Below are positions 1 to 39,697 of a stretch of 39,697 nucleotides of DNA, piece after piece. A program made the translations under genes and the position numbers. The DNA is from Candidatus Krumholzibacteriia bacterium. Its GTDB lineage: Bacteria > Krumholzibacteriota > Krumholzibacteriia > JAJRXK01. Location of the stretch: positions 1 to 39,697 of the forward strand of contig JAOZPE010000021.1 of NCBI GenBank assembly GCA_029932915.1, in the 5' to 3' direction. Positions within the stretch are counted from its first letter, which is position 1, and each line of letters begins with the position of its first letter. Under the pieces are notes generated by a model. The model was not told the origin of the DNA. It searched no databases and saw only the letters and a list, made by a program, of their open reading frames with translations.

Positions 1-8
1 GGGACTTC

Positions 9-1457
9 CTAGTAGTACTTCACCTTCATTTCCACCGGGAAGAAGATGCCAGAGCCGCGGAACGCGGTTCCCGCCATGTAGGCTTCGCGGGTGACCCCCA
101 TGATCGTGCTCTGGGCGATCACCACGTCCTGATAGTTCTCGATGTTCAGGACCCCGAGCATCGCCCCCCAGTACTCGCCGTTGTAGCCGATCTCGCCCTC
201 CCAGCTCTCGGTCCACTTCACGTGACCGTCGCAGTGGACCTTGCCGTAGCGGTAGCTGACCTTCGTTCCCTGGGGCGCTCCGGTGAAGACGTGGATCTGT
301 GCGTATCCGGAGAAGGCCTCTTCCATCTCGGTGTCCGAACACTCGGGAGGATCCACCAGGCGGAGCGCCGGATCTCCCTGGTACCGGACGCTGACCCAGA
401 ATCCGCCCCGGTCGTACCAATATTGCTTGGGGAAGCTCTCATCGCTCAACCAGAGCGCCGGAGTGATCGAGATCTCCCGGTCGACGTCGAGCATCTTCTT
501 CATGAGGTTCTGGTTCCACGCGGCGTTCCAGTTGGTGTAGACCGACCAGTTGAAGCCCATGTAACCGGCCGCGTGGGCCTTCTCGGTGATGACCGTGGGC
601 CACGAGCCGAGGAAGCTGAAACAGAAGCCGCCGTAGAAGAGGGTGCCCAGGTTCGAGAAGCTGTTGTGGGCGGCGATGAAGGCGGGGCTGACGAAGATCT
701 TCGCCGGGCCGCGCAGCTCCTTCACCAGGGGAAGGTCTCCGGAGTGGAATTCCCTCCAGTACTTCTCGTACAGCGATTCCATCCAGGTCTCTCCGGTCAT
801 CAGATAGACCTCTTCGATCGACCACGAGTGCGGCCAGGCCCATCCGTGCGAGTAGATGTGGACGATGCGGTTGCCGCTGAGGTGGGTGTAGGCGTCCAGC
901 CCTGCGTCCAGATCGAGGAGCGAGACCAGGGGTGCGAAATCCGCCGGGGTCAGCAGGTGATCGTAGTTGTCCATGATGGCTTCGGCGTACTCGCGGCGCT
1001 CGTAGTTGGACGGGTTGAGGAAGATGGCCTTCGATTCGGCCGCCTTCGCCGCTCTTCCCGACTCCATCTCGAAGGGGGCGGGGTTGGGAGGATCGACTCC
1101 TTCGGGCTCATCCTGGGGATCGACGAAGATACCGCCGCGGATGCCGTTCTTGTACTGGACGGCCACCCCCTGCTCGCCGCTGGCGGCCCAGTCCACGTTG
1201 GGGTCCTGCTCGAAGAGGGTCACCACGGAGTCCATGGCCGCCGTGGTGTCCATCGAGGCGTCGAGCAAGTCGGCCAGGATGTCTCCCAATGAATCCAGGG
1301 GAGCCACCACCTGATCACTGACTTCTTCGCCGGTCATCGGTGGTGTGGCGGGTTCGGTGCTTCCGTCCCCGCTGCTGGAACAGCCGGCGGCGGCGATGGC
1401 GAGCGAGAGCAGGAGAAGGAAGATGGACGAGAAATGCTTGCGAGGGCCTGAACCCAT
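9..1457 (-). CDS. Predicted surface lipoprotein with a caspase-like (His/Cys) peptidase domain
   Basis: 482 aa. The ATG at 1457 is chosen because an AAGGAGG ribosome site precedes it and it opens directly into a signal peptide; the frame stays open upstream but without a signal or ribosome site. A basic n-region, a Leu-rich core and a lipobox ending AAAGC (lipidated Cys26) mark a lipoprotein. Residues about 190-320 read like the core of a caspase/clostripain-type fold: a hydrophobic strand ending YSHG (His204), followed about 75 residues later by GGFC (Cys279), then an amphipathic segment and a GFNWSV strand. Such proteins cleave after specific residues or act as CHAT-like effectors; that function is inferred from the motif pair only. 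The C-terminal 120 residues are Trp- and Tyr-rich and may form a beta domain. It is the last gene before the window edge and appears monocistronic. Confidence 0.72.
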   Translation of the reverse strand: MGSGPRKHFSSIFLLLLSLAIAAAGCSSSGDGSTEPATPPMTGEEVSDQVVAPLDSLGDILADLLDASMDTTAAMDSVVTLFEQDPNVDWAASGEQGVAVQYKNGIRGGIFVDPQDEPEGVDPPNPAPFEMESGRAAKAAESKAIFLNPSNYERREYAEAIMDNYDHLLTPADFAPLVSLLDLDAGLDAYTHLSGNRIVHIYSHGWAWPHSWSIEEVYLMTGETWMESLYEKYWREFHSGDLPLVKELRGPAKIFVSPAFIAAHNSFSNLGTLFYGGFCFSFLGSWPTVITEKAHAAGYMGFNWSVYTNWNAAWNQNLMKKMLDVDREISITPALWLSDESFPKQYWYDRGGFWVSVRYQGDPALRLVDPPECSDTEMEEAFSGYAQIHVFTGAPQGTKVSYRYGKVHCDGHVKWTESWEGEIGYNGEYWGAMLGVLNIENYQDVVIAQSTIMGVTREAYMAGTAFRGSGIFFPVEMKVKYY

Positions 1458-1505
1458 GGGGAGCCTCCTTGGGGATCTCGGTCGGGGAACCGTACATGGC
1501 CCGCT

Positions 1506-1511
1506 CAGTGT
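1506..1511 (-). promoter_or_regulatory. Possible -10 element of the lipoprotein gene
   Basis: The minus strand carries TACACT about 50 nt before the lipoprotein start codon. The best -35 candidate (TTGGTC) is too far away (about 20 nt), so only the -10 match supports this. Confidence 0.3.
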
Positions 1512-1653
1512 AGCATGGTGCCCGATCGGGAGACCAACGAGATTGTGGGGATCCCGGCATGCCGCCGCGAGATGTGCGGCCGGCCGCCGATCACCACCGT
1601 TCACTCACCTGGTTTCATTCCACGCATTCCACGTCCACCGCTGTTTCCCCGAC

Positions 1654-2405
1654 CTACTCCCCGCGTTCGCCGGTCATCTCGAACTCCCACTCGCAGTCGT
1701 CCGTTTCGCAACCGCTGGTGTAGACGTTGTCGATGTGGTAGGTGGCGGTGAAGTGGTTCGAGTCGGAGAAGGTGATGACGAAACTCAGGGTCTGCGTGCC
1801 CCAGCAGTCGTTGGCGACGTCGATGGGAATGGTCTGCTGCATCGTTCCCTCGCCGCTCGATCCGTACCAGGGGCCGCTGATCCCCAGGAAGGTGATCGTC
1901 TGGCCGTCTTCGCTGATCGAGACCGACTGGGTTTCCAAGGGAGGCGTGGGACCGATGTTGCAGGTGTTCACGGTCAGGACGCTGCGGGTGGTGTAGCTCG
2001 TCGTGCTTCCCGGCTCGAGGACCTCGTTGCGGACCCGGCCGATGCCGAAGGTGGCCACGTCGACGAGTTCGTCTCCATCGAAGACGGCCGCCCTGGCCGA
2101 CCCGCCGTCACCTTTGGCAGCGCCGGAGACGATGTTCCCCGGCCCGAGCACCGTTCCGGTGACCACCTGGGCGTCGATGTCGGTCGAGGAGGAGGCCACT
2201 TCCTCGGCCGTACCGTTCTCCACCAGGTAGATCTTCATCTCCGTCGGTTCGACCCCGCTGGGAATGAGGGAAGGATCGTAGGCGATGGTGAGGGTCACCG
2301 CCTCGAGGAAACCGGCCGTGTCCATCTTGAGCGCGTACACCCGATCGGGGATCAGACCGGGGATCAGCGGATCGAGGGTGTCCGGCGTCCGGGACACGGG
2401 ACACC
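1654..2405 (-). pseudogene. 5'-truncated secreted/surface protein fragment
   Basis: The frame ends in TAG at 1654 and encodes about 223 residues from an internal ATG at 2325. Protein-like composition extends up to about 2405 (segment PDTLDPLIPGLIPDRVYALK). The readable part looks like a beta-rich extracellular domain: an N-terminal strand pair around AYDPSLIPSGVEPTEMKIY, many Thr, Ser and Asp residues, and three Cys near the C-terminus (CETDDC). There is no signal peptide, no ribosome site and no plausible start. Upstream of about 2405 the frame runs into the inverted-repeat region and the amino-acid composition becomes Arg/Pro-rich, as expected of noncoding high-GC DNA. The simplest reading is a gene whose 5' part was removed or replaced. 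It could instead be an intact short gene from 2325, but no ribosome site supports that. Confidence 0.5.
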
Positions 2406-2472
2406 GATGCAGGGGCCGCAATTCGGGTGTCTGCACTCGACCCCGCTCCGATTTCCTTGTCGGGAAAGGAGT

Positions 2473-2642
2473 TGCGCTGGATCCCGATCGTGCCCGCAAG
2501 TTGGCACCGTCTCTGCAGTGGGGTGAGGATGAACCCGGCGCGATCGGGGGCTGTCCTCGTTGCTCTTCCTTTATGGGAGGCGGGGAGGGCGACGGAGACA
2601 GCGGATCGCGCCGGGTTCGACCCTCCAGCGGGATCCACCGCA
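2473..2642. repeat. Nested imperfect inverted repeat (long-hairpin element)
   Basis: The outer arms 2473-2486 (TGCGCTGGATCCCG) and 2629-2642 match in 13 of 14 positions as reverse complements. The inner arms 2531-2545 and 2604-2618 (GAACCCGGCGCGATC and its complement) match perfectly over 15 bp, and pairing continues imperfectly inward (CTGTCCTCGTTGC against GCGACGGAGACAG). The loop is around TTTATGGGAGG. It could be a MITE-like relic or the folding domain of a transcript. No target-site duplication or transposase was identified. Confidence 0.6.
2501..2517 (+). promoter_or_regulatory. Sigma54-like -24/-12 promoter core
   Basis: TTGGCACCGTCTCTGCA has the GG and GC dinucleotides (2503-2504 and 2515-2516) exactly 12 bp apart. 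It differs from the consensus TTGGCACG-N4-TTGCA by C for G after CAC and by one T in the -12 box. Transcription would start near 2528, immediately before the perfect 15-bp hairpin arm at 2531. No protein-coding gene follows on the plus strand, so the match may be fortuitous. Confidence 0.35.
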
Positions 2643-2763
2643 GACAGGAGGACCTCAACCGGCCTTGGGGTCCTCGTTCCCTCGGTTCCAGCACCCATCG
2701 ATTCGGATGCAAGGGTCGGCCGCGTCCTGGCCCGATGAGTGGGTTGGGCGCCCGTCGAGCAGG

Positions 2764-4542
2764 CTAGGCCGGAACCCGGTAGCCGCCGTTGTCGATTGCC
2801 GAAGCCGCCACCACCCGTGCCGCGTCGACGATGTCGACCGGCGGCACCTTGGTGAAGCGCCGCAGACCGACGAGCATCATGTTCAACTCGTCACCGTCGG
2901 CGACGTGGGTGAGCGCGGCCCTTCCCGCTCGCCCGGCCCGCTCCACCGCGTCGTTCACGAGGACGGTGATCATCGCCTGCACCACGGGGATCTCCTTCCC
3001 CGAGGCGATCATCTTGCGGGCTCGTAGCACCGCACTCTCGAGCGCATAGGTCTCCATGATCATGTCCGCCGTGTGCACGAGCACTTCCTGCTCGTCCTGC
3101 AGATGGGCGCCGAGCTTCTGCGCCGCCACTCCGGCCACGAGCAGGACGGCCTTCTTCAGCTTGCCCACCTGTTCCATCTCCGCCTCGAAGGGCTCCTTCT
3201 CACCGCCCTCGTCCAGCGAGGGAATGGACAGCAGCTCGTCCTGGATGGCCTTGGCCGCGGCCAGAAGCGGCAGATCGCCCTTCATCGCCCGTTTGAGGAT
3301 CATGCCGGGAATGAGCATGCGATTGATCTCGTTGGTGCCCTCGAAGATGCGATTGATCCTTGAGTCGCGGTAGTAGCGCGAGGCCGGGTAGTCCTCGACG
3401 TAACCGTAACCGCCATAGAGCTGCACCATCTCGTCGACCACGTGGTCGAGCACTTCCGACGCGAAGACCTTGATGATGCTGCACTCGATGGCGAAGTCGT
3501 CGATGGCCTTGATCACGTTGCGGTCGAAGTCCTCGGAATCGTGATCGAGCCGGGCGATGGCCTCGTCGAAGAGTCCGGCGGTGCGGTAGACCGCGCTCTC
3601 GGCGGCGTAGATCCGTGAGGCCATATAGCCCAGCTTGTACCGGCTCAGAGGGAAGTCACTGAGGGCCTTGCCGAATTGCTGGCGCTGGGTGGTGTAGCCG
3701 ATGGTCTCCTTCAGGGCCTCCTTGGAAGCACCCACCACGCTCGCTCCCAGCTTGAAACGGCCGACGTCGAGGATGTTGAAGGCGATGACGTGGCCGCGGC
3801 CCACCTCGCCCAGCAGGTTCTCCTTGGGAATGCGGGCGTCCTGCATGATCACGCTGACCGTGCTGCTTCCGTTGATCCCCATCTTGTGTTCTTCCTCGCC
3901 CACGCTCACTCCCGGTGTATCCATGGGGACGATGAAGGCGGAGAACTTCTCGCCGTCCACCTTGGCGAAGAGGATGGTGATGTCCGAGAAACCACCGTTG
4001 GTGGTGAAGGTCTTCTCCCCGTTGAGCACCCACTCGTCGCCGTCGAGGACGGCGGTTGCCTTGGCGGCCAGGGCGTCGCTGCCGCTGCCGGCCTCGGTCA
4101 GGGCATAGGCGCTGATCACTTCACCGGTGGCCAGCTTGGGCAGCCACTTCTGCTTCTGCTCGGGCGTGCCGAAGTACACGATGGGCAGGGTCCCGATGCC
4201 GGTCTGTGCCCCGTGGGCCACGGGGAAACTGCTGCCGGCCCCGATCGATTCCGCCACCACCATGCTCTGCACCTTCGGCGCGCCCAGGCCGCCGTAGTTC
4301 TCCGGAACGTCGACCGACAGGAGACCGATCTCGCCCGCCTTCTCCAGCAGTGAGCGCATGAGTCCCGGCTCGTGGGCATTGAGGCGGTCCAGGACCGGCA
4401 ACACTTCCTGGGCGACGAAGTCGCGGCAGGTCTGCGCCAGCAACTGGGTTTCCTGCGAGAAGTCCTCGGGCGTGGTGATCTCTTCGAAGGGCGTCTCCTC
4501 GATGAGGAAACCACCACCGCGTCGCTGGGTCTTGTCGCTCAT
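2764..4542 (-). CDS. fadE: Acyl-CoA dehydrogenase, long FadE type
   Basis: 592 aa FAD-dependent enzyme that introduces the trans-2 double bond into acyl-CoA, the first step of beta-oxidation. The ATG at 4542 is preceded by CAGGAG and gives [10 protein letters not shown]. After the [17 protein letters not shown] leader comes the helical N-domain, then the flavin and substrate region ([16 protein letters not shown]), the central beta-domain, and the C-domain with [18 protein letters not shown] and IFEGTNEI. Glu401 in that last motif is at the family's usual catalytic-base position. The extra C-terminal 170 residues are typical of the 590-residue Bacillus FadE (YusJ) type, as opposed to 380-residue dehydrogenases. 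It is the last gene of fadN-fadA-fadE, starting 23 bp after the fadA stop. A flavoprotein-ETF partner is not in the window. Confidence 0.93.
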
Positions 4543-4565
4543 GGCAACTCTCCTGTCCGTAGGGT

Positions 4566-5708
4566 TCAAGGTGTCTCGAAGAGGGCGGCGGCGCCCATGC
4601 CGCCTCCGATGCACAGGGTGGCCATCCCCTTCTTCTCCTTCTCCCGCTTCATGGCGTGCAGCAGGGTGCCGACGATGCGAGCCCCGCTCATGCCCAGGGG
4701 ATGCCCCATCGCGATGGCTCCGCCCTGGGGATTGGTGAGGGCGCGGTCCAGGCCCAGTTCGCCGATCACCGCCAGCGACTGCGCGCTGAAGGCTTCGTTC
4801 AGTTCGATGCGCTCGATCTCATCGAGCTTCCAGCCGCTGTGGTCGAGCACCTTGGGGACGGCGGCCACCGGGCCGATGCCCATCACTTCGGGATCGACGC
4901 CGGCCACAGCGTAATCGACCAGACGGCCCAGGGGATCTCGCCCCAGCTCCTTCGCCACCGCTTCACTGACGACCAGGGCCGCTGCCGCTCCGTCGGTGAG
5001 AGGACTGCTGTTGCCCGCGGTGATCGTTCCATCCTGCCGGAAGGAGGGTTTGAGCTTGCCCAAGGCCTCCATGTTGGTGTCCGCGCGCGGGCATTCGTCT
5101 CCCTCGAGGACGACCTCGCCGTCAGCCTCGTAGGGAACGCGCTCGTCGTTCCACAGGCCCTTCGCCTCGGCCTCCAGCGCGCGCCGGTGGCTCTCCATGG
5201 CGAAGGCGTCCTGGTCCTCGCGGCTGATGTGGTAGCGGTCGACCAGGTTCTCGGCTGTCAATCCCATGCCCAGGTAGTAGCCCGGCCGGTGCTCGGCCAG
5301 CCAGGGGTTCGGGGTGAACTTCAAGCCGCCGATGGGGACGCGGCTCATGCTCTCCACGCCGAAGACCACCACCGCGTCGGCCATCTTCGAGTGGATCTTG
5401 GCCGCCGCCAGGGCGATGGCCTCCAGGCTCGAGGCGCAGAAACGATTGATGGTCATTCCCGGGACGCTGTCGGGCAGGTCGGCGCGCTGGGCCACCAGCC
5501 GGCCGAGGTTCATCCCCTGCTCGGCCTCGGGCATGGCCGTCGCGCCGATGACGTCGTCGATGCGTTCGGGGGCGAGTCCCCCGTTGCGCTCCAGAAGGGC
5601 GCGGACGGCGTGCGCCGCCAGGTCGTCCGGGCGTACCCCGGCCAGTCTGCCCTTGTGGGCCCGGCCCATCGGCGACCGCACCACGTCGAGGATATAGGCG
5701 TCCATCAT
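4566..5708 (-). CDS. fadA: Acetyl-CoA acyltransferase (beta-ketothiolase)
   Basis: 380 aa thiolase performing the CoA-dependent cleavage of 3-ketoacyl-CoA that ends each beta-oxidation turn. The catalytic residues are readable: nucleophile Cys91 in [10 protein letters not shown], His336 in [10 protein letters not shown] and Cys366 in [22 protein letters not shown] and ELNEAFSAQ complete the family signature, and the length matches the thiolase I/II family. Two adjacent ATG codons (5706-5708 and 5703-5705) follow CAGGAGG; the second has the better spacing (6 nt rather than 3), so the protein may be one residue shorter. It lies 14 bp downstream of fadN and 23 bp upstream of fadE. Confidence 0.95.
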
Positions 5709-5722
5709 CGTCCTCCTGAGAT

Positions 5723-8152
5723 CTAGTTCCGCAGGGGCTTGCCCTTCTTGAGCATGTACTGGATACGCTCGAGCGTCTTGCGTTCACCGCACAACGAGAG
5801 GAAGGCCTCGCGCTCGAGGTCGAGCAGGTGCTGCTCGCTCACTTTCGAGCCGGCCTTGGCGTCTCCGCCGGTGAGGATGCGGGCCAGCTTACGCCCGATG
5901 AGACGGTCGTGTTCGCTGATGTAGTGACCCTCGATCATGTTGTAGAGGCCGATCTCCAGCAGGGCGCGGCCGTCCTCGCCGGATACGGGGATGTCCTCGC
6001 GCCAGGTGGGGGCGATGTATCCCGCCTCGGCCATGGCGATGACCTCGGCCTTCGCTCCGGCGATGACCCGATCGGGGTTCATGGCCAGGCTGTCACTCTC
6101 GCGGAGGAAGCCCAGCTTGCGGGCCTCCATCGCGCTGGTGGCCACCTTGGCCATGCCGATGGTCTCGAAGGCCAGACGGGCCGCCTCCAGTGGATCGGCC
6201 TTGGGGCCGAGGCGCTCGAGCATGCGCAGGTAGAATTCCTTGGTGCCGCCTCCGGCGGGGATGAGTCCCACTCCGCCCTCGACGAGGCCGATGTAGAGCT
6301 CGGCCGAGGCGTGCACCCGGTCACCATGCAGGGTGTACTCGCAGCCACCACCCAGGGTCAGGGCGAAGGGCGCCACCACCACCGGCCGCGAGCATCGACG
6401 CAGGCTGGTGGTGGCGCGCTGGAACTGCCGCACGATGAGATCGATCTCCTCGTACTCCTGCTCCGCCGCGGCCATGAGCAGCAGGGCCAGGTTGGCCCCG
6501 ACGGAGAAGTTCGCACCCTGGTTGCCCACGACCAGGCCGAGGAAATCCTTCTCCGCCCGCTCGACGGCCTGGGCGGTCATCGAGAGGATCTCCGCTCCGA
6601 TGGCGTTCATCTTCGAATGGAACTCCAGACCGAGGACGCCGTCGCCCAGATCCCACAGGGTCGCTCCGCTGTTGCTGGCGACCTGACGCAGACCGGTGGT
6701 GGGAAGGTGCAGGTCGATGACCCCGGGAAGCTCGGGCAGGGGGATGGTGCCGTCGCCACGAAGGGAGGCCACCCGGTGGGCGCCCTGCTCATCGGTGGTG
6801 TAGAAGGCGGTCGCACCGCTCTCGATGTACTTCTGCACCCATTCGGGTGCGGGCCGGCCGTCCTCGGCCATCCGCTGGGCCACATCGCCCAAACCCATCG
6901 CGTCCCACACTTCGAAGGGTCCCAGTTCCCAGCCGAAGCCCCAGCGCATGGCCCGGTCGATCGAGGGCAGATCGTCGGCGATCTCTGCTGCGACCTCGGC
7001 CGAGTAGCGAAGGGTGTCGCGCAGGACGGCCCAGCAGAAGTCGGCGCCCTTGCCCCTGGACTTGAACAGTCCGCGCAGCCGTTTCTTCAGATCGTCGGTG
7101 GCCTTGAGCGCATCGATCTCCGGGAAGTGCGCCTTCTGCCGGTCGCGGTACTCGAAGCTCTCCAGGTCGAGGACCTGGATCACCCGCTTGCCCTCGACGC
7201 GCAACTTCCGGAAGAAACCCTTGCCCGTCTTGTCGCCGAGCAGGCCCTCCTTCACCATGCGCTGCATCGGCTCGATGGGCTCGAAGGCATCCAGCTCGGG
7301 ATCGTCCGGCGCGCCCATCTTCACGTTCTCGGCCACGTGCAGCAGCACGTCGAGGCCCACCAGATCGCTGGTGCGGAAGGTCGCGCTCTTGGCCCGCCCG
7401 AGGAAGGGTCCGGTCAGGGCGTCGACCGCGTCGACACCGAGCTCGTGTTCCTGCATGAGCTGGGCGGTCCGCAGCATGCCGTAGCAGCCGATGCGGTTGG
7501 CCACGAAGTTCGGGCGGTCGTGGGCGACGACCACGCCCTTGCCCAGGCGCTCGTCGGCGAAGCGGCGCAGGGTTTCGAGCACCTCCGGATCGGTGCGGGG
7601 GCCGGGGATGATCTCCAGCAGGTGCATGTAGCGCGGTGGATTGAAGAAGTGCGTGCCCAGGAAGCGGCGCTGGAAACCCTCGCCGTGCCCCTCGCTGAGC
7701 GAGGCGATGGGGATGCCGCTGGTGTTGGTGGAGATGATGGGCCCTTCGCCGGCGGCCTCTTCCACCCGGCTCAGAAGGGACTGCTTGATGTCGAGCCGTT
7801 CGACGATGACCTCGATCACCCAGTCGAAGTCGGCGAGACGATGCAGATCGTCGTCGAAGTTGCCCGGGGTGATGCGCGAAGCGAGGGAGGGAAGGTACAG
7901 GGGGGCCGGACGGTGCTTGGCCAGGGCGGCGATGGCGTCACGGGCCAGGCGGTTGCGTACCTGTGGATCGTCCAGGCTCAGGCCCTTCTCCTTTTCTGTG
8001 TCGTTGAGTTCGCGTGGCGGCAGGTCGAGGAGCAGGACTTCGAGGCCGACGTTGGCCAGGTGGGCGGCGATCGCGGCTCCCATGGTACCCGCTCCCAGGA
8101 CGGCCACCCGGCGGAGAAGGCGGTTCTTCGACGACGGTGCTTGCTGGTTCAC
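5723..8152 (-). CDS. fadN: 3-hydroxyacyl-CoA dehydrogenase / enoyl-CoA hydratase, FadN type
   Basis: 809 aa bifunctional beta-oxidation enzyme with the order dehydrogenase then crotonase, the reverse of E. coli FadB. The NAD-binding Rossmann motif GAGTMG is at residues 20-25, and THFFNP marks the dehydrogenase active region. A second HAD C-terminal domain follows (about 300-460), and the crotonase domain occupies about 480-740, with LGGGCEYTLHGD and VEGGVGLIPAGGG carrying the two expected acidic residues. Size and order match Bacillus FadN (YusL, 789 aa). Translation begins at GTG (8150-8152) after GGGAGTGAATC, a modest ribosome site. It is the first gene of fadN-fadA-fadE, so it sets operon transcription; its promoter must lie in 8153-8452. 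Confidence 0.94.
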   Translation of the reverse strand: MNQQAPSSKNRLLRRVAVLGAGTMGAAIAAHLANVGLEVLLLDLPPRELNDTEKEKGLSLDDPQVRNRLARDAIAALAKHRPAPLYLPSLASRITPGNFDDDLHRLADFDWVIEVIVERLDIKQSLLSRVEEAAGEGPIISTNTSGIPIASLSEGHGEGFQRRFLGTHFFNPPRYMHLLEIIPGPRTDPEVLETLRRFADERLGKGVVVAHDRPNFVANRIGCYGMLRTAQLMQEHELGVDAVDALTGPFLGRAKSATFRTSDLVGLDVLLHVAENVKMGAPDDPELDAFEPIEPMQRMVKEGLLGDKTGKGFFRKLRVEGKRVIQVLDLESFEYRDRQKAHFPEIDALKATDDLKKRLRGLFKSRGKGADFCWAVLRDTLRYSAEVAAEIADDLPSIDRAMRWGFGWELGPFEVWDAMGLGDVAQRMAEDGRPAPEWVQKYIESGATAFYTTDEQGAHRVASLRGDGTIPLPELPGVIDLHLPTTGLRQVASNSGATLWDLGDGVLGLEFHSKMNAIGAEILSMTAQAVERAEKDFLGLVVGNQGANFSVGANLALLLMAAAEQEYEEIDLIVRQFQRATTSLRRCSRPVVVAPFALTLGGGCEYTLHGDRVHASAELYIGLVEGGVGLIPAGGGTKEFYLRMLERLGPKADPLEAARLAFETIGMAKVATSAMEARKLGFLRESDSLAMNPDRVIAGAKAEVIAMAEAGYIAPTWREDIPVSGEDGRALLEIGLYNMIEGHYISEHDRLIGRKLARILTGGDAKAGSKVSEQHLLDLEREAFLSLCGERKTLERIQYMLKKGKPLRN

Positions 8153-8452
8153 GATTCACTCCCGGGAAAGGCGGCGGTGTGCCCCGCGTGGTGGACCGGG
8201 ACGGGGCGCAGGCGTCCATTCCATTTCGTTCTGACACGGTTGATGGGTGTTGTCCATGCAGAGATGGGGCCAGGATAGCCCCGGTCGGGACAGAATTTGC
8301 CGATGCGGGTGAAGGGTGGACATGGCTGGAGAGGATGCAGGTGGTGGGGAACGCACTTCGCCGGCCGGCCTGTGGGCGGTCAGCTCAGCGGTGTCCCGCC
8401 TGGGCGAGCCGAAGCGATAGGCGCGGCCCGCGGCGCGTGATAGTCTGCCCCC
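8153..8452. other. Divergent intergenic region between fadN and the glycosyltransferase gene
   Basis: The 300-bp region has no coding frame. On the plus side a -10-like TAGTCT sits just before the glycosyltransferase start. On the minus side TATCCT (around 8272-8277) is the best -10 candidate for fadN, but no matching -35 was found. No clear FadR/TetR-type palindrome is visible. Confidence 0.4.
8441..8446 (+). promoter_or_regulatory. -10-like element giving a leaderless start
   Basis: TAGTCT ends exactly 6 nt before the ATG at 8453, and no Shine-Dalgarno sequence is present. Transcription would then begin at or next to the start codon. The same geometry occurs at 11070-11075 and 13880-13885. 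Confidence 0.45.
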
Positions 8453-9553
8453 ATGCGCATCGTCGAACTCATCGATTCGGCCACCGTCGGGGGCGCCGAG
8501 GAGAACACCGCCCTGATGGCCCGCGAGCTGGCGCGGAGGGGACATCAAGTGCTCCTGCTCTCGCCGGAAGGCCCCTTCACCGCGCGCTTCGACGCCCTCG
8601 AGGGGGTCGAGACCGCCCGTGTGCCCCTGCGCGGGCCCCTCGAGCGTGCCCGGGTGGCCCTGCGCGAGGTCCTGCTCGACTACGAGCCCGAACTGGTGCA
8701 CAGCCACATGCTGCGGGCCGATGTCCTGCTGGCCCGCCAGGGTCGCAAGACCCCCTACCTGCGCTTCACGAGCCTGCACAACATGTTCGACCGGGAGATT
8801 CCCGGCCGCCTGCGTCGGCTCACCTACCGCCTGCTGGCCATCTGGTCGTACCACCGTTTCGACGCCATCCTGCCCGTTTCCGAATACGTGCGCCGCTATG
8901 CCCAGGCCTATCTGAGGGTGGGCGGCCGGCGGGTACGGGTGGTGCCCAACGGCATCGACGCCCGTGGCTTCCGCGCCCGGGCGGGTGACGACGCACGGCT
9001 GCCGTCCACCCCGGCGAAGGTGGTGCTGAGTGTCGGCCGTCTGGACCGCAACAAGGGGCAGGAGCGGGTGCTGGAAGCCGTGGCCCGCCTGGATCGTCCC
9101 GGGGTGGAGGTATGGCTGGTGGGAGAGGGCCCGCGCGAAGCCGCGCTCCGCAAGCTCGCCGAGCAGCTGGGCGTGTCCTGCCGGTGGCTGGGACGGCGTG
9201 AGGACGTGCCCGCGCTCATGGCCCGGGCCGAGGTGGTGGTCCAGGCTTCGCGCTGGGAGGCGCTGGCCAATACCGTGCTCGAGGCCCTGGCGCTGGGACG
9301 CCCCGTGGTGGCCACCGCCGCCGGCGGAACCGCCGAAGCGGTGCGCGACGGGGAGACCGGCTGGTTGGTGGGGGTCGACGACGTGGACGCGCTCGCCGGA
9401 GCCGTGGCCCAGGTCCTGGACGATCCGCAGGAAGCGGCCCGCCGGGGCGAGCGGGGGCGCTTGCTGGTGGACGAGCGCTTCACCATCGAGGCTGCGGCCG
9501 AGTCGTTGCTGAGCCATCCGGCGCTCGTGCGCCGTCTGCCGGCCGGCGGGTGA
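8453..9553 (+). CDS. GT4-family glycosyltransferase
   Basis: 366 aa GT-B fold transferase, likely cytoplasmic or peripheral to the inner membrane and using a nucleotide-sugar donor to extend a glycan. The N-terminal acceptor domain carries the glycine-rich loop TVGGAEENTA and the HSHMLRAD segment. The linker PNGID (about residues 165-169) leads into the donor domain VVLSVGRLDRNKGQE. The retaining GT4 signature E-x7-E is in SRWEALANTVLEAL, followed by GRPVVATAAGG. Length is normal for the family. The acceptor and sugar cannot be deduced, and no other glycan genes flank it, so a lone housekeeping or capsule-decorating role is possible. No Shine-Dalgarno precedes the ATG; see the leaderless element. 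Confidence 0.88.
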   Translation: MRIVELIDSATVGGAEENTALMARELARRGHQVLLLSPEGPFTARFDALEGVETARVPLRGPLERARVALREVLLDYEPELVHSHMLRADVLLARQGRKTPYLRFTSLHNMFDREIPGRLRRLTYRLLAIWSYHRFDAILPVSEYVRRYAQAYLRVGGRRVRVVPNGIDARGFRARAGDDARLPSTPAKVVLSVGRLDRNKGQERVLEAVARLDRPGVEVWLVGEGPREAALRKLAEQLGVSCRWLGRREDVPALMARAEVVVQASRWEALANTVLEALALGRPVVATAAGGTAEAVRDGETGWLVGVDDVDALAGAVAQVLDDPQEAARRGERGRLLVDERFTIEAAAESLLSHPALVRRLPAGG

Positions 9554-9599
9554 AGCGGCGCGGAAGGGGATCGTCGAAGGCCTTCTCGGGGGATGGGTC

Positions 9600-11063
9600 C
9601 TAGCCCGCTCGTTCCACCAGTTGCCGTGCCGCCTCCCGGTGCCGGGGCAGCAGGGTCTCCAGATCCTCGGTGAGCACCCGGCCCTCCTCGACCACCCGCC
9701 GTCCATTGACGACCACCGTGCGGGCGCGCAGGGGTCCACACAAGAGCAGGGCCGCCACCGGGTCGTGGGCCCCGCTGGCCGCGATCTCCCCGTGGAGATC
9801 GTAGACCGCGAAGTCGGCGGCCGAGTCGACGCCGAGCCAGCCCAGTTCCTCGCGGCCCAGACAGGCGGCTCCTCCCAGGGTGGCCAGTTCGAGGGCCTCC
9901 ATCGCGCTCATTCCGGCCGCCCCGCTCTCCAGGCGCCGCAGGTACAGGGCCATGCGGGCCTCGTTGAGCAGGTGCCCGGTGTCGTTGCTGGCGCTGCCGT
10001 CGACGCCCAGTCCCACCGGCGAACCCGCTTCCCTCAGGGCGGGAACGGGACACACCCCCGAACCCAGGCGCATGTTCGAACTGGGACAGTGGGCGATGCC
10101 GGTACCGGCGGCGCCCAGGCGGGCGATCTCGTCCTCGTCGAACCAGATGCCGTGGGCCAGCCAGATATCCGGTCCGGTCCATTCCACCCGTTCGAGGAAG
10201 TCCAGCGGACGGCAGCCGTAGTGCTCCTGGCAGTAGCGGTTCTCGTCGCGGGTCTCGGCCAGATGGGTGTGCAGGCGGACCCCCTTGTCGCGGGCCAGGC
10301 GGGCGGTCTCGCGCATGAGCTCCTCGGTGACCGAGAAGGGGGCGCACGGGGCCAGGGCGATCTGGGTCATCGAATAGGGGGAGGGGTCGTGCCAGCGATC
10401 GATGACCCGCTCACTGTCGCGCAGGATCACGTCTTCGTCCTGGGTGCAGGACATCGGCGGCAGACCGCCATGGCGGGTATCGAGGCTCATCGAACCCCGC
10501 GTGGCCACGAAACGCATCCCCATGTCCTGGGCGGCGAGGACGGACGCATCGAGCAGATCGGGGGCCCCGTCGCGGGGGAAGAGATAGTGGTGGTCGCTGG
10601 TGGTGGTGCAGCCCGAGAGCAGGAGTTCGGCGAAGCCCACTCGCGAGGCCAGATCGAGGTTCTCCGGGGTGAAGCCCGACCAGATGGGATAGAGGGTGCG
10701 CAGCCAGTCGAAGAGTTCGAGATCCTGGGCCGGTCCATAGGCGCGGGTGAGGTTCTGGCAGAGATGATGGTGGACGTTGACCAGACCGGGCAGGACGACC
10801 CCTCCGTCCAGGGAGACGATCTGCTCGCCGGGACGCCTCTCGGGCTCACCCTCGCCGATCCCGACCACCCGGGGTCCCCGGGTGCGCAGCCACGCCCCAT
10901 GGAGGATCGTCCCGCGTGGCCGCATCGGGACCAGGGTGCCGATGTCCTTCCACAGGACCACCTGCTCCGATGCCCCGGTGGTGTCCGGCCCCGCATGCGC
11001 CTGGGCGCGCGGTGGGGAGCTCGGATCGGGAGAGGATGCGCGAGGGTCGACGGTGTTGCTCAT
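9600..11063 (-). CDS. Amidohydrolase of the 8-oxoguanine deaminase / AtzB-like group
   Basis: 487 aa metal-dependent hydrolase that probably deaminates a purine-like or triazine-like ring. Metal-site motifs of the superfamily are in order: LVNVHHHLCQNLTRA, RLHTHLAETRDEN, WLAHGIWF and the GVDGSASND aspartate. ELFDWLRTLYPIW and GCTTTSDHHYLF are strongly reminiscent of 8-oxoguanine deaminases and hydroxyatrazine ethylaminohydrolases. A composite beta-sandwich is formed by the N- and C-terminal ends (VVVNGRRVVEEG). The first 60 residues are Ser/Pro-rich and may overestimate the N-terminus, although ATG 11063 has a well-placed -10-like hexamer and only a too-close GGAG. It faces the glycosyltransferase gene convergently with 46 bp between stops. 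Substrate assignment is inference; guanine deaminase or an S-adenosylhomocysteine deaminase-like activity are alternatives. Confidence 0.82.
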   Translation of the reverse strand: MSNTVDPRASSPDPSSPPRAQAHAGPDTTGASEQVVLWKDIGTLVPMRPRGTILHGAWLRTRGPRVVGIGEGEPERRPGEQIVSLDGGVVLPGLVNVHHHLCQNLTRAYGPAQDLELFDWLRTLYPIWSGFTPENLDLASRVGFAELLLSGCTTTSDHHYLFPRDGAPDLLDASVLAAQDMGMRFVATRGSMSLDTRHGGLPPMSCTQDEDVILRDSERVIDRWHDPSPYSMTQIALAPCAPFSVTEELMRETARLARDKGVRLHTHLAETRDENRYCQEHYGCRPLDFLERVEWTGPDIWLAHGIWFDEDEIARLGAAGTGIAHCPSSNMRLGSGVCPVPALREAGSPVGLGVDGSASNDTGHLLNEARMALYLRRLESGAAGMSAMEALELATLGGAACLGREELGWLGVDSAADFAVYDLHGEIAASGAHDPVAALLLCGPLRARTVVVNGRRVVEEGRVLTEDLETLLPRHREAARQLVERAG

Positions 11064-11069
11064 GGCTCC

Positions 11070-11075
11070 AAGGTA
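11070..11075 (-). promoter_or_regulatory. -10-like element giving a leaderless start
   Basis: TACCTT on the minus strand ends exactly 6 nt before the ATG at 11063. The only purine-rich candidate ribosome site, GGAG, is 2 nt from the ATG and too close to work. Confidence 0.4.
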
Positions 11076-11199
11076 GCAGGGGCCTTGCGAGGGGGAAAGG
11101 GGAGGATCCCCAGCTGCCATGGCCATCTTCCACCCGCGGACGACGGATTGCTTTGGGGGCGAAGACGAAGAGAAGGCGCCCGCCGAGCGCGCTTGGTGG

Positions 11200-11236
11200 C
11201 AACAGAACTGTTGGTGGATTGTGTTGTGAAACAACA
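11200..11236. promoter_or_regulatory. Paired palindromes, candidate enhancer sites for the sigma54 activator
   Basis: CAACAGAACTGTTG (11200-11213) and TGTTGTGAAACAACA (11222-11236) are two perfect dyads built from the same half-sites CAACA/TGTTG, with centres about 22 bp apart. A further CAACA half-site is at 11277-11281. They lie about 160-190 bp upstream of the predicted start of the RNA at 11394, where enhancer-binding proteins usually bind. Alternatively they could be operators for the amidohydrolase gene, whose start is about 140-170 bp away on the other side. Confidence 0.5.
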
Positions 11237-11366
11237 AAGCACCACAGAATTGTCCGCTCCAACGGGCACTGGATGACAACAAAGTGGACACCTGAATTTT
11301 TCCGCCAGGAGCGGGAACTTTCCTGATAGCAGGCAGTTGAAGTGTTTGTCAGACAGCGGAAGGGTT

Positions 11367-11383
11367 TTGGCACCTCCAGTGCT
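11367..11383 (+). promoter_or_regulatory. Sigma54 -24/-12 promoter
   Basis: TTGGCACCTCCAGTGCT carries GG (11369-11370) and GC (11381-11382) at the required 12-bp spacing. It matches TTGGCACG-N4-TTGCT except for C after CAC and G for T in the -12 box. The predicted start is near 11394. It has no protein gene downstream; what follows is the structured RNA and its terminator. Confidence 0.65.
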
Positions 11384-11393
11384 GTAGAGGTGG

Positions 11394-11767
11394 ATGTCCC
11401 ATGGATGGTTCCGGCGACCCAGGCGAGGGGGCCGGCGGAACGACGAGTGGAAAGGGACTGCGTAGACGGACGACCCGGGACGGCTCGGGCAAGGCAGCGC
11501 ACAAGACCGGTCACCCCACCCGACGTCACGTCACGACCGGAGGCCCCTGGAGGGGCGGCGTTGCGAGCCGGCGGGTTGCCGTCGAACAAAGAGGACCGGG
11601 GGAGTTGGCGAGAGCTCCTGAAGATGCCGCCCGGCATCGCGCGGTCCTCCTGACAACGCAGAGGCGGCGGTGCTCTTGGCGAGGGGGCATCGCAAGCCGG
11701 CCCCAAGGCAGCGTTGTCAGTCTCCAAGCGGGGCGCCCTTGGCGAGAGGGGTGCCCCGCTTCTTTTT
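11394..11767 (+). ncRNA. Candidate structured small RNA with repeated UGGCGAG loops
   Basis: A predicted transcript of about 374 nt between the sigma54 promoter and an intrinsic terminator. Helices seen by eye: hairpin A 11408-11441 (GTTCC/GGAAC and CCC/GGG) with loop AGGCGAG. A three-way junction is closed by GAGGACCG 11591-11598 with CGGTCCTC 11642-11649; it contains GGAG/CTCC (11601-11604 and 11615-11618, loop TGGCGAGA) and GATGCC/GGCATC (11623-11638). Immediately abutting is CTGACAACGC 11650-11659 with GCGTTGTCAG 11711-11720, which encloses the 9-bp stem 11667-11675/11685-11693 with loop TTGGCGAGG. The terminator hairpin again has loop TGGCGAGA. Three of these loops are closed by the same T-G wobble. 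No match to RNase P RNA, tmRNA or SRP RNA was recognised. Repeated identical loops suggest multivalent binding of a protein or RNA partner; that role is inference. Confidence 0.6.
11726..11767 (+). terminator. Strong Rho-independent terminator
   Basis: Stem AAGCGGGGC (11726-11734) with GCCCCGCTT (11753-11761) is perfect over 9 bp and continues through a G-T wobble and CCC/GGG. The loop is TGGCGAGA and a TCTTTTT tract follows. The T-tract fixes the orientation as plus, so something must be transcribed from the left even though no protein gene is there. Confidence 0.85.
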
Positions 11768-11794
11768 CCTGCCTTTCTGTCATGTCCGGTCCTG

Positions 11795-13873
11795 TCATCT
11801 CTCCAGGTGGGTCTGGAACCACGACAGTCCCTTGCCCTGGAGGGCCTCGATCACCGGCCGATAGGCGCGGGGGAGACGGGGAAAGGATGCTTCGAGCCGG
11901 TCTTCACGGAGCGCCTGCAGGGCATGGCCCAGCACCCGCTGCGTTCGCAGGGCCACCCGATGACGGGGGCGCGCCTGCCCGCACAGGCGGTCGATCGTGG
12001 CCTGCAGCTCGCCGGTCTCCAGGAAGGCGGCCAGGGTCTCCCCGTCCAGGTAGTGGTTCATCTGGGCGCGGTCGGTGACCAGCACCTGCCGACCCCGGCG
12101 GCGTTCGTCGGCGAGCTGGCGGCTGGCCTCGAGGAGATTGAAACCGCACTGGCGCCAGACCCGCAGGATCTGGGCCCCCGGCGTCTCGTCCCCTTCCCAC
12201 GGCCCCTTCCTTCGCGGGGTCTCCTCGTCCCCTTCCCGTGTTCCCTTCCTTCGCGGGGTCTCCTCGTCCCCTTCCCACGGCCCCTTCCTTCGCAGTGCCT
12301 CCTCATCGCCTTCCCGCGCCCGGCCCCCTTCCCGTGGCGTCTTCCCTTCCGGCAACACCCGGCCTTTCCGTGGATGTGCTCCTTCCCCGGGAATCGAGGG
12401 CCGGCCGGGCAACTGCTGGCTCTCGAAGACCTCGTGCAGATGTTCCAGGGTGACCCGGCGCTGCTGCCGGCTGCGGATGGCCAGGGCCTCGACCATGTTC
12501 TGCAGCTCGCGCACGTTGCCGGGGAAGCTGTGGTGGCGCAGGGCGGCGAGCACCTCCGGGTCGATGGGCGGTTCGTTCATCCCGAAGTCGGCGTAGAAGC
12601 GCTTGAGGAAGGCCCGGGTGAGGATCTCGATGTCGCCGCGGCGTTCCCGCAGGGGAGGCAGGCGCAGGGGATAGACCTGGATGCGGTAGAACAGGTCCTT
12701 GCGGAATTCACCGCGGGCGACGGCCTCCCGCAGATCGACGTTGCTCGCGGCGATCACCCGCACGTCGACCGAACGGGTCTTCTCGCCTCCGACCGGGCGG
12801 AAACGGCCCTCCTGGAGGGCCCGCAACAGGCGGGTCTGCGAGGCCAGGGTCATCTCGCCGATCTCGTCGAGGAAGAGCGTGCCCCGGTGGGCCAGCTCGA
12901 AGGCGCCGCGCCGGTCGCGGACCGCGCCGGTGAAGGCGCCCCGCACGTGGCCGAAGAGTTCGCTCTCGATGAGTTCGCGGGGAATCGACGAGCAGTCGAC
13001 GATCTCCAGCGGACCTTCCCGCCGCGGCGAGAGCCGGTGGATGGCCCGGGCCACCACCTCCTTGCCCGTTCCACTCTCTCCTTGGATCAACACGGTCACC
13101 CGGCTGTTGGCGAGCTGCACCATGTCGCCGAAGAGACGCAGCATCGCCTCGCTCTCGCCGAGGATCTCCCGCAGGGGTGGATGGCGCTGACGCAGTTCGG
13201 CCAGCGCCCGGGAGACCTCGACCGGGACCTGCGGACTCGGAGGATGCAGGAGGGGCGCCGGCGAAGCCCCCCGTTCGAGGGCGAGCACGTAGAGTTCGGC
13301 CAGACTGGCGAAGACCTCCAGGTCCTTGGCCGAGTAGCCCTCGCTCAGGAGTCTTCGCCCCAGCACGATGAAGCCGAAGAGTCCCTGACGACCGGTCAGG
13401 GGGCAGACCACCGCGGCTTCCAGGCGTTCGAGGATGTCCACGTACGAGTAGAGGAAGGAGCGGGCCGGACCGCCGGTGAGATCGTCGTCCACCCGGAAGG
13501 GCCGGGGCTCGCCTTCCTGCTCGAAGGCCTCGGCCAGGGCCGCCGGCAGGGGCAGTTCGACCCTTTCCTCCAGGTCCAGACCCGAGTGCACGAGCAGGGA
13601 CATGCTCTCGCTTCGGGGGTCGCGCCGCAGGACCGCGGCCGAGGATGCCCCGAGGACGCCGATCACCGAGAGGAGGATGCGCCGGGCGCCGTCGTCGGCG
13701 TCCTGGGCCCGCAGCAGTTCGCGGCTGGTCTCCACCAGGGTGAGCAGCTCGAAGATGCGGGTCTGCAGTTCGTCCTTGCTGACCTGGGCGAAGTCGAGGT
13801 ACTCGCCGGAGAAGGGCAGCTCGCTCTCTCGGTCTCGGTCGATCACCGGATCCTCCCGACCGTGGATGGCCAC
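11795..13873 (-). CDS. GAF-domain sigma54-dependent transcriptional activator (enhancer-binding protein)
   Basis: 692 aa. The N-terminal 210 residues resemble a GAF sensor ([18 protein letters not shown], then [20 protein letters not shown]). The AAA+ domain follows, with Walker A GESGTGKE (Lys271), the sigma54-contacting GAFTGA loop (312-317), Walker [12 protein letters not shown], and the arginine-rich sensor region [12 protein letters not shown] low-complexity linker of tandem 13-residue units (about 519-562) separates it from a Fis-like helix-turn-helix ([22 protein letters not shown]). About 85 further residues after the HTH have no family counterpart that I recognise. Translation starts at GTG 13871-13873 with no Shine-Dalgarno but a TAGGCT 6 nt upstream. 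It converges on the structured RNA, 27 bp from that RNA's terminator, and is the natural candidate to activate the sigma54 promoter at 11367. The signal sensed is unknown. Confidence 0.9.
12187..12320. repeat. 39-bp in-frame tandem repeats within the activator gene
   Basis: Three units of 39 bp start at 12187, 12226 and 12265, with a partial diverged fourth from 12304. Each encodes 13 residues of the type [13 protein letters not shown] on the minus strand. The unit length keeps the frame, and copies 1 and 3 are more alike than copy 2 (PWE versus TRE). The repeats form the linker between the AAA+ domain and the HTH, and may vary in copy number between strains. Confidence 0.9.
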
Positions 13874-13879
13874 GGGCCG

Positions 13880-13885
13880 AGCCTA
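13880..13885 (-). promoter_or_regulatory. -10-like element giving a leaderless start of the activator gene
   Basis: TAGGCT ends exactly 6 nt before the GTG at 13873. A GCGACA -35-like hexamer (13903-13908) lies 17 bp upstream. No Shine-Dalgarno sequence is present. Confidence 0.5.
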
Positions 13886-13929
13886 GCACGTGGGCCTTGG
13901 CTTGTCGCCCACGCCCCGCAGGGCTCTTC

Positions 13930-13958
13930 TTTACGCGCGGGCCCACAGCTTCTAGACT
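13930..13958 (+). promoter_or_regulatory. Sigma70-type promoter for the carboxylase beta-subunit gene
   Basis: TTTACG (13930-13935), a 17-bp spacer and TAGACT (13953-13958) predict a start near 13965 and a leader of about 77 nt before the GTG at 14042. Confidence 0.55.
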
Positions 13959-14041
13959 CTGGGCTTCGCGTGCCAACCCTTTTCTACTCTCGTCGTGGCC
14001 GGATTCCCTTCGGCCCGGAGACCATCCCGGAGGCAACCGTC

Positions 14042-15649
14042 GTGCGCAGGCTCAGCAGCGCGATCTCCCCGCAGTCGCCCGATTTCCAACGCAACCTCAA
14101 GGCCAATCTCGAAAGGATCGAGCTCTGGAAGCAGCGCATGGAGGAAGCGCGCCGGGGCGGCAGCGAGAAGGCCCGTGAACTGCACAAGAGCCGGGGCAAG
14201 ATGCTCGTGCGCGAACGCATCGATGCCCTGCTCGATCCGGGAAGCCCCTTCCTCGAACTCTCGCCGCTGGCCGCCTTCGAGGTCTACGAGTCGCCGCTGC
14301 CGGCGGCCGGCCTGGTGACCGGGGTGGGCAACATCCACGGGCGCCAGGTGATGATCGTGGCCAACGACGCCACGGTCAAAGGTGGTACCTATCATCCGCT
14401 GACGGTGAAGAAGCATCTGCGGGCGCAGGAGATCGCGATGGAGAACAACCTGCCCTGCATCTACCTCGTCGACAGCGGCGGCGCGTTCCTGCCCATGCAG
14501 GCCGAGGTCTTTCCCGACCGCGACCACTTCGGGCGCATCTTCTACAACCAGGCCCAGATGAGCGCGCGCGGCATTCCGCAGATCTCCGCGGTCATGGGTT
14601 CGTGCACCGCCGGGGGCGCCTACGTGCCGGCGATGAGCGACGAGGTGGTGATCGTCCAGGAGCAGGGCACGATCTTCCTGGGTGGACCGCCCCTGGTGAA
14701 GGCGGCCACGGGCGAGGAGGTCACCGCCGAGGAACTCGGTGGCGGTGACGTGCACACCCGCATCAGCGGGGTGGCCGACATGCTCGCCCGCGACGATGCC
14801 CAGGCGCTCTCGATGGTGCGCAACATCGTCGAGAATCTCGGGGTGGTCAGGAAGGCCCAGGTCCCGCGCGCCGAGCCGGAGGATCCCCACTACGACCCCG
14901 ACGAATTGCTGGGCATCCTGCCCGAGGATCCACGGCGTCCCTTCGAGGTGCGCGAGGTCATCGCGCGCATGGTCGACGGCTCACGCTTCCACGAGTTCAA
15001 GGAGCGCTACGGCAACACCGTGGTCACCGGCTTCGCCCGTCTGCACGGTTACGAGGTGGGCATCGTGGCCAACAACGGCGTGCTCTTCAGCGAGAGCGCC
15101 CTGAAGGTGACCCACTTCATCCAGTTGTGCACCTCGCGCGGGATCCCGCTGATCTTCCTGCAGAACATCACCGGCTACATGGTGGGCAAGAAGTACGAAC
15201 AGGGCGGCATCGCCAAGGACGGGGCGAAGATGGTCAACGCCGTCGCCAACGCGGCCGTGCCGAAGTTCACCGTCATCATCGGGGGCAGCCACGGGGCGGG
15301 CAACTACGGCATGTGCGGCCGGGCCTACCAGCCGCGCCTGTTGTTCATGTGGCCGGGCAGCCGCATCAGCGTCATGGGTGGTGAACAGGCGGCCAATGTG
15401 CTGGCGACGGTCAAGAAGGACCAGCTCGCCCGGCGCGGGGAGACGATGAGCGAGGAAGAGGAGGCGGCCTTCAAGCAGCCCATCCTGGACAAGTACGCCG
15501 AGGAGAGCTCGCCCTACTACAGCACGGCGCGGCTGTGGGACGACGGCATCCTCGACCCGAGGCAGACCCGCGACGTGCTGGGGCTGTCGATCGAGATGAC
15601 CCTGAACGCGCCCATCGAGAAGACCGAATACGGAGTGTTCCGCTTCTAG
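14042..15649 (+). CDS. mccB: Methylcrotonyl-CoA carboxylase carboxyltransferase (beta) subunit
   Basis: 535 aa. It transfers the carboxyl group from carboxybiotin to an acyl-CoA, most likely 3-methylcrotonyl-CoA in leucine degradation. It begins at GTG 14042 behind GGAGG (14029-14033). The two crotonase-like halves are clear: [16 protein letters not shown] and [18 protein letters not shown] in the first, and [13 protein letters not shown]-like residues, [12 protein letters not shown] and [21 protein letters not shown] in the second. The C-terminal signature [15 protein letters not shown] is typical of MccB as opposed to propionyl- or acetyl-CoA carboxylases. Substrate preference cannot be proven from sequence. 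The biotin carboxylase and biotin carrier partners are probably those at 19727-21861, which are separated by pepQ and an oppositely oriented peptidase gene. Confidence 0.92.
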
Positions 15650-15717
15650 GGAAACGAAGTGCTTCCCCTCCGGGTGGGACACGGGCGCTCCGCCTCCGGG
15701 TGGAAGGGGAGGTCAAC

Positions 15718-17073
15718 GTGGAAGATCCTCTGAAGGAACTCTACACCGAGCACATCGATCTCGTGTGCCGACAGTACGACGCGGCCCTGGCCGCTCTGGC
15801 CGCCCAGGGGAAGCACTACGCCGGAATCGTCTTCGCCGCCGGCGGGGAGCTCTTGTACCACGCCGACGACCAGCCCATTCCCTACCGGCCCACCCCGCAC
15901 TTCGCGCGCTGGGCTCCGGTTCAAGGCCCTGACCACCTGCTGATCTTCCGGCCCGGCGAGACGCCCACCCTCATCCGGGTGGTTCCCCGCGACTACTGGT
16001 ACGAGCCGCCCGCGCCGGTGGACCATCCCTATCCGGAGGTGTTGCCGGTGGAGGTCGTGGCCACGGCCGAGGACGCCATCGACAGCGCCGGTGAGGTGAA
16101 GGACTTCGCCTACGTCGGCTACGACCTGGAGGTGGCCGAGGCCCTGGGGATCGACGAGGAGGCGATCGAGCCCGAGGAGCTGATGGCACGTCTGGACTGG
16201 CTGCGCGGGCTGAAGACCCCCTACGAGGTCGAGTGCATCCGCCTGGCCGCCGACCGGGCCGCCCCGGGCCACGCCACCGTCCGCAGCGGTGCGCGCAGCG
16301 GTCATTCCGAACGGGCCCTGCACGCGGCCTACCTGGCCGCCACCGCCCACCTGGAGACGGAACTCCCCTACGCGAACATCATCGCCTGGAACGAGCACGC
16401 GGCGACGCTGCACTATCAGAGCAAGGATCGAGGCGACCCGCCGTTGACTGCGAATCTGTTGATCGACGCCGGAGCCGAGGTCTTCGGCTACGCCAGCGAC
16501 ATCACCCGTACCTATCCCCAGTCGGCCGCTCCGCTGGTCTTCCGTGAGATCGTCGACCGTCTGGACACCCTGCAGCGGAAGCTGGTGGACGCGGTGCGCC
16601 CGGGCCGTTCCTACGTGGAACTGCACGAAGCGGCCCACCGCGGCATCGCAGACATCCTGCACGAGACCGGGGTGCTGAAGGTCTCGGCCGAGGAGGCCTT
16701 CGAGCGGCAGCTCACCGATCCCTTCTTTCCCCACGGACTGGGCCACCACCTGGGTCTGCAGGTGCACGACGTCGGAGGACGTCAGGCCGCACCCGAAGGC
16801 GGGGTGATCGATCCGCCCCCGCGCTACCCCTATCTGCGCACCACACGGGAGATGGCGGCGGGCCAGGTGCTCACCATCGAGCCGGGCATCTACTTCATCC
16901 CCCTTCTGCTCGAACCCCATCGCCAGGGTGGGCACGCCTCGGCCTTCGACTGGAAGCTCATCGACGAGGAGCTCATCGTCTGCGGCGGTGTGCGGATCGA
17001 GGACGACGTGCTGTGCACCGAGGACGGCCCGGAGGACCTCAGCCGGCCGGCCGTCGGCGGCCACCGCGACTGA
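15718..17073 (+). CDS. pepQ: Xaa-Pro dipeptidase (prolidase)
   Basis: 451 aa cytosolic dinuclear-metal peptidase that releases the residue before proline from Xaa-Pro dipeptides. The GTG at 15718 follows GGAGG (15708-15712) with 5-nt spacing, giving MEDPLKELYTEH. All five metal ligands of the pita-bread fold are in place: Asp250 (LIDAG), Asp261 (SDITRTYP), His339 (HGLGHHLG), Glu388 (IEPGIYF) and Glu428 (RIEDD). Spacing and length closely match E. coli PepQ (443 aa). It lies 68 bp after mccB on the same strand with no terminator between them, so the two may be co-transcribed and link peptide breakdown to branched-chain catabolism. Confidence 0.94.
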   Translation: MEDPLKELYTEHIDLVCRQYDAALAALAAQGKHYAGIVFAAGGELLYHADDQPIPYRPTPHFARWAPVQGPDHLLIFRPGETPTLIRVVPRDYWYEPPAPVDHPYPEVLPVEVVATAEDAIDSAGEVKDFAYVGYDLEVAEALGIDEEAIEPEELMARLDWLRGLKTPYEVECIRLAADRAAPGHATVRSGARSGHSERALHAAYLAATAHLETELPYANIIAWNEHAATLHYQSKDRGDPPLTANLLIDAGAEVFGYASDITRTYPQSAAPLVFREIVDRLDTLQRKLVDAVRPGRSYVELHEAAHRGIADILHETGVLKVSAEEAFERQLTDPFFPHGLGHHLGLQVHDVGGRQAAPEGGVIDPPPRYPYLRTTREMAAGQVLTIEPGIYFIPLLLEPHRQGGHASAFDWKLIDEELIVCGGVRIEDDVLCTEDGPEDLSRPAVGGHRD

Positions 17074-17174
17074 GATCGTTCATCGCAGTCGAGAGCGCCG
17101 CCGCTGGCCCTGACGAGTGGCAGCGTCGCCGCCGGCCGCCGTCGGAGATGTTCTCTGCGTCGAGCGGGATGCTC

Positions 17175-18584
17175 TCAGGCGTTGCGGGCGCTCATGTCGG
17201 CCAGCACCTTCGCCACGCTCGCGGTCAGACGCTTGACGGTGGGAAGGTGGAGGAACTCGTTCGGTCCGTGCGCATTCGACTGCGGTCCGAGCACACCGGT
17301 GATGACGAATTGGGCGCGGGGGAAGCGATCGCCCAGCATGGCCATGAAGGGGATGCTGCCTCCTTCACCCATGTAGCACACCGGCTGGCCGAAGAAGAGT
17401 TCGGAGGCCTCCTCGAGCGAGCGCTCCAGCCACGGTTCCATCTCCGGTGCGTTCCATCCGGCCGCCGGACTGTCCACGGTGAAGCGGACCTTCGCGTGGT
17501 AGGGAGGATCGGCTTCGAGGACCTCCTTCAGCCGCCGGGCCGCCTGCTCGGCGTCGACCGTCGGCGGCAGCCGCACGGAGAGCTTGAAGGCGGTCTTCGG
17601 GCGCAGGACGTTCCCGGCGTCCTTGACCGGGGGGAAACCGTCGGCGCCGGTGACCGAGAGGGTGGCGTGCCAGGTCCGCCTCAACACCAGTTCGGTTCCA
17701 TCGTAGGTGGTGGGTTCGACTCCCGGCAGCAGCGGGTACTGCTTGTAGACCTCGTCACCGAGCACCTCGGCGACGGTCGCCGCCTGTTCGATGCGCTGGG
17801 CGGGAATGTCGCATTCGAGTTCGCTCAGGAGGATCTCGCCGGTCTTCTCGTCCTCGATGCGGCTGAGCAGGGCACGGGCCACCCGGAAACTCGAAGCGAC
17901 CACGCCGCTGCCGTCGCCGGAGTGCACACCCTCCGAGAGGAGCCGGACCTCCAGGGTGCCGGTGATGTTGCCGCGCAGGCTGTTCGTGCACCAGAGCTGA
18001 TCGTAGTTGCCGCAACCCGAATCGAGACAGACCACCAGGTCGGGCGTACCGATGCGATCAGCGAGGTGTTCGATGTAGACGGGGAGATCGGGACTGCCGC
18101 TCTCCTCGGCGGCCTCGATGAGAACCACGCAGCGGGGATGCTCGACCCCCTGGGCCTGCAGCGCCTCGACCGCGGACAGGGCCGAGAAGATGGCGTATCC
18201 GTCGTCGGCTCCGCCGCGCCCGTAGAGCTTGTCCCCCTGCAGAACCGGCTGCCAGGGTCCCTTGTCCTCGTCCCAGCCGATCATCTCCGGCTGCACGTCC
18301 AGGTGGCCGTACATCAGGACCGTGCCTCCGGTGCCGTCGATCTCGATGAAGATCAGGGGAGTGCGGCCCTCGAGGCGGACGATCTCCAGTTCCATCCCCT
18401 TGATCGGACGCGATCGCGCCCATCCGGCCAGCAGCTGGACGGCCTGTTCCATGTGCCCATGTTCGGCCCACTGCGGATCGAAGTCCGGAGACTTGTTGGG
18501 GATGGTGATGTACTCGGCCAGGGTGGGAAGGATATCCTCGTCCCAGGCCTTCTCGATCGTCTTCTTCAGGAGCTCGGTATCCAT
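17175..18584 (-). CDS. M20-family metallopeptidase (dipeptidase)
   Basis: 469 aa zinc exopeptidase of the ArgE/DapE/carnosinase group. The start ATG 18584 is preceded by GGAGGGCCC. Metal and catalytic residues appear in order: YGHLDVQP (His and Asp), YGRGGADDG (bridging Asp), EAAEESGS (catalytic and metal Glu), CLDSG (Asp) and NAHGPNE (His). A dimerisation/lid domain interrupts the catalytic domain at about residues 205-370, including GVHSGDGSG. Sequence style and length fit the CNDP-like dipeptidases, as opposed to acetylornithine or succinyl-diaminopimelate enzymes. It is oriented towards pepQ (about 100 bp between stops), and the two together suggest intracellular processing of imported peptides. 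The exact dipeptide specificity is unknown. Confidence 0.88.
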   Translation of the reverse strand: MDTELLKKTIEKAWDEDILPTLAEYITIPNKSPDFDPQWAEHGHMEQAVQLLAGWARSRPIKGMELEIVRLEGRTPLIFIEIDGTGGTVLMYGHLDVQPEMIGWDEDKGPWQPVLQGDKLYGRGGADDGYAIFSALSAVEALQAQGVEHPRCVVLIEAAEESGSPDLPVYIEHLADRIGTPDLVVCLDSGCGNYDQLWCTNSLRGNITGTLEVRLLSEGVHSGDGSGVVASSFRVARALLSRIEDEKTGEILLSELECDIPAQRIEQAATVAEVLGDEVYKQYPLLPGVEPTTYDGTELVLRRTWHATLSVTGADGFPPVKDAGNVLRPKTAFKLSVRLPPTVDAEQAARRLKEVLEADPPYHAKVRFTVDSPAAGWNAPEMEPWLERSLEEASELFFGQPVCYMGEGGSIPFMAMLGDRFPRAQFVITGVLGPQSNAHGPNEFLHLPTVKRLTASVAKVLADMSARNA

Positions 18585-18790
18585 GGGCCCTCCGGCGCGG
18601 TGAAGGAATGGAATGGGTGGGACCGGCCCGGCCGGCACCACCTTCAGCCTAACAGGCCAGGCCGCTTTGGGCCAGTCGCACGATGGACCGCGGTCCTTGG
18701 GCGAGCCGCGTGACGGACCCCACTCCGCCGGCCGTTCGCGCCGCGGCGGGGGCAGGCCCGTGGCCCCCTTGCGGTGGAGGGCCGGCGCAG

Positions 18791-18819
18791 TGGACGGGTC
18801 GGGTGGGGGGCCGTATACT
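18791..18819 (+). promoter_or_regulatory. Sigma70-type promoter of the hydratase-carboxylase-transporter operon
   Basis: TGGACG (18791-18796), a 17-bp spacer and TATACT (18814-18819) form the best sigma70-like match on this side. The start is predicted near 18826, leaving a leader of about 107 nt. Confidence 0.65.
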
Positions 18820-18853
18820 CGCCGCCGGTTTTGCAGTGACGCGCGAGCATTCG

Positions 18854-18910
18854 CCCCCGCTCGTGCCGTCCGGTACGAGCAGGGGAGAGCGCCGAAGGGG
18901 GGCGCTTCGG
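18854..18910 (+). promoter_or_regulatory. Leader hairpins with two mutually exclusive folds
   Basis: A long hairpin (CCCC 18854-18857 and GCTCGT 18859-18864 with ACGAGC 18875-18880 and GGGG 18882-18885) is followed by overlapping alternatives: GCGCC (18889-18893) with GGCGC (18901-18905), or CCGAAG (18892-18897) with CTTCGG (18905-18910). The second ends 11 nt before the GAGGAG ribosome site. Alternative pairing suggests possible RNA-level control, but no known riboswitch consensus was recognised. Confidence 0.4.
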
Positions 18911-18932
18911 TCCCCGACACCGAGGAGTGCCG

Positions 18933-19730
18933 ATGAGCGAGAAACTCAAGGTGATCGAGCGCGGGGTGGTCCGTGAACTGCGCCTGAACCGGCCGGAGGT
19001 TCGCAACGCCCTCGATGAGGAACTCATCGCCGCCACCACCGAGCAGCTCCACCGGGCCGCGGACGATGCGGCCGTGCGCTTCGTCGTGCTCAGCGGCGAG
19101 GGCAAGAGTTTCTGCGCCGGGGCGGACATCGACTACATGCGGCGTCTGGCCGGCTACGACCGCCAGGCCAACCTGGACGACGCACGCGCCCTGAGCGCAC
19201 TGTACGAGGCCATCTCCGGCTGCCCGAAGCCGGTGGTGGCCCGCGTCCACGGAGCGGCCATCGGCGGCGGGGTGGGACTGGTCGCCGCGAGCGACGTGGT
19301 GATCGCCCAGGAGGGAACGAAGTTCGGCTTCACCGAGGCGCGTCTGGGGATCCTGCCCGCGGTGATCTCCCCCTTCATCGTGCGCCGTCTCGGCCCGGGG
19401 GCGAGCCGGACCCTCTTCGTGACCACCGAGATCTTCACCACGGAAAAGGCCCATCGCCTGGGACTGGTCGATGAGGTGGTGGCTGCCGAGGAACTCGACG
19501 CCGCCGTCGACGTCGTCCTGAAGGAATTGAGCCAGGGCGGACCACAGGCCCAGGCGGCCTGCAAGCGCTTGCTCGACGAGATCGCCACGCTGCCGCTGGA
19601 GGAAGCAGTCCGGCGCACGCCGGCCTGGATCGCCGACCAGCGGGCCACCGACGAGGCCCGCGAGGGTTTCGCCGCGTTTTTCGAGAAGCGTCCCACTCGT
19701 TGGGCCGCTGCCTTCGAGGAGGAAGAATGA
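18933..19730 (+). CDS. liuC: Enoyl-CoA hydratase/isomerase, probable methylglutaconyl-CoA hydratase
   Basis: 265 aa crotonase-fold enzyme. ATG 18933 follows GAGGAG at 5-nt spacing; the in-frame GTG at 18927 overlaps that ribosome site and is rejected. The oxyanion-hole segments are GKSFCAGADIDYM and HGAAIGGGVGLVAASD. The region FTEARLGILPAVISPFIVRRLG is characteristic of methylglutaconyl-CoA hydratases, where this family carries the catalytic Glu. Its stop overlaps the start of the biotin carboxylase gene (ATGA), so translation is coupled. Placement with a methylcrotonyl-CoA carboxylase system supports hydration of 3-methylglutaconyl-CoA to HMG-CoA in leucine catabolism. A general short-chain enoyl-CoA hydratase is the alternative. 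Confidence 0.85.
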   Translation: MSEKLKVIERGVVRELRLNRPEVRNALDEELIAATTEQLHRAADDAAVRFVVLSGEGKSFCAGADIDYMRRLAGYDRQANLDDARALSALYEAISGCPKPVVARVHGAAIGGGVGLVAASDVVIAQEGTKFGFTEARLGILPAVISPFIVRRLGPGASRTLFVTTEIFTTEKAHRLGLVDEVVAAEELDAAVDVVLKELSQGGPQAQAACKRLLDEIATLPLEEAVRRTPAWIADQRATDEAREGFAAFFEKRPTRWAAAFEEEE

Positions 19731-21331
19731 GCCGACGCATCGAGCGCATCCTGGTGGCCAACCGCGGGGAGATCGCGGTGCGGGTCATCCGGGCCTGCCG
19801 TGAACTGGGGATCTCCTCGGTCGCGATCGCCAGCGAGGCCGACCGCTTCTCCCTGCACGCGCAGCTCGCCGACGAGGTGGTCGAGATCGGGCCGGCCGAA
19901 TCGGCCCAGAGCTACCTGGTGCAGGAGAAGGTGATCGCCGCCGCCGTGGACACCCACTGTGACGCGGTCCATCCCGGCTACGGATTCCTGGCCGAGAACG
20001 CCGGCTTCGCCCGCGCCTGCGCCGAGGCGGGGCTGATCTTCATCGGGCCCACCCCGGAGGTGATCGAGGAGATGGGTCTGAAGACCCGGGCGCGGGCGCG
20101 GATGCAGGCGGCCGGGGTTCCGGTGGTGCCCGGCGCGCTGCTCGGGGAGGACAGCGACGAGGAGCAGTGGCGCAAGGCGGCGGCCGAGGTGGGCTATCCG
20201 GTCCTGGTGAAGGCCTCGGCCGGTGGCGGAGGCAAGGGCATGCGCGCGGTGCACGAGGAAGGCGAACTGGTCGACGCCATCGCCGCGGCCCAGCGCGAGG
20301 CGATCTCGGCCTTCGGCAACGGCGAGGTCTACCTGGAACGCCTGCTGGTCGAGCCCCGGCACATCGAGGTGCAGGTGCTCGGCGACACCCACGGTCACGT
20401 GGTGCACCTGGGCGAGAGGGAATGCTCCATCCAGCGGCGCCACCAGAAGATCGTCGAAGAGTCACCGGCTCCGGGGCTCTCCGACGAGCTGCGCGGACGC
20501 ATCCACGAGGCGGCCGTCCGCGCCGCCGCCGCCGTGCGCTACGTCGGGGCGGGCACGGTGGAGATGCTGCTCGACCGCAGCGGGGAGTTCTTCTTCCTGG
20601 AGATGAACACCCGTCTGCAGGTGGAACATCCGGTGACCGAATGGGTGAGCGGCATCGACCTGGTGGTCCAGCAGATCCACGTCGCCGAAGGCGGTGAGCT
20701 TCCCTTCACCCAGGACGAGATCACCCGGCGCGGACACAGCATCGAGGTGCGCCTGTACGCGGAGGATCCGGCCGAGGGTTTCCTGCCCCAGACTGGAGAG
20801 GTCCTGCTCTTCGAAGCGCCCGGAGGTCCGGGGATCCGTGTCGATTCGGGAATCAACACCGGCGCGGAGGTCTCCCTGCACTACGATCCGATGATCGCCA
20901 AGCTCTCCAGTTGGGCCGACGATCGTGACGGAGCCCGCCGCCGGATGATGGAGGCGCTGCGGGAGACGGTGCTGCTCGGGGTGGGCAGCAACCTCTCCTA
21001 CCTGTACGCCATTCTCGAGCATCCGGCCTTCGCCGCCGGCCGCACCCACACCGGTTTCCTGCCCCGCTACTTCGAGGGATGGAAGCCGGGAATGAAGCCG
21101 CGGCTCGACGAGGATGGATCACCCGCGGGAGCCGATGGGAAGGATGGCGGTGGGGAGGACTCCGCCGCCGAGGGGGACGACGCGATGGCGATGCTCGCCG
21201 TCGCCGCTGCCGTGTTCAACGGCATGATCCGCTCGGGCCGGACGTCTTCCGGCGAGGGCAGCTCCACGGGGGGAGAGATCCCCGGTCCGTGGTCCCGGGT
21301 CGGAGCCTTCCGCATGGGAGAGGGGGCATGA
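19727..21331 (+). CDS. Biotin carboxylase part of acyl-CoA carboxylase alpha subunit
   Basis: 534 aa ATP-grasp enzyme that carboxylates biotin with bicarbonate. ATG 19727 overlaps the liuC stop and is preceded by GAGGAGGAAG. The N-domain carries ILVANRGEIAVRVIRACRELG, the ATP-grasp glycine loop is KASAGGGGKGMR, and catalytic elements are ERECSIQRRHQKIVEE and EMNTRLQVEHPVTE. The last 70 residues (DAMAMLAVAAAVFNGMI to PWSRVGAFRMGEGA) resemble the linker and first helix of the biotin-transfer region normally found inside a single alpha chain. The frame stops at TGA 21329-21331 within GAG GGG GCA TGA. Adding one G to the G5 run 21322-21326 would fuse it in frame to the next gene, giving an alpha subunit of about 710 residues. 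It is therefore a true split subunit, a frameshifted gene or an assembly error. Confidence 0.9.
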   Translation: MSRRIERILVANRGEIAVRVIRACRELGISSVAIASEADRFSLHAQLADEVVEIGPAESAQSYLVQEKVIAAAVDTHCDAVHPGYGFLAENAGFARACAEAGLIFIGPTPEVIEEMGLKTRARARMQAAGVPVVPGALLGEDSDEEQWRKAAAEVGYPVLVKASAGGGGKGMRAVHEEGELVDAIAAAQREAISAFGNGEVYLERLLVEPRHIEVQVLGDTHGHVVHLGERECSIQRRHQKIVEESPAPGLSDELRGRIHEAAVRAAAAVRYVGAGTVEMLLDRSGEFFFLEMNTRLQVEHPVTEWVSGIDLVVQQIHVAEGGELPFTQDEITRRGHSIEVRLYAEDPAEGFLPQTGEVLLFEAPGGPGIRVDSGINTGAEVSLHYDPMIAKLSSWADDRDGARRRMMEALRETVLLGVGSNLSYLYAILEHPAFAAGRTHTGFLPRYFEGWKPGMKPRLDEDGSPAGADGKDGGGEDSAAEGDDAMAMLAVAAAVFNGMIRSGRTSSGEGSSTGGEIPGPWSRVGAFRMGEGA

Positions 21332-21861
21332 TGGAACTGCGCATCCAGGAGAAGAATCGGCAGTGGCGGGTGGATTGCCAGCAGGATGGCGAATTCCAGC
21401 GCTTCACCGTCGACGACGCCGAGAGCCTGCAGTGCCGCATCGAGGCCCAGGACAGCAGCACCGTGCTGTTGCGCATGGACGGCCGTCTGGTGCGGGCCCG
21501 CTACGCGCGCAACGGCGGCGAACTGTGGGTGCAGGTGGGTGCGCGTGTCTCGCGCTTCCGCCTGGTCGACGAGGAAGAGGACGAGGATGCCGCCGTCGGT
21601 GGAGCCAATCCGGTGGTGAAGGCACCCATGCCGGGCAAGGTGCTGGCCATCCTGGTCGAAGAGGGAGAGCAGGTGGAGGTGGGTCAGCCGGTCGTGCGCG
21701 TGGAGGCGATGAAGATGGAGGTGGAGTTGCCCGCGGCGGTCGCCGGCGTGGTGGCCACCATCCATGCCCAGGCGGGTGAACTGGTGCTGCCCGAGGCGCC
21801 CCTGGTCACCATCACGCCGGCGGAGGACGAAGCGACGACCGGGGCCGGGGAAACGGACTGA
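21328..21861 (+). CDS. Biotin-transfer (BT) plus biotin carboxyl carrier domain of the alpha subunit
   Basis: 177 aa from ATG 21328 (176 aa from the second ATG at 21331), overlapping the biotin carboxylase stop. Residues 1-90 form a beta-rich segment (RWRVDCQQDG-like strand, VLLRMDGRLVRARYAR, ELWVQVG) that matches the BT barrel used to hold the beta subunit in methylcrotonyl/propionyl-CoA carboxylases. Residues about 95-170 are the lipoyl/biotinyl domain, with KAPMPGKVL and the biotinylation motif VEAMKMEVE (Lys129 from the first ATG). The biotin ligase that modifies it is not in the window. Coupling to the upstream gene would give equal amounts of both parts. It should pair with MccB at 14042. 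Confidence 0.88.
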   Translation: MMELRIQEKNRQWRVDCQQDGEFQRFTVDDAESLQCRIEAQDSSTVLLRMDGRLVRARYARNGGELWVQVGARVSRFRLVDEEEDEDAAVGGANPVVKAPMPGKVLAILVEEGEQVEVGQPVVRVEAMKMEVELPAAVAGVVATIHAQAGELVLPEAPLVTITPAEDEATTGAGETD

Positions 21862-21863
21862 AG

Positions 21864-22772
21864 GTGAAGGGCGCGGCCTTCTTCCACGACCCACGGCATC
21901 GCGCCGACGGGGCCATGCTCCTGGTCACTGTCTTCTGGGGTTTGACCTTTCCCTTCATCCGCGTTGCGGTCCGTGATCTGCATCCCTTCGTCTTCGTGGC
22001 CGCCCGCTTCGTGCTGGCCCTGCTGGTCTTCCTGCCGGTGGTGCTCTTCTCGCGCCGTACCCGGCAGGGCCTGAAGCGGGCCCTTCTGGCCGGAGCGGTC
22101 CTGGGCGCTCTGGCGTGGGCGGGCTATCTCGCCCAGACCATGGGTCTGCGGACGGTCACCGCGGGCCGGGCCGCCTTCATCACCGGTCTGAGTGTGATCC
22201 TGGTTCCTCTGTTGTCGCCCGTGTTCCGGGCCGGCCGGCCCCGTCCCCTGGAGATCGCCGCCGCCGTGGTGGCCACCTTCGGGCTCTTCCTGCTCACCGA
22301 TCCCGGTGGAGAGGGCATCACCCACGGAGATCTGCTCGTGCTCGTGTGCGCCGGGCTCTACGCGGTGTACATCCACGCCATCCAGATCTTCCTGCGCAAG
22401 GAGCCCGACGCCTTCTCGCTGACCTTCGTGCAGATCGCGAGCGTCGCTGCGCTGGCCCTGCTCGCCCTGCCGCTGGCTGACGCCGGCCCGCAGCACTTCA
22501 GCGGGATGGCCATTGCGGCCCTGCTCTTCACCGCCACCTTCGCCACCGGCGGCACCTTCTGGTTGCAGGCCCACTACCAGTCGCGCACCACCCCGCAAAG
22601 GGTGGCCCTGATCTTCTCGATGGAGCCGGTCTTCGCGACCGTCTTCGCCTACCTGATGCTGGGGGAGACCCTCTCGGGGATCGGGCAGATGGGGGCCCTG
22701 CTCATCTTCATCTCGGTGCTCGGCGTCGAGCTGCTCGACCGCCCGCCGGCGCGGCCCGAAGGCGACGCTTGA
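21864..22772 (+). CDS. EamA/DMT-superfamily transporter
   Basis: 302 aa inner-membrane protein with about ten hydrophobic segments in two EamA repeats, the first starting MLLVTVFWGLTFPFIRVAV and the second around DLLVLVCAGLYAVYIHA. The late motif SMEPVFATVFAYLMLGE is the usual EamA signature preceding the last helices. It starts with GTG only 2 nt after the carrier gene stop and has no good Shine-Dalgarno, so re-initiation after the upstream gene is likely. A shorter start at 21915 is possible. Family members export amino acids or metabolites; export or overflow of a branched-chain intermediate would suit the operon, but the substrate is unknown. Confidence 0.87.
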   Translation: MKGAAFFHDPRHRADGAMLLVTVFWGLTFPFIRVAVRDLHPFVFVAARFVLALLVFLPVVLFSRRTRQGLKRALLAGAVLGALAWAGYLAQTMGLRTVTAGRAAFITGLSVILVPLLSPVFRAGRPRPLEIAAAVVATFGLFLLTDPGGEGITHGDLLVLVCAGLYAVYIHAIQIFLRKEPDAFSLTFVQIASVAALALLALPLADAGPQHFSGMAIAALLFTATFATGGTFWLQAHYQSRTTPQRVALIFSMEPVFATVFAYLMLGETLSGIGQMGALLIFISVLGVELLDRPPARPEGDA

Positions 22773-22797
22773 GCGCCCGCCGGCGCGACCGAGGAAG

Positions 22798-23184
22798 CTA
22801 CTTGATCAGGACCATCCGGCGCGTCGCGGTGAACGACGGCGCGTCGAGGCGGAAGAAGTACACGCCCGAGGCCACCGTCCCTCCGCTGTCATCGCTGCCG
22901 CCGACGATCTCCACCCCGTCGAAATCACTTCCGGAGTCGTACACCAGTTGCCCGCCGGTGGCCGCATCCCAGATGCGGACGCTGAGCTCGCCGCCGGGAA
23001 GGGGCAGGTCACGCAGATCGGAGACCCGTCCCTGCAGGGGCAGCAGATGGTCGGTGAGCGGGGCTGCCCCGGCCGCCGCGCCTCCGCTTTCCCCGTTGTC
23101 GTAGGGGTGCAGAGTGAGGGCCGAGCAGTTGTTCACGTAGACCGCATGGCTGTTGGCGCCGGCCTGCAGATTCCGTTCCCAGCT
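22798..23184 (-). pseudogene. Fragment of a secreted protein ending in a FlgD-like C-terminal domain
   Basis: The frame is open from an in-frame TAG at 23185-23187 to its stop at 22798, about 128 codons. The C-terminus VASGVYFFRLDAPSFTATRRMVLIK-like ending (22798-22880) is the hallmark of FlgD-like Ig/C-terminal sorting domains of FCB-type surface proteins. Upstream residues SHAVYVNNC look like a repeat of a beta-helix or LamG-type domain. There is no start with a ribosome site; the GTG at 23136 is internal to homologous-looking sequence. The fragment abuts the 3' end of the DAK2-DegV gene, so the rest of the parental protein is missing, probably by deletion. Confidence 0.6.
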
Positions 23185-23234
23185 CTATTGATCGTATTAG
23201 CGTAATTGCCGTAGAGGCTGACGGGTCTTGCCGC

Positions 23235-25061
23235 TCAGAGCAGGGGATCGTCGTCCTCGACCACCTGGTAGAACAGCCCCCAGGCGCCCGGGCCCACGTG
23301 GGTGCCGATGACCCCGGTGATCTGGCCGTGGAAGATGTCCAGGACCTCGTTGCGCTCGCGCACCCGCTGTTCGGCCTGCTCCAGCCGCTTGGCGCCGGTG
23401 GAGTCGAGGACGGCCAGGCGGATCTTCTTGCCCTCGGGCACCCGCTCGCCGAAGACGCTCAGGACCTTCTCGAAGGCGTCGTCGTCGCCGCGGGCCTTGG
23501 TGACACTCTGGACGATGCCGTCCTCGACGGTCAGCACCGGACGCATCCGCAGCAGGCTTCCCACCAGATGGGCGGCCCTTCCGATGCGCCCGCCCTTCTT
23601 GAGGTAGTCCAGGGTGGCCACGGTGAAGAGCAGGCCGCTGCGGTCGCGCCAGCGCTCGAGCCACTGGAGGATCTCATCGAGCGAGGCGCCCTTCTCGGCC
23701 AGGCGGGCGGCCGAGACCACCTGCATGCCTGTGGTGAGGCTGACGGTGTTCGAGTCGAAGACGGCCACCCGCGGGTGGTCGACCAGCTTCGCCGCGCTCA
23801 GGGCGGAACGGTAGGTGCCCGACAGCTTCTGCGAGAGGGTGACGATGATCGCCTCGCGGTCGGGGCGGATGCGTTCGAGGGCCTCGACGAATTCGCGCGG
23901 CGGCGGTTGGCTGCTGGTCGGGTGGTGGGGGTCGTTGACCAGTCGCTCGTAGAATTCGGCGGTGCTCAGGTCGACCTGGTCGCGGAAGACCGCGTCGCCG
24001 AAGAGCACCGACAGCGGGGCCATCTCGATTCCGTACTTGCGGCGGGTCGCCTCGTCCAGGTCGCAGGTGGAGTCGCACAACAGGGCCACCGTCGAGGGCT
24101 GCTCATCGAGCGGGATCACCGGCTCCTGCTTGTGGGAATGGCGCTCCTCCCTCTGGCGCAGCATGTCATCGACCTTGCGCTCGGCGATGGTGCCCCAGCG
24201 CGCGGCCAGCCGGAAGACCTCGTCGGGATGGTCCGTGTGGATGTGCAGCTTGAAGACCTCGCCGGTGGTGGCCACCAGCATCGACGAACCCAGGGGTCCG
24301 AAGCGGGCCTTCAGCAGCTCCGGATCGAAGTTGCGGCCGCGGACGACCACCTCGGTGCAGAAGCGCCCGTCCAGCTCCTCCTCGCTCAGGGGTGGGTGGA
24401 CGGTATCGGCGTGCAGGTCCTCGTCCTTCGCCTCCGGCGGCGGTGCACCCTCCAGGGTCCGCTTGACGCCCTCGAGGAAGTGCACGAAGCCCTGTCCGCC
24501 GGCGTCGACGACCTTGGCTTCCTTGAGGACCGCGAGCATCTCCGGCGTGCGGCGCAAGGCCGCGCGGGAGGCGTCGAGGAACTCGGCGATGACCTCCTGG
24601 ACGTCGTAACCCTTCTGTGCGGCCTTCTCGGCGGCCTCACTGCCCTCGCGCATGACGGTGAGGATGGTGCCTTCGCGGGGTTTGTCGATGGCCTCGTAGA
24701 CCTGCCGGGTGGCCCGGCTGAAGGCGTGGGCCAGATCGTCGGCTCCGACGCGGGCCTTCTGGCCGAGGGCCTTGGAGAAGCCGAGGAACCAGTGGGCCAT
24801 GATGAGCCCGCTGTTGCCCTTGGCGCCGAGGATGCTGGCTTCGGCGATGTCCTTGGATGCCTTGGCCAGATCGGCGTCGTCGCTCTTGCGGGCGGCCTCG
24901 GCCGTGGCCGAAAGGCTCAGGGCCATGTTGGTGCCGGTGTCGCCGTCGGGGACGGGGAACACGTTGATCTTGTTGAGGTGCTCACGCATGTGACGCACCC
25001 AGTCCGCGCCGGCGACCACCGCGCGGCGAAAGCGTTTCCCGTCGACATAACGAATGGCCAT
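23235..25061 (-). CDS. Fused DAK2-FakA-like kinase and DegV fatty-acid-binding protein
   Basis: 608 aa from ATG 25061 (611 aa if the GTG at 25070 is used). Residues 1-200 are a DAK2 nucleotide-binding domain with VPDGDTGTNM (Asp39 and Asp41, the phosphate/Mg position) and GAKGNSG (79-85). Residues about 225-300 match the middle domain of fatty-acid kinase FakA, with Cys235 in FCTE and His273/His275 in HIHT. Residues about 325-608 are a DegV fold with LLCDSTCDL, TSSQPPP, LSGTYRSA and KKGGRIGRAAHLVGSLLRMRP. In Firmicutes, FakA phosphorylates fatty acids presented by separate FakB (DegV) proteins; here both are one chain. Phosphorylation of fatty acids is therefore inferred. Upstream AAGGAG is 14 nt from the GTG, so the exact start is uncertain. 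Confidence 0.87.
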   Translation of the reverse strand: MAIRYVDGKRFRRAVVAGADWVRHMREHLNKINVFPVPDGDTGTNMALSLSATAEAARKSDDADLAKASKDIAEASILGAKGNSGLIMAHWFLGFSKALGQKARVGADDLAHAFSRATRQVYEAIDKPREGTILTVMREGSEAAEKAAQKGYDVQEVIAEFLDASRAALRRTPEMLAVLKEAKVVDAGGQGFVHFLEGVKRTLEGAPPPEAKDEDLHADTVHPPLSEEELDGRFCTEVVVRGRNFDPELLKARFGPLGSSMLVATTGEVFKLHIHTDHPDEVFRLAARWGTIAERKVDDMLRQREERHSHKQEPVIPLDEQPSTVALLCDSTCDLDEATRRKYGIEMAPLSVLFGDAVFRDQVDLSTAEFYERLVNDPHHPTSSQPPPREFVEALERIRPDREAIIVTLSQKLSGTYRSALSAAKLVDHPRVAVFDSNTVSLTTGMQVVSAARLAEKGASLDEILQWLERWRDRSGLLFTVATLDYLKKGGRIGRAAHLVGSLLRMRPVLTVEDGIVQSVTKARGDDDAFEKVLSVFGERVPEGKKIRLAVLDSTGAKRLEQAEQRVRERNEVLDIFHGQITGVIGTHVGPGAWGLFYQVVEDDDPLL

Positions 25062-25192
25062 GATGCCCACATCCTACGAGCAAGCTCCTTCGACGACAAG
25101 AATGGTCTGCCGATATTCCCCGGTGGGGGCACGCGAAGGGGTCGGGCCGCTCTTTTTCCATCGGCGGACTCGTCAGGAGGGCGCCCAGGGTC

Positions 25193-25198
25193 TATCAT
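25193..25198 (+). promoter_or_regulatory. Possible -10 of the sirB1-patatin operon
   Basis: TATCAT lies 41 bp upstream of the sirB1 GTG. The best -35 position (TCGTCA at 25170-25175) is poor. Confidence 0.3.
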
Positions 25199-25239
25199 CG
25201 AAGGGGTGGATCCCCATCTTCGGCGGCAAGGAGGCTCCG

Positions 25240-26076
25240 GTGTTCGCGAGTCATGCACGCGAGCAATTCCTGGAACTGGCCCGGCGCGACGATCCCGAGA
25301 TCGACGTCCTGCGCGGAGCCCTGCTCATCGCCCAGGAGGAGTATCCCCAGTTCTGGGTGGAGGATGCGGAGGAGCAGGTGGAGGCGATGGCCGAGAAGCT
25401 GGCCCATCTGGTGGATGCGGCCTCCGGTCTGCACAACATCGTCTATGCGGCGAACCATCTCTTCTTCGAGCAACTGGGGTTCAAGGGCCACCGCTCCGCC
25501 CAGGACCAGCCCGATGCCTTCCTGATGAACCGGGTCCTCGAAGAGCACCGCGGATCGGTCCTCCTGCTCTCGATCCTCTACCAGCAGATCGTCAGGCGGG
25601 GAACCGGGATCGACCTGGAGACGGTGGATTTCCCCGGTCACGTCCTGCTGGCCAGTGAGGGGGGGAGCGGAGCGCTGTACCTGGACATCGCCGATGGAGG
25701 CCGGCTTCTGCTGGCGGACGAGCTGGAGGCGGAGATCCTCCGTCCACAGGGCATCCGCCGGCCGTGGAGCGACGATTTCCTCCGCCACCTGGGGCCGCGG
25801 GGCATCCTCGCCCGCCTGTTGACCGAACTCAAACTCATCTACGCGCGTCGCCGCGATGTCCTGCGCACCCTGAAGGTGGTCGAGCGGATCGTCCTCCTGC
25901 GTCCTGAATCGGCCGAGGAGCGGCGGGATCGCGGCATTCTCTACAGTCTCAGCGGCCACCGCATGGCCGCCATCGCCGACCTGGAGGACTACCTGACCAT
26001 GCGGCCCGAGGCCGCCGACGCCGAACAGGTGCGCCGCCGGCTGGAGAAACTGCTCCGGCGGGGCCTCTCCTCCTGA
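25240..26076 (+). CDS. SirB1-family protein (transglutaminase-like and TPR)
   Basis: 278 aa. GTG 25240 follows AAGGAGG (25228-25234) at 5-nt spacing. The first 190 residues match the SirB1/YchA group: EIDVLRGALLIAQEEYPQF, the NIVYAANHLFFEQLGFKGH segment, SVLLLSILYQQIVRRG and VDFPGHVLLA, which form a transglutaminase-like fold lacking the usual catalytic Cys. The C-terminal 80 residues (LKVVERIVLLRPESAEERRDRGILYSL) are TPR-like. Family members have no agreed biochemical function. It is followed after 10 bp by the patatin gene, so they probably share an operon. Confidence 0.88.
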   Translation: MFASHAREQFLELARRDDPEIDVLRGALLIAQEEYPQFWVEDAEEQVEAMAEKLAHLVDAASGLHNIVYAANHLFFEQLGFKGHRSAQDQPDAFLMNRVLEEHRGSVLLLSILYQQIVRRGTGIDLETVDFPGHVLLASEGGSGALYLDIADGGRLLLADELEAEILRPQGIRRPWSDDFLRHLGPRGILARLLTELKLIYARRRDVLRTLKVVERIVLLRPESAEERRDRGILYSLSGHRMAAIADLEDYLTMRPEAADAEQVRRRLEKLLRRGLSS

Positions 26077-26086
26077 TTCCATCGCG

Positions 26087-28444
26087 ATGGCCGAGTCCCC
26101 GGACGCGTTCTCCCCTCATCGACGGCCGCCGGCCGTGACCCCGAAGGGCCCGTTGTGTGGTGCCGTCCGGTCCGCCCGCCTTGGGCCGGCCGCAGCGGCT
26201 CTGCTCATGGCCGTCTTCCTTCTCTCCGCGCAGGGGGCGTGGGCCCGCCCGGAGGAGCTTCCCTCGTGGGCCACCACCCGGGCGGACACCACCTCCTTCG
26301 CCCTGGTGTTGGGAGGTGGGGGCGTACGCGGCTTCGCCCACATCGGGGTGTTGAAGGTCCTCGAGGAAGAAGGTCTACGGCCGTCCCTCATCGTCGGGAC
26401 GAGCATGGGCGCGGTCGTCGGCGCGCTCTACGCCTGTGGCTATTCGGCCGAGGAGCTCGAGACGATGGTCAAGCGGGAGCGATGGCTCGAGCTGTTCGGT
26501 TACCGCCCGCCGCCGCCGGCCTCGATGCAGGGGGGATGGGGGGGACTGCCTCGCGCGCAGATCTCCCTGCTGGCCCACGGCTTCCCGCCGATGCCTCCGC
26601 CCAGTCTGAGCCGTGGGGCCGCGATCGAGACCCTGTTGGGGCGGCTGACCGCCGATCCGCTGTACGCGGCGGGCAACGACTTCGACCGTCTGCCCATCGC
26701 CTTCCGGGCGATCGCGGTCGACGTGGACACCGGGGAGATGGTGGTGCTCTCCCGGGGTTCGCTGGCCAGTGCCCTGCGCGCCAGCGGAAGCGTTCCCCTC
26801 TTCCTCCCCCCGGTGGCGTGGGAGGGTCACGAGCTGGTGGACGGAGGCTTCCGGGCCAACAATCCGGTGGAGATCGCCCGGCGGATGGGCTTCACCCGCT
26901 CGCTGGTGGTGGACGTGAGCAACGTCTTCGTGCCGGGCAAGGGGACCCCGGACAATCTCATGGAGATGTGGGTGCGTTCGATGGAACTGCAGCAGTACGA
27001 GGGCAATGTCGTCCATCCCGGGCCGGGCGAACTCGTCCTGCACCTGCCCCTGGAGGACTACCGCAGTCTGGAGTTCGACGACGCCGGCGCCATCATCCGC
27101 ATCGGCTACGAACAGGCCTCGCGTCTGCGCCCTCGTCTGCGGGCCCTGGATCCGGGAATCGGGAAGGAGGAGGGGAAGGGGAAGGGAAGGGGAAATCCCC
27201 CTGTGCTTCGCACGCCGCCGATGTCGATGGACGCGGCGGGCGAGGCCTCGTCCTCCGGCTCTGCGTCGGTGGTACGGCTTCGTCGCCTCGAGTGCCCCGA
27301 GCCGGACGGCATGTCCCGCGCGGAGCTGTTGCGCCGCCTCGACCTGCATCCGGGCGATCGCATCTCCCCCAGCGGGATCTGGGCCCGGGTGGACCGGCTG
27401 GTCGGGACACCGGGGGTGCAGCGGGCCTGGGTGGAGATCGAGCCGCTGGGCGGAGGCGAGTTTCCTCCGGACCACATCGAGCCGGCCGCCGATGGGGTCT
27501 TCCACCTGCGGCTGCGGCATCGTCCCCGCTGGGAGCTGGCCGGACACGTGATCAGCGACGACACCGCCGCCGTGCTGGGCCGCCTGCGCCAGAGCCGGCT
27601 TCCCCTGGGAGCGGGCGAAGCCGCCCTGTCCTGGCGCTACAGCGGGCGTACCACCGCCGCCGACCTGCGGTGGAGGCAGGAGCTGCCTCCCGGGGGTTCC
27701 CTCTCCCTGCTGATCGGGGGGGGCTGGTCGCGCGACCGGCCCTGGGTGTACCGGCGGGGTGAGAAACTCGATCGCTGGGCGATCACCGACGCCGCCGGCC
27801 GCATGCAGTTGGGATGGGGATGCCGTGCCCTGCCGTTGCAGTTGCGCATGGGCGTGGAGTTTCGCCACCTGGAGAGCTATCTGGAGAGCCGCAGTACAGC
27901 GGGTTCGGGTCCACGGTGGCTCGGAGCATGGGTGGCCGAGGTGCACAGCGGCGTCGATCGCGGTCTGGTGGAGAGACGGCGGGAGGGCGTGAGCGTGCGC
28001 TACCTGCGGGGGGTGCCCGGATGGGGGGATCTCGATCTGTGGCGGCTCGAAGCGGGGGCCGTGGGCCGTTGGGACCGCGATGGCTGGTGGCAACCGGAGG
28101 GTGCCGTGGGAGGGGTGTGGGCCTCCGAGGACACCCCGGTCGAATTGACCGGCCGCGCCGGTGGCCCCCTGGGCTGGATCGGTCTGCGCCGTCAGGAGAT
28201 CCTCGCCCCTCGTCTGGGCTGGATGCGTGGCGGCGTGAGCCTTCGCCTGAGTTCGTTGCTGCGGCTCGGTGCGGCGGCGGCCGTCGGTTGGCACGACGAT
28301 CGCAGTCTCCAGGGATCCCGGCCCCTCTGGGGTGGTGGTGTGGCGCTGCGTTGGCTCGTGCCGGGCGGGCCCATCGCGCTATATTGGACGGTGGCCGAGG
28401 ACCGGCGTCCTTCCCTGCTCGTCCAGATCGGGCCTGAATTCTAG
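26087..28444 (+). CDS. Patatin-POTRA-barrel protein (type Vd autotransporter-like phospholipase)
   Basis: 785 aa. The N-terminus contains a secretion signal around residues 28-54 (RSARLGPAAAALLMAVFLLSAQ-type core, ending near AWA), although the long positively charged leader and lack of a Shine-Dalgarno leave the start uncertain. The patatin domain (about 60-330) has GGGGVRGFAHIG as oxyanion hole, nucleophile Ser106 in GTSMG and Asp252 in DGGF, so it is a Ser-Asp dyad lipase. A POTRA-like domain (about 400-470, DLHPGDRISPSGIWARVDRL) leads into a Trp/Arg-rich beta-barrel of about 300 residues ending in F. This is the domain order of PlpD-type Vd secretion. A Gly/Lys/Ser-rich linker (about 355-390) from a purine tract separates patatin and POTRA. 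Membrane phospholipase activity is inferred. Confidence 0.86.
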   Translation: MAESPDAFSPHRRPPAVTPKGPLCGAVRSARLGPAAAALLMAVFLLSAQGAWARPEELPSWATTRADTTSFALVLGGGGVRGFAHIGVLKVLEEEGLRPSLIVGTSMGAVVGALYACGYSAEELETMVKRERWLELFGYRPPPPASMQGGWGGLPRAQISLLAHGFPPMPPPSLSRGAAIETLLGRLTADPLYAAGNDFDRLPIAFRAIAVDVDTGEMVVLSRGSLASALRASGSVPLFLPPVAWEGHELVDGGFRANNPVEIARRMGFTRSLVVDVSNVFVPGKGTPDNLMEMWVRSMELQQYEGNVVHPGPGELVLHLPLEDYRSLEFDDAGAIIRIGYEQASRLRPRLRALDPGIGKEEGKGKGRGNPPVLRTPPMSMDAAGEASSSGSASVVRLRRLECPEPDGMSRAELLRRLDLHPGDRISPSGIWARVDRLVGTPGVQRAWVEIEPLGGGEFPPDHIEPAADGVFHLRLRHRPRWELAGHVISDDTAAVLGRLRQSRLPLGAGEAALSWRYSGRTTAADLRWRQELPPGGSLSLLIGGGWSRDRPWVYRRGEKLDRWAITDAAGRMQLGWGCRALPLQLRMGVEFRHLESYLESRSTAGSGPRWLGAWVAEVHSGVDRGLVERRREGVSVRYLRGVPGWGDLDLWRLEAGAVGRWDRDGWWQPEGAVGGVWASEDTPVELTGRAGGPLGWIGLRRQEILAPRLGWMRGGVSLRLSSLLRLGAAAAVGWHDDRSLQGSRPLWGGGVALRWLVPGGPIALYWTVAEDRRPSLLVQIGPEF

Positions 28445-28475
28445 ACTCGGCAGCCACCTCTTCCGAAGGAATCCC

Positions 28476-28946
28476 ATGCCTGCCCCACCGCCCTTCCGAC
28501 TCCTGTTCGTGTGCTACGCGAACGCCTGCCGCAGTCAGATGGCCGAGGGCTTCGCCCGCGCCATGGCCCCCGAAGGGGTGCAGGTGCAGAGCGCAGGCGT
28601 CGTGGCGGCCGGCCTCCTGCCCGAGACGGTCGAGGCGATGCGCGAGGTGGGCATCGACATCTCGGCCCAGCGCAGCAAGAGCCTCGATGAACTCGATCTC
28701 TCCTCCTTCGATCTCATCGTGAGTCTGAGCGAACAGGCGCGCGGCCGGCTCGAGCGGGTGCGGCCGAAGCTGCCCCTGCTGCACCGGGCGGTCCTTGATC
28801 CGGTGGGTCTGCGCGGCACCCACGGCGAGATCCGGCGGATGTACGCCATGACCCGCGACGACGTCCAGGAGGTCGTCCGCGAGGTCCTCGGCCGGGTGGA
28901 GATCCTCCGGAAGCGGTCCGAGCCCGGTCGCTCCCCCAGCAGATGA
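28476..28946 (+). CDS. Low-molecular-weight phosphatase / ArsC-like protein lacking redox cysteines
   Basis: 156 aa. ATG 28476 follows GAAGGA. The P-loop CYANACRSQMAEG is the C-x5-R motif of the LMW-phosphatase superfamily, and SQMAEG is typical of the thioredoxin-coupled arsenate reductase branch. The general-acid region DPVG is present. Both cysteines of the protein are in the P-loop; the two further Cys that classical ArsC uses for its disulfide relay (near residues 80-90) are absent. It may therefore be an arsenate reductase using a small thiol, or a phosphotyrosine/phosphoarginine phosphatase. It is 31 bp downstream of the patatin gene and followed by a terminator-like hairpin; no ars regulator or arsenite pump is nearby. 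Confidence 0.82.
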   Translation: MPAPPPFRLLFVCYANACRSQMAEGFARAMAPEGVQVQSAGVVAAGLLPETVEAMREVGIDISAQRSKSLDELDLSSFDLIVSLSEQARGRLERVRPKLPLLHRAVLDPVGLRGTHGEIRRMYAMTRDDVQEVVREVLGRVEILRKRSEPGRSPSR

Positions 28947-28965
28947 GGGGAGAATTCCCTCTTTT
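28945..28965 (+). terminator. Weak intrinsic terminator after the ArsC-like gene
   Basis: GAGGG (28945-28949) with CCCTC (28957-28961) is followed by TTTT. The 5-bp stem is short and begins inside the last codon of the gene. Confidence 0.4.
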
Positions 28966-28986
28966 CCCCGGATTCGCGAATTCACG

Positions 28987-29014
28987 TTGACGACCCAAGG
29001 GCTTGTGGTAGGTT
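28987..29014 (+). promoter_or_regulatory. Promoter of the ribonucleotide reductase operon
   Basis: TTGACG (28987-28992), a 16-bp spacer and TAGGTT (29009-29014) predict a start near 29021 and a leader of about 157 nt. NrdR-type sites overlap the spacer and the start region. Confidence 0.65.
28994..29007. promoter_or_regulatory. NrdR-type box 1 (degenerate)
   Basis: CCCAAGGGCTTGTG keeps the CxCAA...TTGTG ends of the NrdR box. It lies in the spacer between -35 and -10. Its centre is 32 bp from that of box 2, a spacing close to three helical turns that is usual for NrdR box pairs. Confidence 0.5.
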
Positions 29015-29025
29015 TCGGCTTCAGG

Positions 29026-29039
29026 CACTACATATTGTG
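29026..29039. promoter_or_regulatory. NrdR-type box 2
   Basis: CACTACATATTGTG matches the NrdR consensus core CACwAtATATwGTG in all but one position. It covers about +6 to +19 of the predicted transcript, a typical place for repression. The nrdR gene itself is not in the window. Confidence 0.7.
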
Positions 29040-29177
29040 GGTCTGATCCATTTCCAAGTGATGAATTTCCAGGGTCTTAGACCCTTGCCCCAGCTCGGCG
29101 CGATCGTCCGGATGTCCCGGTGACAGCGGCCGGATCGCGCATGGTTGTCAACATCAGGATGAGGAGAGGTGGAGGAC

Positions 29178-32003
29178 ATGCAGTCGGAGCAGCTTGGCAC
29201 GGTGACCCGCCAGAGCACCCGGAGGAAGAAGAGTGGGCGGAAGGGAATCCGGGTGGCCCGGCGGTTCACCGAGCCTGCAGTGCATCCCTTCGACACCGTC
29301 GAATGGGAATTGCGCACGGCGACGATCGCCGGTGAGAAAGGGGAGATCCTCTTCGAGCAGAAGGATGTGGAGGTCCCCAAGCCCTGGTCGCAACTGGCCA
29401 CCAACGTGGTGGTCTCCAAGTACTTCCGCGGAACCGTCGGCAAGCCCGGTCGCGAGAGCAGTGTCCGTCAGATCATCAGCCGGGTGGTGGACACCCTCGT
29501 GCGCTGGGGGGATGAGGGTGGATACTTCGCGAGCGATCTCGACCGCGACGCCTTCCGCGACGATCTCACCCACATGCTCGTGTACCAGAAGATGGCCTTC
29601 AACAGTCCGGTCTGGTTCAACATGGGCGTGGAGGAGAGGCCCCAGTGTTCGGCCTGCTTCATCAATTCGGTCGAGGACAGCATGGACTCGATCATGGACC
29701 TGGCCAAGACCGAGGGCTTGCTCTTCAAGTGGGGCTCGGGAACGGGCAGCAATCTCTCGCCGCTGCGCTCGTCGAGGGAGGCGCTGTCCACCGGCGGCGT
29801 CGCCAGCGGGCCGGTGAGTTTCATGAAGGGCTACGACGCCTTCGCCGGGGTGATCAAGAGCGGAGGGAAGACCAGGCGCAGTGCGAAGATGGTCATCCTC
29901 AACGTCGACCATCCTGACATCGTCGATTTCATCAACTGCAAGGTCGAGGAAGAGCGCAAGGCCTGGGCCCTCATCGACGCCGGCTACGACGGCTCCTTCT
30001 CCGGTACCGCCTACTCGTCGGTGTACTTCCAGAACGGCAACAACTCCGTCCGGGTGAGCGACGAGTTCATGCAGGCGGTGGTCGAGGACAAGGAGTGGCA
30101 GACCCACGCGGTGACCACCGGCGAGGTGATGGACACCTACCGGGCCCGCGATCTGATGGACATGATCGCCGAGAGCGCCCACGTGTGCGGCGATCCGGGA
30201 ATGCAGTACGACACGACGATCAACGACTGGCACACCTGCAAGAACACCGACCGGATCCACGCCAGCAATCCGTGCAGCGAGTTCATGTTCCTCAACAACA
30301 CCTCGTGCAATCTGGCCTCGCTGAATCTGATGAAGTTCCGCGACGAGAGCGGCGAATTCGACATCGAGGCCTTCCAGCACGCGGTCGACGTGACCATCCT
30401 CGCGCAGGAGATCATCATCGACAATGCGGGCTACCCGAAGGAGGAGATCGGAGAGAACAGCCACCGATTCCGTCCTCTGGGTCTGGGCTACTCGAACCTC
30501 GGCGCGATGCTGATGGACCGCGGCCTTCCCTACGACAGCGACGGTGGAAGGGCCTACGCCGCGGCGGTCACCGCCATCATGACCGGCCGGGCCTATCGCC
30601 AGAGTGCATTGATCGCCTCTTCACTGGGGGCCTTCGAGGCCTTCGAGGAGAACCGCGAGCCGATGCTCGAGGTGATCGGCAAGCACCGCAATGCCCTCGA
30701 AGGGGTCGACCGCGAGCTCGTCCCCGAGGAGATGATGCGAGCGGCCCGTACCGCATGGGACGACGCGCTCGAGCTGGGCGAACGTCACGGCTACCGCAAC
30801 GCGCAGGTGACCGTTCTCGCCCCGACCGGCACCATCTCCTTCATGATGGACTGCGACACCACCGGCATCGAGCCCGATGTCGCCCTGGTCAAGTACAAGA
30901 AGCTCGTCGGCGGCGGCTTCATGAAGATGGTCAACCACTCGGTGAAGGACGCCCTGAAGCGGCTCGGTTACACCGATGATGAGACCAAGGCCATCCTCGA
31001 GTACATCGAAGAGCAGGAGACCATCGAAGGCGCGCCGGGATTGAAGGACGAACACCTGCCGATCTTCGACTGCGCGTTCAAACCGAAGAACGGCGTGCGC
31101 ACCATCCATCACATGGGTCATGTGCGGATGATGGCGGCCGTGCAGCCCTTCCTCTCCGGAGCGATCTCCAAGACCGTGAACATGCCGAACGACTGCACGG
31201 TCGAGGACATCAAGAACTGCTACATCGAGTCATGGAAGCTGGGCCTGAAGGCCGTCGCGGTGTATCGCGACGGTTCGAAGCGTCTGCAGCCCCTGTCGAC
31301 GGGAACCGAGAAGCAGGAGAAGGAAAAGGAGAAGACCGTGGAAGTGCAGAGCACGGCTCCGTATCGCCGCCATCTGCCCGACGAGCGGCCGGCGATCACC
31401 CACAAATTCTCCATCGCCGGGCACGAGGGGTACATCACCGTGGGGCTCTTCGAGGACGGCCGTCCCGGTGAGCTCTTCATCCGCATGGCCAAGGAGGGCT
31501 CGGTCATCTCCGGGCTCATGGACGCCTTCGCCACCGCGGTGAGCATCATGCTGCAGTACGGCGTTCCGCTGAAGGTGATGATCAACAAGTTCAGCCACAG
31601 CCGCTTCGAGCCCAGTGGATTCACCAACAACCCGGAGATTCCGCATGCGAAGAGCCTGATGGATTACATCTTCCGGTGGTTGGCCCTGAAGTTCGAGGGC
31701 GAGGAAGTCGCCCAGCCCGAGGCGCAGCTTCCCGGGATCGACCGCAGTGAACCCGACCCGGAGCCCGAGATGATGGAGGAAGAGAGCGGCGGGGAGTTGC
31801 CGGCCAACGGCAACGGAAACCACGGCAACGGCAATGGCAACGGGGCGGGAAGCGACCCGGATGCCGAACTGTACGCCAAGGAGAAGCTGGTGTTCGAGCT
31901 CCAGAGCGATGCGCCGCCCTGCTCGGAGTGCGGATCGGTGATGGTGCGCAACGGAAGCTGCTACAGTTGCATCAACTGCGGGGCCACCAGCGGTTGTAGC
32001 TGA
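29178..32003 (+). CDS. nrdJ: Adenosylcobalamin-dependent (class II) ribonucleoside-diphosphate reductase
   Basis: 941 aa. It reduces ribonucleotides to deoxyribonucleotides with a B12-generated thiyl radical and so works with or without oxygen. The active-site triad is NPCSE (Asn364, Cys366, Glu368). The redox cysteines are at CSACF (Cys157/Cys160 region) and TSCNLASLNL (Cys377). APTGTISFMMDCDTTGIEP is the phosphate-binding signature. After about residue 850 comes a Gly/Asn-rich flexible linker and a C-terminal CSECG...CYSCINCG zinc-ribbon/redox tail that re-reduces the active site. ATG 29178 is preferred: the GTG at 29169 is covered by the purine-rich ribosome site. The gene overlaps pyk by one base (TGATG). 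Confidence 0.95.
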   Translation: MQSEQLGTVTRQSTRRKKSGRKGIRVARRFTEPAVHPFDTVEWELRTATIAGEKGEILFEQKDVEVPKPWSQLATNVVVSKYFRGTVGKPGRESSVRQIISRVVDTLVRWGDEGGYFASDLDRDAFRDDLTHMLVYQKMAFNSPVWFNMGVEERPQCSACFINSVEDSMDSIMDLAKTEGLLFKWGSGTGSNLSPLRSSREALSTGGVASGPVSFMKGYDAFAGVIKSGGKTRRSAKMVILNVDHPDIVDFINCKVEEERKAWALIDAGYDGSFSGTAYSSVYFQNGNNSVRVSDEFMQAVVEDKEWQTHAVTTGEVMDTYRARDLMDMIAESAHVCGDPGMQYDTTINDWHTCKNTDRIHASNPCSEFMFLNNTSCNLASLNLMKFRDESGEFDIEAFQHAVDVTILAQEIIIDNAGYPKEEIGENSHRFRPLGLGYSNLGAMLMDRGLPYDSDGGRAYAAAVTAIMTGRAYRQSALIASSLGAFEAFEENREPMLEVIGKHRNALEGVDRELVPEEMMRAARTAWDDALELGERHGYRNAQVTVLAPTGTISFMMDCDTTGIEPDVALVKYKKLVGGGFMKMVNHSVKDALKRLGYTDDETKAILEYIEEQETIEGAPGLKDEHLPIFDCAFKPKNGVRTIHHMGHVRMMAAVQPFLSGAISKTVNMPNDCTVEDIKNCYIESWKLGLKAVAVYRDGSKRLQPLSTGTEKQEKEKEKTVEVQSTAPYRRHLPDERPAITHKFSIAGHEGYITVGLFEDGRPGELFIRMAKEGSVISGLMDAFATAVSIMLQYGVPLKVMINKFSHSRFEPSGFTNNPEIPHAKSLMDYIFRWLALKFEGEEVAQPEAQLPGIDRSEPDPEPEMMEEESGGELPANGNGNHGNGNGNGAGSDPDAELYAKEKLVFELQSDAPPCSECGSVMVRNGSCYSCINCGATSGCS

Positions 32004-33463
32004 TGTCCCCTCGGTGGACCCGGATCGTCGCCACGCTGGGCCCGTCGAGTCTGGCCGAGGGCATGGTCGACCGGCTGGTCGAGGCGGGAATGGATGTCGC
32101 CCGCCTCAACGCCAGCCACGCCGACCACGCCTTCTTCCGGCGGGCGATCGATGCCGTACGAGAGGCCGCCGCCCGCAGATCGCGGACGGTGGCCGTCCTC
32201 CTGGATCTGCGTGGCCCGAAGATCCGCGTGGGTCGCCTGGAGGATCCCTCCGGGATCCTCCTCACCGAGGAAGAAGTGGTCGTCGTGACCACCGAGGACC
32301 TTCCCGGCGGGAGGGGACTCATCCCCTGCACCTATCCCCAGCTCGTACGGGATCTCGACGCCGGAGACGAGATCCTCCTCGATGACGGGGCGATGAAACT
32401 GGTGGTCGTTCGCCGCTTGAGCGACACCCGTCTGGAGGCGCGGGTCGTCGAGGGCGGGCGGCTGCTGCCGCACAAGGGCATCAACATCCCCGGGCGCGCG
32501 TTGAGCGCGCCGGCCTTGAGCGAGGACGATCTCGACGATCTGCAGGCGGGCCTGGATCTGGGCGTCGACTACGTGGCCCTGTCCTTCGTGCGCCGGGCCG
32601 AGGACGTGCGCCAGCTGCGCGCGGAGATCGAGACGCGGGGAGGCGGAGCGAAGATCATCGCCAAGATCGAGAAGCCGCAGGCCCTCGATGAACTCGATGC
32701 CATCCTGGAGGCCAGTGACGGCGTGATGGTCGCCCGCGGCGATCTCGGCGTGGAGGTCGAGCTCGAGCGCGTGCCGCGCCTGCAGAAGGAGATCATCCAC
32801 GCCGCCAACCACCGTGGAGTGCTGGTGATCACCGCGACCCAGATGCTCGAGAGCATGATCGAGCACTCCCGGCCCACCCGGGCCGAGGCCAGCGACGTGG
32901 CCAACGCCATCTTCGACGGCAGCGACGCGGTGATGCTCTCGGGAGAGACCGCAGTGGGAAGGTACCCGGTGGAGGCGGTGGAGATGATGGACCGCATCGC
33001 GCGGGAGGCCGAGGGTTCGCAATTCTACCGCGATGTGGAGGATGACCCACAGCATCCATGTGCCTTCGAGCCCACCGAACGGGCCATGGCCTGGTCGGCC
33101 CGGCGGGTGGCCAGGGAGGCCGGGGTGGGGACCATCGTGGTGCACACCCTCAGCGGGAGGACGGCTCAGGTGCTGAGCAAGCTGCGGCCGGGGATTCCCG
33201 TGGTGGCCCTCTGTCCGGACGAGGCGGTCTGCCGGCGGATGGCACTCTTCCCGGGCGTTCTGCCCCTGCAATCGTCCTTCAACGACGACATCGGCACGCT
33301 CCTGCGCGAAGGCGACCGCCTGCTCCTGGACAACGGCCTGGTCCGTGACGGCGAGCGGGTCGTCGTGTTGGCGGGGACCATGCAGATCCCCGGTGCCACC
33401 AGCCTCCTGCAGATCCGCCGGGTCGAGGCGCAGGCCGGCGGCCGGTCCTCCACCACAGCCTAG
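32003..33463 (+). CDS. pyk: Pyruvate kinase
   Basis: 486 aa glycolytic enzyme converting phosphoenolpyruvate and ADP to pyruvate and ATP. RIVATLGPSS, LDLRGPKIRVG, the catalytic-lysine region AKIIAKIEKPQALDELD, GVMVARGDLGVEV, ITATQMLESMI and the alpha-signature DGSDAVMLSGETAVGRYPVEAV are all present; the C-terminal allosteric domain follows from about residue 350. The start ATG shares one base with the nrdJ stop (TGATG), so the gene has no ribosome site of its own and depends on coupled re-initiation. Co-transcription with ribonucleotide reductase would put it under the same NrdR-type control, an unusual pairing. Confidence 0.95.
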   Translation: MSPRWTRIVATLGPSSLAEGMVDRLVEAGMDVARLNASHADHAFFRRAIDAVREAAARRSRTVAVLLDLRGPKIRVGRLEDPSGILLTEEEVVVVTTEDLPGGRGLIPCTYPQLVRDLDAGDEILLDDGAMKLVVVRRLSDTRLEARVVEGGRLLPHKGINIPGRALSAPALSEDDLDDLQAGLDLGVDYVALSFVRRAEDVRQLRAEIETRGGGAKIIAKIEKPQALDELDAILEASDGVMVARGDLGVEVELERVPRLQKEIIHAANHRGVLVITATQMLESMIEHSRPTRAEASDVANAIFDGSDAVMLSGETAVGRYPVEAVEMMDRIAREAEGSQFYRDVEDDPQHPCAFEPTERAMAWSARRVAREAGVGTIVVHTLSGRTAQVLSKLRPGIPVVALCPDEAVCRRMALFPGVLPLQSSFNDDIGTLLREGDRLLLDNGLVRDGERVVVLAGTMQIPGATSLLQIRRVEAQAGGRSSTTA

Positions 33464-33474
33464 GAGAGCGTCTC

Positions 33475-34566
33475 TTGCAAATCGTATTGGCCACGGAGAG
33501 GGGTCTGTGGCGGGCCGATCTCTCGTGGAGGCGTCCGCTGCGGCCCGCCGATTTCCACCGTGACCTTCCCGCCGAGGAGATCGTCGCCCTCGTCGAATTG
33601 CCCCCCTCGGCAGGAGCGGTGGAGGTGACCGGGGGGGTGGAGGAGACCGGGGCAGCTGCGCCGAAGAGACCGGCGTCGTCGATCCATGTGGACGAAGCAG
33701 TTGGTATGGCCGCACTGGGGCGCCACGGCGCCTTCCTGGTGTGGGACGGGGCGGCGCGGGCGTTCCGGGAAGCGCCTTCGCTCCCGCCGCGCGAGGAGCT
33801 GGAATGGGAGGTCTTGAGCCGGAGGGGGAAAGAGGGTCTGACGGCCGGGGGATGCCCGGCCGCGCTCGCCCACTACTCGTTCGCCGATGAGGCGTGGGAG
33901 ATGGACGGAGCCTTCCCTCCGGAGGACGTGGCCGCCCGGTGGCACGGTCTGGAGGCCCCCTATGAGCCGCGGGTCACGGCCCTGCTCCCCGAGCCCCACG
34001 CCATGTGGGCCGCGGTCAGCGTGGGGGGACTGCTGCGCAGCGAGGCCGATGGCTGGCGGCAGCTTCACGCCGATGGACTTCCCCGCGACCTGCGCGCGCT
34101 CGCCTGGCTCTTCGACACGCTGTGGCTGGGCTCCGGACGGGGGCTCTTCGCCTGCCCTCCGGCGGAGGCCGCTACGGGCAAGGCCACCACCGTGTCGACG
34201 GTTCACACGGCCAAGGTGCATCCCGTCCCCCTCGACGCCGACGCCTCCTTCGTGGGCGCGTTGCACAGCGACGGCCGGCGGCTGGTGGTGGCGGCGGCGC
34301 CGGGGCCACCGGCCACCTGGCACGGTCCCGACGGAGCCCGGATGAGCCTGTGGAGTCTCGATGCGCCGGGCGAACGGCCCCGACGGGTGGCGGGTCCCTT
34401 CTCCGATGCGATCACCGCGCTTCGCCGGGTCGGGACGGTCCTGCTCGCCGCCACCGTCGAGGGACGGGTGTGGCGGATCCCCCTCGAAGGCGGTCCGGCG
34501 GAGCCGTGGATCGAGGACCTTCCTGCCATCGCCGATCTGATGGTGATTGATCTGGGGACGGGCTGA
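33475..34566 (+). CDS. Hypothetical beta-propeller-like protein
   Basis: 363 aa. Start TTG 33475 lies 8 nt after AGGAG and 12 bp after the pyk stop. There is no signal peptide. Repeated motifs of the type aliphatic-x-W-x-x-x-GGLLRSEADGW and LWLGSGRGLFAC, separated by about 45 residues, resemble the blades of an Asp-box/BNR or WD-like propeller; about five to six blades could be present. I do not recognise the family. As third gene of nrdJ-pyk it is probably cytosolic and co-expressed, but nothing indicates a nucleotide or glycolytic role. Confidence 0.72.
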   Translation: MQIVLATERGLWRADLSWRRPLRPADFHRDLPAEEIVALVELPPSAGAVEVTGGVEETGAAAPKRPASSIHVDEAVGMAALGRHGAFLVWDGAARAFREAPSLPPREELEWEVLSRRGKEGLTAGGCPAALAHYSFADEAWEMDGAFPPEDVAARWHGLEAPYEPRVTALLPEPHAMWAAVSVGGLLRSEADGWRQLHADGLPRDLRALAWLFDTLWLGSGRGLFACPPAEAATGKATTVSTVHTAKVHPVPLDADASFVGALHSDGRRLVVAAAPGPPATWHGPDGARMSLWSLDAPGERPRRVAGPFSDAITALRRVGTVLLAATVEGRVWRIPLEGGPAEPWIEDLPAIADLMVIDLGTG

Positions 34567-34617
34567 GGGTAGCCTGCGGCCGATGAAGCCCGGTGACTGC
34601 GGCCCGCGCCCGGTGGC

Positions 34618-34623
34618 TAGGAT
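34618..34623 (+). promoter_or_regulatory. Possible -10 of the outer-membrane protein gene
   Basis: TAGGAT lies about 80 bp before the ATG at 34705; TGACTG 18 bp upstream is a weak -35. A GCGCAAGGGG direct repeat occurs in the predicted leader (34665-34690 region). Confidence 0.3.
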
Positions 34624-34704
34624 GCTCTTGGGGATCGGCCGGGTGAGAGCCTGGGGTGAGACCCGCGCAAGGGGTCGGCGCAAGGGGAGGATGGACCACT
34701 GCTC

Positions 34705-35214
34705 ATGAAGACTTCGGCCACCATTTCCGGTCTGTTCCTGTTCGTGGTGCTTGCAATCGTGCCGGTCAGTGGGGACGGGGCGTGGGCGTCGGCCGACTTC
34801 GACTGGAACCAGGCGGGTGATCCCTACGTGGCCGCGATCGGTCTGCAGGCGGGCTGGGCGACGGGCACCGGCCTGTCCGTCCGCTGGCCCTTCCTGCCCC
34901 AGACGATGATGAGCCTCAACGGCGGACTGTGGCGCAAGGACGGCAGCACCGACTGGAACCTCGGCGTCGAACTGCATCTGGTGTTGCGCCAGGAGGGGCG
35001 GGTGCGCCTGTACATCGGTCCGGCCCTCGCGGTGATCCACGACGGCGAGGGCGGCGCCGAGGGCGACGAACACTGGAATGGTTCGGTGGGCGTGGGCGTC
35101 GAGTATCTGCTCCTGCGCCGGCTCGCGCTGAAGGGCGACCTGGGCTTCGTCTACCGCAGCACCAGCGGCGATATCCTGCCCCTGCCGCAGGGCGGGCTCC
35201 TGTTCTACTTCTGA
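34705..35214 (+). CDS. Small outer-membrane beta-barrel-like protein
   Basis: 169 aa. MKTSATISGLFLFVVLAIV starts a classical signal peptide, with cleavage expected near GAWASA. The mature part of about 140 residues alternates hydrophobic and polar residues with Gly turns (AIGLQAGWATGTGLSVRW, VRLYIGPALAVI, SVGVGVEYLLLRRLALKGDLGFVY) and ends in FYF, the C-terminal aromatic used for BAM recognition. An 8-strand barrel of the OmpA-like or lipid-A-modifying type is plausible. GGGGAGG lies 14 nt before the ATG, a long spacing. It converges with mqnD. Confidence 0.78.
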   Translation: MKTSATISGLFLFVVLAIVPVSGDGAWASADFDWNQAGDPYVAAIGLQAGWATGTGLSVRWPFLPQTMMSLNGGLWRKDGSTDWNLGVELHLVLRQEGRVRLYIGPALAVIHDGEGGAEGDEHWNGSVGVGVEYLLLRRLALKGDLGFVYRSTSGDILPLPQGGLLFYF

Positions 35215-35304
35215 TCCTTCACAAGCTCCACGCCACGGCCGCGAACCGGGATGGAACGGGGTGCAATCCGCCGGCATCCCGGTCGGGGAGGACCGGGGAA
35301 GTCT

Positions 35305-36141
35305 TCAGGCGACGAATTCCAGCTTCTCCACCGGTGGGATGATGCCCGCGTCCGCTCCGAGCGTGAGCAGCAGACGCACCGCCTCGCGTCCGTCGTCGCC
35401 GTAGTCCAGGGTGTAGTCGTTCACATACATCCCGACGAACTCGTCGGCGAGACGGGTGTCCATGTTCCGCGCGTAGTCCAGGGCGTACTGCAGGGCCTCC
35501 TCGCGGTGTTCCAGTCCGTGGCGGATGCTCGCGGTGAGCACCTCGTTGATCTCGCTCATCCTCGCCGTGCCGAGATCCTTGCGGATGGCGTTGCCGCCCA
35601 ACGGAAGGGGAAGGCCCGTTTCCTTCTTCCACCACCGGCCGGTGTCCAGCAGCAGCCGGCAGCCCTCCTTCTCGTAGGTGAGCTGGCCCTCGTGGATGAT
35701 GAGTCCGGCCTCGAAGGAACCATCGAGGACCTTGGAGATGATCTCATCGAAAGGCACCACCTCGTATTGGAAATCCTTCCCCAGGAAGAGCCGAAGCGCC
35801 AGGTAGGCGGTGGTCATCGTTCCAGGGATGGCGATCCTCACCCCCGCGAGCTCGTCGAGGCTGAGTTTGCTGTCCCGGCGCGTGATGACCATGGGGCCGT
35901 AGTCGTCGCCCATGCTGCTTCCGGCGGGCAGCAGCGCGTACTTGTCGAGCACGTAGGCGTAGGCGTGGATGGAGATGGCGGTGATGTGCAGTTCTCCGCG
36001 CAGGGCCCGTTCGTTGAGGGTCTGGATGTCCTGGAGGATGTGCTCGAAGCGGTAACCTCGTGTGTCGATGCGGTCCTTGGCCAGGGCCCAGAACATGAAG
36101 GCGTCGTCGGGGTCGGGGCTGTGTCCGAGAGTGAGGTCCAT
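35305..36141 (-). CDS. mqnD: 1,4-dihydroxy-6-naphthoate synthase (menaquinone, futalosine pathway)
   Basis: 278 aa. MqnD converts cyclic de-hypoxanthinylfutalosine to 1,4-dihydroxy-6-naphthoate. The N-terminal signature LGHSPDPDDAFMFWAL is diagnostic, followed by ELHITAISIHAYAYV, GMTT-type substrate loop PGTMTTAYLALRLFLG, GLIIHEGQLTY and ETGLPLPLGGNAI. Fold and length match the family (about 280 residues), a periplasmic-binding-protein-like alpha/beta protein. It stands alone, without mqnA, mqnB or mqnC within the window. ATG 36141 follows GGTGGAA, a modest ribosome site, and a good promoter lies 43 bp further upstream. Confidence 0.93.
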   Translation of the reverse strand: MDLTLGHSPDPDDAFMFWALAKDRIDTRGYRFEHILQDIQTLNERALRGELHITAISIHAYAYVLDKYALLPAGSSMGDDYGPMVITRRDSKLSLDELAGVRIAIPGTMTTAYLALRLFLGKDFQYEVVPFDEIISKVLDGSFEAGLIIHEGQLTYEKEGCRLLLDTGRWWKKETGLPLPLGGNAIRKDLGTARMSEINEVLTASIRHGLEHREEALQYALDYARNMDTRLADEFVGMYVNDYTLDYGDDGREAVRLLLTLGADAGIIPPVEKLEFVA

Positions 36142-36183
36142 GCTTTTCCACCGGGAAGGGGAGGGGTGCGCGCGAGCCGTGCC

Positions 36184-36212
36184 AAGCTACCAGAGCCCTC
36201 CGGCCGTGGCAA
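36184..36212 (-). promoter_or_regulatory. Sigma70-type promoter of mqnD
   Basis: Reading the minus strand, TTGCCA (36207-36212), a 17-bp spacer and TAGCTT (36184-36189) give a start about 35 nt before the mqnD ATG. Confidence 0.6.
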
Positions 36213-36323
36213 GGGGGGCACCCGAGGGTCGACCCACCGCTTCTGCCGCCAGCCCGCCTTGAACGCGGACCCGCTTCAAGGAGCGATGGCAGGACGGTCG
36301 TCGAACGGCCGCACCGCCAGGAT

Positions 36324-36467
36324 TCAGGCGCCGTTGCGCTCGCTGCGCAGGATCTCCAGTTGCCGCTCGGCCTCGGCCTGCCGGGCGGACAGACGGGCGA
36401 GGTAGAGGATGATGGCTACCCAGACCACGCCGTAGACGGCGAAGACCCACCAGAAATGATCAGGCAT
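36324..36467 (-). CDS. ccmD: CcmD-like small membrane protein
   Basis: 47 aa, too short for usual ORF calling. Translation reads MPDHFWWVFAVYGVVWVAI, a single transmembrane helix with aromatic start, followed by a charged amphipathic tail rich in Arg and Glu, the general plan of CcmD, which holds CcmE-bound haem release at the CcmABC complex. The ATG at 36467 overlaps the end of ccmC by 8 bp, indicating coupled translation. Position directly after ccmC is the main argument. It ends 182 bp before mqnD. Confidence 0.8.
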   Translation of the reverse strand: MPDHFWWVFAVYGVVWVAIILYLARLSARQAEAERQLEILRSERNGA

Positions 36468-37146
36468 GATCGCGTCCTTCCGCGATTTGGAGTTCTTCGA
36501 TGGCGTCCTCCAGTCGTGCGCCGCGCACCCGCGCGCGCAGCAGGACGATGTAGAAGACGGTGAGGGAGAAGACCCCGACGAGCAGCGTCGCCAGGAAGAT
36601 CGGAGCCAGGCCGCTGTCCTCCCCGCCGCCGACGACCGGGGCGGGATGCTGGCTGGCTCTCACCCGGTTGCCCAGGTACACGATGGGCACGCCCAGCCAG
36701 CCGATGATGCCGGTGACGGCGGCGAGCACGCTGCGGCGGTCCCGCTCGGCCACGGTCTGCCGCAGGATGAGGTAGGCCAGGTAGATGAGCCACAGCACCA
36801 GGGTGCTGGTGAGACGGATGTCCCAGGTCCACCAGATCCCCCACACCGGCCGGGCCCACATCGGGCCGGTGATCAGCACCAGGGTGGTGAAGACGATGCC
36901 GATCTCGGCCGAGGCGGCGGCCCAGCGGTCGTGGTCGGGATCGCGGGTGGCCAGGTACCGGCCGCCCATGATGGCGGTCACGGTGAAGGCCACAAACCCC
37001 ACCCACGCGCAGGGCACGTGGATGTAGAAGATCTTCTGGATGTAGCCCTGGGTCTTCTCCAGGGGGATGTACAGGAAGACCAGGTAGCACAGGGCGAGCA
37101 TCGCCGCCGCGGAGAGGGTCAGCAGGATGCGGTCGGTCGAGCGCAT
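36460..37146 (-). CDS. ccmC: Haem exporter/delivery protein CcmC
   Basis: 228 aa with six transmembrane segments. The periplasmic tryptophan-rich WWD motif reads WGIWWTWDIRLTSTL, and the flanking haem-ligand histidine sits in YIHVP; the second conserved His expected near the C-terminal loop falls in the SQHPAP stretch. CcmC loads haem onto the chaperone CcmE for cytochrome c maturation. ATG 37146 follows GGAGGAATGAC, only 1 nt after the ccmB stop. The C-terminal charged tail overlaps ccmD. Confidence 0.92.
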   Translation of the reverse strand: MRSTDRILLTLSAAAMLALCYLVFLYIPLEKTQGYIQKIFYIHVPCAWVGFVAFTVTAIMGGRYLATRDPDHDRWAAASAEIGIVFTTLVLITGPMWARPVWGIWWTWDIRLTSTLVLWLIYLAYLILRQTVAERDRRSVLAAVTGIIGWLGVPIVYLGNRVRASQHPAPVVGGGEDSGLAPIFLATLLVGVFSLTVFYIVLLRARVRGARLEDAIEELQIAEGRDHA

Positions 37147-37147
37147 G

Positions 37148-37828
37148 TCATTCCTCCAGGACGAAGCCGTACAGCAGGAAGCCCGCCACGGCGAAGACCA
37201 GGTCGAAACCGGCGAGCAGCTTCAGCCATTCCCCGAGGCCCTCGTTGCTCCCTGGCGTCAGCACGATGGCCGTTCCCTCGACGGCGGCCATGACCATCGG
37301 GGCCAGGATGGGAAGCATCAGGACGGGAAGCATGACCTCCCGCAGGCGGCTCTTCTGCGAGACGACGGCGAAGACGGTGCCCACGGCGACGAAGCCCAGG
37401 GTACCGAGCAGCAGGATGAGGAAGAAGGGAGCGGTCAGGTGCCGTCCGTCCAGGTCGAACCACACGATGGTGAACAGCAGCACCACGGCTTCCCCGGCGA
37501 GCATGAACACCGCATGCGAGAGGAATTTGCCCACGTAGACGGCGCCCCGGTCGGCCGGACTCAGGAGCAGGCCCACCGTGCCGCCGTCCTGCCCGTCTCG
37601 CGCCGCGCTGCGGCCCAGGCCGAGCATGCCCGCGAAGAGGTAGGCGGTCCACAGACAGCCGGGCACGATCTCCTCCCTTGCATGCCGCGCCGGGTCGAAG
37701 GCGAAGACGAAGGTCACCACCGTCAACAGGCCGAACATGATCACCGTCGTGAGCACGTCCTTCTGTCGCCACTCGGCCGACAGGTCGCGGCGGAAGACCG
37801 CGCGGGTGACCGACAGGAAGGCGCTCAT
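37148..37828 (-). CDS. ccmB: Haem exporter membrane subunit CcmB
   Basis: 226 aa integral membrane protein with six hydrophobic segments, forming the permease part of CcmAB. It begins MSAFLSVTRAVFRRDLSAEWRQ, with the typical CcmB cytosolic start. TVGLLLSPADRGAVYVGKF and LMLPILAPMVM are recognisable family elements. The ATG at 37828 follows GGAGGAACGCAC and overlaps the ccmA stop (ATGA). ATP hydrolysis by CcmA with CcmB releases holo-CcmE. Confidence 0.9.
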   Translation of the reverse strand: MSAFLSVTRAVFRRDLSAEWRQKDVLTTVIMFGLLTVVTFVFAFDPARHAREEIVPGCLWTAYLFAGMLGLGRSAARDGQDGGTVGLLLSPADRGAVYVGKFLSHAVFMLAGEAVVLLFTIVWFDLDGRHLTAPFFLILLLGTLGFVAVGTVFAVVSQKSRLREVMLPVLMLPILAPMVMAAVEGTAIVLTPGSNEGLGEWLKLLAGFDLVFAVAGFLLYGFVLEE

Positions 37829-38538
37829 GTGCGTTCCTCCGCCACTTCGGCCAGGTGCACGGCCCAACCTGCGGCATCGTAGCGGTCGGCCCCGCTCTCT
37901 TGGACCTTGCGCCCGCGGTGCAGCAGCAGCGCGCGGTCGCTCCACGACAGCACCCGTTCGAGTTGGTGGGTGGCCAGCACGATCGCCCGCCCCTTGCTCT
38001 TCTCCTCCTCCAGGCGGGCGGCCAGATCGCGGCAGCCGGCCGCGTCGAGCCCGGTGAAGGGCTCGTCGAGGATGAGCAGTTCGGGATCGTGCAGGAGCGC
38101 GCGGGCCAGGCTCAGGCGCTGGCGCATGCCCCGGCTGAAGCCGGCGACGCGGTCGTGGGCCCGCCGGGAGAGTCCCACCTCCTCCAGACGCTCGTCCACC
38201 AGACGGTCGACCTTCGTGAGGCCGAAGAGCGCGGCGTAATAGCGCAGGTTCTCGCGGGCGGTCAGGCCGTCGTCCAGCAGGGTGGCGTGGGCCACGTAGC
38301 CCAGGCGGGCGCGGATGCGGGTGTGGTGGTGGCGGGCGTCCAGACCGAAGATCTCGAGCGTTCCCTCGGTGGGACGGTGCAGGGTCGACAACAGGTTCAA
38401 GAGGGTGGACTTGCCGGCCCCGTTGGCTCCCAACAGGGCCACGACCTCACCGGCTCCCACCTCCAGGTCGACGCGGCTGAGCGCCCAGTTGCGTCCGTAG
38501 CGCCGGGAGAGCCCGCGAGCCGACAGGAGCGTGTCCAT
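37825..38538 (-). CDS. ccmA: Haem exporter ATP-binding subunit CcmA
   Basis: 237 aa ABC ATPase. Walker A LLGANGAGKST (about 35-45), Q-loop/haem region, signature FSRGMRQRLSLARALLHD, Walker B LLILDEPFTGLD and H-loop THQLE are all present. ATG 38538 follows AGGAAGG and is one base after the stop of the upstream membrane-protein gene. The frame stays open further upstream, but that reads the previous gene in another register and is not used. Position before ccmB and ccmC identifies it as CcmA; without context it would be a generic ABC ATPase. Confidence 0.92.
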   Translation of the reverse strand: MDTLLSARGLSRRYGRNWALSRVDLEVGAGEVVALLGANGAGKSTLLNLLSTLHRPTEGTLEIFGLDARHHHTRIRARLGYVAHATLLDDGLTARENLRYYAALFGLTKVDRLVDERLEEVGLSRRAHDRVAGFSRGMRQRLSLARALLHDPELLILDEPFTGLDAAGCRDLAARLEEEKSKGRAIVLATHQLERVLSWSDRALLLHRGRKVQESGADRYDAAGWAVHLAEVAEERT

Positions 38539-38539
38539 C

Positions 38540-39499
38540 TCAGGCCTTCCTGGCCGACTTGCCCGTTCGTGGTCGCCTCTTCCTTCTTCCCTGCTCACCC
38601 GAGAGGATCTCGTCGCGCCGGGCGATGAACGCCTCACGCGAGAGATGACCGGTGACGAATCGGTCCTCCAGGCGGAGCAGCTCGCTGCGGCGGCGACCGT
38701 CGGCGCGGATCTGCTCGCCGATGCCCGCAGCCCGGCTGTTCCCGTAGACCAGGGCCAGCGCGAGCAGGGCGGTGAGGATCGTGAAGAGGAGAAGGCGCGC
38801 CCGACGCTGGGAGAAGCGGTTGGGGCGGATCTCGATGTGCCACTCCTCCTTCGGCTGCGGAAGTGCCACGTGGGTCTGTGGCGTGGGGGAGGACGCCTGC
38901 CCAAGGCCTCCCGAGAGATGGAGCTCGAGGGTCGAGGGCTCGGCCACCGGATCGAGCAGATAGGTGGCGAAACCGGGCATGACCGAGGCCTCCTGGCGGT
39001 GCACACCCCTTCCCTCCACCTGCATGTCGTCGGGACGCACGTACAGGCGCAGGCCGTCGACGGGGTAGAAGAAGCGGGGCGCGAAGACGGTTTGCCCGGG
39101 GTAGGCGAGCGAATAGCCGATGGTCACCGAAGTGCGGCCGGCCGGCAGTGCTCCGGGAAGGATCCACCGTCCCGGCGCCTCGGGGTCGGCCGTGAGGCTG
39201 AGCTCCCGGCGGCCGTCGGCCGTGTTCACCGTGACCACCGGTTGATCTTCGAGTCCGGCGGGAAGGGAGAAGGACAGTCCGCCGTCCGGCGGCGTCCACT
39301 CCGTCGTGTGCGGATTCTCGAAGGAGTAGGCCTCCTTCACCTCCAGTCGGTCGCCGCTGCGCTGGAGGGTGGCCTGGTACATCGTCACCCGCAGGGTGGA
39401 GGTCGTGGGGGCGGCAACGCTGCTCCCGGGACCGCCGGCAAGGACGCCCATCGAAAGGAGGAGGGCCGCGAGGGTGAGGACAGCGCTTCGCGGGCTCAC
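38540..39499 (-). CDS. Exported single-pass membrane protein of unknown function in the ccm operon
   Basis: 319 aa. A signal peptide (MSPRSAVLTLAALLLSMGVLAG) precedes a beta-rich extracytoplasmic domain of about 190 residues with repeated Pro/Gly turns. A transmembrane helix at about 232-252 (LLLFTILTALLALALVYG) leads to a basic cytoplasmic tail containing LEDRFVTGHLSREAFIARRDEIL, a short helical hairpin reminiscent of SHOCT-like segments. GTG 39499 follows AAGGAGAG and overlaps the previous gene's stop (GTGA). No family is recognised. Its fixed position before ccmA suggests a role in haem handling or in assembly of a cytochrome complex. Confidence 0.8.
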   Translation of the reverse strand: MSPRSAVLTLAALLLSMGVLAGGPGSSVAAPTTSTLRVTMYQATLQRSGDRLEVKEAYSFENPHTTEWTPPDGGLSFSLPAGLEDQPVVTVNTADGRRELSLTADPEAPGRWILPGALPAGRTSVTIGYSLAYPGQTVFAPRFFYPVDGLRLYVRPDDMQVEGRGVHRQEASVMPGFATYLLDPVAEPSTLELHLSGGLGQASSPTPQTHVALPQPKEEWHIEIRPNRFSQRRARLLLFTILTALLALALVYGNSRAAGIGEQIRADGRRRSELLRLEDRFVTGHLSREAFIARRDEILSGEQGRRKRRPRTGKSARKA

Positions 39500-39697
39500 T
39501 GGATCTCTCCTTTCGTCGCACCGTCCTGCACCTTGGCGCCGCAGGCGGCGCAGAAACGCGCTCCCGGGGGCAAGGGCTCTCCGCAGGCGGCGCAGAAGCG
39601 GGCCGCGGTCGATCCGCCGCCGGTGGAGGGACGGTCCGGTGACCGCCGGGAGGAAGACGATTTCCCCTGCAGAAGGGCCTCGCTCTCCTGGAGGATC
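39496..39697 (-). CDS. Zinc-ribbon protein, C-terminal part (5' end beyond the window)
   Basis: The frame is open to the window edge, about 66 codons, with no start inside. It encodes an acidic/Ser-rich stretch followed by two CAACG knuckles separated by PLPPGARF, forming one zinc ribbon of the double-CxxC type, then KVQDGATKGEIQ and a stop. The stop overlaps the start of the downstream gene (GTGA). It is the upstream member of the ccm operon visible here. Confidence 0.82.
   Translation of the reverse strand, partial: ILQESEALLQGKSSSSRRSPDRPSTGGGSTAARFCAACGEPLPPGARFCAACGAKVQDGATKGEIQ

What the first reader, a model, noticed from the sequence alone, without database searches (positions are those of the whole stretch)
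11367..11767. Sigma54-driven RNA with repeated UGGCGAG-loop hairpins beside a sigma54 activator gene
Seen: a -24/-12 promoter with exact 12-bp GG-GC spacing, no protein gene after it, and a strong plus-strand terminator at 11726-11767. In between are helices that abut without gaps (P1 11591-11598/11642-11649, then 11650-11659/11711-11720). Loops at 11606-11613 and 11740-11747 are identical (TGGCGAGA), 11676-11684 is TTGGCGAGG, and 11421-11427 is AGGCGAG; three are closed by a T-G wobble. Known: CrcZ-like and RsmZ-like RNAs use repeated binding motifs to titrate a protein, and CrcZ is made from a sigma54 promoter under an activator (CbrB). Inference: this is an unrecognised sponge-type or multivalent RNA under the neighbouring activator, with the terminator loop itself part of the repeat set.
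Basis: partly seen in the sequence, partly recalled or inferred. Interest (0 to 1): 0.88.

Follow-up and report, generated by a model that had tools for sequence, protein, structure and literature searches.

The report
New sigma54-driven structured RNA family
Next to a gene for a sigma54 activator, this uncultivated bacterium carries a roughly 370-base non-coding RNA with an elaborate conserved fold and several near-identical hairpin loops, a previously undescribed kind that probably works as a decoy or docking RNA switched on by that activator.

Summary
Window 11394-11767 encodes a real, previously unlisted structured RNA (no Rfam match). All four available genomes of the same GTDB family carry it. 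In each it starts at a -24/-12 promoter, ends in a terminator whose loop reads UUGGCGAGAG, and runs tail-to-tail with the same sigma54 activator gene. Compensatory base changes are extensive: 30 of 56 pairs in the 3' half and 12 of 16 in the central domain, in hand-made alignments. Each RNA has 4-5 hairpin loops containing GCGA, against about 0.4 in shuffles. No reading frame is open in all four. GTTGTG/CACAAC half-sites lie upstream of all four promoters, suggesting a dedicated activator-to-RNA circuit. In a second family the orthologous activator faces a sequence-distinct RNA candidate of the same layout.

The named models do not fit. None of six genomes has Hfq, so a CrcZ mechanism is out. 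CsrA is missing from the window's own genome and GGA is almost absent from hairpin loops, so an RsmZ mechanism is unlikely. The hairpin is not found elsewhere in these genomes above chance. A decoy for an unknown protein remains most likely (about 0.45). Expression and partner are untested.

The parts
11200..11213 (.). Upstream palindrome CAACAGAACTGTTG, second candidate activator site
   Evidence: Sequence; inverted-repeat scan
11222..11236 (.). Candidate upstream activating site TGTTGTGAAACAACA, about 135-150 bp upstream of -24
   Evidence: 0 expected in window. Only exact match outside long coding frames in the own genome. GTTGTG/CACAAC half-sites lie upstream of all four RNA promoters
11368..11383 (+). 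Sigma54 -24/-12 promoter TGGCACCTCCAGTGCT
   Evidence: Sequence. Homologues carry TGGCATTGTGGTTGC, TGGCACCCGTATTGC, TGGCACCGCCATTGC at the same place. rpoN present
11394..11767 (+). Non-coding structured RNA of about 370 nt; start inferred from the -12 position, end from the terminator
   Evidence: Homologues in all 4 genomes of the family; fold z -3.1; covariation
11418..11430 (+). 5' hairpin with loop AGGCGAG (weak stem in this genome; stronger counterparts in G003 and G001)
11465..11583 (+). Central domain closed by P0 (GACGG/CCGTC and CGACCCG/CGGGTTG)
   Evidence: Conserved topology in four genomes; 100% of 63 cells paired, 12 of 16 pairs with double-sided changes
11487..11494 (+). Bulge GGGCAAGG; GGCAAGG identical in all four genomes, followed by P0c (CAGCGC 11495-11500 / GCGTTG 11558-11563)
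   Evidence: Alignments
11591..11649 (+). P1 domain: P1 encloses hairpin A (UGGCGAGA loop 11606-11613) and hairpin B (loop GCCC 11629-11632)
   Evidence: 7 of 8 P1 pairs covary
11650..11720 (+). P2 domain: P2 encloses hairpin C (UGGCGAG loop 11677-11683) and hairpin D
   Evidence: 7 of 10 P2 pairs and 7 of 8 hairpin C pairs covary
11726..11767 (+). Intrinsic terminator with loop UUGGCGAGAG, last member of the loop set
   Evidence: found by plain BLAST in three relatives
11795..13873 (-). Sigma54 activator gene (GAF + AAA+ + unassigned C-terminal domain with Fis-like helix), convergent with the RNA
   Evidence: Pfam Sigma54_activat 1.5e-66, GAF_3 3.2e-6. Orthologues 56-60% identical beside the RNA in three other genomes

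Best explanation
The locus is a two-part regulatory unit. The activator (11795-13873, minus strand) senses a signal through its GAF domain, binds the GTTGTG/CACAAC palindromes upstream of 11368 and drives sigma54-dependent transcription of a stable non-coding RNA of about 370 nt that ends at 11767. The RNA folds into a 5' hairpin region, a junction domain (P0, with an invariant GGCAAGG bulge), two three-way domains (P1 and P2) and the terminator. It displays four to five near-identical GCGA loops (core UGGCGA), most likely as a multivalent binding platform that sequesters a so far unidentified RNA-binding protein which is neither Hfq nor, probably, CsrA. Shown by comparison: the RNA, its fold, its promoter, its terminator, its linkage to the activator. 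Inferred: control by this activator, transcription, protein binding and titration. My probability is about 0.92 for a real sigma54-driven structured RNA, about 0.8 for control by the neighbouring activator and about 0.45 for the decoy mechanism.
For: Homologues in all four family genomes, found first by BLAST and then by covariance model at E 3e-20 to 7e-27, with no hit at E <= 0.01 in 383 other genomes (the model was built from these four). Covariation: 98% of cells paired, 30 of 56 pairs with changes on both sides, 0 of 500 shuffles as good, partner slides fall to 41-57% paired; central domain 100% paired with 12 of 16 pairs. A G-U pair present in all four in hairpin A points to the plus strand. 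Fourteen hairpins from four genomes keep GGCGA invariant while their stems vary with pairing retained (94% paired). GCGA hairpin loops are about tenfold over shuffles in each genome. Promoters with exact GG-N10-GC in all four; rpoN in all. The activator is linked in 4 of 4, and in two genomes of a second family the orthologous activator faces a different sigma54-promoter and terminator unit. The palindrome is specific to this promoter.
Against: No expression data. The binding partner is unknown. Outside the RNA the hairpin is not found above chance, and the 12 best outside hits examined are all covered by long frames, so a protein titrated by it would have to recognise its normal targets in another form. 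Decoys such as CsrB are mostly strings of hairpins, whereas here long-range helices are strongly conserved, which asks for more than a set of binding sites. Only four homologues, hand-aligned.
Confidence: 0.5

Rival explanations
1. Base-pairing regulator: the repeated UGGCGAG loops are identical seeds that pair with CUCGCCA stretches of target mRNAs, several targets per RNA.
For: Loop sequence, not stem sequence, is what is conserved, which fits seeds as well as protein sites. Sigma54-driven base-pairing RNAs next to their activator exist (Qrr/LuxO, from general knowledge).
Against: No Hfq in any of six genomes. No conserved complementary site in the 5' part of the activator mRNA. Loops sit on strong stems, and the core GGCGA is invariant between genera without a visible partner.
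Confidence: 0.25
2. Architectural RNA: the loops are GNRA-like elements (GGCGA pentaloops; C-GCGA-G in the second family) that dock within or between RNA molecules, so that the RNA acts as a folded machine or scaffold.
For: Complex conserved architecture with an invariant GGCAAGG bulge and junctions. Hairpin D is capped by UNCG-type loops in two genomes. Second-family loops can be read as GCGA tetraloops.
Against: No receptor with covariation was found. The number of loops varies (4-5) between genomes, unusual for intramolecular docking.
Confidence: 0.2
3. CsrB/RsmZ-type sponge for CsrA.
For: CsrA genes exist in five of the six genomes; repeated loops resemble the CsrB layout.
Against: CsrA not found in the window's own 98%-complete genome. 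GGA occurs in 0-2 hairpin loops per RNA, while high-affinity CsrA sites have GGA in the loop (PMC7652899).
Confidence: 0.04
4. Chance or a misread coding region: ordinary high-GC sequence with fortuitous hairpins, or an overlooked protein gene (such as ORF 11401-12078).
For: High-GC sequence always gives long open frames and stable stems; frames are open here.
Against: Compensatory changes; in G001 every plus-strand frame has a stop, and similarity between translations is in inconsistent frames.
Confidence: 0.02

Closest known systems
CrcZ/CrcY (Pseudomonas), sigma54 RNA under CbrB that titrates Hfq
   Same: Sigma54 promoter, activator gene next to the RNA gene (for CrcZ, general knowledge), length (CrcZ 407 nt), repeated elements (PMC4063720)
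   Different: Six A-rich ARN repeats and Hfq in CrcZ; here GCGA hairpin loops, no Hfq, convergent gene order, no Rfam match
CsrB/RsmZ decoys of CsrA
   Same: Several near-identical short hairpin loops on one RNA
   Different: GGA loops and CsrA needed (PMC7652899); here GGCGA loops, almost no loop GGA, no CsrA in the own genome, long-range domain helices conserved
GlmY (enterobacteria), sigma54 decoy RNA under GlrR/QseF binding RapZ
   Same: Sigma54 promoter, adjacent activator gene, upstream activating sites, decoy role (PMC6075780; PMC8745638; PMC7073468)
   Different: No match to Rfam; larger, repeated loops; activator has GAF rather than receiver domain
Structured bacterial RNAs of unknown role found by comparative genomics (e.g. 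PMC2864571)
   Same: Complex covarying fold, narrow taxonomic spread
   Different: Here linked to a sigma54 activator and carrying a repeated loop set; not in Rfam 15

Membership tests
Sigma54-dependent regulatory RNA paired with its own activator gene | -24/-12 promoter in front of a non-coding transcription unit | tested here: met
   Four of four genomes; rpoN present
Sigma54-dependent regulatory RNA paired with its own activator gene | Adjacent enhancer-binding protein gene | tested here: met
Sigma54-dependent regulatory RNA paired with its own activator gene | Upstream activating sites for that protein | tested here: inconclusive
   Conserved GTTGTG/CACAAC palindromes specific to the locus; binding not shown
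Sigma54-dependent regulatory RNA paired with its own activator gene | Transcript dependent on rpoN and activator | not testable with these tools
   Needs a cultured or heterologous system
CrcZ | Rfam similarity to CrcZ | tested here: not met
   No Rfam family above chance
CrcZ | Hfq as ligand | tested here: not met
   No Hfq in six genomes; control genomes ring
CsrB/RsmZ | Repeated GGA in hairpin loops | tested here: not met
   0-2 loops per RNA
CsrB/RsmZ | CsrA encoded in the genome | tested here: not met
   Absent from G000, present in the other five; an assembly gap is possible
GlmY/GlmZ | Rfam similarity to GlmY | tested here: not met
GlmY/GlmZ | RapZ as ligand | not tested
Qrr | LuxO-type activator and Rfam Qrr match | tested here: not met
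   LuxO equivalog 258 bits against a cut-off of 800; no Rfam match

The most novel reading that the evidence does not exclude
A new class of complex, multi-domain regulatory RNA whose repeated GCGA loops are bound by a so far unknown RNA-binding protein (a post-transcriptional system independent of Hfq and CsrA), controlled by a dedicated sigma54 activator across two families of an uncultivated class-level lineage, with the RNA sequence replaced or diverged beyond recognition while the activator-to-RNA circuit persists.
Probability: 0.3. Interest if true: 0.82.

Novelty: new variant of a known kind. Interest (0 to 1): 0.66.

Why it matters
It is a clear, covariation-supported RNA family absent from Rfam, in bacteria without Hfq, with an unusually elaborate fold and a repeated loop that points to a specific partner. 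Because promoter, activator sites, activator and RNA form one compact unit, function can be tested in a heterologous host. If the loops bind a protein, that protein would be a post-transcriptional regulator unlike Hfq and CsrA. The second-family locus would let one ask how an activator keeps an RNA output while the RNA itself diverges or is replaced.

Tried and rejected
CrcZ-like Hfq titration: rejected, no Hfq. CsrA sponge: unlikely. Protein-coding reading: rejected. Other copies of the RNA in the own genome: none. Other UGGCGA hairpins as target sites in four genomes: at chance level; the 12 outside hits examined all lie under long frames. Other targets of the palindrome: remaining exact matches lie within long frames, flgE-like and yidC-like by reading the DNA. 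Pairing of loops with the activator mRNA start: no conserved site. Homology of the first-family and second-family RNAs: the model of the first does not recognise the second (best score at the place 9 bits, E 0.29, among noise), so they are reported as positional counterparts only. The Eisenbacteria relative of the activator (L028) has no RNA space: the next gene starts about 25 bp downstream. Loop A to loop B kissing in the P1 domain was considered by eye: 3 pairs in two genomes, 2 in G001, not supported. MAFFT alignments A1-A4 misplace P1 and P2; a hand structural alignment padded with N was used instead.

Full report
Observation. The transcript 11394-11767 folds to -196.9 kcal/mol against -177.5 for shuffles (z -3.1). 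Rfam has nothing for it or for its homologues.

Homologues. BLAST of the locus against 98 genomes found a long match in G003 (E 2.5e-7) and terminator matches in G001 and G002; these are the only other held genomes of the same GTDB family. In each, the intergenic region beside the orthologous sigma54 activator holds the same unit: a sigma54 promoter (TGGCATTGTGGTTGC, TGGCACCCGTATTGC, TGGCACCGCCATTGC), a GGCAAGGCRRCG block, GCGA-loop hairpins and a terminator ending next to the activator's stop codon. The activators are 56-60% identical to the window's.

Structure. A hand alignment of the 3' half (hairpins A and B inside P1, C and D inside P2, terminator) gave 98% standard pairs, 30 of 56 pairs with changes on both sides and a covariation score of 0.56 against 0.23 in shuffles and at most 0.12 when partners are slid. 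The central domain (P0, P0c around the invariant bulge GGCAAGG) gave 100% standard pairs and 12 of 16 pairs with double changes. These alignments were made by eye around the structure and so lean towards it. However, the single-sequence folds of the 3' half show P1, P2 and the terminator without alignment, and stem changes such as GAGGACCG/CGGTCCTC, CGGGTTCC/GGAACCCG, GAGTTCC/GGAACTC, GGGTTTC/GAAACCC are plain in the sequence. A conserved G-U pair in hairpin A, and the promoter and terminator, fix the strand as plus.

Loops. Fourteen hairpins from four genomes keep GGCGA invariant while stems change with pairing kept (94% paired). Each RNA has 4-5 hairpin loops with GCGA, against 0.38-0.55 in shuffles (0 of 60 each). 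GGCGA closed by U-G can be read as a GNRA-like pentaloop; this is inference.

Coding. No frame is open in all four homologues (G001 has stops in all three plus frames) and translated similarity falls in inconsistent frames.

Control. rpoN is present in all genomes. Upstream of the promoter lies TGTTGTGAAACAACA (11222-11236), with half-sites GTTGTG/CACAAC also upstream in all three homologues. The pattern is not expected by chance in the window. In the own genome its only other exact match is inside a long coding frame, and the extra matches in G001 and G002 also lie in coding frames. I infer that these are the activator's sites and that the RNA may be its main target. The activator has GAF and AAA+ domains and a C-terminal domain of about 120 residues without a Pfam or PDB relative, apparently a Fis-like helix pair with an extension.

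Spread. A covariance model finds the RNA only in these four genomes among 387 and, within the class of about 80 genomes, the activator with its C-terminal domain only in this family and in two genomes of a second family. In those two, the space downstream of the activator again holds a convergent unit: promoter-like TTGGCGCGCTCCCTGC or TTGGTCCAAAGCATGC, a 30-nt identical block GGGCTGCTGGGTAGCACGCGAGCTGCCGAG, GCGA loops and a terminator hairpin. It may be a diverged homologue or a replacement.

Mechanism. CrcZ titrates Hfq under CbrB and RpoN (PMC4063720); here Hfq is absent from all six genomes. CsrB-type RNAs present GGA in loops (PMC7652899); here GGA is nearly absent from hairpin loops and CsrA is absent from the own genome. 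The hairpin does not recur elsewhere in these genomes above chance. A decoy for another RNA-binding protein is the best-supported guess (about 0.45), ahead of a base-pairing regulator (0.25) and an architectural RNA (0.2).

Limits. One metagenome-assembled genome family, four homologues; organism name not given by the tools (the nearest full-length named activator relative is from a Candidatus Eisenbacteria MAG, which does not establish the window's phylum); no expression data.

Noticed in passing
L115 6575-6835 and L116 6572-6837, minus strand: In a second family the orthologous activator also faces a convergent sigma54-promoter and terminator unit with a 30-nt identical block and GCGA loops; sequence unrelated to the window RNA by model search.
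   Followed up: partly
window 11795-12157, minus strand: C-terminal domain of the activator (about 120 aa: Fis-like [20 protein letters not shown] helix pair plus extension) has no Pfam or PDB relative; found in two families of the class, in an Eisenbacteria MAG (L028) and weakly in G085.
   Followed up: partly
G000-G004, G008: No Hfq in any of the six genomes; CsrA present in five but not found in the window's own genome.
   Followed up: no
window 11726-11767 against 11795: The terminator lacks a T run on the minus strand, so activator mRNA may read into the RNA gene and give antisense to it.
   Followed up: no
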